Translations under genes and position numbers: made by a program
In this document: positions 1-42,247 of the stretch, piece by piece
How positions within the stretch are numbered: the stretch's first letter is position 1
Layout of the letters: each line of letters begins with the position of its first letter
Source: Candidatus Faecousia excrementigallinarum
GTDB lineage: Bacteria; Bacillota; Clostridia; Oscillospirales; Oscillospiraceae
Reading direction: 5' to 3'
DNA length: 42,247 nucleotides
NCBI GenBank assembly: GCA_018713285.1
Contig: DVFK01000009.1
Span: forward strand, 1-42,247
The notes under the pieces: model-generated
Seen by the model: the letters and a program-made list of their open reading frames with translations, nothing else
Database searches by the model: none
What the model was told of the DNA's origin: nothing

Positions 1-757
1 CCGCCCCGGCCTTTCCCAGCTGGGGGAAGCCGGAGGCCAGGCCGTTTTGCAGCTTTTTCCGGCGCATGGCAAAGCTGGCCCGGACAGCCCGGAAGAAAAT
101 CTCCGGCTCCGAAATGTCCCAGGGCTTTTCCTCCCGGACCTTCAGGGTAATCACCGCCGAGGTCACCTTGGGCTGGGGCAGGAAGCACCCGGCAGGCACA
201 TCAAAGAGAATCTCCGGCTTGGCATAGTACTGGCAGAAGATGGAAAAGGCACTGTAGTCCGGGGAGCCGGGCTGAGCGGCAATCCGCTGGGCCACCTCCT
301 TTTGCACCATCACCGTCACAGACCGGAAGCACTCCGCCTCCAGAAGGGCGGTGAGGATGGGAGAGGTAATGTAATAGGGCAGGTTGGCGCAGGCCATGGG
401 CCGCAGCCCCGGGAATTTCTCCTGCACCAGTGCCGGGATATTCTGCTTGAGAATGTCAGACCAGAGAATCTCCGTGTTGGAAAACTCCCCTACCGTCAGC
501 GCCAGAATGGGCTTTAACCGCTCGTCTACCTCCACGGCGCAGACCTTTCCCGCCCGGAGAGCCAGCTGCTGGGTCAGGGGGCCGATGCCCGGGCCGATTT
601 CCAGCACGCCGGCGGTCTCGTCCACCCCGGCCTCCTCTGCAATCCGCTCCGGCACCCACCGGCTGATTAAAAAGTTCTGCCCCTTGGCCTTGGAAAAGTG
701 GAAGCCGTGCTGGGCAAGAAGCGGCTTCATCACCTGAATATCGCAAACATTTATCAT
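1..757 (-). CDS. rsmA: 16S rRNA adenine(1518/1519)-N6-dimethyltransferase RsmA (KsgA), 3' end outside window
   Basis: The reverse strand reads as a SAM-dependent dimethyltransferase of the KsgA/Erm family, which dimethylates two adjacent adenines in the 3' terminal hairpin of 16S rRNA during small-subunit maturation. Visible motifs are KGQNFL near the N-terminus, the SAM-binding LEIGPGIGPLT, and the catalytic ANLPYYI motif typical of N6-adenine dimethylases. The frame is open to base 1, so about 252 residues are seen and the C-terminus is missing; no line of the ORF track shows this frame. The start ATG (MINVCDIQ) follows an AAGGCGG ribosome site. The upstream neighbour is a yabE homologue, the same order as in Bacillus subtilis (yabE-rnmV-ksgA), although rnmV is absent here. 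Confidence 0.93.
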   Translation of the reverse strand, partial: MINVCDIQVMKPLLAQHGFHFSKAKGQNFLISRWVPERIAEEAGVDETAGVLEIGPGIGPLTQQLALRAGKVCAVEVDERLKPILALTVGEFSNTEILWSDILKQNIPALVQEKFPGLRPMACANLPYYITSPILTALLEAECFRSVTVMVQKEVAQRIAAQPGSPDYSAFSIFCQYYAKPEILFDVPAGCFLPQPKVTSAVITLKVREEKPWDISEPEIFFRAVRASFAMRRKKLQNGLASGFPQLGKAGA

Positions 758-804
758 AGAAAAATCCGCCTTTCGTCTGCCATTATAGCAAACAAAAGGC
801 GGAT
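758..804 (-). terminator. hairpin with T-run between yabE and rsmA, overlapping the rsmA promoter
   Basis: The perfect 10-bp inverted repeat ATCCGCCTTT/AAAGGCGGAT (22-nt loop) is followed on the reverse strand by TTTTTCT, as in an intrinsic terminator for yabE. The 3' arm also contains the AAGGCGG ribosome site of rsmA and the loop contains its -10 box, so read-through RNA would hide the rsmA ribosome site while RNA from the internal promoter would not. The long loop weakens the terminator call. Confidence 0.45.
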
Positions 805-810
805 ATGCAA
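782..810 (-). promoter_or_regulatory. sigma-A type promoter for rsmA
   Basis: Reverse strand: TTGCAT, 17 nt, TATAAT, about 25 nt upstream of the rsmA start codon, giving a very short leader. It lies entirely between the yabE stop codon and rsmA, so rsmA can be transcribed independently of yabE. Confidence 0.75.
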
Positions 811-815
811 TGGTT

Positions 816-1907
816 TTATTCCTGCCAGTCGGTGTCGCCCTGCCATTCCGCATCACCCAGGAAGTAGATGATGCAGTCCCGGACGCCAAACTGGAAGCAC
901 TCCTCCACAGTGTTGAAGAACAGGTCCACATGGTTGCCCTTGATACCGCCGCCGCAGTCCTCCGCAGTGGCGATGCCGTAGACATACTCCCCGTCATTGG
1001 TGACAATGAACATCCGGGTTCCGTAGGGAATCACGGTGGGGTCAACGGCAATGGCGCCCACCCGGGCTTGGGTGCCGGTGGCAGTGGTGCCGGTGCAGTC
1101 CTCAACCCAGGAAGTATAGGCGGTGGCCCAGTACTGGTCGGCGTGGGTGTAGGTCAGCACTTCCCCGGAGGGGAGCACAATCACACCGTCGCCGATAATG
1201 GGCTGGTTCTTGTCCCCATTCAGGTCTTCCCCGGTGCCCCGGAGCACTACCCGGCTCACAGGCTCGGTGGTAACCTGGGTTTTCAGGTTCTCCCGCTGGG
1301 ATTCCTCCCCGTTCACATAGGTGACATGGTCGGTATACAGCGCCTCTCCGGCAACGCCCTCCGTTACCACCTTCTCCTCACCCAAAGCCAGGGTAGGAGC
1401 ATCGCAGTAGACGGTCTCAAAGGGAACCTCGCCGGTATAGGTCTGTTCCTCCTCCACTACCCACTTTACGGATACCTGCATACCGTCGTAGGTTTCCGTA
1501 TCCAGGGGCAGGGACACCTGATAATCGGTGCCCATAGGCACCTCCAGCCGGGTCAGCAGCTCCTCCAGGGTCTCGCCATAGCTGCAGGCCTGAAGCTGCA
1601 CACCGCAGTTGTCAACGGTAATAATCTGGGCCCGGCGGACGGTAATCTCTGTGCCTTCTGTTCCAGCCTGGGTGGTGTAGGTATCCTCCTCACCCAGCTG
1701 AAGACCGGCCTCGTGCAGAACTGCCGCAGGGTCGGATGCACTGGTGGTATGCACCACCACCTGGTCCCCGTCGGTGATCACATATGTAATCTGGGCAAAG
1801 GCTGTCTGGGACAGCATCAGGACCATCAGCACCAGGGGCACCACACAGGCGGCACCACGCTTGAGCCACTTTTTTCTTGCTTTTGCAAACGCAATCAATC
1901 GCTGCAA
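816..1907 (-). CDS. YabE-like cell-wall protein with DUF348, G5 and 3D domains
   Basis: An exported cell-wall-active protein related to B. subtilis YabE/YocH and to resuscitation-promoting-factor-like proteins. A basic N-terminus precedes one hydrophobic segment (LVLMVLMLSQTAFA, likely signal anchor), then two DUF348 units (about residues 40-140), a G5 domain (about 150-235), and a C-terminal 3D domain (about 270-355) with its conserved aspartates (AVDPTVIPYGT, GIATAEDCGGGIKGNHVDLF). The 3D domain shares the fold of lytic transglycosylase MltA, so peptidoglycan cleavage is likely. The start is taken as TTG at 1907, eight bases after GGAGG. The longer ATG of the ORF track (2027) lies inside the promoter and is rejected. 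Length is 363 residues. The gene lies directly upstream of rsmA, as in Bacillus. Confidence 0.85.
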   Translation of the reverse strand: MQRLIAFAKARKKWLKRGAACVVPLVLMVLMLSQTAFAQITYVITDGDQVVVHTTSASDPAAVLHEAGLQLGEEDTYTTQAGTEGTEITVRRAQIITVDNCGVQLQACSYGETLEELLTRLEVPMGTDYQVSLPLDTETYDGMQVSVKWVVEEEQTYTGEVPFETVYCDAPTLALGEEKVVTEGVAGEALYTDHVTYVNGEESQRENLKTQVTTEPVSRVVLRGTGEDLNGDKNQPIIGDGVIVLPSGEVLTYTHADQYWATAYTSWVEDCTGTTATGTQARVGAIAVDPTVIPYGTRMFIVTNDGEYVYGIATAEDCGGGIKGNHVDLFFNTVEECFQFGVRDCIIYFLGDAEWQGDTDWQE

Positions 1908-2006
1908 GGGTTCGTCCTCCTTCCAAAAAAATAGGGGGATTTCCGCTGGGAAATCCGTTGGTATCAAAATGTAACAAAGGCTGTACAAATGAATGACAGC
2001 ATGGGT

Positions 2007-2034
2007 ATTATAACAAAAAATTGCCAAAAGTCAA
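2007..2034 (-). promoter_or_regulatory. promoter of the yabE-like gene
   Basis: Reverse strand: TTGACT, 16 nt, TATAAT, leaving a leader of about 95 nt before the TTG start at 1907. Its position excludes the upstream ATG offered by the ORF track. Confidence 0.75.
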
Positions 2035-2053
2035 GTGTTTCCTCCAAAATACC

Positions 2054-2116
2054 ATATTTAGACAACTTTTGGCATAATTTTTGTGTTATTTTTATGTAAA
2101 CATTTTGTCTAAATAT
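2054..2116. repeat. perfect 12-bp inverted repeat upstream of the yabE promoter
   Basis: ATATTTAGACAA (2054-2065) and its exact complement TTGTCTAAATAT (2105-2116) are centred 51 bp apart, close to five helical turns, in AT-rich DNA just upstream of the yabE -35 box. This could be a pair of operator half-sites for a regulator of yabE. No regulator is recognised. Confidence 0.55.
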
Positions 2117-2287
2117 ACATGAATTCCCCGCTCTTTCCCACGATATCTGGTGGAATTGGTTACAGGTGTTGACATAAGTTGCCGAAATATGTAACCTCCT
2201 GTAAACCATGGAAGTTTTTTTATTATGGTAAACCTTTTTACCCCTGTTTTCCGGAAAAAATCCCTTTTTTTACCCTGGGAAAGCCCA

Positions 2288-2316
2288 TTGACAAGGGGGA
2301 AAAAATGTGCTATATT
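2288..2316 (+). promoter_or_regulatory. promoter of the thrS T-box transcript
   Basis: TTGACA, 17 nt, TATATT, a near-consensus sigma-A promoter. Transcription would begin at about 2322, just at the 5' end of the T-box leader. Confidence 0.8.
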
Positions 2317-2321
2317 TCCCC

Positions 2322-2557
2322 ATAGAAAGGCTATGAGGAAGACCCGGCATCCGGTAAGCCGCTCAGAGAGGAGCCCACATGGTGAAAGGGCTCTGCGACG
2401 CTGCCCTATGCCACACCACTTCGGAGCCGTCCGGCGGAAATGCCGGGTCGGGTGCGCCCGTTACCGCGTCAATGAGTGGCAGCTGCGGCTGCAACCAGGG
2501 TGGAACCGTGGAATACATTTTGTATCCCACCCCTGATCTTTCAGGGGTGGGATTTTT
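2322..2557 (+). ncRNA. T-box riboswitch, threonine type
   Basis: This leader RNA measures uncharged tRNA and controls transcription of the downstream aminoacyl-tRNA synthetase. Visible elements are the stem I AGAGAG and GGTGAAAG blocks (about 2364-2388), the T-box sequence AGGGTGGAACCGTGG (2497-2511), and a strong terminator competing with the antiterminator. Because thrS follows, the specifier should be a Thr codon. A run CCACACCACT at 2411-2420 offers ACC (2415-2417) as candidate, but I did not fold stem I, so the specifier is not fixed. Confidence 0.9.
2524..2557 (+). terminator. T-box regulated terminator
   Basis: A 13-bp perfect stem ATCCCACCCCTGA/TCAGGGGTGGGAT with a 4-nt loop is followed by TTTTT. 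This is the OFF structure of the T-box. Its 5' arm overlaps the region that would pair in the antiterminator. Confidence 0.88.
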
Positions 2558-2594
2558 GCATACCTGCCCCCAATACTAAAGGAGGAAAACCATT

Positions 2595-4391
2595 ATGTCC
2601 GAAGAAAACCTGTATACCTTTGAAAACCCGGAATACCGGAAAACCTACTGGCATACCTGCTCCCATGTGATGGCCCAGGCCGTGAAGCGGCTGTGGCCGG
2701 AGGTGCAGCTGGCCATCGGCCCCGCCATCGACGAGGGCTGGTACTACGACTTTGACTCCCCCTTCTCCTTCACCCCCGACCATCTTTCCCAGATTGAGGC
2801 GGAGATGAAGAAAATCTGCAAGGAGCGGCTGAGCATCGTCCGCAGCGAAAAGCCCCGGGCGGAGGCCATTGCCTATATGCAGGAGAAGAACGAGCCTTAC
2901 AAGGTAGAGCTGATTGAGGATCTGCCGGAGGACGCCACCATCTCCTTCTACACCCAGGGAGAATTTACCGACCTGTGCGCCGGTCCCCACCTGGACCACA
3001 CGGGAAGAATCAAGCACAACGGCTTCAAGCTCACCAAGAGCTGCGGCGCCTACTGGCGGGGCGACTCCAACCGGAAGATGCTCCAGCGTATCTACGGTGT
3101 GGGCTTCCCCAGCAAGGATGAGCTGCAAGCCTACCTCACCGCTCAGGAAGAGGCTCTGAAACGGGACCACAACAAGCTGGGTCGGGAGCTGGACTACTTC
3201 ACCACCGTGGAGTGCATCGGCCAGGGTCTGCCCATCATGCTGCCCAACGGTGCCCGGGCTATCCAGCTTTTGCAGCGTTGGATTGAGGACGAGGAGCAGA
3301 AGCGGGGCTACATCCTCACCAAGACTCCTCTCATGGCCAAGCGGGAGCTTTACAAAATCTCCGGTCACTGGGATCACTACCTGGATGGTATGTTCATCCT
3401 GGGCGACCCCCACGACGAGGAGAAGGAGTGCTTCGCCCTTCGTCCCATGACCTGCCCCTTCCAGTACCAGGTGTACCTGAACCGGGCCCGTTCCTACCGG
3501 GATCTGCCTATGCGACTGGGTGAGACTTCTACCCTGTTCCGGAACGAGGACTCCGGTGAGATGCACGGCCTGATCCGTGTCCGCCAGTTCACCATCTCCG
3601 AGGGTCACATCGTCCTGCGGCCTGACCAGCTGGAAGAGGAGTTCAAGAACTGCCTGGACCTGGCCAACTACTGCATGGAGACCCTGGGCCTCAAGGAGGA
3701 CTGCTCCTTCCGGTTCTCCCAGTGGGATCCCGCCAAGGCCGGCATTAAGTACGAGGGGACCCAGGAGCAGTGGGAGCTGGCTCAGGAAACCATGAAGACC
3801 ATCCTGGACGACCTGGGAGTCAACTACCAGGTGGGCATTGACGAGGCGGCCTTCTACGGCCCCAAGCTGGACATTCAGTGCAAGAATGTGTTCGGCAAGG
3901 AGGACACCCTCATCACCATCCAGATTGATATGCTCCTGGCCCAGAAGTTCGGCATGGAGTACACCGACTCTGACGGCCAGAAGAAGACCCCCTATATCAT
4001 CCACCGCACCTCTATGGGCTGCTATGAGCGTACCCTGGCGCTGCTGATTGAGAAGTACGCCGGAGCGCTCCCCCTGTGGCTCATGGGCACTCAGGTTCGG
4101 GTCATGCCCATCACCGACCGGGCTCACGACTACGCCAACGCCCTTACGGAGCAGCTGAAGAACGCCGGCATCCGGGCAGAGTCCGACTGCCGCAGCGAGA
4201 AGCTGGGCTACAAGATTCGGGAGGCTCAGGTGCAGAAGATTCCCTATATGCTGGTTGTGGGTGACCGGGATATGGAGAACGGCACCGTGTCCGTCCGCAC
4301 CCGGAAGGGCGAGGACTTAGGGGCCATGACCCCGGAGGCATTCCTTTCCAAGTGCCTGATGGAAATTGCCACCAAGAGCAAGGAAGTGTAA
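2595..4391 (+). CDS. thrS: threonine--tRNA ligase lacking the N-terminal TGS domain
   Basis: Class II synthetase that charges tRNA-Thr and edits mischarged Ser. The protein is 598 residues, shorter than the usual 640 or so. It begins almost directly with the SAD editing domain (HTCSH at residues 20-24, CAGPH near 130), so the TGS domain is absent. The catalytic core follows, with zinc-ligand regions MTCPFQ, EGHI and IHRTSMGC and the class II motif 2 region (about 280-480). The anticodon-binding domain ends the protein (about 495-590). A ribosome site AAAGGAGG sits 11 nt before the ATG, and no in-frame upstream start exists that could encode TGS. Regulation is by the T-box leader just upstream. 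Monocistronic, ended by a hairpin terminator. Confidence 0.97.
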   Translation: MSEENLYTFENPEYRKTYWHTCSHVMAQAVKRLWPEVQLAIGPAIDEGWYYDFDSPFSFTPDHLSQIEAEMKKICKERLSIVRSEKPRAEAIAYMQEKNEPYKVELIEDLPEDATISFYTQGEFTDLCAGPHLDHTGRIKHNGFKLTKSCGAYWRGDSNRKMLQRIYGVGFPSKDELQAYLTAQEEALKRDHNKLGRELDYFTTVECIGQGLPIMLPNGARAIQLLQRWIEDEEQKRGYILTKTPLMAKRELYKISGHWDHYLDGMFILGDPHDEEKECFALRPMTCPFQYQVYLNRARSYRDLPMRLGETSTLFRNEDSGEMHGLIRVRQFTISEGHIVLRPDQLEEEFKNCLDLANYCMETLGLKEDCSFRFSQWDPAKAGIKYEGTQEQWELAQETMKTILDDLGVNYQVGIDEAAFYGPKLDIQCKNVFGKEDTLITIQIDMLLAQKFGMEYTDSDGQKKTPYIIHRTSMGCYERTLALLIEKYAGALPLWLMGTQVRVMPITDRAHDYANALTEQLKNAGIRAESDCRSEKLGYKIREAQVQKIPYMLVVGDRDMENGTVSVRTRKGEDLGAMTPEAFLSKCLMEIATKSKEV

Positions 4392-4396
4392 AAACC

Positions 4397-4436
4397 AATG
4401 CCGGCAGCCCCAGGCCGCCGGCATTGTTCCCTTTTT
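4397..4436 (+). terminator. intrinsic terminator of thrS
   Basis: Stem AATGCCGGC/GCCGGCATT starts six bases after the stop codon and is followed by GTTCCCTTTTT. Confidence 0.8.
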
Positions 4437-4439
4437 ACC

Positions 4440-5140
4440 CGGTATCGATTCCCAACCTCGTACCGCAGTAACGATACCGGGCGGGTCAGGGAAGTAACGA
4501 ATCGTAGAAAGCCACCGTGCGAAATTGGCTGCGGGCACTACCCGCAAGGCTCCCTTGCCAAAGGGAGCTGGCACGGCGTTGCCGTGACTGAGGGATTTCA
4601 CAGCAGGCACTTCCCCCAAGCACAAACCCATGTGCAGCGGTACGCACCCCATAGCTCCCTCCGGGAGGGAGCTGTCACCGCAGGTGACTGAGGGAGCCAG
4701 CGGGCGGTGCAGTTACGGTTTGCTTATGGGGAGGTACTTGCTGGTGGTTATCGACACCCGGTTAGAACCTTTTTGTCTGTTGTCCAATCGGCTTTCTGCA
4801 AGCGCTTGCCAGCGGGGCCTTCCTTTCTTGCTCCGGCAAGAAAGGAAGCAAAGAAGCCGGCTCAAGGGGGGGATAACTCGCTCCCGCTCAAATTATCCCC
4901 CCCTTGAGAATCCCCCGGGTGGAACCATCGGGAGATTGACCCTTCGCTTCGGCTTGGGTACAAAGTTTCAGTCCCTGCCCTCGTTATACCCTACACATTC
5001 CAGGGGCTTTCCTGTCCCACGCTGTCGATTGAAAGTCTGAAAAAGGCTGGCATCGCACCATAAAACGATACCGGGCGGGTCAGGGAAGTGACGAATCGTA
5101 GAAAGCCACCGTGCGAAATTGGCTGCGGGCACTGGCCGCC
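4440..5140 (+). repeat. mosaic intergenic repeat R1 (modules C-A-B-D-E-F-G-C)
   Basis: No gene is seen in this 0.75-kb gap. It is a string of modules that recur elsewhere in the window. Module C (4471-4539) recurs at 5065-5133 with one mismatch in 69 and again, reversed, at 7284-7354. Double-hairpin A is at 4548-4595 and double-hairpin B at 4654-4697. Palindrome D (4819-4848) has arms CTTCCTTTCTTGC/GCAAGAAAGGAAG. Stretches E (about 4858-4915), F (about 4925-4985) and G (about 5020-5050) are matched in R2. R2 on the other side of the next two genes carries the same modules in inverted orientation. No transposase or coding potential is visible, so a non-autonomous mobile or structured repeat is the best description. 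Confidence 0.8.
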
Positions 5141-5168
5141 CGGCGTACCAGCAGAAAGGAGAACCGCC

Positions 5169-5906
5169 ATGAGGAAAATTGCTTTGGGATATGGGATTGC
5201 CCTGGGACTGTTGGTCTGGGGTTTGCTTGTGTATCTGTTTGTGGGAGGCTGCGCCTTTTTGGGGCTGCTGCTCATGGGGACAGGCTGTGCGGTTGCCCTG
5301 TATCAATGGCTGCATGACCGGAAAGACCGGAAGCCCTGGAGGATTCTCCGGCTCTGCTTTTTGGCGGCCGTTGCCCTTTTGCTGGTGCTGGCTCTCATTA
5401 CCGGGGTGTTTGTGTACCGGGCCAGCCTGGGAAGCCCGGAGATTTCCTGCGACGCCATTCTTGTTTTAGGTGCCGGGGTCAATGGGGAGGAGCCGTCTTT
5501 GTCCCTGTGGGAGCGGATTCAGGCCGCCCGGGACTACCTGGAAGCCCACCCGGACTGTGTGGCGGTGCTCTCCGGCGGTCAGGGGGATGGAGAGGCCATT
5601 ACGGAAGCGGAATGTATGTTCCGGGAGCTGGTGAAGCTGGGCATCGACCCCCAGCGGCTGATTTTAGAAACCCAGGCAGAAAGCACCCGGGAAAATCTTG
5701 CCTACTCCCTGCCCCTTTTGGAGGGTTATGAAACCATCGGGCTGGTGTCCAGCGACTACCACCTGTGCCGGGCGGAGCTGATGGCAAAGGACCTGGGGCT
5801 GTCCCCGGTGGGCATCCCTGCCCGCACCACCTATCCCCATCTTTATGTAAACTATTTCCTCCGGGAAATTGTGGGAATCTGGTACTATATGCTGTTTGGA
5901 GGTTAA
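5169..5906 (+). CDS. YdcF/SanA-like DUF218 membrane protein
   Basis: A 245-residue protein with about three hydrophobic segments at the N-terminus (residues 3-25, 27-50, 60-90), then a DUF218/YdcF domain (about 100-240) in which the family hallmarks LVLGAGV, LSGGQGDGE and VSSDYHLCRAELMA are clear. Proteins of this family (SanA, YdcF, ElyC) act at the envelope, and some affect vancomycin sensitivity or lipid-carrier metabolism. The biochemical reaction is not settled, so only the family is called. The start is the ATG at 5169, seven bases after AAGGAG; the longer ORF-track start runs back into repeat module C. The M42 peptidase follows with a 4-nt gap and its ribosome site lies in the last codons here, so the two are cotranscribed. 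Confidence 0.85.
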   Translation: MRKIALGYGIALGLLVWGLLVYLFVGGCAFLGLLLMGTGCAVALYQWLHDRKDRKPWRILRLCFLAAVALLLVLALITGVFVYRASLGSPEISCDAILVLGAGVNGEEPSLSLWERIQAARDYLEAHPDCVAVLSGGQGDGEAITEAECMFRELVKLGIDPQRLILETQAESTRENLAYSLPLLEGYETIGLVSSDYHLCRAELMAKDLGLSPVGIPARTTYPHLYVNYFLREIVGIWYYMLFGG

Positions 5907-5910
5907 GACC

Positions 5911-6951
5911 ATGATAGAAAAAGAATACGCTGACTACGCCTGGGAGCAGGCCGAAGCCCTGCTGGGGGTGGACTCCCCTTCCGGCTTTACCCATAACGCC
6001 GCCCAGTGGGTTCTGGAAGCTTTCCGGAATTTAGGATATGATGCCCGCCTGACAGGAAAAGGGGGCGTTCTGGCTGACTTGGGAGGCGAAAACAGCCAGG
6101 ATGGACTGCTGCTGGCTGCCCACACCGATACCCTGGGGGGCATGGTGTCCCAGGTCAAGGGCACCGGACGGCTGACCATCACGCCCCTGGGAGGACTGAA
6201 CTCCAACAACGCCGAGGCGGAAAATGTCCGGGTGTATACCCGGGACGGAAAGGTGCTGGAGGGCACCTTCCAGCTGTGCAACCCCTCCGTCCATGTAAAC
6301 GGTGCTTACTCCACCACCGCCCGGAGCTTTGACGTCATGGAAGTGGTGCTGGACGAAGCCACCACCTCCAAGGGGGAGACAGAGGCCCTGGGGGTACAGG
6401 TGGGGGACATTGTGTGCTTTGACCCCCGGACCCGGCGGACTGCCTCCGGCTACCTCAAGAGCCGCTTTCTGGACGACAAGCTGTCCGTTGGCATCCTTCT
6501 GGGCCTTGCCAAGTACCTGAAAGACCGGAACATCATCTTACCCCGCCGCACCTATGTCCATGTGACGGTGTTTGAGGAGGTGGGTCACGGCGGCTCTTCC
6601 TCCGTACCCCAGGGGGTGACGGAAGCCATCTCCGTGGACATGGGCTGTGTGGGAGACGGCCTTTCCTGCACCGAGCGGCAGGTTTCCATCTGCCCCAAGG
6701 ATTCCGGCGGCCCCTACCACTATGAAGTGGTGGGCAAGCTCATAGAAGCCGCCAAAAAGACCGGGGCCGACTACGCCCTGGACGTATACCCCCACTACGG
6801 CTCCGATGTGGAGGCCACCCTCCGGGCAGGCTACGACCTGCGCCACGGCCTCATCGGCCCCGGCGTCTACGCCAGCCACGGCTACGAGCGCAGCCACATC
6901 GATGGCGTCCTCAACACCCTGAAGGTGCTGGAAGGATACCTGAGCCTGTAA
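5911..6951 (+). CDS. M42 family metallopeptidase (glutamyl aminopeptidase-like)
   Basis: A dinuclear-zinc aminopeptidase of the M42 (PepA/FrvX) family, 346 residues, which degrades peptides in the cytoplasm. Likely metal and catalytic residues are in AAHTDTLGG (first His/Asp), SRFLDDKLS (bridging Asp), FEEVGHGG (general-base Glu), SVDMG, and the C-terminal HYGSDVEA/SHGYERSH region. The ORF track starts earlier; the ATG at 5911 is preferred because GGAGG (5899-5903) is 7 nt upstream. It is the second gene of a two-gene operon with the YdcF-like gene and is closed by a strong terminator. Nothing in the context points to a specific substrate. Confidence 0.9.
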   Translation: MIEKEYADYAWEQAEALLGVDSPSGFTHNAAQWVLEAFRNLGYDARLTGKGGVLADLGGENSQDGLLLAAHTDTLGGMVSQVKGTGRLTITPLGGLNSNNAEAENVRVYTRDGKVLEGTFQLCNPSVHVNGAYSTTARSFDVMEVVLDEATTSKGETEALGVQVGDIVCFDPRTRRTASGYLKSRFLDDKLSVGILLGLAKYLKDRNIILPRRTYVHVTVFEEVGHGGSSSVPQGVTEAISVDMGCVGDGLSCTERQVSICPKDSGGPYHYEVVGKLIEAAKKTGADYALDVYPHYGSDVEATLRAGYDLRHGLIGPGVYASHGYERSHIDGVLNTLKVLEGYLSL

Positions 6952-6960
6952 AATTTGCAA

Positions 6961-7003
6961 AAAGACCTGTTGCAGAATGAGATTCTTGCAACAGGTCTTT
7001 TTT
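6961..7003 (+). terminator. intrinsic terminator after the M42 peptidase
   Basis: Stem AAAGACCTGTTGCA/TGCAACAGGTCTTT followed by TTT, nine bases past the stop codon. Confidence 0.9.
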
Positions 7004-7040
7004 GCGATTGTTAGAATCTTCCCAGTGTTGTCCTATTGTA

Positions 7041-7595
7041 CGATACCGGGCTTTTTCAATCTTTCAATCGACAGCGTGGAAACAAAGCACCCCAAAAACC
7101 ACAACCCCAAACGGGGGCAGAGGCTGAAACCCCGCACCCGAGCCAAAGCGAAGGGTCAATCTTCCGACGGTTAGGGGGGATTCTTAAGAGGAAAACACCA
7201 AACGGGAGTGAGTTGTTTTCCCCTTAAGCCGGACACCTTTCCTTACTTTCTTGCCGGAGCAAGAAAGTAAGGCCCCGGCGGGCAGTGCCCGCAGCCAATT
7301 TCGCACGGAAATCTTCTGCGAATCGTTACTGCCCCTCCAGTGCCCGGTATCGTTCCTGCGGTGCATGGTTGGGTATCGACAACCGCCAACAAGTACCGCC
7401 CCTTCATCAAACCAGAACTGCATCCCCCGCTGGCTCCCTCAGTCACCTGCGGTGACAGCTCTCTCCCGGAGGGAGCCATGGGGTGCGTACCTTTCCACAT
7501 GGGTTTGTGCTTTCGGAAAGTGCCTGCTGTAAATCCCTCAGTCAAAAATCAAAGATTTTTGCCAGCTCCCTTTGGCAAGGGAGCCTTTGGCGCAG
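7041..7595 (-). repeat. mosaic intergenic repeat R2, inverted relative to R1
   Basis: Read on the reverse strand, this shows double-hairpin A (7534-7585), the conserved A-B spacer with AGCAGGCACTT and GGTACGCACCCCAT, double-hairpin B (7433-7477), its conserved tail, module C (7284-7354), palindrome D (7241-7272), then E, F and G in the same order as R1. Palindrome D differs from the R1 copy by a compensated base-pair change (C-G to A-T). The 7.0-7.7 kb gap holds no gene. Confidence 0.8.
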
Positions 7596-7712
7596 GCCTT
7601 GGGCTTTTCCCTTTTACGCACCCAATATCATCTCGTTGGCGAAGTACCAGTCCTCAATTACAGCTCAAACCGCACCGTCTCCCGACGGTCGAAGGCTGTG
7701 GGGGCGGTGTGT

Positions 7713-7752
7713 AAAAAAGGACCGTTGCGAAACTCACGTTTTGCAACGGTCC
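7713..7752 (-). terminator. intrinsic terminator of the acyl-CoA synthetase operon
   Basis: Reverse strand stem GGACCGTTGC/GCAACGGTCC with a 14-nt loop followed by TTTTTT, nine bases after the synthetase stop codon. Confidence 0.88.
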
Positions 7753-7760
7753 ATTTTGTG

Positions 7761-9533
7761 TTATACCTGCTGGGCAGCTTTTTCTTCTTCCTCTTTTTCC
7801 AGCTGGGTGTAGGCTACCTTGCCCACCAGGGTCTTGGGGAGCTCCGTGCGGAACTCCATCTCCCGGGGCAGGGCGTACTTGGGAAGCCGGGCGGAACAGT
7901 GGGCAAGAATCTCCTTCTTAATCTCCTCCGTGGCCTCCACGCCGGGCTTCAGCACCACGAAGGCCTTCACCCTCTGCATCCGGTAGCTGTCCTTCACGCC
8001 GATGACGGTGCTCATAAGGACGCTCTCGTGGGAGTCGATGGCGTTTTCCACCTGGGAGGGGTAGACATTGTAGCCGCTGGTGATAATCAGCCGCTTCATC
8101 CGCTGCTTGAAGTACACAAAGCCTTCCTCGTCCATGGTGCCCAGGTCGCCGGTGTGGAGCCACAGGTGGCCGTCCTCATGGAGCTGGAGGGTCTGGGCGG
8201 TCTCCTTGGGGTTATCCATGTAACCCTGCATGATGGTGGGTCCGCAGATGCAGATTTCGCCCATGGTGCCGTAGGGCACCTCGTCATGGGTGGAGGGGGC
8301 GCAAATCTTGAAGTAGGTATCGGGGAAGGGAATGCCGATGCTGCCCTCCCGGTAGGTAAACCGGGGAGTGAGGCAGCAGGCAGTGACGCTCTCCGTCAGG
8401 CCGTAGCCCTCCCGCACCTGCTCCATGGCCCCGTGCTCCCGGAGGAAGGCATCCACCTTGTTTTTCAGCTCCACGCTCAGGGTGTCGCCGCCGGAGAAAA
8501 CGCCCCGCAGGCAGCTCAAATCCAGCTTCTGGGCATCCTCCATCCGAAGCAATGCCTCGTACAGCGTGGGAACGCCGGCAATGCAGTTGGGCTTGTATTT
8601 TTCCAGCATCTTGCAGTAGGACTTGACGCTGAACTGGGGCACCAGAATCACCCCGATGCCCCAGTAGAGCATGGTGTTGATGCTGACGCCCAGGCCGAAG
8701 CCGTGGAAAATGGGCATAATGGCAAGGCAGCTGAGGCCCGGCTGGACGCAGTCGCCGGCGGTGCCAGTCTGGAGGGCCAGGGCGTTGAAGTTCAGGTTGG
8801 ACAGGAGGATGCCCTTGGTGATGCCGGTGGTGCCGCCGGAGTAGAGAATCACCGCCGTGTCCTCTCCCTTGCCCTGGTGGATATACTCGCCGCTGTACTT
8901 CTGACCGCCCTTCAGGAAATCCTTCCACAGAAGAATCCAGGGATCCTGGGGAAGCTTGACGGTGTTCTTCTGAATCAGGGGGTACATGAGCTTCTTCACC
9001 CCGGCCAGGCCGTCGGTGATGTCGCAAATCAGCAGGATTTTCAGGTTCAGCCGGTCACGGATTTTCTCAAACTTGGGGTAGAACTGCCGCAGGGTCAGGC
9101 ACAGGACACTCTGGGAGTTATTGATGTAGCCCACAATCTCCTCCTCGCCGGAGAGGGGGTGAATCATGTTGGCCACGGCGCCAATCCGGTTGACGGCGTA
9201 GAACAGAATAATGGCCTGGGGGGTGTTGGGCATACAGATGGTGACCCGCTGTCCCACTTCCACGCCCTGAGCCTTCAGGGCCCGGGCTGCCAGGTGAATC
9301 TGGGCAATGAAATCCTTGTAGGACACCTTGTTGCCGAAGAAGTCATAGGCCATACCCTTGGGGTAGCCCTTGGCGGTGGCTTCGATGGTGTCCACCATGG
9401 AGCCATTGTAGTACTTGAGGTTCACCGGCAGGTCCCCTGCCACCTGGTACCAGGGGGTCTTGACCCCCTCGGGCTTGGGGTAGCCTACACAGTCCTCCGT
9501 AACGGGATGAAAAATGTCCTCATGCATATTCAT
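7761..9533 (-). CDS. AMP-forming acyl-CoA synthetase (FadD-like)
   Basis: An ANL-superfamily ligase of 590 residues that activates a carboxylic acid, probably a fatty acid, as acyl-AMP and then thioester. Motifs: phosphate-binding YSGGTTGITKG (about 220-230), GGDTLS, YGLTE, the hinge region LHTGDLGTMDEEGF, and GYNVYPSQVENAI near the C-terminal subdomain. The start ATG (MNMHED) at 9533 follows AGGAGG by nine bases. The ORF-track start is 16 codons further up and lies inside the preceding gene. It overlaps the upstream E2-like gene by 14 bp, so the two are translationally coupled and probably work on the same acyl group. Chain length cannot be read from sequence. Confidence 0.92.
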   Translation of the reverse strand: MNMHEDIFHPVTEDCVGYPKPEGVKTPWYQVAGDLPVNLKYYNGSMVDTIEATAKGYPKGMAYDFFGNKVSYKDFIAQIHLAARALKAQGVEVGQRVTICMPNTPQAIILFYAVNRIGAVANMIHPLSGEEEIVGYINNSQSVLCLTLRQFYPKFEKIRDRLNLKILLICDITDGLAGVKKLMYPLIQKNTVKLPQDPWILLWKDFLKGGQKYSGEYIHQGKGEDTAVILYSGGTTGITKGILLSNLNFNALALQTGTAGDCVQPGLSCLAIMPIFHGFGLGVSINTMLYWGIGVILVPQFSVKSYCKMLEKYKPNCIAGVPTLYEALLRMEDAQKLDLSCLRGVFSGGDTLSVELKNKVDAFLREHGAMEQVREGYGLTESVTACCLTPRFTYREGSIGIPFPDTYFKICAPSTHDEVPYGTMGEICICGPTIMQGYMDNPKETAQTLQLHEDGHLWLHTGDLGTMDEEGFVYFKQRMKRLIITSGYNVYPSQVENAIDSHESVLMSTVIGVKDSYRMQRVKAFVVLKPGVEATEEIKKEILAHCSARLPKYALPREMEFRTELPKTLVGKVAYTQLEKEEEEKAAQQV

Positions 9534-10413
9534 AGTCGCTTTCCTCCTGTAAGGGCCGATCCAGAATCTCCGGATGGGCACAGATGTGTTGAATGAGTTT
9601 CAGGGAACGGGCAAAATAGAAACCGTCAGCAATCCGCTCGTCCAGGGTAGCACCGATGTCCACATAGTCCCGGATGGTTACCTTTCCATCCTCTCCCACC
9701 ACCGGCACCTTGTGAATAGCGCCAATGGTAATCATGACGGAGTTGGTGCCGTAGTTGTTCAGGTGGTGGTAAACAGAGGGGCACTTGATGCTTCCCAGGT
9801 TGCTGAGCAACACCGAGGCACAGTTGGAATCCCCCTCCTGCAAGAACTTGGGGGTCTTGCCCCAGAAGTCCAGCACCCGGATCCAGTGGATAATCAGCAT
9901 GAGAATGGGCCGGGGCAGCCGACCGAAGGCATCGATAATCTTGTTGATGTCGTTGGCCTTACTATCTTTGCGCATCTGCTGCACATCCCCCACAATCAGG
10001 CGGCTGATGTCCGCCAGGGTGTGCTCCCCCCGGGCGGTGTACTGCATGAGGGCTTCCTCGCTGTGGTCGGCGAATTTCCGCTTTGCCACAAAGCTCACGG
10101 TAATCTCGTCCCGCTGGTAGATTCTTCTGCCCTGGACAAACCGGTTAAGATATGGCCGCTCGTTGAGAACTCTTGCCACCATGGTGACGAAACAGTGAAA
10201 CAAGGTGGTTTTATAGGGAGCGTCCGGGGTGTTTTTCTTGTCAATGTACTGCAGTAGCTCCGTAATATCAATCTCCTGCCGGAGATACACTTCACAGTCC
10301 GCCCGCTTGGGAAAGAGGCTGGCCATGACCACATTCAGGCCAGGGGCATCCTTGACCCAAACGCCGTCCCGGCGGTCTCCCCATTTCCGGGGCTGTTTCT
10401 CTAAAAAGCTCAA
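9520..10413 (-). CDS. E2/CAT-fold acyltransferase-like protein (catalytic His replaced by Glu)
   Basis: A 297-residue protein resembling the catalytic domain of 2-oxoacid dehydrogenase E2 and chloramphenicol acetyltransferase, without lipoyl or subunit-binding domains. The C-terminal part carries LLSNLGSIKCPSVYHHL and TIGAIHKVP, typical of E2 cores. Where E2 and CAT have the catalytic DHRxxDG or HHxxxDG, it reads DERIADG, so the usual general-base His is Glu. A paralogue at 23488-24351 shares the same change. No dehydrogenase E1/E3 genes are near. The partner is an acyl-CoA synthetase (14-bp overlap), so a role in acyl-lipid or other acyl transfer is more likely than a dehydrogenase complex. 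The TTG at 10413, seven bases after AGGAGG, is the chosen start. Confidence 0.75.
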   Translation of the reverse strand: MSFLEKQPRKWGDRRDGVWVKDAPGLNVVMASLFPKRADCEVYLRQEIDITELLQYIDKKNTPDAPYKTTLFHCFVTMVARVLNERPYLNRFVQGRRIYQRDEITVSFVAKRKFADHSEEALMQYTARGEHTLADISRLIVGDVQQMRKDSKANDINKIIDAFGRLPRPILMLIIHWIRVLDFWGKTPKFLQEGDSNCASVLLSNLGSIKCPSVYHHLNNYGTNSVMITIGAIHKVPVVGEDGKVTIRDYVDIGATLDERIADGFYFARSLKLIQHICAHPEILDRPLQEESDYEYA

Positions 10414-10454
10414 ATGACTTCCTCCTTGCACCGGGTTTTGCCGATATGCACGTC

Positions 10455-10483
10455 ATTATACCACATTTCCCGGAAATTGTGAA
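10455..10483 (-). promoter_or_regulatory. promoter of the E2-like/acyl-CoA synthetase operon
   Basis: Reverse strand: TTCACA, 17 nt, TATAAT, about 40 bases upstream of the TTG start. Confidence 0.7.
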
Positions 10484-10545
10484 TAGGGTATGAAGACTTT
10501 TTGGCTTTCAAATCTCAGTTTGTCCCGAAAAGCATACCTTACCCT

Positions 10546-10575
10546 TTGACAGGAGTCGGTTATCTCTGGTATGAT
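10546..10575 (+). promoter_or_regulatory. promoter of the sigma/anti-sigma operon
   Basis: TTGACA, 18 nt, TATGAT, about 80 bases before the sigma factor start. It looks like a housekeeping promoter. No clear second promoter of different type was recognised, so autoregulation by the sigma factor itself is not shown. Confidence 0.65.
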
Positions 10576-10656
10576 AAGGAAAAGAAAAAAATTTTTTCGT
10601 TCCTGCAATAAAACGCCCTGCCGGCGCATTATACAGATGACAGGAGGCAGCAGCCT

Positions 10657-11217
10657 ATGGTGATGTTTTCAGAAAACCAGCCCAGTTCCCAGCTGGAAGC
10701 CCTGCTTTTGCAGACGGCCGCCGGGGACCGGGAGGCCTTCGCCAGTCTATACCACCGAACCAGCCCCTCGGTCTACGGTCTGGCCCTGACCTATGTCCGC
10801 AGCGGTCCCGATGCGGAGGATGTGACCCAGGACACCTTTGTAAAGGTCTGGGACAACGCCCCCGCCTACCGCCCCCAGGGAAAACCCCTGGCATGGATTC
10901 TGACCATTGCAAAGAACCTGGCCCTCATGTGTCTGCGCAGCCGGGAGAAAAGCACCCAGCTGCCTCCGGAGGATTGGGCATCCCTGGCCATGGATGCCCC
11001 GGCCGTTACTCCGGAGGACCGGCAGGTTCTGAAAGCCGCCCTATCTACCCTCCCCCAACAGGAACAGCAGATTCTCCTGCTTCACGCAGTGTCCGGACTG
11101 AAGCACCGGGAAATCGCCGCCCTGCTGGAGCTGCCCCTACCCACTGTCCTGTCCAAGTACCATCGGGGGCTGAAAAAGCTGAAAATCAAACTGGAAGGAG
11201 ATGCCGTCTATGAATGA
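10657..11217 (+). CDS. ECF-type RNA polymerase sigma factor
   Basis: A 186-residue two-domain sigma-70 family factor. Region 2 (about 25-95) contains YVRSGPDAEDVTQDTFVKVW and the -10 recognition helix. A short linker leads to region 4 (about 125-180), with HREIAALLELPLPTVLSKYHRGL as the -35 helix-turn-helix. Regions 1 and 3 are absent, as expected for group IV. The ATG is nine bases after AGGAGG. The stop overlaps the start of a membrane-bound anti-sigma factor by 8 bp, so translational coupling would keep the two in fixed ratio. The target regulon cannot be read here. Confidence 0.9.
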   Translation: MVMFSENQPSSQLEALLLQTAAGDREAFASLYHRTSPSVYGLALTYVRSGPDAEDVTQDTFVKVWDNAPAYRPQGKPLAWILTIAKNLALMCLRSREKSTQLPPEDWASLAMDAPAVTPEDRQVLKAALSTLPQQEQQILLLHAVSGLKHREIAALLELPLPTVLSKYHRGLKKLKIKLEGDAVYE

Positions 11218-12913
11218 GCAGGATGTGCTGCAGAAACTGAATACTGCCGTGACCCATGCCACCCCCAATCAGCTGGACGACATTCTTTCCCGTTGCCAGG
11301 AGCGGAAAGGAACTGTGATCCCTATGACCAATAACCAACCCAAAAAGCATTGGCTGCGCTATGCCATTGCAGCTTGTTTGTCCCTTGTCCTTGTAGGCGC
11401 CGCAGCAGGCGGATTCCTCCTGCATCAAGCCAAAACCGTTACATCCGTGGTATCTCTGGATGTGAACCCCAGCATTCAATTACAAGTCAACAACAGCGAA
11501 AAGGTACTGAAAGTTCAGGCTCTCAACGCAGAAGCCCGGGAAGTGCTGGCGGATATGCCCCTGGAGGGGACCCACCTGAATGTGGCGGTGAACGCCATTG
11601 TGGGAAGCCTTCTCCAGCACGGCTACCTGGACAGCATCTCCTCTGCCATTCTCATTTCCGTGGAGGATACGAACCAGCAGCGGGCAGAGAAGCTGCAGCA
11701 GGAGCTGACGGACCAGGTAGGCTCTGCCCTTGCGGGTCAGCAGTCCCAGGCCTCCATCCTCAGCCAGACCCTGACCTCTGACCAGCAGCTGCAGGACCAG
11801 GCAGCGGAAAACAACATCTCCGTAGGCAAAGCCTCTTTGATTCAGACCATCCAGCAAAACGGTGACTTTACCTTCGACCAGCTGGCAGCCCTTTCTGTGG
11901 AGGAGCTGTCCCAGATGGCCAAGGCCCAGGCCACCCAGATGCCCATTGGCCGGGATAAGGCCCTGGAAATTGCCAAGACCCACGCAGATCTTCTGTCCAT
12001 CAGCGCCCTGACCCAGGAGGTAGACCCGGAGCTGGACGAAGTGCCCCCCCACTATGAGGTGGAGCTGCACCATAACGGGCTGGAATACGAGTACAAGATT
12101 CACGCCTACACCGGGGAGATTATCTACAGCAGCAGCCAGAAGGACGATGACGATGCCACCCCGCCTTCCACCGGCACCACGGACATCGGCACGGAAAAAG
12201 CCAAGTCCATCGCCCTGGAAGCCGCCGGCGTCACCGCCTCCCAGGTACAGAACCTGCGGGTGGAGCGGGACTATGACGACGGTCGGCTGGAATACGAAAT
12301 CGAGTTCTATGTAGGCAGCACCGAATATGACTATGTGATCTCCGGCGTGGACGGCACCATCCTGGAGCAGGATGTGGAGCAGGAGGGCGGTTCCCACACC
12401 ACCCAGCCCACTCAGCCTACCCAGCCTACTCAGCCTACTCAGCCCTCCCAGCCCTCTGCCGGTTCCGACATCGGTGCGGAAAAGGCCAAGTCCATCGCCC
12501 TGTCCCATGCAGGCTTCACCGCCTCCCAGGTTCAGAGCCTGAAGGTGGAAAAGGACTATGACGACGGCCGGCTGGAATATGAGGTGGAATTCTATGCAGG
12601 CACCACCGAATATGACTACACCATCTCCGGCACCGACGGCACCATCCTGAAGCAGGACAAGGAGGAGCACGGCGGCTCCCAGACCACCCAGCCCTCCGCC
12701 GGTTCCGACATCGGCGCAGAAAAAGCCAAGTCCATCGCCCTGTCCGATGCAGGCTTCACCGCCTCCCAGGTTCAGAATCTGCAGGTGGAGAAGGACAATG
12801 ACGACGGCCGGCTGGAATACCAGGTGGAGTTCCGGGTGGGAAGCACCGAATACGAGTACACCATCTCCGCCAATGACGGAACCATTCTGGAAAAAGATAT
12901 AGACAAGGATTGA
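11210..12913 (+). CDS. RsgI-like transmembrane anti-sigma factor with four PepSY domains
   Basis: A 567-residue single-pass protein. The cytoplasmic N-terminus (1-46) probably holds the sigma factor. A membrane segment (about 49-70, YAIAACLSLVLVGAAAGGFLL) follows, then an RsgI-type extracellular region containing SLDVNPSIQLQV; in RsgI proteins the Asn-Pro bond of this motif undergoes self-cleavage. The rest is a divergent PepSY domain (about 240-310) and three closely related PepSY domains joined by acidic or TQP-rich linkers. The start at 11210 is preferred over 11201, which lies directly on the AAGGAG ribosome site. What the PepSY units sense is unknown. A strong terminator follows. Confidence 0.85.
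   Translation: MNEQDVLQKLNTAVTHATPNQLDDILSRCQERKGTVIPMTNNQPKKHWLRYAIAACLSLVLVGAAAGGFLLHQAKTVTSVVSLDVNPSIQLQVNNSEKVLKVQALNAEAREVLADMPLEGTHLNVAVNAIVGSLLQHGYLDSISSAILISVEDTNQQRAEKLQQELTDQVGSALAGQQSQASILSQTLTSDQQLQDQAAENNISVGKASLIQTIQQNGDFTFDQLAALSVEELSQMAKAQATQMPIGRDKALEIAKTHADLLSISALTQEVDPELDEVPPHYEVELHHNGLEYEYKIHAYTGEIIYSSSQKDDDDATPPSTGTTDIGTEKAKSIALEAAGVTASQVQNLRVERDYDDGRLEYEIEFYVGSTEYDYVISGVDGTILEQDVEQEGGSHTTQPTQPTQPTQPTQPSQPSAGSDIGAEKAKSIALSHAGFTASQVQSLKVEKDYDDGRLEYEVEFYAGTTEYDYTISGTDGTILKQDKEEHGGSQTTQPSAGSDIGAEKAKSIALSDAGFTASQVQNLQVEKDNDDGRLEYQVEFRVGSTEYEYTISANDGTILEKDIDKD
12182..12913 (+). repeat. three tandem PepSY-coding repeats with a TQP linker
   Basis: The DNA for the last three PepSY units (starting near 12182, 12467 and 12707) is highly similar at nucleotide level: GACATCGG, AAAGCCAAGTCCATCGCCCT and GACGACGG blocks recur in register. 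A CAGCCTACT-type array between units 1 and 2 encodes TQPTQP repeats. Such DNA identity favours copy-number change by recombination. Confidence 0.85.
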
Positions 12914-12961
12914 CGTAAAATAGGCCCGTTGCAAAACGGAAGATAGAAAAAGCAAACATAG

Positions 12962-13006
12962 AAGGATGGAGAACTCCAGATTTTGGAGCTCTCCATCCTT
13001 TTTTGA
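12962..13006 (+). terminator. terminator of the sigma/anti-sigma operon
   Basis: A long stem AGGATGGAGA-CTCCA with its complement TGGAG-TCTCCATCCT (one internal mismatch) and a short loop, followed by TTTTTT. Confidence 0.88.
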
Positions 13007-13059
13007 ATTTTCCAAAAACAAAAATGGCTTTTCCCCGTAAGAAGCACAATCCTCAGCAG

Positions 13060-13385
13060 CCGCACCCGCCCATAGCTCCCTCCGGGAGGGAGCTGGCGCC
13101 GAAGGCGTCTGAGGGAGCCAGCGGGCAGTAGGCTGATTGTTCGCTTTTGGGTTGGCACTTGCTTGTGGTTATCGATACCCTATGCCGATTTTACCGGATG
13201 GTTGCCTCCAATGAGCATAGGAAATGGGATAGCTTTGGGGCGGTTCCATCTCTGGCAATCAAACTGGCTGTGCACCCGCTATCTCCCTCCGTCTTGGGGC
13301 TGCGCCCCAAGCCACCTCCCTCCCGGAGGGAGGTATTTGCGAAACCCTTCTGCAAGGTAATGACACCGGGCAGATTTCAAAAATC
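13060..13385 (+). repeat. intergenic repeat R3 (double-hairpin B plus tail)
   Basis: Double-hairpin B lies at 13075-13118, followed by the same type of tail as R1/R2 (CCAGCGGG, then CACTTGC and GGTTATCGATACCC). Further on (about 13280-13345) there is another hairpin-rich stretch with CTCCCTCC, CTTGGGGCTGCGCCCCAAG and a final TCCCTCCCGGAGGGAGG palindrome. No gene is seen between 12914 and 13433. Confidence 0.75.
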
Positions 13386-13395
13386 AGGAGTCAGA

Positions 13396-13435
13396 GCCTG
13401 TTGCATACCCATATTTTGCAACAGACCCAATTTTT
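13396..13435. terminator. bidirectional hairpin after the FAD/Rieske gene
   Basis: Stem CTGTTGCA/TGCAACAG with an 11-nt loop lies directly after the reverse-strand stop codon. On the plus strand it is followed by CCCAATTTTTA. The short stem makes this a moderate call. Confidence 0.45.
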
Positions 13436-14732
13436 ATTTCTTTTTCAGGTTTTTGCCGGCAGGGTTGTCCAGAACCCTGCCGGATTCGGAGAACCGGGAG
13501 CCGTGGCAGGGGCAGTCCCAGGAGTGCTCCTGGGGGTTCCACACCAGAGCACAGCCCAGGTGGGTACACCGGGGAGTGCGGAAGGTAAGAAGGCTGCGCA
13601 TTGCCTCCCAGGCGTTCACCCCCAGCTGGGGCCGGAGCATGGGACGATCCGGGGCAAACACCCGAGCGTAGGGGTTGTCCCTCTCCAGCACCATATCCCG
13701 CAGTAGGGTTGCCGCCGCCATGGAGCCGGTCATGCCCCACTTGTGAAAACCGGTGGCCACATACAGGTTCCGGGTACCCCGGGCGTAATGCCCCACATAG
13801 GCCATACCGTCCAGGGTCATGCAGTCCTGGGCCGCCCAGTGATAACTCTCCTGGGCTGTGGGGTAATACTGCTGGACTTTCTGCCGCAGATATTCCCAGC
13901 CCCCTCCGGCCTTTCCGGTGCGGTGTCCCCCGCCTCCCAGAAGGAGCAGGTTACCATAATTCCGAAAGGACAGGCCTCCCTGCTCTGCCTCAATATACAT
14001 CCCCTCCACCTGGGCTGCTCCCTCCAGCGCCAGCACATAGGAGCGCTGCTGGTACATTTTCAGGCAATAGGCCCCATGGCGGTTCACGAAGGGGAAATGG
14101 GTTGCCACGATGATTTTCTCCGCCCGGATGTCCCCCCGGTCGGTGACGGCGGTGTTCCCCGACAGCTCCAGCACCCGGGTATGCTCGTAAATGTGCAGTC
14201 CCCGGGCAATCCCCTCCAGAAATTTCAGAGGGTGAAACTGCCCCTGATGGGAGATTTTCAGGCTCTGGGCCATAAAGGGCAGAGGCAGGCCGGATACCAG
14301 TTCCGGAGCCACCCCCAGCTTTGCCATGGCCAGGGCTTCCTTTTCCAAGGCCTCTAAATTGTCCCGGGCAAAGACGAAGGCGTCCTTTTCTTCAAAATCG
14401 CAGGGAATCTCCCGGCACAGCCGGGACAAATCCTCCACCGCCTGGGTCTGGGCCTGCCAATGGCCCTTTACCAGCTCCACCGGAAATTCCTTCAGAAGCC
14501 GGGCATATTCCAGGCCGTGCTGGGCGGTGATTTTTCCCGTGGTGTTTCCCGTGACCCCGGCCCCAATCTCTCCGGCCTCCGCCAGAAGATAGCTGACCCC
14601 CGCCTGTTCCAGAAGGTATGCACACAGAAGGCCTGCCATGCCGCCCCCGATAATCAGCACATCCGTCCGCTTGTCCGCCTCCAGCCGGGGAAACACCGGC
14701 AAAGAGGCGGTGGCGCTCCACAAACTCTCCAT
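13434..14732 (-). CDS. FAD-dependent oxidoreductase with C-terminal Rieske [2Fe-2S] domain
   Basis: A 432-residue DAO/GlcD-like flavoprotein. The N-terminal Rossmann fingerprint DVLIIGGGMAGLLCAYLL (about 22-40) binds FAD. GATGFHKWGMTGSMAA-like residues (VATGFHKWGMTGS) near 345 form the second FAD contact. The last 60 residues are a Rieske cluster domain with CTHLGC and CPCHGSRF supplying two Cys and two His ligands. Proteins of this build are widespread in Firmicutes as amine or amino-acid oxidase-like enzymes, but the substrate is not known. The ATG at 14732 (MESLWSA) after AAAGGGG is used; the ORF track runs on into the divergent neighbour. Divergent from the tocopherol-cyclase-family gene with an 84-bp shared promoter region. 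Confidence 0.88.
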   Translation of the reverse strand: MESLWSATASLPVFPRLEADKRTDVLIIGGGMAGLLCAYLLEQAGVSYLLAEAGEIGAGVTGNTTGKITAQHGLEYARLLKEFPVELVKGHWQAQTQAVEDLSRLCREIPCDFEEKDAFVFARDNLEALEKEALAMAKLGVAPELVSGLPLPFMAQSLKISHQGQFHPLKFLEGIARGLHIYEHTRVLELSGNTAVTDRGDIRAEKIIVATHFPFVNRHGAYCLKMYQQRSYVLALEGAAQVEGMYIEAEQGGLSFRNYGNLLLLGGGGHRTGKAGGGWEYLRQKVQQYYPTAQESYHWAAQDCMTLDGMAYVGHYARGTRNLYVATGFHKWGMTGSMAAATLLRDMVLERDNPYARVFAPDRPMLRPQLGVNAWEAMRSLLTFRTPRCTHLGCALVWNPQEHSWDCPCHGSRFSESGRVLDNPAGKNLKKK

Positions 14733-14816
14733 TTTTTGTCCCCTTTCTGTTTTTCCCTGAATATTATTCTCCCAGGGCACACAAAATATACAAAAACCGG
14801 GAAATGAGGGGTTGTT

Positions 14817-15659
14817 TTGCACAATTACTTTGAAGGGTGGTACTTTAAGTGCCAGGACAAGGACAAGACCCTGGCCCTGATTCCTGCCCGCCACCGATTC
14901 CAGGGGAAAACCACCTGCTCCTTGCAGGTCATCACCGATGAAAAGGCCTTCTTTATCCCTCTGCCGTGGGAAAGGCTTACCTTTGACAAGGGGAATTTCA
15001 CCGTCCGGTTTGGGGAAAATCAACTGGGACAGCAGGGCATCCGGCTGAATTTAGAGGGAGACGGCTGCCGGATTTCCGGGGCGTTGGACTTTGGCCGGTT
15101 CTCTCCCATTGCCTCTCCCATTATGGGGCCTTTTCGTCTGGTGCCGTTTTTGCAATGCCGCCACGATGTGTTCAGTATGTCCCACCGGGTCACAGGGGAA
15201 ATCACCGTCAACGGCAAGGTCTATGCTTTCTCCAAAGGCCGGGGCTATATCGAAGGAGACCGGGGCCGCTCCTTTCCGCCCCATTACGCCTGGACCCACT
15301 GCTTCTTCCCCGGCGGCTCCCTCATGGCCTGTGCCGCAGAAATCCGCCCCTTTGGCTTTACCGGGGTACTGGGGCTCATTCACTTCCAGGGAAAGGAATA
15401 CCGCCTTGCCACCTATCTGGGGGCAAAGGCGGTAACGGTTCAGGACGGGGAGCTGGTCATCCGGCAGGGGAACTGGGAGCTGCGGTGCACCCGGGAAGCT
15501 CCTGCCGGGCACCTTCTCCGGGCTCCGGAGATTGGTGCCATGCGCCGCCTCATCCGGGAAAGCCCCAGCTGTGAGGCTTTCTATTCCTTCCGGGTGAAGG
15601 GACAGACGGTGTTTTCCTTTGCCACCAGCCAGGCTTCCTTTGAATTTGAGTATCCCTGA
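14817..15659 (+). CDS. tocopherol cyclase family protein
   Basis: A 280-residue protein of the tocopherol cyclase-like family (PF14249). The opening FEGWYFKCQDKDKT is a hallmark, followed by beta-rich sequence with GRGYIEGDRGRSFPPHYAW and FTGVLGLIHFQGKEYRLATY. Plant and cyanobacterial members close the chromanol ring of vitamin E. Anaerobic Firmicutes do not make tocopherol, so the bacterial role is unknown, perhaps binding or modifying a hydrophobic compound. The start is TTG at 14817, five bases after GAGGGG; no ATG gives a better fit. Divergently transcribed from the FAD/Rieske oxidoreductase. Confidence 0.82.
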   Translation: MHNYFEGWYFKCQDKDKTLALIPARHRFQGKTTCSLQVITDEKAFFIPLPWERLTFDKGNFTVRFGENQLGQQGIRLNLEGDGCRISGALDFGRFSPIASPIMGPFRLVPFLQCRHDVFSMSHRVTGEITVNGKVYAFSKGRGYIEGDRGRSFPPHYAWTHCFFPGGSLMACAAEIRPFGFTGVLGLIHFQGKEYRLATYLGAKAVTVQDGELVIRQGNWELRCTREAPAGHLLRAPEIGAMRRLIRESPSCEAFYSFRVKGQTVFSFATSQASFEFEYP

Positions 15660-15663
15660 GAAA

Positions 15664-15696
15664 AGGGCCGCAGCGGTTTGCTGCGGCCGTTTCCTT
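15664..15696. terminator. bidirectional terminator between converging genes
   Basis: Stem GGCCGCAGC/GCTGCGGCC, 5-nt loop, with CTTTT (reverse) and GTTTCC (forward) on its sides. It separates the tocopherol-cyclase-family gene from the converging flavodoxin gene. Confidence 0.7.
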
Positions 15697-16117
15697 ATGC
15701 CAGGGCGGCGCCCAGGGATTGGCAAGCCTGGAGGGCTTCCTGGTCGGGGGTTTCCTGGCAGATGACGCTTTCACAGGCGAGGACTGCTCCCCGGGCGGTG
15801 CAGGTCTCCTCCCAGGAGCGCATCCACTCTCCGTCCCCCCAGCCGTAGGAGCCGAAAAGCCCCAGAAGCTTTCCCCGGAGCCGGGGTTCGCAGGCGGTGA
15901 ACATGGGCTCAAACTCGCTCTCCTCCAGCTGCTCCGCACCCATGGAGGGACAGCCGAAGGCGATGGCGTCAAAGTCCTCCACCATGGCGCTGTCAAACTC
16001 CGTGGGGGTGAACACCGCCACCTTTGCACCCTTTTCCCGGGCACCTTCCGCCACCGCCTGTGCCATGGCCTCGGTGTTGCCGGTGCCGCTCCAGTATACC
16101 ACTGCAATTTTTCCCAT
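15695..16117 (-). CDS. flavodoxin
   Basis: A 140-residue short-chain flavodoxin, a soluble FMN electron carrier that replaces ferredoxin when iron is scarce. The phosphate loop YWSGTGNTEAMA (residues 8-19) binds FMN; GCPSMGAEQLEE (about 55-66) and FGSYGWGDGEW (about 86-96) form the isoalloxazine loops. The start MGKIAVVYW at 16117 follows AAAGGAAG; the ORF-track ATG ten codons upstream lacks a site. It is the last gene of the DUF2325-DUF3793-flavodoxin operon, whose promoter region carries the same operator as feoA and feoB. That fits induction by iron starvation. Confidence 0.93.
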   Translation of the reverse strand: MGKIAVVYWSGTGNTEAMAQAVAEGAREKGAKVAVFTPTEFDSAMVEDFDAIAFGCPSMGAEQLEESEFEPMFTACEPRLRGKLLGLFGSYGWGDGEWMRSWEETCTARGAVLACESVICQETPDQEALQACQSLGAALA

Positions 16118-16121
16118 ATGG

Positions 16122-16682
16122 TCAACTTCCTTTCCTGATGACCGCAAGACCCTCTATGGGTCTGCCTTTTTCCAGGCACCGGCAATAGGCGTCGGTGCAC
16201 TTTTTATATCGGTCGAAGGTTCTTTGCGCCCTCTCCGGGTCGCCGTAAACCTTCCAACAACCTACGCATTTATAATTTTCCGCCTTTTCCTCCATGAAGC
16301 CCCGGACATCCTCCGGAGGATATCCCAAAAACAGGCCGATTTCATGGGGAAACTCCCGGCTGGATTCCAGCCGCTGCCGGAGGCGGCGAAGCTGTCCGGC
16401 ACAGGTGTCCCAGCCGTAGCCGCAGCGGGTAAGAATGCATCTGGACTCGGCCTGCTGCAAGTCCCGGTTCAGCCAGCCGGGGCGGTACAGGTAAATGAGC
16501 CCCCTGCCTCCCCGGTACCGCAGAGGCAGCACCCGGATTCCCCTGGGGGCAAGCCGACGGTTCAGCCGGCTGACCTGCCGGTTCATCTCCTCCCGGCTTT
16601 GGAAGGGACAGGTGAACATACTGGCTGTTTTCAGCCCCGCCAGTGTGGGGGCGCAGTGGCGCACAATCATGGCATCCGGCAT
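16122..16682 (-). CDS. DUF3793 family protein
   Basis: A 186-residue protein of the DUF3793 family, recognised from HCAPTLAGLKTAS at the N-terminus, the central LNRRLAPRGIRVLPL, and the strongly conserved FPHEIGLFLGYPPEDVRGF followed by CVGCWKVYGD. The function is unknown. Members regularly sit beside flavodoxin and iron-uptake genes in Firmicutes. Six cysteines or more in the second half could bind a metal. The start MPDAMIV at 16682 has AAAGGAGG upstream. Four bases separate it from the flavodoxin gene and 14 from DUF2325. Confidence 0.82.
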   Translation of the reverse strand: MPDAMIVRHCAPTLAGLKTASMFTCPFQSREEMNRQVSRLNRRLAPRGIRVLPLRYRGGRGLIYLYRPGWLNRDLQQAESRCILTRCGYGWDTCAGQLRRLRQRLESSREFPHEIGLFLGYPPEDVRGFMEEKAENYKCVGCWKVYGDPERAQRTFDRYKKCTDAYCRCLEKGRPIEGLAVIRKGS

Positions 16683-16696
16683 GGTGCTTCCTCCTT

Positions 16697-16972
16697 TCAG
16701 GTATGGGTCTGCAAAATGTTTCGCAAGGCAGAGGCGGAGCTGGTGTGACACCGGACAATCTTCACTGCCTTACCCCGGGTTTCCCGCAGGGTGGAGCGGA
16801 CCATCTTGTGGGAAACCGTTCCCGTGAACAGCACCAGAAGATCCGGGTCGCCGATGCTCTTCAGGGCGGCATCGGATTTTGGGAAAACCTTGGCCTTGCA
16901 ACGGTATTCCCGGCAGATTTCCACATACCGCCGGGCCATACATTCATTGCCTCCTACGATTACCACACTCAT
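16697..16972 (-). CDS. DUF2325 domain protein
   Basis: A 91-residue protein made up of a single DUF2325 domain: MSVVIVGGNECM at the N-terminus, LLVLFTGTVSHKMV in the middle and VRCHTSSASALRNIL at the end. DUF2325 is an uncharacterised Rossmann-like domain often found in iron- or metal-responsive loci. The ribosome site AAAGGAG lies before the ATG. It is the first gene of the three-gene operon ending in flavodoxin, with a perfect palindromic operator 18 bp upstream of the start. Confidence 0.82.
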   Translation of the reverse strand: MSVVIVGGNECMARRYVEICREYRCKAKVFPKSDAALKSIGDPDLLVLFTGTVSHKMVRSTLRETRGKAVKIVRCHTSSASALRNILQTHT

Positions 16973-16990
16973 GGTCCTTCTCCTTTCTGA

Positions 16991-17006
16991 GTTAGCATAT
17001 GCTAAC
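16991..17006. promoter_or_regulatory. metalloregulator-type operator upstream of DUF2325-DUF3793-flavodoxin
   Basis: Perfect palindrome GTTAGCATATGCTAAC. The same GTTAGC-N4-GCTAAC core occurs upstream of feoB and twice upstream of feoA. The half-site resembles DtxR/IdeR-family boxes (TTAGGTTAG type). The regulator gene is not in the window. Confidence 0.7.
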
Positions 17007-17038
17007 CGCTATGTAAAAAAAAGAAACCCTTTGGGGGC

Positions 17039-17065
17039 GGGGAGACCGGAGGTTCCGGTCTCCCC
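17039..17065. terminator. hairpin after the Feo operon
   Basis: 12-bp perfect stem GGGGAGACCGGA/TCCGGTCTCCCC with a 3-nt loop, six bases past the small Cys-rich gene. On the reverse strand the next T-rich run (TTTCTTTTTTTT) is 16 nt further, so termination efficiency is uncertain. Confidence 0.6.
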
Positions 17066-17070
17066 TTTTG

Positions 17071-17223
17071 TCAATGGTCGTGATGACCGCAGTCGCAATG
17101 CCCCTGGCACTGCTTCCCATGGGGACAGCCTACGCAGGTCTGCCCCTGCTTTTTGGCTCTGCGAAGGTACCAGATGGCGCCTCCCAGAATGGCTGCGATG
17201 ATAAGAATAAGCACAATATCCAT
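17071..17223 (-). CDS. FeoB-associated Cys-rich membrane protein
   Basis: A 50-residue protein beginning MDIVLILIIAAILGGAIWYL, a single membrane helix, then a basic stretch and a Cys/His-rich tail (CVGCPHGKQCQGHCDCGHHDH). This is the standard build of the small FeoB-associated Cys-rich protein, thought to help FeoB in ferrous iron transport. It begins two bases after the feoB stop codon and is translationally coupled to it. The ORF-track entry (127 residues) extends back through feoB in another frame and is rejected. Confidence 0.88.
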   Translation of the reverse strand: MDIVLILIIAAILGGAIWYLRRAKKQGQTCVGCPHGKQCQGHCDCGHHDH

Positions 17224-17225
17224 AG

Positions 17226-19271
17226 TTATGCCTTTCTGGCAGCTGTCAGGGCGTACTCTCCTTTCAGCTTCCGGTTGGTGTTGCGAATCAGGGCCGCCAG
17301 CACTCCCACAAAGACAGCTACCACTGCCAGACCGCAGAGGGCTGCGGTGACATTCAGGGCTGCCGGAGCGGTGATCAAAGTGCCAACGGTGTAGACCAGG
17401 TAGCCCACGGTATAGCCCACACCCATCTGAAGGCCGATGCCTGCCCAGACCCACTTGCGGCTCTTCATCTCGGAATTCATGGCGCCGATGGCGGCAAAGC
17501 AGGGGGGTGTGTAGAGGTTGAACATGAGGTAAGCCAGGGCAGCCACTTTGGTAATGGCGATGATGCCTGCCACCTGGGTGCCGGAGCCTTCGATGATAGC
17601 CAGCTCATCGGTGTCGATGAAGTTCTCCAGGCCGGCAAAGCACACCGCCAGGGTTCCCACCACATTTTCCTTGGCAACGAAGCCGGTGACTGCCGCCGCT
17701 GCCAGCTGCCAGGACAGCACACCCACAATGGGCACCAGCACCCAGGCAAAGGGACCGGCAATGGAGGCCAGGATGGAGCTGTCGGGGGTCTCTGCCACAG
17801 CAAAGCTCCAGCTGAAGGTCTGCATGATATGTACCGCCGCATTGCACAGCAGGATGATGGTGGCGGCCTTTACGATATAGGCCCAGCCCCGGCTGCACAT
17901 GGCCTTGAAGGCGAACCACAAGGAGGGTGCCTTGTACTCCGGCAGCTCCATGAGGAAGAAGGACTTGCGGTTTTTGTACCCGGCGATTTTGTTCACCAGG
18001 AGGGCTCCCAGGAAAATCAGCACAATGCCCGTAAGGTACATCGTGGCGCTGACCCAGCCGGCGTTATCAAAGAAGGCACCGGCAATCAGGGCAATCACCG
18101 GGATTTTGGCACCGCAGGGCATGAAGGGAGCCAGCATTGCCGTGGCTCTGCGCTCCCGCTCGTTGCGGATGGTACGGCAGGCCATGATGCCCGGCACGGC
18201 GCAGCCGATGGTGATGACGAAGGGAATGACGGACTTGCCGGAAAGGCCCACCTTCTTGAAAATGGGGTCCAGCACCACCGCCACCCGGGACATATAGCCG
18301 CAGTCCTCCAGAAGGGCGATGAGGAAGTACATCACCATCACAAGAGGCAGGAAGCCTACCACAGCCACCACGCCGCCGATGATGCCGTCCACCAGAAGAG
18401 CGCTCAGGAGCGGGTTGGCATTTGCCATCAGCTCACCCACCCAGCCCTGGAACTCCTCCAGAAGGGTCACCAGGCCGGGAATGGTTTTGCCGCTGGGCAG
18501 CTCCACGCCCTCTGCAATCCAGGCACCCAGATAAGTCTGGGAAATCTCAAACACCAGAAACATCACCAGGGCGAAAATGGGAATCCCCAGCCACCGGTTG
18601 GTGAGCACCTTGTCGATTTTGTCGCTGGTGGTCTTCTCCCGGGTCAGCACCTTCCGGGTCTCCACGTCCTTTACCACGGCGTTTACAAAGTCAAACCGCC
18701 GCCGGTCCGCAGCCTCCACAGCCTTCTTGTCTGTCAGATCCACATCCCCCTGGTGGAAGGGTGCGGTCTGGGCTGCCCCCCGCCGGGCAGCCGCCTGGCG
18801 TACCAGCGCTTCAAGGCCCTTGGCTTCCGTGGATACCGTGGCCACCACCGGGCAGCCCAGCTTCTGGGACAGGAGTTTTTCGTCAATTTGGGTCTGCTTT
18901 TTCTCATTTAAGTCGCTTTTGTTCAGGGCCACCACCACAGGGATGCCCAGCTCCAGCAGCTGGGTAGTGAAGAACAGGCTGCGGCTTAAATTGGTGGCGT
19001 CCACGATGTTGATAATCACATCGGGGCTTTCCTGCTTTACATAGGCGCTGGTAATGCTCTCCTCGCTGGTGAAGGGGGACATGGAGTAGGCCCCGGGCAA
19101 ATCCACTGCAATCAGTTCCTGCCCTCCGGGACAAAGGGACTTTTTGATGGGGTGGGTCTTTTTCTCCACCGTCACCCCCGCCCAGTTGCCCACCTTCTCG
19201 TTTCTGCCGGTGAGGGCGTTGTACATGGTGGTTTTTCCCGAGTTGGGATTGCCCGCCAATGCAATTCTCAT
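17226..19271 (-). CDS. feoB: ferrous iron transport protein B
   Basis: A 681-residue Fe(II) transporter of the inner membrane. The N-terminal G-domain has G1 GNPNSGKT (7-14), G3 DLPG, G4 NKSD and the switch regions, followed by the GDI helical domain (about 165-225). The C-terminal half is polytopic, with two Gate motifs (FLPLVMVMYFLIALLEDCGYMSR and the CAVPGIMACRTI and PCGAKIPV segments, whose cysteines are typical of FeoB). The ATG follows GAGGAGGAG. Its own promoter region carries one GTTAGC-N4-GCTAAC operator, separated from feoA by a terminator. The Cys-rich partner follows with a 2-bp gap. Confidence 0.97.
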   Translation of the reverse strand: MRIALAGNPNSGKTTMYNALTGRNEKVGNWAGVTVEKKTHPIKKSLCPGGQELIAVDLPGAYSMSPFTSEESITSAYVKQESPDVIINIVDATNLSRSLFFTTQLLELGIPVVVALNKSDLNEKKQTQIDEKLLSQKLGCPVVATVSTEAKGLEALVRQAAARRGAAQTAPFHQGDVDLTDKKAVEAADRRRFDFVNAVVKDVETRKVLTREKTTSDKIDKVLTNRWLGIPIFALVMFLVFEISQTYLGAWIAEGVELPSGKTIPGLVTLLEEFQGWVGELMANANPLLSALLVDGIIGGVVAVVGFLPLVMVMYFLIALLEDCGYMSRVAVVLDPIFKKVGLSGKSVIPFVITIGCAVPGIMACRTIRNERERRATAMLAPFMPCGAKIPVIALIAGAFFDNAGWVSATMYLTGIVLIFLGALLVNKIAGYKNRKSFFLMELPEYKAPSLWFAFKAMCSRGWAYIVKAATIILLCNAAVHIMQTFSWSFAVAETPDSSILASIAGPFAWVLVPIVGVLSWQLAAAAVTGFVAKENVVGTLAVCFAGLENFIDTDELAIIEGSGTQVAGIIAITKVAALAYLMFNLYTPPCFAAIGAMNSEMKSRKWVWAGIGLQMGVGYTVGYLVYTVGTLITAPAALNVTAALCGLAVVAVFVGVLAALIRNTNRKLKGEYALTAARKA

Positions 19272-19302
19272 AACTTCTCCTCCTCATTTTCTTTTATATA
19301 TG

Positions 19303-19318
19303 GTTAGCACATGCTAAC
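19303..19318. promoter_or_regulatory. metalloregulator-type operator upstream of feoB
   Basis: GTTAGCACATGCTAAC, one base pair off a perfect palindrome, 32 bases before the feoB ATG and next to an AT-rich ATATATAAA stretch that may hold the -10 box. A clear -35 was not assigned. Confidence 0.7.
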
Positions 19319-19325
19319 TATACAG

Positions 19326-19353
19326 CAAAAAACAGGGGTGGCGTTACGCCACC
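19326..19353 (-). terminator. terminator of feoA with the stop codon in its loop
   Basis: Reverse strand stem GGTGGCG/CGCCACC with loop TAA, which is the feoA stop codon itself, followed by CCTGTTTTTT. It separates feoA from feoB transcription or attenuates read-through. Confidence 0.72.
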
Positions 19354-19559
19354 ACTATGGCCGAAGCCAGCTGGTTGTCCATATTGTACCGGCCGTCCTT
19401 GACCGAGACCACGCAGCTGCCTTTCAGGTGGGAAATCACCGTAATGGCCTCCCCGGTGTAGCACCCCAGAGAAAACAAAAAGGCGTCCATCTCCTCGTCC
19501 TGAGTCTCGATGGCTTTGATGGTGTATTCCTTTCCCGTCTGGGCTTCCATTAAGGTCAT
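19344..19559 (-). CDS. feoA: ferrous iron transport protein A (SH3-like)
   Basis: A 71-residue FeoA domain protein: short beta-barrel sequence with IETQDEEMDAFLFSLGCYTGEAITVI and a C-terminal NMDNQLASAIVV that matches the FeoA end (LR..LA..I.V). FeoA is a cytoplasmic partner needed for FeoB activity. The ATG follows GGGAGG. It is transcribed from a consensus promoter that overlaps two operator copies, then ends in a terminator before feoB. Confidence 0.93.
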   Translation of the reverse strand: MTLMEAQTGKEYTIKAIETQDEEMDAFLFSLGCYTGEAITVISHLKGSCVVSVKDGRYNMDNQLASAIVVA

Positions 19560-19585
19560 GGGTATGCCTCCCTTCCCGGATTGAT

Positions 19586-19634
19586 GTTAGCACAGGCTAA
19601 CAGTATGATTGATTTTTAGTTAGCTTTCGCTAAC
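19586..19634. promoter_or_regulatory. two metalloregulator-type operators upstream of feoA
   Basis: GTTAGCACAGGCTAAC (19586-19601) and GTTAGCTTTCGCTAAC (19619-19634) have centres 33 bp apart, about three helical turns. The promoter-proximal copy begins seven bases past the -10 box, over the transcription start. This layout fits repression by a dimeric metal-loaded regulator. Confidence 0.75.
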
Positions 19635-19641
19635 CATTAAC

Positions 19642-19670
19642 AGTATACACAACAACTGCTCCCTTGTCAA
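19642..19670 (-). promoter_or_regulatory. promoter of feoA
   Basis: Reverse strand: TTGACA, 17 nt, TATACT. Confidence 0.8.
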
Positions 19671-19737
19671 GCCCCATTCCAAAATTTTCCCCAATGTCCC
19701 CGGCATGGTCATGGGCCAAGAAGGGTTATGAAGCCGA

Positions 19738-19860
19738 AGGGTTGGGGATATAGCTCCCTCCGGGAGGGAGCTGGCACGGCCGGGGAGCCCCCGGTGGCAC
19801 TTGCCGTGACTGAGGGAGCCTGCGGGAGAAATACCGATTGGATGATATAAGTCGGTACCT
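19738..19860 (+). repeat. intergenic repeat R4 (double-hairpin B with extended second stem)
   Basis: The copy at 19753-19819 has the usual GCTCCCTC/GAGGGAGC first hairpin, but its second hairpin (GCACGGC/GCCGTG) carries an extra nested hairpin CCGGGG/CCCCGG in the loop. Its tail is more divergent. Confidence 0.75.
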
Positions 19861-19921
19861 CCCCCGGGCAGTCAAATTTCCTATACCGATTAAAAGAAAA
19901 AGCTCCATAAAAACGGCTTAT

Positions 19922-20142
19922 CGTGTCGCCAACCTCCATCAGGTACCACCCTATCCGAAACCCCAACTGCATCCCCCGCTTGCTCCCTCAGTCACCTGCG
20001 GTGACAGCTCCCTCCCGGAGGGAGCCATGGGCTTTTGCCTTTCCACATTGGACTTTTGCAAATTGGAAAGTGCCTGCTGTGGTATCCCTCAGTCAAAAAT
20101 CAAAGATTTTTGCCAGCTCCCTTTGACAAGGGAGCCTTTGGC
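19922..20142 (-). repeat. intergenic repeat R5 (double-hairpins A and B, inverted to R4)
   Basis: Reverse strand: double-hairpin A (20085-20136), conserved spacer with CAGCAGGCACTTTCCAA, double-hairpin B (19982-20025) and the B tail with GATGCAGTT and GGTACCTGATGG. Together with R4 it fills the gene-free gap 19671-20184. Confidence 0.78.
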
Positions 20143-20146
20143 AGTC

Positions 20147-20180
20147 AAAAAGACACAAGCCCCCTGAAAAGGGGGGCTTG
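20147..20180 (-). terminator. terminator after the hypothetical membrane protein gene
   Basis: Reverse strand stem CAAGCCCCC/GGGGGCTTG with a short loop, then TGTCTTTTTG, five bases past the stop codon. Confidence 0.8.
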
Positions 20181-20184
20181 GGCG

Positions 20185-20901
20185 TTATTGGGCACCGGCA
20201 ATCAGGTTTTGCCAGATTTGGGTGTAGACGGCGGCTTCCTCCTGGGACCAGTCGTTGCACAAGGCTCTTCCGATATACAGCCCGGATAACAGCTCCTGGC
20301 TGCTGCCGGTGACGGGTTCTCCGTCGGAAATGCCGGTCTGGTACTCTCCCAGGGGAAGCTCTGCCAGGGTCTTGCAGTCCTTCCAGGCGTACCACAGCGG
20401 TTCTTCCGACGCTGTCCCTTCCTCCGGTCTGGTGCCGTCCCCATAGGTCAGGAGCCCGAACTGCTCCTGAAAGCCCTCCGGGTCTTCCAGCAGATACAGG
20501 AAATTGTCATTGGCAGACAGGTGGGTGACCAGGGTCATCTGCTGATAGGGGTTGGCGTTTTCGTCCTCCAGGTCCACCGCATACTGGCGGATCTGGACGA
20601 TGGTCTTTCCGTTGCCGTCCACATCTCCAACGAGGGGTGCCAGCTGGGCTTCCAGCGCCGCCACGGTTTCATCCGGCAGGAAGGTGGCACCGATGTAGGC
20701 AATCTGGCAATCCGGCTGGTTGTTCCGGTTCCGGACAGCGCTGAGCACCACGCCCCCCACCACCAGCACCAGGGCAACCCCCAGCGCTACATGGAGCCAA
20801 TGGTAATGCCACCAGTTGGCTCTTTTTTCTTTCTTTGTCAGCTCCTTGGGAGCCTCCCGCTTCACGTCACGGGCTATCCACTCTTGGTAATCGCTTGCCA
20901 C
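20185..20901 (-). CDS. hypothetical single-pass membrane protein
   Basis: I do not recognise a family. The 238-residue protein starts with a charged cytoplasmic segment (about 1-38, rich in Lys, Glu and Arg), has one membrane helix (about 39-58, HVALGVALVLVVGGVVLSAV), then an extracytoplasmic part of about 175 residues that is acidic and Trp/Tyr-containing, with no Cys pair or lipobox. GTG at 20901, ten bases after AAGGAG, is chosen; the TTG of the ORF track overlaps the ribosome site. The first 35 bp overlap the end of the diacylglycerol-kinase-like gene, so it is the second gene of that operon and may act with it at the membrane. Confidence 0.7.
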   Translation of the reverse strand: MASDYQEWIARDVKREAPKELTKKEKRANWWHYHWLHVALGVALVLVVGGVVLSAVRNRNNQPDCQIAYIGATFLPDETVAALEAQLAPLVGDVDGNGKTIVQIRQYAVDLEDENANPYQQMTLVTHLSANDNFLYLLEDPEGFQEQFGLLTYGDGTRPEEGTASEEPLWYAWKDCKTLAELPLGEYQTGISDGEPVTGSSQELLSGLYIGRALCNDWSQEEAAVYTQIWQNLIAGAQ

Positions 20902-21808
20902 GGTTCTTTTTCTCCTTTTTTGGGGGTGCAATCACCGATATGGCGTGGTGCACGCACCGGATTTCTATTTGATTGCAGCCGTTTTCCATCTCTCCGTCCA
21001 GGGTCCAGGGCATTTTCTCCGGGGCCTGGACGGTGAGGGCCGCAGTCTTTACAAAGGTCAGAAGGCTTCCGTTGTAGTTTTTCTGCTGCAAAGCCACCAC
21101 GCACTCGCTCAGCTCCAGCAGGTTCCGGGGGGGGCGGATGAGCAGCAGCTCCAGGCTGCCGTCGGACATATCCACCTGGGCGGCATCCAGGGTGAGAATT
21201 CCCCCCACCCGGAAGGTGTTGCTCACCGCTCCGAAAATAAAGCTGTCCTGAATCACGGTGCCGTCCTCCAGGGTGAACCGGAGGGGGTAGGATTTGAGCT
21301 GGGACAGCTCCTGAATGCCTCCCAGGGCATAGGCGGCGTGACCCAAGATGTTCTTCACGCTCTGGGGGGTGGCATAGCTGACCTTGGTGAACATCCCGAA
21401 GGAGGCCACATAGGAAAAGTAGGTGTCGTTGAACCGCCCCACATCCAGCTTCACCGGGCTTCCATCCACCGTGTCCCGGGTAGCCTGGAGAAGATTGGTA
21501 GACAGCTTCAGACTGGCGGCAAAATCGTTGGTGGAGCCGGCCGGGATATACCCCAGGGGAATCTCCCCTCCGCATTTCAGGAGCCCTGACACCACCTCGT
21601 GGAAGGTGCCGTCTCCGCCGCAGCAGAGAATCTGCTCCACCTCCCCGGCATAGCGCAGCACTGCCGCCTCCCCGTCTCCCGGGGCTGCGGTCACATGGAC
21701 CAGCACCTGGCAATCCCCCCGGTTCAGGATGGCCACCATGTCCATCAAAAACCGCCGGGCTTTTTTCTGACCGGCGCAGGGATTGACAATCAGCAAAACT
21801 TTTTTCAT
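20867..21808 (-). CDS. diacylglycerol kinase family lipid kinase (YegS/DagK-like)
   Basis: A 313-residue soluble lipid kinase. The N-terminal catalytic domain has LLIVNPCAGQKKA and the ATP-binding CCGGDGTFHEVVSGL, plus LGYIPAGSTNDFAASL, the normal GTxNDFA signature. The C-terminal beta-sandwich holds SDGSLELLLIRP and the KTAALTVQAPEKMPWTLDGE element. Family members phosphorylate diacylglycerol or related lipids and recycle DAG released by lipoteichoic acid synthesis. It is divergent from a PlsC/PAP2/E2-like lipid operon and overlaps the downstream hypothetical membrane protein gene. Confidence 0.93.
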   Translation of the reverse strand: MKKVLLIVNPCAGQKKARRFLMDMVAILNRGDCQVLVHVTAAPGDGEAAVLRYAGEVEQILCCGGDGTFHEVVSGLLKCGGEIPLGYIPAGSTNDFAASLKLSTNLLQATRDTVDGSPVKLDVGRFNDTYFSYVASFGMFTKVSYATPQSVKNILGHAAYALGGIQELSQLKSYPLRFTLEDGTVIQDSFIFGAVSNTFRVGGILTLDAAQVDMSDGSLELLLIRPPRNLLELSECVVALQQKNYNGSLLTFVKTAALTVQAPEKMPWTLDGEMENGCNQIEIRCVHHAISVIAPPKKEKKNRGKRLPRVDSP

Positions 21809-21828
21809 AGCAATCCTCTCCCCTTACG

Positions 21829-21857
21829 TTTATATTGTAAAGAGCTTTTCTTTGCAA
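21829..21857 (-). promoter_or_regulatory. promoter of the lipid kinase operon
   Basis: Reverse strand: TTGCAA, 17 nt, TATAAA, about 20 bases before the ATG at 21808. Confidence 0.6.
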
Positions 21858-22057
21858 TTCATCAACAATTTTTTAACATTCCCCTTCGGTATTGACGGAA
21901 CCGGATTTTGGGAATAAAATAGTATCAGTATTTCCGGAAGCCACCCCTGCCCTGCTCCTTTCCTCAACAAAAGTTGACATTCCGTTGAGGGAAAGTTGCA
22001 AATCCCGTGCTATGCTATTCTGTAAGAATGATACATATTATGGGTAGGTGTGCAAAT

Positions 22058-22834
22058 ATGATGAACAAGCTCAAATACGGAACATACCGCTTTATCCGCT
22101 TCTGGGTGAAGCTGTTTTACCCCAAAATTACGGTGGAGGGGCTGGAGAATCTGCCGGAGGAGCCAAGTCTTGTGGTAGCCAACCACTGCCAGATGAACGG
22201 CCCCATCGCCGGGGAGCTGTACTTTCCCGGGGACCACTACATCTGGTGCGCCGGGGAGATGATGGAGGCAAGGCAGGTACCGGACTACGCTTACCGGGAC
22301 TTCTGGAGCCGGAAGCCCCGGTACATCCGGTGGTTTTACCGGATTTTGTCCTATGTCATCACCCCCTTGTCCGTGAGCATTTTCAACAATGCCCACACCA
22401 TCCCGGTGTACCGGGACAAGCGGCTGATTATTACCTTCCGGGAGACCCTGAAACGGCTGAAGGAGGGGGCAACCGTCATCATCTTCCCGGAGCATGAGGC
22501 TCCCTATGACCACATCTTGCAGGACTTTCAGTCCGGCTTTGTGGATGTGGCCCGGAGCTACTACAGAAAGACCGGCAAGTGCCTGCAATTCGTGCCCATG
22601 TATCTGGCTCCCAGCCTTCACAAAATGGCGCTGGGCAAGCCCGTGGCCTACAACCCGGACGCCCCCCACAAGGAGGAACGGAGCCGGGTTTGCCAATATC
22701 TTATGGAACAGATCAGCGGCATCGCCCGAAGCCTTCCCCGGCACAAGGTGGTTCCCTATCTGAACCTGCCGAAAAAAGATTATGTCTACAACATCCCGGA
22801 AGAGGTAGTTTCCCATGAAAAAACCTGTGGTTGA
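22058..22834 (+). CDS. PlsC-like 1-acylglycerol-3-phosphate acyltransferase, divergent motif I
   Basis: A 258-residue member of the LPLAT/PlsC superfamily. Motif order is kept: VVANHCQMNGPI (motif I, about 38-49), IPVYRDKRL (motif II), IIFPEHEAP (motif III) and FVPMYLAP (motif IV). Motif I normally reads NHxxxxD; here the Asp position is Gly, so the His-Asp pair used to activate the acceptor hydroxyl is incomplete. The acceptor may therefore not be lysophosphatidate. The start at 22058 is chosen for a weak TAGGTG site; other in-frame ATGs upstream lack one. It overlaps the PAP2 gene by 20 bp. Confidence 0.78.
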   Translation: MMNKLKYGTYRFIRFWVKLFYPKITVEGLENLPEEPSLVVANHCQMNGPIAGELYFPGDHYIWCAGEMMEARQVPDYAYRDFWSRKPRYIRWFYRILSYVITPLSVSIFNNAHTIPVYRDKRLIITFRETLKRLKEGATVIIFPEHEAPYDHILQDFQSGFVDVARSYYRKTGKCLQFVPMYLAPSLHKMALGKPVAYNPDAPHKEERSRVCQYLMEQISGIARSLPRHKVVPYLNLPKKDYVYNIPEEVVSHEKTCG

Positions 22835-23483
22835 TTACCGCCAGTTCCGCCTGGGGAAACTGAACGACCCCCAGTTTTCCCACCTGAAACTGTTAGGCGG
22901 CTGGATTCTATATTTTATCCTGTATTTCCTCACAGAAAACCTGATTCCTCCGGAAAAATGCACCAGCATCCACATCTGGCTGGACGATGTGATTCCCTTC
23001 TGCGAGTGGTTTCTCATTCCCTATGTGCTCTGGTATGGGCTGATTGCCTTTTCCCTGGGGTACTTTGCCCTCTACAACATAGACAGCTTCAAAAAGCTCT
23101 CCAAGTACATTTTCATCACCCAGATGGTGGCTATGGCCATCTACATTCTCTTCCCCAGCCGTCAGGATCTGCGGCCGGAGGTGTTCCCCCGGGAGAATTT
23201 CCTCACCTGGTGCATTGGGCTCCTTTACCGCTTCGACACCAGTACCGGGGTGTGTCCCTCCCTTCACGTGGCCTACTCCCTGGGCATTGCCTCGGTGTGG
23301 CTCCGGGAGAAGGGGGTAAAGGTCATCTGGAAAGTGCTTTTGGTGGTGCTGGTGATTCTCATCTGCCTTTCCACCATGTTCATCAAGCAGCATTCGGCTA
23401 TGGATTTCTTTGCCGCCCTGCCGGTGTGTGCATTGGCGGAGATTCTGGTATTTTACAACCCATTTCACAAAAGAAAGAGGTAA
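22815..23483 (+). CDS. PAP2-family membrane phosphatase
   Basis: A 222-residue protein with about five or six membrane helices and the PAP2 phosphatase signature in its second half: VCPSLHVAYSLG (motif 2) and IKQHSAMDFFAALP (motif 3), with a motif-1-like SRQDLRPE region upstream. PAP2 enzymes remove phosphate from lipid phosphates such as phosphatidate or undecaprenyl pyrophosphate, or transfer headgroups like inositol phosphorylceramide synthase. It sits between a PlsC-like and an E2-like gene and overlaps the former by 20 bp, so the three probably handle one lipid. Confidence 0.88.
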   Translation: MKKPVVDYRQFRLGKLNDPQFSHLKLLGGWILYFILYFLTENLIPPEKCTSIHIWLDDVIPFCEWFLIPYVLWYGLIAFSLGYFALYNIDSFKKLSKYIFITQMVAMAIYILFPSRQDLRPEVFPRENFLTWCIGLLYRFDTSTGVCPSLHVAYSLGIASVWLREKGVKVIWKVLLVVLVILICLSTMFIKQHSAMDFFAALPVCALAEILVFYNPFHKRKR

Positions 23484-23487
23484 TGCT

Positions 23488-24351
23488 ATGAAGCGGAAAC
23501 TGGGAGATCGGAAAGACGGCGTAAAGCTCAAAAACATCCACGCCATGCACTTTGTCATGCCCCTGATGTACCCCAACCGGTGCGACAACGAGGCCTTCAT
23601 TGCCGAGCGGATTGATTTGGAGGCGGTGAACGCCTATCTGGAAAAGAAAAACGCCGCAAATCCCGCGTATAAGTACAATCTGTTTCAGGTGATGGTGACG
23701 GCGGTTCTCAAAACCATCACCCTCCGGCCCAAGATGAACCGCTTCATTGCCAACAAGACCATGTACCAGCGAAACGAAGTCTCCGCCGCCTTCACGGTGA
23801 AAAAGATTTTCTCCGACAACGGTGCAGAGGCGCTGGCCCAAATCCGCACCACCGGCTCCGAGACCATCGACGACATTCACGACAAGATTTTCCGCCAGGT
23901 GTCTTTGTGCCGCAGCGACAAGGTGGACGCCGGTACGGAGAGCCTGAACGCCGTGGCCAAAATCCCCGGATTTCTGGCCCGGATGGTGGGTGCGGGGGCA
24001 AGATTTTTGGACCGCCACGGCTGGATGCCCCAATCCGTCATCGCCGGAGACCCCTACTACTGCTCCGCCGTGCTCACAAACCTGGGCTCTATCCAGCTCC
24101 GGGCCGGGTATCACCACCTGACCAACTGGGGCACCTGCTCGGTATTCTGCGCCATCGGCGAGGCCAAGAAGATGCCTTTCTACCAGGAGGACGGCTCGGT
24201 GATTGTGAAAGACGCCGTGGACATTGGCCTGACCATTGACGAGCGGCTGGCCGACGGCTACTACTATTCCCGGACAGTAAAGCTTCTGAAAAAGCTCCTG
24301 GAAAACCCGGAACTTCTGGACAGGCCCTTGAATGAAGAAGTGGAAATCTGA
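23488..24351 (+). CDS. E2/CAT-fold acyltransferase-like protein, paralogue of 9520-10413
   Basis: A 287-residue protein collinear with the E2-like protein at 9520-10413: both open with a GDRxDG motif, share YQRNEV/YQRDEI near the middle, LTNLGSI/LSNLGSI in the core and end with xELLDRPL-type sequence. The position of the catalytic His in E2 and CAT enzymes reads DERLADG, again Glu for His. It begins four bases after the PAP2 gene and is third in the PlsC-PAP2-E2-like operon, which is closed by a terminator. That context suggests a lipid-linked acyl transfer or a non-catalytic role. The extended ORF-track start lies inside the PAP2 gene and is rejected. Confidence 0.75.
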   Translation: MKRKLGDRKDGVKLKNIHAMHFVMPLMYPNRCDNEAFIAERIDLEAVNAYLEKKNAANPAYKYNLFQVMVTAVLKTITLRPKMNRFIANKTMYQRNEVSAAFTVKKIFSDNGAEALAQIRTTGSETIDDIHDKIFRQVSLCRSDKVDAGTESLNAVAKIPGFLARMVGAGARFLDRHGWMPQSVIAGDPYYCSAVLTNLGSIQLRAGYHHLTNWGTCSVFCAIGEAKKMPFYQEDGSVIVKDAVDIGLTIDERLADGYYYSRTVKLLKKLLENPELLDRPLNEEVEI

Positions 24352-24357
24352 AAAACG

Positions 24358-24394
24358 CCCCCGGAAAGGCCTTGCCTTTCCGGGGATATTGTAT
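24358..24394 (+). terminator. terminator of the PlsC-PAP2-E2-like operon
   Basis: Stem CCCCGGAAAGGC/GCCTTTCCGGGG with a 3-nt loop, six bases past the stop codon. The following ATATTGTATT is only partly T-rich. Confidence 0.72.
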
Positions 24395-24506
24395 TCCGGG
24401 GAACAAAACCAACGGTTCAAAAAATATTGGAATCATTGTACCAAAGATGCCTTTTCTTCTGCCCCATTTGTGATACAATAGCCCCAAAGGAAAAGGAGGG
24501 AAAAAA

Positions 24507-25613
24507 ATGGAGTTGACCCTTTCTCAAAATATCAGCAAACTGCGAAAAGAACATCATCTGACCCAGGAGCAGCTGGCGGAGGCTCTGGGGGTGACCTTTG
24601 CTTCCGTTTCCAAGTGGGAGCGGGGAGCCGCCACCCCGGAGCTGAACCTGATTGCCAAAATGGCGGATTTCTTCGGGGTGTCCCTGGACGCCCTGGTGGG
24701 CTTTGCCCTCCAAAACGGCAGCATTCAGGAGGCAGAGGCGGAACTTCACGCCTTGCAGAAGGCAAAAAAATACCGGGAAGGTTTGGAAAAGGCGGAAAAA
24801 GCCCTGCTGCGCTATCCCAACAATTTTAGGATTGTCTACCGGGCGGGGCAGCTGTATGCCCTTTCCGGCATGGAGCAAAAAACGGAAGCCCACCTGTACC
24901 GGGGGATTGGGCTTCTGGAGCAGGCCGTAACCCTTCTGTCTCAGAATGAGGACCCCAAAATCAGCGAGGCTTCCCTCTGGAGCGAAATTGCCCAAAGCTA
25001 TCTGGTGCTGGGGAAGAAGAAAACCGGGCTGGAAATTCTCAAAAAGTACAACATCGGCGGCATCCACAACGCCCTCATCGCCCTCAACTATGCGGTGGAG
25101 GAAAACGGCTTTCCCGTGGAAGCGGCAGAGCCATATCTTGCGGAGGCCTTTGGGGAGATTATCACCACGGCCTTTCGCACCATGCTTGCCTATTCCAATT
25201 ACTACCTGCGGAAAAAGGACTATGCCCACAGCCGGGAGGCACTTCTGTGGCTTTTGCAGCTTCTGGAAAGTGTCAAGGAAAACCGGGAGGCTGTTGCCTA
25301 TATAGATAAGCTGGCAGCGGTCTGCTACGGGGTCTGTGCCCTTCTTTCCCACTATCTGGGAGAGGAAAACCGGGTGGAGCCCTTTCTGCGCCAGGCCTAT
25401 GCCCTGGCAAAGGCCTTTGACGAAGCCCCTACCTATCTGGCGGTAAATCTCAAATTCTCCGCGGGGCACACCCATGAGGCAGCCATGTACGACGATCTGG
25501 GAGATTCTTCCCTGGAAGTGGTGGAAAACCAGCTTGCCCAGGATCCGGAAGCCCCCACCGTCCTGGCCGCCTGGAAAAAGATTGCAGAAGAGGAAAGAAG
25601 GGAAGGTTCATAA
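24507..25613 (+). CDS. XRE-family transcriptional regulator with C-terminal TPR-like region
   Basis: A 368-residue protein. Residues 5-65 form a Cro/C1 helix-turn-helix (ISKLRKEHHLTQEQLAEAL, then VSKWERGAATPELNLI). The rest is all-helical, with repeated Leu/Ala/Tyr patterns of about 35 residues (for example YREGLEKAEKALLRYPNNF) typical of TPR repeats. Many regulators of this layout sense a peptide or protein partner through the repeats. The ATG follows AAAAGGAGGG. The stop codon overlaps the start of an ABC exporter gene (TAATG), so it probably controls that exporter. A TACAAT box at 24474-24479 may be its -10; no good -35 was seen. Confidence 0.88.
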   Translation: MELTLSQNISKLRKEHHLTQEQLAEALGVTFASVSKWERGAATPELNLIAKMADFFGVSLDALVGFALQNGSIQEAEAELHALQKAKKYREGLEKAEKALLRYPNNFRIVYRAGQLYALSGMEQKTEAHLYRGIGLLEQAVTLLSQNEDPKISEASLWSEIAQSYLVLGKKKTGLEILKKYNIGGIHNALIALNYAVEENGFPVEAAEPYLAEAFGEIITTAFRTMLAYSNYYLRKKDYAHSREALLWLLQLLESVKENREAVAYIDKLAAVCYGVCALLSHYLGEENRVEPFLRQAYALAKAFDEAPTYLAVNLKFSAGHTHEAAMYDDLGDSSLEVVENQLAQDPEAPTVLAAWKKIAEEERREGS

Positions 25614-27319
25614 TGAAAACGGATATTCGTCCCTACACAAAAGAGTTTTACCGGGGCAACCGGCTGCCCTTTCTGGGGGCTCTGGGAAGCTCCCTGCTGA
25701 TGGCCCTGGTGTCCTTGGTGGTTTCCTGGCTTTTGCAGCAGCTGCTGGATCTGATGGGAGGTTATGAAACCGGCTTCACCCTGGTGCAGCTGTTCCTCAT
25801 CACCCTGGGTATGCTGGGGCTTTTGATTCTTGCCTTTTTCATCAGCTACCACTCCACCCCCAGATTCGTCACCCGGGGCATCCGTCAGTACAAGGCAAAA
25901 ATCTTTCAGGAGCTGACGAAAAAGAACATCTGCGCTTTCTCCGCAGAAAGCGCCTCTACCTACATATCCGCCCTCACCAATGACATTGCCGCCATCGAGC
26001 AGGGGTATCTGAAAAACGTCTTTTCCCTGGTGGAAAGCCTTTTGACCTTTGTGGGAGCCATGGTGCTGATGCTTTGGTACAGCCCCCTGCTAACCCTGGC
26101 GGCCATCGGCCTGACCCTTCTGCCCCTCATCACCTCCATCCTCACGGGAAACAAGATGGCCCAGGCGGAAAAGGAAATCTCCCGGGAAAATGAGACCTAT
26201 ACCGCCACCTTGAAGGACTGTCTGGGAGGCTTTTCCGTCATCAAGTCCTTTCAGGCAGAGGCCCAGATGCTGCGCCTGTTCCACGGGGACTTGCAGCGGC
26301 TGTCGAAAGCCCAGTGCCGCCGGCAGAAAATGCAAATCCTCATCAGCGCCCTGGGCTCCGTTGCCGGCGTGATTGCCCAGCTGGGTGTGTTCTTAGTGGG
26401 TGCGTATCTGGCCCTGTCGGGGAAAGGGGTCACCGGCGGCATCATTATGGTGTTCGTTCAGCTGATGAACTACATCCTCAGCCCCATTCAAACCATCCCC
26501 ACCTGTCTTGCAGAGCGGAAAGCCGCAAAAGTCCTGGTGCAGAAGGCGGCGGATTTGCTGGGGGCCAACGTCCGGGAAAACCCGGATACAGAGGGGGAAC
26601 CTCTCCGGGACAGCATCTGCCTGAGGGACCTGTCCTTCTCCTATGAGCCGGAGAAGCCGGTGCTGAAAAATATCAACTGCACCTTCTCCCTGGGGAAAAA
26701 GTACGCCATTGTGGGGGCTTCCGGCAGCGGAAAATCCACCCTTTTGAACCTGCTGATGGCGGCCTACCCGGACTATGCCGGTTCCATAACCTTTGATGAG
26801 AAAGAGCTGCGGGAGATTGGCAGCCGGAGCCTTTACGAAACGGTTTCCGTGGTGCAGCAAAATGTATTCATCTTCAACGCCACCATAAGGGACAACATCA
26901 CCATGTTCTCCCCCTTCCCCCAGGAGGCAGTGGACAGCGCCATCCGGCTTTCCGGGCTTTCCGCCCTGATGGAAGCCAAGGGGGAGGATTACCTCTGCGG
27001 AGAAAACGGCTGCAACCTCTCCGGCGGCGAAAAGCAGCGGATTTCCATTGCCCGAAGCCTGTTGAAAAAGTCCCAGGTGCTGCTGGTGGACGAAGCCACC
27101 GCCGCCCTGGATGCCCAGACGGCTTTCCAGATTTCCAGCGCCATTCTGGACATGGAGCAGACCGCCATCGTCATCACCCACGCCCTGGAGGAAAAGCTCC
27201 TGCGGCGCTATGACCGGATTCTCACCCTGAAAAACGGCAGCATTACAGAGTCCGGCACTTTCCAGGAGCTGATGGACAAAAAAGGGTACTTCTACTCCTT
27301 GTTTACCGTCTCCCAGTAA
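25613..27319 (+). CDS. ABC transporter, fused permease and ATPase (exporter type)
   Basis: A 568-residue half-transporter. Six membrane helices occupy about residues 15-300, followed by a nucleotide-binding domain with Walker A GASGSGKST, Q-loop VVQQN, signature LSGGEKQR, Walker B VLLVDEATAALD and the switch region VITHALEE. It would act as a homodimer, exporting a lipid, peptide or drug; the substrate is unknown. Cotranscribed with and translationally coupled to the XRE/TPR regulator. A bidirectional terminator follows, which is shared with the converging small gene. Confidence 0.93.
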   Translation: MKTDIRPYTKEFYRGNRLPFLGALGSSLLMALVSLVVSWLLQQLLDLMGGYETGFTLVQLFLITLGMLGLLILAFFISYHSTPRFVTRGIRQYKAKIFQELTKKNICAFSAESASTYISALTNDIAAIEQGYLKNVFSLVESLLTFVGAMVLMLWYSPLLTLAAIGLTLLPLITSILTGNKMAQAEKEISRENETYTATLKDCLGGFSVIKSFQAEAQMLRLFHGDLQRLSKAQCRRQKMQILISALGSVAGVIAQLGVFLVGAYLALSGKGVTGGIIMVFVQLMNYILSPIQTIPTCLAERKAAKVLVQKAADLLGANVRENPDTEGEPLRDSICLRDLSFSYEPEKPVLKNINCTFSLGKKYAIVGASGSGKSTLLNLLMAAYPDYAGSITFDEKELREIGSRSLYETVSVVQQNVFIFNATIRDNITMFSPFPQEAVDSAIRLSGLSALMEAKGEDYLCGENGCNLSGGEKQRISIARSLLKKSQVLLVDEATAALDAQTAFQISSAILDMEQTAIVITHALEEKLLRRYDRILTLKNGSITESGTFQELMDKKGYFYSLFTVSQ

Positions 27320-27321
27320 CC

Positions 27322-27358
27322 AAAAAAGGACAAGTCACAACGACTTGTCCTTTTTTTC
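27322..27358. terminator. bidirectional terminator
   Basis: Perfect stem AAAAAAGGACAAGTC/GACTTGTCCTTTTTT with a 5-nt loop. On the reverse strand it starts inside the last codons of the small RHH-like gene, so that gene's C-terminal KKDKSL is encoded by the terminator arm. Confidence 0.9.
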
Positions 27359-27526
27359 TGACTCGTGAAGTTCCTCCAAAGCCATCCGCACCGCAGCGAT
27401 GACGAAAGCGGAGAAGGTGCAGTCCTTACTTTGGATGGCCTTTTCCACTTCCTCCACCACATCACTGGGGAAGCGGATGGTTTTGTTGACGGTGGGGGGT
27501 GTGGAGGGGATCTGAAATCTGCCCAT
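27335..27526 (-). CDS. small ribbon-helix-helix-type protein, probable repressor
   Basis: A 63-residue protein with NKTIRFPSDVVEEVEKAIQ followed by CTFSAFVIAAVRMALEEL, a beta strand and two helices typical of MetJ/Arc DNA-binding proteins (as in antitoxins). No toxin gene is adjacent. The ATG at 27526 (MGRFQIP), eight bases after GAGG, is preferred; a second ATG two codons earlier is possible. Two 15-bp palindromic sites flank its promoter region, so autoregulation is likely. It lies downstream of the dlt-like operon on the same strand. Confidence 0.7.
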   Translation of the reverse strand: MGRFQIPSTPPTVNKTIRFPSDVVEEVEKAIQSKDCTFSAFVIAAVRMALEELHESEKKDKSL

Positions 27527-27542
27527 AGACATTTCCTCGCAA

Positions 27543-27608
27543 TGCATTTGTATTGCAATTATTCTATACCACCGTCCTCCCCAAAGTATGCATTGCATTT
27601 ACAATGCA
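27543..27608. promoter_or_regulatory. paired 15-bp operators upstream of the RHH-type gene
   Basis: TGCATTTGTATTGCA (27543-27557) and TGCATTTACAATGCA (27594-27608) share TGCATT-N3-AWTGCA and lie 51 bp apart, five helical turns. A TATAGAAT-like -10 falls between them. Likely binding sites for the RHH protein itself. Confidence 0.6.
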
Positions 27609-27629
27609 AAATCCATTTTTCTCCCGACT

Positions 27630-28595
27630 CTATGTTTCCGTGTGGATTATCCCAACCACGGACTCGTAAATTTTCAGGGAGTCGTTCCACTTGGCGTATT
27701 CCGAATCTGTGCGATGGTCGGTAAGTAGGCCGGTTTCCCGGAGGAACTGGGAAAGGAAGTGGGTTACCTTAACTGCACCGGAGTGGTTGACATGGTCCCC
27801 TCTGTCCCGGGTGTCTTTGCTCCAGTCGATTTTCACTTGCTCATTCATAAGGTTCATGTCAATGTATTGGCAGCCGATTTCCTCCGCCAGAACCTTAATT
27901 CCGTTGTGCCGGGCATAATTCCAGTTCACGGAACTGGGGGTGCTCACCAGCACCAGCTCTGCATTGTTTTGCCGGCAAAATTCCTGAATTTCCTTTACAT
28001 ACTGAACATTCTCCGGGGGAATCCGGGCCACAGACTCCGTATGCTGCATATAGTCCCCTCGGGTGCTGGGGTCGATTTCCGCACTGTAGCGATAGCCTTT
28101 GTAGGTATCTGTCCAGGTGAACTTGGTTTTGCCCACAAAATCGTGCCAGCTTAAGTCCTTCCACCGGTCATGATACTGAAAGATAGAGAAATAATTGGCA
28201 AGCTTTGCAATCCGGGCATTGCTTTTTGACACTTCCCGATAAATGGTATTGGTTTCCAGAATGACGATTTTCGGGCTTTGCCGCTCAAAGGCACGGTGTA
28301 GCATGATTGTGGTGTAGCTCAGGGGCTGGCCGCTGGTGCCGCATACATAAGCGGTATATCCGGTTTCTTTCCAGATCTGCATGGGAGTGATGGAGGAATA
28401 GGATTCACTGTCCCCCAGAACCAGAACATCAATGGTGTTTTCCTTTTCCCCCAGAATCCCGTTGGCGGACACCTCTTCCATGCCGAATTCAGACATATTG
28501 TTCTTGGGCGCAAACACAAAGGACAGACCCACCAGAAGTCCTGCCAGGCCCAACAGGAACAGCAAAAAGCAAAGGGCTCTTTTCACAAAAGTCAT
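27630..28595 (-). CDS. SGNH/DltD-like membrane-anchored protein
   Basis: A 321-residue protein with one N-terminal membrane helix (about 8-28) and an extracytoplasmic SGNH-hydrolase-like domain: LVLGDSESYSSI holds the nucleophile Ser block, GTSGQPLSY the second block, VILETNTIYRE the third, and DHVNHSGAVKVTHF the Asp-His pair. This fits DltD and AlgJ/AlgX-type partners of MBOAT enzymes, which help move an acyl group to an extracellular polymer. It is the last gene of the five-gene dlt-like operon, 12 bp after the MBOAT gene. Sequence is far from canonical DltD, so the name dltD is not used. Confidence 0.8.
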   Translation of the reverse strand: MTFVKRALCFLLFLLGLAGLLVGLSFVFAPKNNMSEFGMEEVSANGILGEKENTIDVLVLGDSESYSSITPMQIWKETGYTAYVCGTSGQPLSYTTIMLHRAFERQSPKIVILETNTIYREVSKSNARIAKLANYFSIFQYHDRWKDLSWHDFVGKTKFTWTDTYKGYRYSAEIDPSTRGDYMQHTESVARIPPENVQYVKEIQEFCRQNNAELVLVSTPSSVNWNYARHNGIKVLAEEIGCQYIDMNLMNEQVKIDWSKDTRDRGDHVNHSGAVKVTHFLSQFLRETGLLTDHRTDSEYAKWNDSLKIYESVVGIIHTET

Positions 28596-28607
28596 GGTTT
28601 TACCTCC

Positions 28608-30209
28608 TTAAAAGCCTGCGTAAATGGGATCCACCGGGACATATCCCCGGCCATAGGCTCCAAAAACGATAATCAGCAGCAAAAGGACATAGTAAACCGC
28701 AAAGCGGACGGCCAGGTTCTTCTGGGAAATCCGCTGGCGGATGGGAATGCCTCGCTCCTGCAAAACGCCGATGACAAAAACCAGGAGCAGCACCACGAAA
28801 ATAATCAGGCAGTCGTGTTTATCCACCCCCAGCTCAAAGATGGATTGATCCTGCAAGGTGGCAAAGGAAAACTCCGTGACCATTTTCCGAAACATGGCAA
28901 GCCCTGCTCTTAGCCCCTCGGCCCGGAAGAACAGCTCTCCGATACACACCAAAATAGCGGTGCGGACCATTTGCATACACCGGTAGGGGAAGGATTTTCT
29001 TTGGATATGGAGCTTCTGGGTCAGCCGAACCACAAAGGGTTCTATGAGGCTCCCCCCTAAAATCAGCGCAAAATGGTACATACCGAAGAAGATATAGTTC
29101 CACCCGGCACCGTGCCACAGGCCGTTGGCCAGCCACACGCAAAAAAGGGCAAGAGAGCCAGCCAGAAGGGGGCCAAAGTGGTTTCCCAGCCGCTTTCTTC
29201 CCCGGGAGGTGAGCTTTTTCAAAGGGCCGGACATGGAAAGGGGGTAGAAAATGTAGTCCTTAAACCAGGTTCCCAGGGTGATGTGCCACCGCTTCCAGAA
29301 CTCCGAAATGGTTTTGGAGAAGAAGGGCCGCTGAAAGTTCTCCGGCAGATTCATGCCGAAAAGCTGCCCGCTGCCAAGCACCACATCCATGGTGCCGGAA
29401 AAGTCCATATACAGCTGGACGGTATAGCACACCGCTGCCACCGCCATCACCAAGCCGTCGTAGCTTTCATAGCCTGCAAAGACGGTTTTAATCAGCAAAT
29501 TCAGCCGGTCTGCCACCACCATCTTTTTTACCAGGCCGTAAAGGATTCTCTGGGTGCCCAAAAGGAGGTTTTCCCGGCGGAGTTTCGGCGCTTCCCAGAG
29601 CTGCTGGGCCGTATCGGAATAGCGGCAGATGGGCCCTTCCATAATCTGGGGAAAGAAGCTCATATAAAGAGCCAGGCGGAGAAGGTTATCATCTGCGGGG
29701 ATTTTTCTCCGGTATACATCAAAAATATAGGACACCGCCTGCAAGGTGTAAAAAGAAATGCCGATGGGAAGCACATAGGAAGGGACAGAAACCGTCCGGT
29801 CAATCCCCAGAAGGTTCAAAAGGGTGTTGATATTGCTGGCAAAGAACGGCGTGTACTTAAGCCACAGGAGCATCCCCAGGTGCACCGCCAGGGCGAAGGC
29901 AACCACCAAGCGCTGTTTCTTTGTGTACTGCCGCTTTAGCTCCTTGCGCATTTCCCTGGGAGAGCTCTCCAGGAGGCAGTCCAAGTTCCCCTGAAGCCGC
30001 CCCAGCCAGATCCCAAAATGGTGGAGCGATAGTGTGGAAAACAGCAAACAGGCGATCAGCTTTCCGCTGATCGCCCAGAAAAACACATAGCTCGAAAGCA
30101 AAAGACTCCATCGGCGAAGCTTTTGGGGCAGCAGGGCGTACAAGACCACCGACGCCGGCAAAAGCATCACCAGATATTCTGTTGAAAAATAGGAGGAAAA
30201 GGAGAACAT
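28608..30209 (-). CDS. MBOAT family O-acyltransferase (DltB-like)
   Basis: A 533-residue polytopic membrane enzyme with about ten or more helices. The family's conserved segments are plain: FPQIMEGPICRY, the FWKRWHITLGTWFKDYIFYPL block, and NGLWHGAGWNYIFFGMYH with the catalytic His. DltB passes D-alanine from the DltC carrier across the membrane; the adjacent carrier-protein gene (1-bp gap) suggests the same logic here with a different acyl group. ATG at 30209 follows AGGAGGAAGG, which lies within the end of the carrier gene. The ORF-track start is nine codons earlier and overlaps the carrier gene. Confidence 0.92.
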   Translation of the reverse strand: MFSFSSYFSTEYLVMLLPASVVLYALLPQKLRRWSLLLSSYVFFWAISGKLIACLLFSTLSLHHFGIWLGRLQGNLDCLLESSPREMRKELKRQYTKKQRLVVAFALAVHLGMLLWLKYTPFFASNINTLLNLLGIDRTVSVPSYVLPIGISFYTLQAVSYIFDVYRRKIPADDNLLRLALYMSFFPQIMEGPICRYSDTAQQLWEAPKLRRENLLLGTQRILYGLVKKMVVADRLNLLIKTVFAGYESYDGLVMAVAAVCYTVQLYMDFSGTMDVVLGSGQLFGMNLPENFQRPFFSKTISEFWKRWHITLGTWFKDYIFYPLSMSGPLKKLTSRGRKRLGNHFGPLLAGSLALFCVWLANGLWHGAGWNYIFFGMYHFALILGGSLIEPFVVRLTQKLHIQRKSFPYRCMQMVRTAILVCIGELFFRAEGLRAGLAMFRKMVTEFSFATLQDQSIFELGVDKHDCLIIFVVLLLVFVIGVLQERGIPIRQRISQKNLAVRFAVYYVLLLLIIVFGAYGRGYVPVDPIYAGF

Positions 30210-30210
30210 G

Positions 30211-30441
30211 TTATCCTTCCTCCTGTAGCCGCACAATCATGGCCCAAAGGCTTTCTGCAGAGTTGAAGTTGTCCGGGATGATTTCCACCGTGGGAATGGT
30301 AATGTCGTATTCCTCTTCCAGCTCTGCCACCAGGGAAATAATGGAGAGGGAGTCCAGATAGTGTCCGTCAATCAAATTGGTGCAGGTGGCATAATCCACC
30401 TCCGGCTGGATTTCCTCCAGAATTTCAATCAGTCTTTCCAT
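30211..30441 (-). CDS. acyl carrier protein (DltC-like)
   Basis: A 76-residue four-helix carrier protein with the phosphopantetheine attachment motif HYLDSLSIISL (Ser31) and a strongly acidic surface (LVAELEEEYDITIP). It would carry an aminoacyl thioester between the ligase, the decarboxylase and the MBOAT. The coding sequence overlaps the decarboxylase gene by 17 bp and leaves one base before the MBOAT gene. Confidence 0.92.
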   Translation of the reverse strand: MERLIEILEEIQPEVDYATCTNLIDGHYLDSLSIISLVAELEEEYDITIPTVEIIPDNFNSAESLWAMIVRLQEEG

Positions 30442-31642
30442 AGCAAGCTTCTCCTTTCATGTTTGGAATATTCAGGGTATGGGTCTGAATCCGGGGCCGG
30501 ACGGTCAGGGTTGTGCCGTCCCCTTTCAGGAGCACCACCTCCGGCAGGTCCCGGGTGAGAAACAGAGAAATCCCCTCTGTCATACAATAAGCCCCTGTGT
30601 TCTGGAACACCAGAACGTCTCCTATGTTCAGGTTCCCCAGGGGAAGTTTTTTCACAAGAATGTCGTTGACCGTGCACAGTGAGCCGCAGATGTTCCAGGG
30701 TTCTTCCCCGGAATCCTTAGCCGCCTGCTCCCGGTGCAGAATGTGGATGTAAGGATGCTTCATGGCCATGAACTGCCCATAGTAGGCAAGCTGATGGATG
30801 CCGCCATCCACGATGGCATAATTTTCCCCCAGGTTTCGCTTTCTGTCCACCACCTGGGTCAGGTAGCTGCCGCAGCTGGCGGCAATGCTCCTGCCCAGCT
30901 CCAGGGTAATGCTCCCAGAAAAGTCCAGCTCCCGGAGCATCTGGGAAAAGCCCTCCAGGAAGGCCGATTCTTCAAAGGAGTCCCCCTGAAAGTAGGACAC
31001 GGGAAAACCCGGGCCGAACTCCAGCTCCCGGGCCTCATAGCCCCAGGTGTCCCGGAGCCCTTTCAGAAAGCTGTCCAGGGTGTCCAGCTCCCGTTTCAGC
31101 CGCTTCAGGGATGTTTTCTGGGTGCCGGAAAAGTACTGGATGCCCCGGATGTCCAGGAATGGAGAATCCCTATATTCTCCAATCAGACTCTGAATTTCCG
31201 CCTCGTCCAATCCGAACTGGTTGCCGCTGGTCAGCCGCAGCAATAGGGGAACCCGCTTTTGGGCAGCTGCCGCAGCCTGGTATATTACATCAAACTGGGT
31301 CATGGACTCCACCGTGTAGACACCGGTGGGTTCCCCCTGGGAAATCCACTGCCGGAGAAGGGTGGGTTCCTTGTAAACCCCGGAAACCACAAATTTTTCA
31401 CCGGGCAGACCCAGCTGCCGGCAGATGTGCAGTTCCCCCGGGGAACAGATTTCCAGGCGGTCCACCAGCCCGCTCAGTTCTTCCAGGATAAAGGGGTTGG
31501 CCTTTACCGCATAGCAGAGCTTTACCTTCTCCGGAAGCGCCTGTCTTAAATACTGAACCCGGCGCCGAAGTTCCGCTAGGTCAAACACATACAAAGGGGT
31601 GGTTTTCTCCCGAAGGAGGGCTTTTAACTGTGTTTCCTTCAT
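30425..31642 (-). CDS. fold-III PLP-dependent decarboxylase (DAP/Orn decarboxylase family, BtrK-like context)
   Basis: A 405-residue alanine-racemase-barrel decarboxylase. YAVKANP supplies the PLP lysine (Lys47). IQYFSGTQ takes the place of the HxGSQ motif, LEFGPGFPV the glycine-rich phosphate loop, and ELGRSIAASCGSYLTQV the EPGR block. CGSLCTVNDIL supplies the catalytic Cys on the second subunit, and NTGAYCM is near the end. In diaminopimelate decarboxylase the Cys motif reads CESxD; here it is CTVND, and the residue that grips the distal end of DAP is lost, so LysA activity is unlikely. Fusion into a ligase-carrier operon matches enzymes that decarboxylate a carrier-bound amino acid, such as BtrK of butirosin biosynthesis. 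It overlaps the ligase by 4 bp (ATGA) and the carrier by 17 bp. Confidence 0.85.
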   Translation of the reverse strand: MKETQLKALLREKTTPLYVFDLAELRRRVQYLRQALPEKVKLCYAVKANPFILEELSGLVDRLEICSPGELHICRQLGLPGEKFVVSGVYKEPTLLRQWISQGEPTGVYTVESMTQFDVIYQAAAAAQKRVPLLLRLTSGNQFGLDEAEIQSLIGEYRDSPFLDIRGIQYFSGTQKTSLKRLKRELDTLDSFLKGLRDTWGYEARELEFGPGFPVSYFQGDSFEESAFLEGFSQMLRELDFSGSITLELGRSIAASCGSYLTQVVDRKRNLGENYAIVDGGIHQLAYYGQFMAMKHPYIHILHREQAAKDSGEEPWNICGSLCTVNDILVKKLPLGNLNIGDVLVFQNTGAYCMTEGISLFLTRDLPEVVLLKGDGTTLTVRPRIQTHTLNIPNMKGEACYGKTD

Positions 31643-33150
31643 TTTTGGTTCCTCCCTTCCAGGAGCTTTCTGCGGTCCACTTTGCCGTTTTTGGTCAGGG
31701 GAAATTCCGACAGGTTGTGGAGGGCTCCGGGCACCATGTAGACGGGAAGCAGCTGCCGGAGCTTTTTGTGAAGCTCTTTCTTATCCAGAGTGCCGGTGTA
31801 AAAGCCGTGGAGCTTCTGCCGCTCCTCCTCAAACACGCAGCAGCACCGGTCCACTCCGGAAAGACCGGAGACAGCCCGTTCAATCTCCTCCAGCTCAATC
31901 CGGTGGCCCATGTGCTTGATTTGAAAGTCCTTCCGTCCGCAGAAGTACAGCTCCCCGTCCTCTCCGTATCTGCCCAGATCCCCGGTTCGGTAAATCCGCT
32001 CCGGGTAGCTGCTGTTCAGGGGGTTCTGCCGGAAGGCCTTTTCCGTCTGCTCCGGGGCACGATAATATCCCAGAGCCAGGGAGGTACCCCGCACGCAGAT
32101 TTCTCCCACGCCCCCCGGGGCCGTGACCTGCTGGTCTTCCCCATTCAGGAGGAACACCTGCCGGTTGGCAAAGGGCCGGCCGATGGGAAGGCCCTGCTGA
32201 TAGTCCCGGTTTGGATCCAGGATGTGATAGGTGCAGTTGCAGGTGATTTCCGTGGGGCCGTAAAGATTCACAAACCGGGTTTCCGGCAGGTGCTCCTGCC
32301 AGGTACGCAGGTGCTTTGCCGGCATCACCTCGCCGCTGAAAAGAATCTGCCGCACCGTATCAGGCTGGCGGTAGTCCAGTCCGTGGAAGGTGCTGATGAG
32401 ACACAGGGCAGAAACCGCCCAGATCATGGTGGTGATATGGTGGTCGCAAAGCCAGTCCAGCAGCTCCGTGGGCCGGGAGAACAGGCTCTTGGGGATGATG
32501 GAAAGGGTCGCTCCTGTTTTCACCGCAGAATAAATGTCCTTTACGGACACATCAAAGTCAAAGGGTGCCTGATTGCCGATGATGTCGGTCTCCCCAATTC
32601 CGAAAGTCTCTGTAAAGGTGCCGATGAAGTCCAGCACCGCCCGATGGCTGATGACCACCCCTTTGGGTACCCCCGTGGAACCGGAGGTGAAGATGGCATA
32701 CAAGGGGTCTGAATCAATCATCCGGGAACGGATGAAGCTCAGTTCCTCAGGCTTTATGGCCGTTTCCTTCAGCGCTTCCACCGTCAGAACGGCGGCAGAG
32801 GGGAACAGGGTCAGGGCGGTCTCTTTGTGTTTTTCATCCGTCAGGATGAATTTGGCATTTAAGACGGACTGGATTTGCTCCAGTCTGGCCGCCGGCAGCT
32901 CCGGGTTCAGGGGCACATAAAATCCCCCGGCATAAACCGTCCCCCAGAAGGCTGTCAGCATCCGTACGCCCTTTTCCAGAAAGACCCCCACCGGGTCCCC
33001 CATTGCAATTCTGCCAGCCAAAGAAGACCCCACCCGGCGGCAGGCTGTCTCCAACTCCCGGAAGCTGACACAGGCAGCGCCGTCCTCCGCCGCCACCTTA
33101 TGGGGGAAATTCTCTGCGCTTTTTTCCAGATATTCCAGTACATTTTTCAT
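31639..33150 (-). CDS. amino acid adenylating ligase (DltA-like)
   Basis: A 503-residue ANL-superfamily stand-alone adenylation enzyme. Core motifs: A3 FTSGSTGVPKG (about 160), A4 FDFDVSVKDIY, A5 NLYGPTEI, A7 YRTGDLGRY, A8 GRKDFQIKHMGHRIELEEIE, and A10 PLTKNGKVDRRKL with the catalytic Lys. Organisation and the A4 region resemble DltA, which loads D-alanine on DltC. The substrate here is not known; the decarboxylase next to it argues for a dicarboxylic amino acid such as Glu or Asp. ATG at 33150 (MKNVLEY) after GGGGTGAT is used rather than the earlier ORF-track start. First gene of the five-gene operon. Confidence 0.9.
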   Translation of the reverse strand: MKNVLEYLEKSAENFPHKVAAEDGAACVSFRELETACRRVGSSLAGRIAMGDPVGVFLEKGVRMLTAFWGTVYAGGFYVPLNPELPAARLEQIQSVLNAKFILTDEKHKETALTLFPSAAVLTVEALKETAIKPEELSFIRSRMIDSDPLYAIFTSGSTGVPKGVVISHRAVLDFIGTFTETFGIGETDIIGNQAPFDFDVSVKDIYSAVKTGATLSIIPKSLFSRPTELLDWLCDHHITTMIWAVSALCLISTFHGLDYRQPDTVRQILFSGEVMPAKHLRTWQEHLPETRFVNLYGPTEITCNCTYHILDPNRDYQQGLPIGRPFANRQVFLLNGEDQQVTAPGGVGEICVRGTSLALGYYRAPEQTEKAFRQNPLNSSYPERIYRTGDLGRYGEDGELYFCGRKDFQIKHMGHRIELEEIERAVSGLSGVDRCCCVFEEERQKLHGFYTGTLDKKELHKKLRQLLPVYMVPGALHNLSEFPLTKNGKVDRRKLLEGRNQK

Positions 33151-33202
33151 GGTTATCACCCCGAGTATCAAAGGGAAAGTCCCTTTGTGGTTTTGTGCCC
33201 TC

Positions 33203-33246
33203 ATTGTACCCGGGGAAGCTTCAGGGAATCTTCAGCAAAGCTTAAT
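33203..33246 (-). promoter_or_regulatory. promoter of the dlt-like operon with three 11-bp direct repeats
   Basis: Reverse strand: ATTAAGCTTTG, CTGAAGATTCC and CTGAAGCTTCC abut one another with an 11-bp period (33214-33246) and end five bases before a TACAAT -10 box (33203-33208). No proper -35 hexamer is present. Such tandem 11-bp repeats over the -35 region are usual for OmpR/PhoB-family activators, and the gene for one lies just upstream. Confidence 0.65.
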
Positions 33247-33250
33247 GTTT

Positions 33251-33286
33251 CTAAAGGAAAATCCGGGGTTCGAAAAGAACCCCGGA
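33251..33286 (-). terminator. terminator of the two-component operon
   Basis: Reverse strand stem TCCGGGGTTC/GAACCCCGGA with loop TTTTC, followed by TTTTCCTTT, 13 bases past the kinase stop codon. Confidence 0.88.
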
Positions 33287-33298
33287 TCAGATGGTGTA

Positions 33299-34900
33299 TT
33301 ATATTTCTCTTTGTAAGGGAATCCAGATGCGAAATTCCGTTTTGTAGGGCTTGTGGGGCGGACGAATGAGGGACATCTCCCCCCGGTGCATCTGCACAAT
33401 TTTCTGGGCAATGGACAGCCCCAGCCCCGTGCCCTTTCCGGTGGTCCGTGCCCGGTTCCCGGTGACGAAGGGCTGAAAGAGGGTCCTGGCGATTTCCTCA
33501 GGAATGCCGGCCCCGTCATCCGCCACGGTCAAAGCCACCCCCTGATTCTCTTGCCCCATGGCAACATACAGGGTCGTCCCCGGGGGATTGTACTTCATGG
33601 CGTTGCTCAGCAGGTTTTCTAAAAGACGGCGCATAAGCTTTCTGTCTATGGGGAGCATCTTCGGCGCCTCCGGAATGTCCACGGAAAGCCCGAAGCCCCC
33701 TTCCGTAAGCTCCATGTACTTTTCCGCAAAAAAGCTCTTTACAAATTCGCAGAAGTCCGTTTCCTCCAACTGCAAAGGATAGTCCGGATGCTCCATCTGG
33801 GTAAGGAGGAACAGGTCGTTGACCATGTCCGTTGCCATCCTGGATTTCTGGTAGATGGCGGCGATGTACTGCCCCTGCTTTTCCGGCGGCACCCTTTGGT
33901 CGGACAGGGCCTTGGCATACCCCTGAATCACCGTCAAGGGGGTTTTCAGGTCATGGGAGATGTCCACTATCAGCTTCTGCTTTTCCCTGTCCAGGGCTTC
34001 CTTTTCCTCCCGGGTCTTTTCCAGCTTGCTTAGCAGGCTCCTGAAATTGCAGACCACCTCATAAAACTCCGACGGCACCGCCCCGGGGGAAATCTCCATG
34101 GCTTTTCCCTTCTCATAGGATTGGATTGTCTGATTGAGGGGAGAAATGCGTCTTTTGATTTTATAATAGAAGAGGACGGTAAACCCGATGACTGCCAGCA
34201 AAACGCAGGGAATGCCGATCATCCAAACCGCATTTGCCCACCGGATAATCTCGTTATACTGCCTCTCGCTGACATTGGTGGACAAAAAGGCCAGAATCCG
34301 CTCCTCGCCATCCGCATTTTCGTAAACGTATTTTTCCAGCAGACTGTTGGTTCTGGAAATGCCGTTGAGCAATTCAAACTCCCTTTGGGTAAGGGAACTG
34401 CGGTCGGGAAACAGGGGCCCGTCCACAATTCTCAGGTCCCCGTCCAGGATGCAGTAGTCCAGAATCTTCGGCACCAGATCCTCCCCTGTCATATCATAGC
34501 TGTTCAGGTATACCGTATACTGAACAGAGCCATCTGCCAGGGTGTCCTGAAACACATTGAAAAAGCTTCCGGTATGATAATCCCCCAGCATATCCAGGTC
34601 TTCAAAGAAAACCAATTCCCGGATTGTCTGGTTGCTGGCATATTGGATAATGCCGTTTTCATCAAAGATAATCATGGCGGAGTTTTTGGAATTGCCGACA
34701 GGAAGACGGGAATAGTCCTCCTGAATCAGTTGGTCTTCGTAGGAGAGCAAATCCTCCATGGTAAAGACGGATTCCCCAATCCGCTGGTTCGCCAGATGCT
34801 GAAAGCCGGAATAAATCAGAACAATAAGCCCTGCAAACAGGGCAAAATACACGGCGCAGGAGAAAATAAGGCTTCTTTGTCTCCGGTTAATTCGCTTCAA
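33299..34900 (-). CDS. sensor histidine kinase
   Basis: A 533-residue membrane kinase. Helices at about 11-31 and 223-245 bound an extracytoplasmic sensor domain of about 190 residues with no family I can name. A HAMP-like linker (about 247-300) leads to the HisKA domain with DISHDLKTPLT (His316) and the ATP-binding domain with N-box NLLSNAMKYN, G1 DDGAGIPEE and G2 GKGTGLGLSI. The large sensor domain separates it from the short BceS type. It overlaps the response regulator by 14 bp. Its position directly upstream of the dlt-like operon suggests it senses envelope stress or cationic peptides; that is inference. Confidence 0.93.
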   Translation of the reverse strand: MKRINRRQRSLIFSCAVYFALFAGLIVLIYSGFQHLANQRIGESVFTMEDLLSYEDQLIQEDYSRLPVGNSKNSAMIIFDENGIIQYASNQTIRELVFFEDLDMLGDYHTGSFFNVFQDTLADGSVQYTVYLNSYDMTGEDLVPKILDYCILDGDLRIVDGPLFPDRSSLTQREFELLNGISRTNSLLEKYVYENADGEERILAFLSTNVSERQYNEIIRWANAVWMIGIPCVLLAVIGFTVLFYYKIKRRISPLNQTIQSYEKGKAMEISPGAVPSEFYEVVCNFRSLLSKLEKTREEKEALDREKQKLIVDISHDLKTPLTVIQGYAKALSDQRVPPEKQGQYIAAIYQKSRMATDMVNDLFLLTQMEHPDYPLQLEETDFCEFVKSFFAEKYMELTEGGFGLSVDIPEAPKMLPIDRKLMRRLLENLLSNAMKYNPPGTTLYVAMGQENQGVALTVADDGAGIPEEIARTLFQPFVTGNRARTTGKGTGLGLSIAQKIVQMHRGEMSLIRPPHKPYKTEFRIWIPLQREI

Positions 34901-35600
34901 TTTTATACCCCAATCCTCTCACGGTTTTGATGTATCTGGGATTCGACGGATCGTCCTCAATTTTGGAACGGATGTTGGAAATATGCACCATCATGGTATT
35001 ATCGTCACTCTCATAAAACTCTCCCCCGATACAGGCGTAGAGCTGGGCCTTGGTATACACCCGGCCGGGAGCGCTCATGAGTTTTACCACGATTTTCATT
35101 TCTGCCGGGGTCAGGGGTACAATCCGCCCCCGTTTGCGGAGGATGAATTTCAGCAAATCCAGCTCCAATTCCCCTACCACCAGGGAGTGTTCCTCCCCCG
35201 GGCTTCTGTCCCCGGGGTCGCTTGCCCCCAGGTCGTAGTACCGGCGCAAAGCAGATTTCACATAGGCCACCACTTCCAGGGGATTGAAGGGCTTGGTGAG
35301 ATAGGCGTCTGCCCCCAGGTTAAGGCCCAGAATCCGGTCTGTATCCAGCTCCTTGGCAGAGAGCATAATCACCGGAAAATTATGGCTTTCCCGGATTCGC
35401 TTCAGCACATCATACCCGTTCATCTCCGGCATCATAATGTCCAGGATTGCCAGGTCGATTTTGGTGGATGCAATCCGCTCCAGGGCCGCAAGTCCGTTTT
35501 CTGCAGAAAAGACCGTATACCCTTCCCCGGTCAGATATAGGGACAGCAGCTCCACAATGTCTGCATCATCCTCGGCAATCAGAATATTTTTATTCGGCAT
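34887..35600 (-). CDS. OmpR/PhoB-family response regulator
   Basis: A 237-residue regulator. The receiver domain (1-120) has EDD (10-12), phosphorylation site Asp54 (LAILDIMMPEMNG), the Thr/Ser (MLSAKE) and Lys (LTKPF) switch residues. The C-terminal winged helix (about 140-235) has PLTPAEMKIVVKLMSAPGRVYTKAQL and VHISNIRSKIEDDPSNPRYIKTVRGLGYKI. It pairs with the overlapping kinase. Three 11-bp repeats ahead of the dlt-like operon are the most likely target in this window. Confidence 0.95.
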   Translation of the reverse strand: MPNKNILIAEDDADIVELLSLYLTGEGYTVFSAENGLAALERIASTKIDLAILDIMMPEMNGYDVLKRIRESHNFPVIMLSAKELDTDRILGLNLGADAYLTKPFNPLEVVAYVKSALRRYYDLGASDPGDRSPGEEHSLVVGELELDLLKFILRKRGRIVPLTPAEMKIVVKLMSAPGRVYTKAQLYACIGGEFYESDDNTMMVHISNIRSKIEDDPSNPRYIKTVRGLGYKIEAN

Positions 35601-35663
35601 AGTCCACCAGCCTTTCCCATGGCAACCGTTTTTTACAATATGGCATTATCCTGCCCTGCCGCC

Positions 35664-35693
35664 ATTTTAGTACGAAAGCAGCCAAAAAGTCAA
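35664..35693 (-). promoter_or_regulatory. promoter of the two-component operon
   Basis: Reverse strand: TTGACT, 18 nt, TAAAAT, about 65 bases before the response regulator start. The remaining sequence of this 234-bp gap holds only the next terminator. Confidence 0.65.
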
Positions 35694-35781
35694 GAAAAGA
35701 ATTGATTTTTCGGCAAATATGAACAAATTTTGACTTTTTCCACCATTTCGGCATCCGATGCCGGGAGAGCAAGCGCCGCAA

Positions 35782-35807
35782 ACAAAAAACTCCCCTTCCG
35801 GGGAGTT
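35782..35807 (-). terminator. terminator after the four-helix bundle gene
   Basis: Reverse strand stem AACTCCCC/GGGGAGTT with loop GGAA, followed by TTTTG. Confidence 0.75.
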
Positions 35808-35834
35808 CTGGGATATTGGGTTTGAGGGGAGACC

Positions 35835-36179
35835 TCATGCCTGATTCTTTTTCGCTGTGTTGATGGAAGCGATGAGCAGTCGTTTGACCTCAACACATTG
35901 TTTCAAAATGGCGGGATCATCATAGTAGCCGCTTTCCAGGAGCAGCTCCAGCCAATATTCGCTTTCCGAACTTTCTTTCAATGCAATTTGTAATTTTGCA
36001 ATAAAATCGGCCTTTCCGTGGGCATACATAGCTTCCCGGATATTGGCACCGATGCTGGTGCCGGAGCGGATCAACTGGTTGGTCAGTACCGCTTCCCGCT
36101 TGGAAGCCTTGATTTCATTGCAAACTTTGATGATTTCCAACGCAAATGCTTTGGATTTATCCAGAAGCGGACTGGGCAT
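35835..36179 (-). CDS. four-helix bundle protein (S23/IVS-type)
   Basis: A 114-residue all-helical protein of the family first seen as the ORF in 23S rRNA intervening sequences. Hallmarks are LTNQLIRSGTSIGANIREA in the first half and KLQIALKESSESEYWLELLLESGY in the second. Stand-alone copies are common in bacterial genomes and are often near structured repeats or mobile DNA; the function is unknown. Here it borders the hairpin array at 36.3-36.5 kb. It ends in its own terminator. Confidence 0.88.
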   Translation of the reverse strand: MPSPLLDKSKAFALEIIKVCNEIKASKREAVLTNQLIRSGTSIGANIREAMYAHGKADFIAKLQIALKESSESEYWLELLLESGYYDDPAILKQCVEVKRLLIASINTAKKNQA

Positions 36180-36227
36180 GGAATATCCCCCTAAATATCA
36201 AATCCGTGCCGCTTGCGGCACACCTTA

Positions 36228-36322
36228 CTTCTTCCCTATTCACTATTACTTATTACTTTCCAAAAATCCCGGGTAGGCAGTTGGATTTAGTGAAAAGTGA
36301 ATAGTGAAGAGTGAATAGGTAA
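36228..36322. repeat. imperfect inverted repeat of TATTCACT/AGTGAATA type
   Basis: CCCTATTCACTATT (from 36236) is mirrored by AATAGTGAAGAGTGAATAGG (to about 36320), with several short AGTGAAT direct repeats. It is AT-rich and gene-free. Similar AGTGAATAGTGAA tracts are common dispersed repeats in Firmicutes. Confidence 0.6.
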
Positions 36323-36528
36323 AAATCCCGAACGCATTCGCATTCGGGATTTTTGGTGCCGGTGGCCGGGCTCGATATGCATTTTTGCCTTCGGCAAAAA
36401 TAGCGGTTGCCCCAGTGTGCGCACTGGGGGACGGAACCTGCCACTGGCAGGTTCCACTGCTATGGGTTCGAGCCCACCTGCCTGTAACAAAGAACTCCCC
36501 AGAAGGGCGCTGCCCTTCTGGGGAGTTC
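36321..36528. repeat. array of five perfect hairpins, three enclosed by a common outer stem
   Basis: In order: AAAAATCCCGAA/TTCGGGATTTTT (36321-36354); ATTTTTGCC/GGCAAAAAT (36381-36401); CCCCAGTG/CACTGGGG (36410-36429); GGAACCTGCC/GGCAGGTTCC (36433-36455); and a 17-bp stem GAACTCCCCAGAAGGGC with its complement (36492-36528). The second to fourth are enclosed by GGGCTCGA (36368-36375) and TCGAGCCC (36468-36475), giving a cloverleaf-like fold. No gene lies in 36180-36594. It sits at the border between host genes and the mobile-type region. Confidence 0.85.
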
Positions 36529-36594
36529 TGGAACATCGCAACACTATAGATGCCACGGCCTTCGTCCATTCGCAAGCGTCCGGTATATTATTTT

Positions 36595-37437
36595 TTACTC
36601 CAGGGGAGATAGTTCTGCACTATGAGCCTCCAGAGCTTCGATCCGGTGATCCTGCGTCAGAATCTCCATCTGGCTGATGGCGATGGCATTGAGCTTTGCC
36701 AGACGCTCGGCTTGAGACATTCCTTCGCTGATAAATACTGCATTCAGGTTTTCCAGATTGGACAGGCAGACCAGCTGAGAGACATTGGCGTAGTCGCGGA
36801 TGTTTCCTTTGAGATCCGGATGGCTGTCCCGCCACTGCTTTGCAGTCATACCGAAGAGGGCCATGTTCAGGACATCGGCTTCACTGGCATACACTATGGA
36901 AACCTGCTTTGGGGAAAGCTCTGGCGGAATCAGATTCTCCTTGATGGCATCCGTATGGATGCGGTAGTTGATCTTGGCCAGATTTCGCTTGATGTCCCAG
37001 CCAAGTTGTTTCATCTCCTCGGTCTTGAGCCGCTCAAATTCCTTGACCAGATACAGCTTGAATTCAACAGAAATCCAGGAGGCAAACTCAAAGGCGATCT
37101 CTTTGTGTGCATAAGTGCCACCGTATCGACCAGCTTTTGAGACGATACCGATAGCGCCGGTTGCCTCCACCCACTTTTGGGGAGTCATCACAAAACTGTT
37201 CAGACCGGCCTGACTCCTAAACGCATCGAATTCGACACGGTTAAATTCCGGGTTGTAAAGGGACTCCCAGACACCAAGAAACTCAATCGTATTCCGGTTG
37301 CGAAGCCAGTTTTGAATGATGTATCGGGGGTTGTCACTGTCCTTAAGCTTGGCAATGTCCGTCAAGCTGATAAAGTCATCCCGGCTGGAATTCCATTGTA
37401 CACTGATCTCGGTTCCTCTGACAACCAGTTTTTCCAC
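36595..37437 (-). CDS. KilA-N domain protein
   Basis: A 280-residue phage/mobile-element type DNA-binding protein. The N-terminal KilA-N domain (about 15-115) shows FISLTDIAKLKDSDNPRYIIQNWLRNRNTIEFLGVWE and the ending YGGTYAHKEIAFEFASWISVEFKLYLVKEF. The C-terminal half, with ELSPKQVSIVYASEADVLNMALFGMTAKQWR, is of the ORF6-like type found with KilA-N in Firmicutes elements. The exact function is unknown. It is first in a group of small accessory genes downstream of the recombinases and lies four bases after the phosphatase gene. Confidence 0.85.
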   Translation of the reverse strand: MEKLVVRGTEISVQWNSSRDDFISLTDIAKLKDSDNPRYIIQNWLRNRNTIEFLGVWESLYNPEFNRVEFDAFRSQAGLNSFVMTPQKWVEATGAIGIVSKAGRYGGTYAHKEIAFEFASWISVEFKLYLVKEFERLKTEEMKQLGWDIKRNLAKINYRIHTDAIKENLIPPELSPKQVSIVYASEADVLNMALFGMTAKQWRDSHPDLKGNIRDYANVSQLVCLSNLENLNAVFISEGMSQAERLAKLNAIAISQMEILTQDHRIEALEAHSAELSPLE

Positions 37438-37441
37438 GCAT

Positions 37442-37903
37442 TTACACCTCCTTGTTGATTATTTTTTGAAGAAGTCCCTGGCAGCCTTCCTCTACATCCC
37501 GCCAGGTCGTATCGAAATCGCCGGTGTACCACGGATCGGCTACCTCGCCGGGACGGTTGGTAAAGTCCATTAGCAGATGCATCTTGTCGGCAAAATCGCC
37601 GCCGCAGATGCGGTACATACTTCGCATGTTGGCATGATCCATGCCAATCAGGAGGTCGTATTTCTCGTAGTCGCTGTTCAGCAGTTGGCGGGCTCTCTTG
37701 CCAGAGCAATCGATGCCATGCTCGGACAGCTTGCGGCGAGCCGGCGGATACACCGGATTGCCGATCTCCTCTGTGCTGGTGGCTGCCGACTCGATCAGAA
37801 TGCTCTGCTCCAGACCGGCCTTCTTCACCAGATCCTTCATAATGAACTCGGCCATCGGGCTTCTGCAAATGTTGCCGTGGCAGAGGAAAAGTATCTTGAT
37901 CAT
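37442..37903 (-). CDS. low-molecular-weight protein-tyrosine phosphatase
   Basis: A 153-residue LMW-PTP. The P-loop LFLCHGNICRSP (Cys8, Arg14, Ser15) starts at the N-terminus, and the general-acid Asp lies in VADPWYTGDF. Such enzymes remove phosphate from tyrosine or arginine of proteins. The ATG at 37903 is 10 bases after GGAG; the ORF-track start 42 codons earlier runs through the DUF1016 fragment in another frame. It lies between KilA-N and the DUF1016 fragment in the mobile-type region. Confidence 0.9.
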   Translation of the reverse strand: MIKILFLCHGNICRSPMAEFIMKDLVKKAGLEQSILIESAATSTEEIGNPVYPPARRKLSEHGIDCSGKRARQLLNSDYEKYDLLIGMDHANMRSMYRICGGDFADKMHLLMDFTNRPGEVADPWYTGDFDTTWRDVEEGCQGLLQKIINKEV

Positions 37904-38384
37904 GCTTTGAACACTCCAATTTGCTATCTTCGCATTCAGTATAGCACGGAACCTCTGATTCGTCGAGGAGGAGTTCCAGATGGGCCTCTGCCGCAATCTT
38001 TTTCTGGAGATCTGCCTTTGACCACCCAAATTGCTGGGCAGCGCACAAGTACCAGCGCCGTTCTTCCAGATTCAGTTCTGCTTCGAGAATGACTACATTG
38101 TGCGTCCAGCTGACCTCCATGGCCAGCTTCAGCAGTTCCGGCTGCCCACCATATATCCGGTAGAAGTCCCGCATCCGACGCAGGTTGCGGGGAGAGAAGC
38201 CGGAAGCATCCTGGTAACGGTTTTTCAGGTATTCGGCAGCTGCGACAGCGGCACCCTTTTCCGGTCGTTCACAGACCAAAGCGCCCAGCTGGCAGTACAG
38301 CTCCATCTGAGACATTCCGGTGGCCATTGCCGTATCCATAGCGGCAAACATGGCAGAGTAATCGATGTTTTTGCGAATGTTCAT
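37890..38384 (-). pseudogene. DUF1016 N-terminal fragment (YhcG-like), C-terminal nuclease domain missing
   Basis: About 160 residues match the N-terminal domain of DUF1016/YhcG proteins: MELYCQLGALVCERPEKG, then GFSPRNLRRMRDFYRIYG, SWTHNVVILEAEL and WYLCAAQQFGWSKADL. Full-length members continue into a PDDEXK nuclease of about 150 residues. Here the same open frame instead runs on to 37362 as the antisense-like shadow of the phosphatase gene (Arg/Gly/Pro-rich, no homology). The gene therefore looks truncated by the phosphatase gene. It could still be made as a short N-terminal protein. The exact end of homology is approximate. Confidence 0.65.
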
Positions 38385-38420
38385 GGCTTCCTCCTTTCCG
38401 GCAGAATCTGCCTTATTCAG

Positions 38421-38475
38421 AAACAGGCCAAAGAGAAACGCAGGAGTATTTCTTGTGCTTCTCTTTGGCCTGTTT
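38421..38475. terminator. long hairpin between DUF1016 fragment and metallophosphoesterase
   Basis: A 17-bp perfect stem AAACAGGCCAAAGAGAA and its complement with a 21-nt loop. On the reverse strand it begins at the phosphoesterase stop codon and ends in a short TTT, so it may terminate that gene. Confidence 0.65.
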
Positions 38476-39221
38476 TACACCACCTGTACCATCTGTTCCC
38501 AGAGCAGAACGAAGCGGTTGTCGATGATCCTGTTGTCGTGGTAATGTCCGAACAGCCAGTAGTGGAACTTAGCTCGTTCTCTGATTTCCTCCAAGAAGTC
38601 GGTCAGGTGGTCGTGAACATATCCACCGTTCCCCAGTATGTCAACGATACTGCTTGGGGCGCAGTGGGTGATCACATAGTCCACCTCATAGTGAATGCGT
38701 TCCAGATTGCACCGAGCTTCTTCATACTCGGACTTACTGGGAAGCTCCTGTTTCCACCAGGAGTGATGGTTGACCCGGAAGCGGGCGCCCATTCTTCGTA
38801 GAGCCCAATACTGTTCTTCAAAATCCGGCGCATTGGGATTCAGAATACCATCGTCAATATCGTGACTCCTGGCACCGCCCATGGTGAAGAAGGAATATCC
38901 CTGCAGGTCGAAGACCTGCCCGCGCATTAGATGGATTACATGGGGCCGAATGCGCTGGATTTTCCCGCCGTTCCATTCCTCTACGGGGTATTTTCCCAGC
39001 AGGTCGAAGTTTTCGTGGTTGCCGCTGACAAACAGCGTGGTAAACGGTAGGTTTTCCAGCCGGTCCAGGCTGCGGGCATCTTTTTTGCCGCCTTCCCATA
39101 CACCGCCGAAGTCGCCGCAGATGATCATAAAATCATCCCTGGTCATTTGAGCCTGCTCTGGGAAGTGTTCTGGAGCAAACCGTTGGAAGTTGCCATGGGT
39201 ATCGCCTGTGGCATAGATCAT
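38475..39221 (-). CDS. metallophosphoesterase
   Basis: A 248-residue calcineurin-like phosphoesterase. The metal-binding signature is complete: GDTHG (first Asp and His), ICGDFGGVWE (bridging Asp), VSGNHENFD (Asn/His), DYVITHCAP (His) and WLFGHYHD (Gly-His-x-His). The substrate is unknown. ATG at 39221 (MIYATGD) after GAAGGTGAAG is used; seven codons upstream a second start is possible. It lies 24 bp after the first recombinase gene, so it is probably cargo of the element. Confidence 0.88.
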   Translation of the reverse strand: MIYATGDTHGNFQRFAPEHFPEQAQMTRDDFMIICGDFGGVWEGGKKDARSLDRLENLPFTTLFVSGNHENFDLLGKYPVEEWNGGKIQRIRPHVIHLMRGQVFDLQGYSFFTMGGARSHDIDDGILNPNAPDFEEQYWALRRMGARFRVNHHSWWKQELPSKSEYEEARCNLERIHYEVDYVITHCAPSSIVDILGNGGYVHDHLTDFLEEIRERAKFHYWLFGHYHDNRIIDNRFVLLWEQMVQVV

Positions 39222-39245
39222 GATTGCTTCACCTTCTTTCACTCA

Positions 39246-40871
39246 TTATATCATATCCTGGTCGACTTGAACGCCGCCCCGGAGGTATACCGTGATTTTT
39301 TCGGCAGAGTGGACTTTGACCGTATCCACCAGCTGCCGGATGAGGGTTTCATCCCATTCACAGATGTGGCAGGATGCTTGTTCCATAGCGGCTGCCGCAT
39401 CCTCTATGCGCTGGACTGCCTGTGCGTTATTTTGCCGCTGTTCTTCTATGTAGGCTCGATTTTCTTTTAATTCGGCAGCCTCATTCATAATTTCTCGCAG
39501 CTGGGTGGTGTATGCCTCGGCATCCTTAGTTCGTGCGGCTTCTGCCACCAGCTCTCTTGTCCGGTCATTCAGCTCGTTCAGGCGTTGTTCGATATCTGCA
39601 AGGCTCATGCTCTCACCGGGTACCGGGGCCAGCTCCACCTCCATGGCGGATGTGATCTGCCGGATAAGAGTGCTCTTTTGACTCATGACGGAATTGATAG
39701 CGGCGAGGATCGACCGCTGGAGAGGTTCCTCATCCAGCGTGGGCGAGTTGTGACAGTATTTTGTTCCATAGTCCAGGCGGCTGACGCAGCGCCATACCAC
39801 ACGCTTTTTGCCGCCCTTGGACCAGGTGCATCTGCGGTACAGCGTTCCGCATTCACCGCAGACCAGCCGCTCCGAGAGGGCATATTTGCTGGCGTAGGAT
39901 GCCATGCCGGTGGGCGCATTCTTTTTGGAGGGGCTCTTTCCGGCACTGCGCCGCGCTATCTCTGCCTGTACGGCATCGAAGGTTTTGCGATCTACAATCC
40001 CATCATGGTGATCCTGTACCAGATACATGGGCAGCTGCCCGGTATTGCGAATGACCTTTCGGCTGATACAATCGCTGATATAGGTTTTTTGCAGAAGGAC
40101 ATCTCCGCAATATTTCTCGTTTCGCAAGATACTGCGGATAGTTGTGATGGTCCATTGAGCTTTTCCTGACACATTGGGGATCTGTTCAGCCTCCAACCGC
40201 TCCTTGATCATCCGAAGGCTGGCGCCGGTCAGGTATTGATGGTAGATTGACCGCACCACTTCGGCCTGCTCCGGGATGATTTTAGGATTTCCGTCCTCGC
40301 CCTTTTCGTAGGCATAGAGGCGGTCGTACTGAATGATGGCTTTTCCTTCCCGCATGGCCTGGCGCTTGCCCCAGCGGACATTGGCGCTGATGCTCTCACT
40401 TTCAGCCTGGGCGAAAGCTCCCAGCATGGTGATGAGGATCTCGCTATCTGCTTCCAGGGTATTGATGTTTTCTTTTTCGAAGATTACTGCGATGCCAAGC
40501 TCTCGTAGGGCACGAATGTAGTTCAGGCAGTCCACCGTATTTCTGGCGAAGCGGGAGATGGATTTGGTCAGGACAATGTCGATTTTCTTTTGCTTGCACA
40601 TCCGGATCATCTTCAGGAATTCAGGTCGTTTTCGGGCCGAGGTGCCTGTGATGCCCTCGTCAGCAAAGATCCCGGCCATAGTCCAGTCGCAGTTGGTCAT
40701 GATCTTGTCGGTGTAGTAGTTCTGCTGGGCTTCATAGCTGGTGAGCTGCTCCTCATCGTCGGTGGAGACACGGCAGTATGCAGCTACACGAAGTTGCCGC
40801 TTATTAGTCTGCTGGGCTGCAGCCTCCGGCTTTGCAGGAATGGTAATAACTTTAGGCGGGCTTTCTCTCAT
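39246..40871 (-). CDS. large serine recombinase (complete)
   Basis: A 541-residue recombinase. The resolvase catalytic domain (about 27-170) has AAYCRVSTDDEEQLTSYEAQ with the nucleophile Ser36, and KSISRFARN with conserved Arg residues. The recombinase domain (about 190-300) has LTGASLRMIKERLEAEQIP. A zinc ribbon follows (VCGECGTLYRRC with later Cys), and the rest is a coiled coil (about 400-500) used for synapsis control. It would catalyse integration or excision of the element. It overlaps the upstream recombinase gene by 4 bp. Confidence 0.95.
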   Translation of the reverse strand: MRESPPKVITIPAKPEAAAQQTNKRQLRVAAYCRVSTDDEEQLTSYEAQQNYYTDKIMTNCDWTMAGIFADEGITGTSARKRPEFLKMIRMCKQKKIDIVLTKSISRFARNTVDCLNYIRALRELGIAVIFEKENINTLEADSEILITMLGAFAQAESESISANVRWGKRQAMREGKAIIQYDRLYAYEKGEDGNPKIIPEQAEVVRSIYHQYLTGASLRMIKERLEAEQIPNVSGKAQWTITTIRSILRNEKYCGDVLLQKTYISDCISRKVIRNTGQLPMYLVQDHHDGIVDRKTFDAVQAEIARRSAGKSPSKKNAPTGMASYASKYALSERLVCGECGTLYRRCTWSKGGKKRVVWRCVSRLDYGTKYCHNSPTLDEEPLQRSILAAINSVMSQKSTLIRQITSAMEVELAPVPGESMSLADIEQRLNELNDRTRELVAEAARTKDAEAYTTQLREIMNEAAELKENRAYIEEQRQNNAQAVQRIEDAAAAMEQASCHICEWDETLIRQLVDTVKVHSAEKITVYLRGGVQVDQDMI

Positions 40872-41620
40872 ACTGTTTCACTTCTTCCTATCATTTGATG
40901 GTTTTTTAATTGGATATCCATGGTTCCATCTCTATAGCACAGGATGGCTGAGACGGAACTTTGAAGCAATTCAGCGTCCAGCTCGGTCATAAGCTCCTGC
41001 TTGGAGAGCAGCTTGCGGAGCCGGATGGTCTCGTATTGGTTCGGATTTATGGCACTGTATTGTGCTGCGGCGATGGCCAGGATGAGCTTCTGAGCGGCAT
41101 CCTCATCGATTGGCTGTTGGTCCATCACGGTATCCAATTCCCTTTGCAACGCTTGCACTGGGGTTTTGGGCAGATGTTCCGGCTCTGGAAGCGTGATGCG
41201 TTCCGGTGATATAATCAGACCATTGAGCAGGTTCAGCACCTGCTGTTCCATCTGTTCTGTGGCGGTATGGCCGCTGAGCCGGCGCAGGAGCTTTTGCGCT
41301 TCTGTTTTTTGTGCAGGAGCTTGTTTCGCACTCCGCTTTTCGAGGACTCTACTCAATGTCTCCTGGTCGGTAATAGCGGGATAACCACCTTCTCCGGTGT
41401 AGCGATGATCCTCCAAAATACGGGCGACCATGTTTTTGTTCCATAGCTTCCCCTCGTCATAGGGAATTGACTGCTCCCGCAGTTGGGCCACTAATGTGTT
41501 GAAGGAGGCACCGGAAAGGTACTGTTGGAAGATATACTCCACCAGCTTCGCTTCTTGGGCATGGAGAACAACCTCACCCATTTCCACCCGGTATCCAAAG
41601 GGCTGCTTTCGGATGCCCAT
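40868..41620 (-). CDS. recombinase-domain protein without resolvase domain
   Basis: A 250-residue protein that begins directly with a recombinase DNA-binding domain (KLVEYIFQQYLSGASFNTLVAQLREQSIPY, then MVARILEDHRYTGEGGYPAI). It has neither the catalytic resolvase domain nor the zinc ribbon. The C-terminal half (about 120-250) is helical and has no family I can name. Its start overlaps the stop of the third recombinase (TAATG) and its end overlaps the first recombinase (ATGA). Resolvase-less proteins of this kind recur in tandem recombinase sets of Clostridia and may serve as accessory DNA-binding factors. Confidence 0.82.
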   Translation of the reverse strand: MGIRKQPFGYRVEMGEVVLHAQEAKLVEYIFQQYLSGASFNTLVAQLREQSIPYDEGKLWNKNMVARILEDHRYTGEGGYPAITDQETLSRVLEKRSAKQAPAQKTEAQKLLRRLSGHTATEQMEQQVLNLLNGLIISPERITLPEPEHLPKTPVQALQRELDTVMDQQPIDEDAAQKLILAIAAAQYSAINPNQYETIRLRKLLSKQELMTELDAELLQSSVSAILCYRDGTMDIQLKNHQMIGRSETV

Positions 41621-42247
41621 TACCGCACCGTCCTCTCTATGATCTCGACCAGTTCTAATCCGTTTTTCAGGCGGAAGCGGAGCTGTTCGCTGCTGTCTAC
41701 AATGATTTTCTCAACGAGTTCACCGAACAGCTCCGCATCGAAGTCATCAAGGAAGTCCGGCCCTGCATCCAGTATTTCCATCAGTTCCCGCGTTTGGGCG
41801 ATGGTGCTGTCGCCATCAGCGACCAGCAGGCGTTCCTTTTTTAGCTTTGCGGTACGGAGCTGTTCGGTCAGCTCATTGTTCTGAGATATAAAAATGTCAG
41901 GATCAATGAGGCCCTGCTGTTTCAGCGTGGCCAGCATTTGATTCTGACTGGTCAATTCCGATATTTGTTTGTTGAGTTCAATGACGTCCAGGCTCCATAG
42001 CATCCGACGGTTGCGGATTGCCTGGAGTGAGTTGAGCATTTCGGTGAGGATAGCCTCACCGTGTATCTTGAGATTGTAATGCGATCGAAGGAATGCCCTG
42101 CGAATTTCGGCATCAAGCACTTGCGTAACAGGGCAGCTCAGGATGTCCTCATTGTGCTTCCTGCAGCTCCAGAAAACTTTCCCATGGCTGACTTTTTTTC
42201 GAAAGGATGTTCCGCATTGACCGCAGAATACTTTTTGATCAAATGGG
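41620..42247 (-). CDS. serine recombinase, C-terminal part (continues past the window)
   Basis: The reverse-strand frame is open to the window edge beyond the ORF-track start. The first visible residues form a recombinase zinc ribbon (FCGQCGTSFRKKV, then WSCRKH and SCPV). They are followed by LDAEIRRAFLR and a coiled-coil region (about residues 70-130) and a C-terminal segment like that of large serine recombinases. The catalytic N-terminus should lie outside. The stop codon overlaps the next recombinase start (TAATG). Confidence 0.85.
   Translation of the reverse strand, partial: PFDQKVFCGQCGTSFRKKVSHGKVFWSCRKHNEDILSCPVTQVLDAEIRRAFLRSHYNLKIHGEAILTEMLNSLQAIRNRRMLWSLDVIELNKQISELTSQNQMLATLKQQGLIDPDIFISQNNELTEQLRTAKLKKERLLVADGDSTIAQTRELMEILDAGPDFLDDFDAELFGELVEKIIVDSSEQLRFRLKNGLELVEIIERTVR

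Follow-up and report, generated by a model that had tools for sequence, protein, structure and literature searches.

The DNA analysed here, referred to as the window, is a 42,247-nt stretch of contig DVFK01000009.1 from Candidatus Faecousia excrementigallinarum, and the region of interest is read on its minus strand. A response regulator gene and a sensor histidine kinase gene form one unit behind their own promoter; they are followed by a terminator, an array of short tandem repeats and a five-gene dlt-like operon, whose leader of about 50 bp carries a likely ribosome site, GGGGTGAT, before the ATG at 33150 (Table 1).

Table 1. Features of the two-component and dlt-like region, in the order in which they are read
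Feature	Position	Strand	Remarks
Predicted sigma-70-type promoter of two-component genes	35664..35693	-	TTGACT-18-TAAAAT
OmpR/PhoB-family response regulator	34887..35600	-	Receiver and winged helix; recognition helix NTMMVHISNIRSKIEDD
Sensor histidine kinase	33299..34900	-	Two membrane helices around an extracytoplasmic alpha/beta domain; HisKA, HATPase_c
Intrinsic terminator	33260..33288	-	Strong; 12-bp stem, T-rich tail; separates kinase gene from operon
Half-site 4 (distal), TTTAG	33251..33255	-	10 bp upstream of half-site 3; kept in most relatives
Half-site 3, TTAAG	33241..33245	-	Core of the weak third copy
Half-site 2, TGAAG	33230..33234	-	Core of CTGAAGATTCC
Half-site 1 (proximal), TGAAG	33219..33223	-	Core of CTGAAGCTTCC; 10 bp before the -10 box, overlaps the -35 position
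Operon promoter -10 box, TACAAT	33203..33208	-	No -35 hexamer
DltA-like amino acid adenylating enzyme	31639..33150	-	First operon gene; binding-pocket residues (placed by eye) invariant among relatives
Fold-III PLP decarboxylase	30425..31642	-	Best solved relative BtrK (L-glutamyl-ACP decarboxylase)
Acyl carrier protein, DltC-like	30211..30441	-	Phosphopantetheine site DS
MBOAT-family membrane acyltransferase, DltB-like	28608..30209	-	
Membrane-anchored SGNH-fold protein, DltD-like	27630..28595	-	GDSE and DH motifs invariant

Genes of the two-component system and of the operon

Both domains of the regulator score above cut-off (PF00072, 100.9 bits; PF00486, 84.4 bits), and with the kinase it lies directly upstream of the operon, as a sequence-only reading of this DNA had stated. 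The outer domain of the kinase has weak double-Cache/PAS similarity and a fold match to McpB (E 9.5e-6) with a low TM-score, a double-Cache-type match too poor to name the signal of the kinase; the envelope stress that the same reading had proposed as the signal finds no support in so weakly Cache-like a domain. Autoregulation through the motif found at the operon was considered and dropped, as the region upstream of the window's regulator gene is without TKAAG half-sites. Directly upstream of the two-component genes is a gene for a 23S rRNA intervening-sequence-type four-helix-bundle protein (35835-36179, minus strand) with its own terminator-like site, and at 36595-37903 (minus strand) a KilA-N domain protein gene adjoins a low-molecular-weight phosphotyrosine phosphatase gene.

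The order of the operon genes (adenylating enzyme, PLP decarboxylase, carrier protein, MBOAT, SGNH protein) recurs in many gut Clostridia. The models for DltA, DltB and DltC give 280.7, 155.6 and 31.6 bits against curated cut-offs of 559.85, 375 and 68, about half in each case, and TIGR01734 and TIGR04091, the models for true DltA and DltB, had no match above cut-off in eight genomes; two control genomes pass. The label "dlt-like" given by the sequence-only reading is fair; with scores at about half the cut-offs and an extra decarboxylase it does not extend to dlt proper, and the operon is, judged from its sequence, a decarboxylase-containing variant and not a true dlt operon. A second DltA-like gene with a DltB-like gene nearby occurs elsewhere in one related genome (G398:C13:21964-23454; operon locus L094).

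The decarboxylase has BtrK as its best PDB match (E 1.5e-27), with diaminopimelate decarboxylases scoring almost equally, and its nearest NCBIfam model is the exosortase-associated decarboxylase. Relatives were found in 54 genome contigs, of which most come from gut and rumen Clostridia, and in most cases the same adenylating-enzyme and carrier genes again lie next to them. As the PLP lysine K47 and active-site C323 are invariant in 12 relatives, with the GSLCT-ND motif kept, and the pocket residues of the adenylating enzyme do not vary either, one substrate is likely used throughout these relatives. For the DltD-like protein, Pfam and PDB sequence searches returned nothing useful; its structure model (pLDDT 87) gave Foldseek matches that include Enterococcus faecium DltD (6pfx, E 7.5e-6), with TesA-type SGNH enzymes ranking above it.

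The candidate operator array in the genome and across loci

On the minus strand the repeats read ATTAAGCTTTG CTGAAGATTCC CTGAAGCTTCC CCGGG TACAAT, placing an array TTAAG-N6-TGAAG-N6-TGAAG-N10-TACAAT at 33245-33203, in the stretch that runs from the terminator of the regulator/kinase unit to the operon's ATG. The earlier description of this promoter proved accurate in most respects: two copies are perfect and a third is weaker (ATTAAG), exactly 5 bp separate the last repeat from TACAAT, and TTGACA is matched at only 0-2 of 6 bases with spacers of 16-18. What it overlooked is a fourth half-site, TTTAG. The full stretch of the candidate operator (33255-33203, minus strand, TTTAGAAACATTAAGCTTTGCTGAAGATTCCCTGAAGCTTCCCCGGGTACAAT) comes directly after the terminator. 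Half-sites of 5 bp describe the arrangement better, and from start to start it reads TTTAG(10)TTAAG(11)TGAAG(11)TGAAG(15)TACAAT.

The window array scores 20 of 21. When the intergenic region was dinucleotide-shuffled 500 times, the shuffled versions averaged 10.6 and reached 14 at most; the comparison is partly circular in that the scoring consensus resembles the window site. Three TKMAG half-sites at an 11-bp period occur once in the 1.98 Mb genome (88% complete), and the genome-wide search for the full composite, including the -10 box and allowing up to 3 mismatches, likewise found it at the operon only, with none for a reversed-pattern control; these counts apply to an assembly with 12% of the genome missing and to sites strong enough for the search to retain. 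The two-half-site motif was rejected as a signal by itself: with 2 mismatches allowed it is common in the window (3 found, 3.9 expected), so that it is the triple together with the -10 box that carries the signal. Other tandem TKAAG sites of the genome lie inside open frames (two), between a chromate-transporter gene and a radical-SAM gene, and behind a second two-component pair before an HtrA-like gene, and none of them has the full composite. A single site in the genome suggests a circuit dedicated to one operon; this part of the earlier proposal of a dedicated envelope-stress circuit is retained, within the 88% of the genome available, and the stress part is not.

Orthologous regulator/kinase pairs lie beside the operon at 11 distinct loci (the window, L037 with L105, L094, L132, L133, L161, L139, L142, L147, L154 and L167). 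The pair is colinear and upstream in nine, divergent in L154 and downstream in L167; colinearity in one genome (G076) was deduced from two contigs, one ending at the last codons of the kinase and the other starting inside the terminator. All 11 carry the 11/11/15-bp array, with scores of 15-21 of 21, the weaker ones being L142 (15) and L147 (16). Among 32 related operons without the system none reaches 16 and one reaches 15. With the window excluded, none of the 441 spacing combinations scores higher than 11/11/15 (18.1 against a grid mean of 12.3, sd 1.05), which lies 5.5 standard deviations over the mean. On average the columns of the half-sites and -10 box are 88% identical, those of the spacers 57% and those downstream 46%; in the distal half-site, columns -10, -5, -4 and -3 are invariant across the 11 loci. 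At most 3 of 6 bases of a -35 element are matched in the eleven linked promoters. One recognition helix, NTMMVHISNIRxKIEDD with small variations, is common to the linked regulators; the other alignable OmpR-type regulators of the genome have a different one.

This comparison tries the motif of the sequence-only reading on sequences that its reader had never seen. The motif itself comes from that reading and the window, and the linked/unlinked scoring was set after the motif had been seen in some of the loci. The eleven loci are not independent of one another: six changes of linkage are needed on the tree of the adenylating enzyme, with only one independent contrast on strongly supported branches, and the correlation between array and linkage may thus owe something to shared descent. 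The nearest named relative, Candidatus Faecousia excrementipullorum (L131), has operon proteins 99-100% identical to those of the window. In this relative (contig region L093 7030-7240) the kinase gene and the terminator are set apart by an insertion of about 190 bp that contains several inverted repeats; the terminator and operator are unchanged.

A different, likewise conserved layout upstream of the adenylating-enzyme gene, TTAAG(10)TTAAx(23)TTAAR or TAAAG(15) to the -10 box, was recognised by eye in L141, L146, L038, L039, L040 and L096, often with the palindrome TTAAGAATTCTTAA, at operons beside another two-component system or none; its form TTAAG(10)TTAAx(23)TAAAG(15) recurs, also by eye, in four genomes (G129, G066, G146 and G203). 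In L141 and L146 the system beside the operon is a different one, with the regulator helix NNVMVHIRNIRRKL. Judged by eye and without statistics, the operator seems to change together with the regulator, which points to the adjacent regulator as the reader of the site. The contig of L146 (594,904 bases) is labelled Streptococcus suis SSHP-D, possibly reflecting horizontal transfer or a mislabelled assembly.

Proposed circuit, its alternatives and the possible role of the operon

Taken together, sequence, spacing, conservation, linkage and uniqueness mark the array as a conserved site, and from these comparisons we infer binding, its dependence on phosphorylation, and activation. The reading we prefer, to which we give a probability of roughly 0.86, is that the repeats are the operator through which the adjacent OmpR-family regulator switches on the five-gene operon. 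The kinase would phosphorylate the regulator, which would then bind as head-to-tail dimers on the four half-sites TTTAG-N5-TTAAG-N6-TGAAG-N6-TGAAG; the 11-bp period sets half-sites on one helix face. The proximal dimer would cover about -38 to -23, where a -35 box is lacking, and stand in for that element through contact with RNA polymerase, thereby turning the operon on; a second dimer may sit on the conserved distal pair. As the terminator behind the kinase gene would insulate the operon, its expression would depend on its own promoter. Class II activation is what the CiaR box of streptococci, with the same two distances, points to by analogy. The direct activation proposed by the sequence-only reading thus holds best for the link to the adjacent system, for which the linked and unlinked loci, the spacing grid, the shared helix and the unique site all argue; activation as such fits the absent -35 element and the CiaR-type geometry.

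The array could instead be read by another regulator of the OmpR/CiaR type, for example the HtrA-linked one, with the adjacent system controlling something else. The genome holds 15 matches to the OmpR-type DNA-binding domain, TTAAG-N6-TTAAG also stands behind another regulator/kinase pair before the HtrA-like protease gene, and in G129 the best homologue of the regulator lies away from the operon. The array nevertheless tracks the adjacent system (11/11 linked loci at 15 or above, 0/32 others at 16 or above), L141 and L146 have a different layout beside a different system, and the proximal half-sites are mostly TGAAG or TAAAG, not TTAAG, leaving this an unlikely explanation. Rather less probable still is that the adjacent regulator binds the repeats and represses, by keeping RNA polymerase off the region from -35 to -10. 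The position of the array alone may be compatible with this, the proximal half-site being merely 10 bp from the -10 box; yet eleven promoters without a -35 element would offer little basal activity to repress, and CiaR-activated promoters have the same spacing, which together favour activation. That the repeats reflect chance or the shared ancestry of a short intergenic region, with no function, can be given hardly any weight: two-half-site matches are common once mismatches are allowed and some loci are closely related, but the flanks fall to 46% column identity where the half-sites stay at 88%, the array is kept where the system is divergent (L154) or downstream (L167), and the composite site is unique in the genome.

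Returning to the preferred reading, in which the adjacent regulator activates the operon, the operon probably modifies an envelope polymer that is exported, attaching to it an activated group derived from an amino acid. A more specific proposal, which we hold only tentatively and rate below even odds, is an undescribed envelope modification of gut Clostridia in which an amino acid is activated, loaded, decarboxylated on the carrier by a BtrK-like enzyme and moved by the MBOAT/SGNH pair to the exported polymer, with a two-component system serving this operon alone; the putative product could be, for example, a GABA- or beta-alanine-like amine. An objection to carrier-bound decarboxylation is that an alpha-carboxyl used for loading cannot be lost, so that the amino acid would need to be loaded through a side-chain carboxyl, or a free amine made, or decarboxylation would have to precede loading.

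The array is a concrete candidate operator for an uncharacterised two-component system of gut Oscillospiraceae and their relatives, and as only one target is predicted, a single reporter could serve to read out the signal of the system. The dlt-like operon, with its carrier-type decarboxylase, may put a group other than D-alanine on the envelope, which, if true, would bear on cationic-peptide resistance in gut commensals.

Comparison with known systems

Among the titles and abstracts listed in literature searches, none described a dlt-like operon that includes a decarboxylase, or a clostridial dlt operon with an adjacent two-component system; as far as these searches reached, the specific circuit and its operon are undescribed. 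The regulatory principle is ordinary and its layout already known, for instance from streptococcal CiaR; more unusual is the operon, with its additional decarboxylase. Tandem half-sites with an 11-bp period across the -35 position are used by PhoB/OmpR-type regulators in class II activation at promoters lacking a -35 element. The window array has this arrangement, with the contact to RNA polymerase putative. The regulator resembles VanR, its best NCBIfam family (226.9 bits, short of the cut-off of 350), and the operon genes examined include no van genes.

Close in layout is CiaRH, an OmpR-family system with a hexamer-N5-hexamer site of 11-bp period at an equal distance from the -10 box. The CiaR box of streptococci is NTTAAG-N5-TTTAAG with ten bases to the -10 box, and is backed by binding, mutational and expression data (PMC3091779, PMC9603419). 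The window reads ATTAAG-N5-CTGAAG-N5-CTGAAG, so that the geometry is identical but the letters depart from the CiaR consensus: the proximal half-sites of the linked loci are mostly TGAAG or TAAAG, whereas in CiaR boxes the third T never varies, and there are four half-sites rather than two. The recognition helices also differ (TMMVHISNIRSKI in the window, VVEVYVSKVRKKL in CiaR), as do the type of target and the size of the regulon, with one genome site here against 15 promoters for CiaR. The second two-component pair of the genome to which the window belongs (L129, contig C53, 965-3736), with a terminator-like stretch, TTAAG tandems and the HtrA-like protease gene, resembles the streptococcal CiaRH-HtrA arrangement, and its regulator frame looks broken or incomplete.

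Like dltABCD, the operon combines an adenylating enzyme, a carrier protein, an MBOAT transferase and an SGNH/DltD-fold protein, but in contrast to that system, which performs D-alanylation of teichoic acids, it has the extra decarboxylase and a different gene order. In butirosin biosynthesis, BtrK decarboxylates glutamate bound to the carrier BtrI to GABA (PMC7857480), and loading of this glutamate through its side-chain carboxyl has been proposed. Among solved proteins BtrK stands nearest to the decarboxylase, whose carrier gene is adjacent here and in most relatives; unlike BtrK/BtrI, the decarboxylase/carrier pair of the window sits in an MBOAT-type operon.
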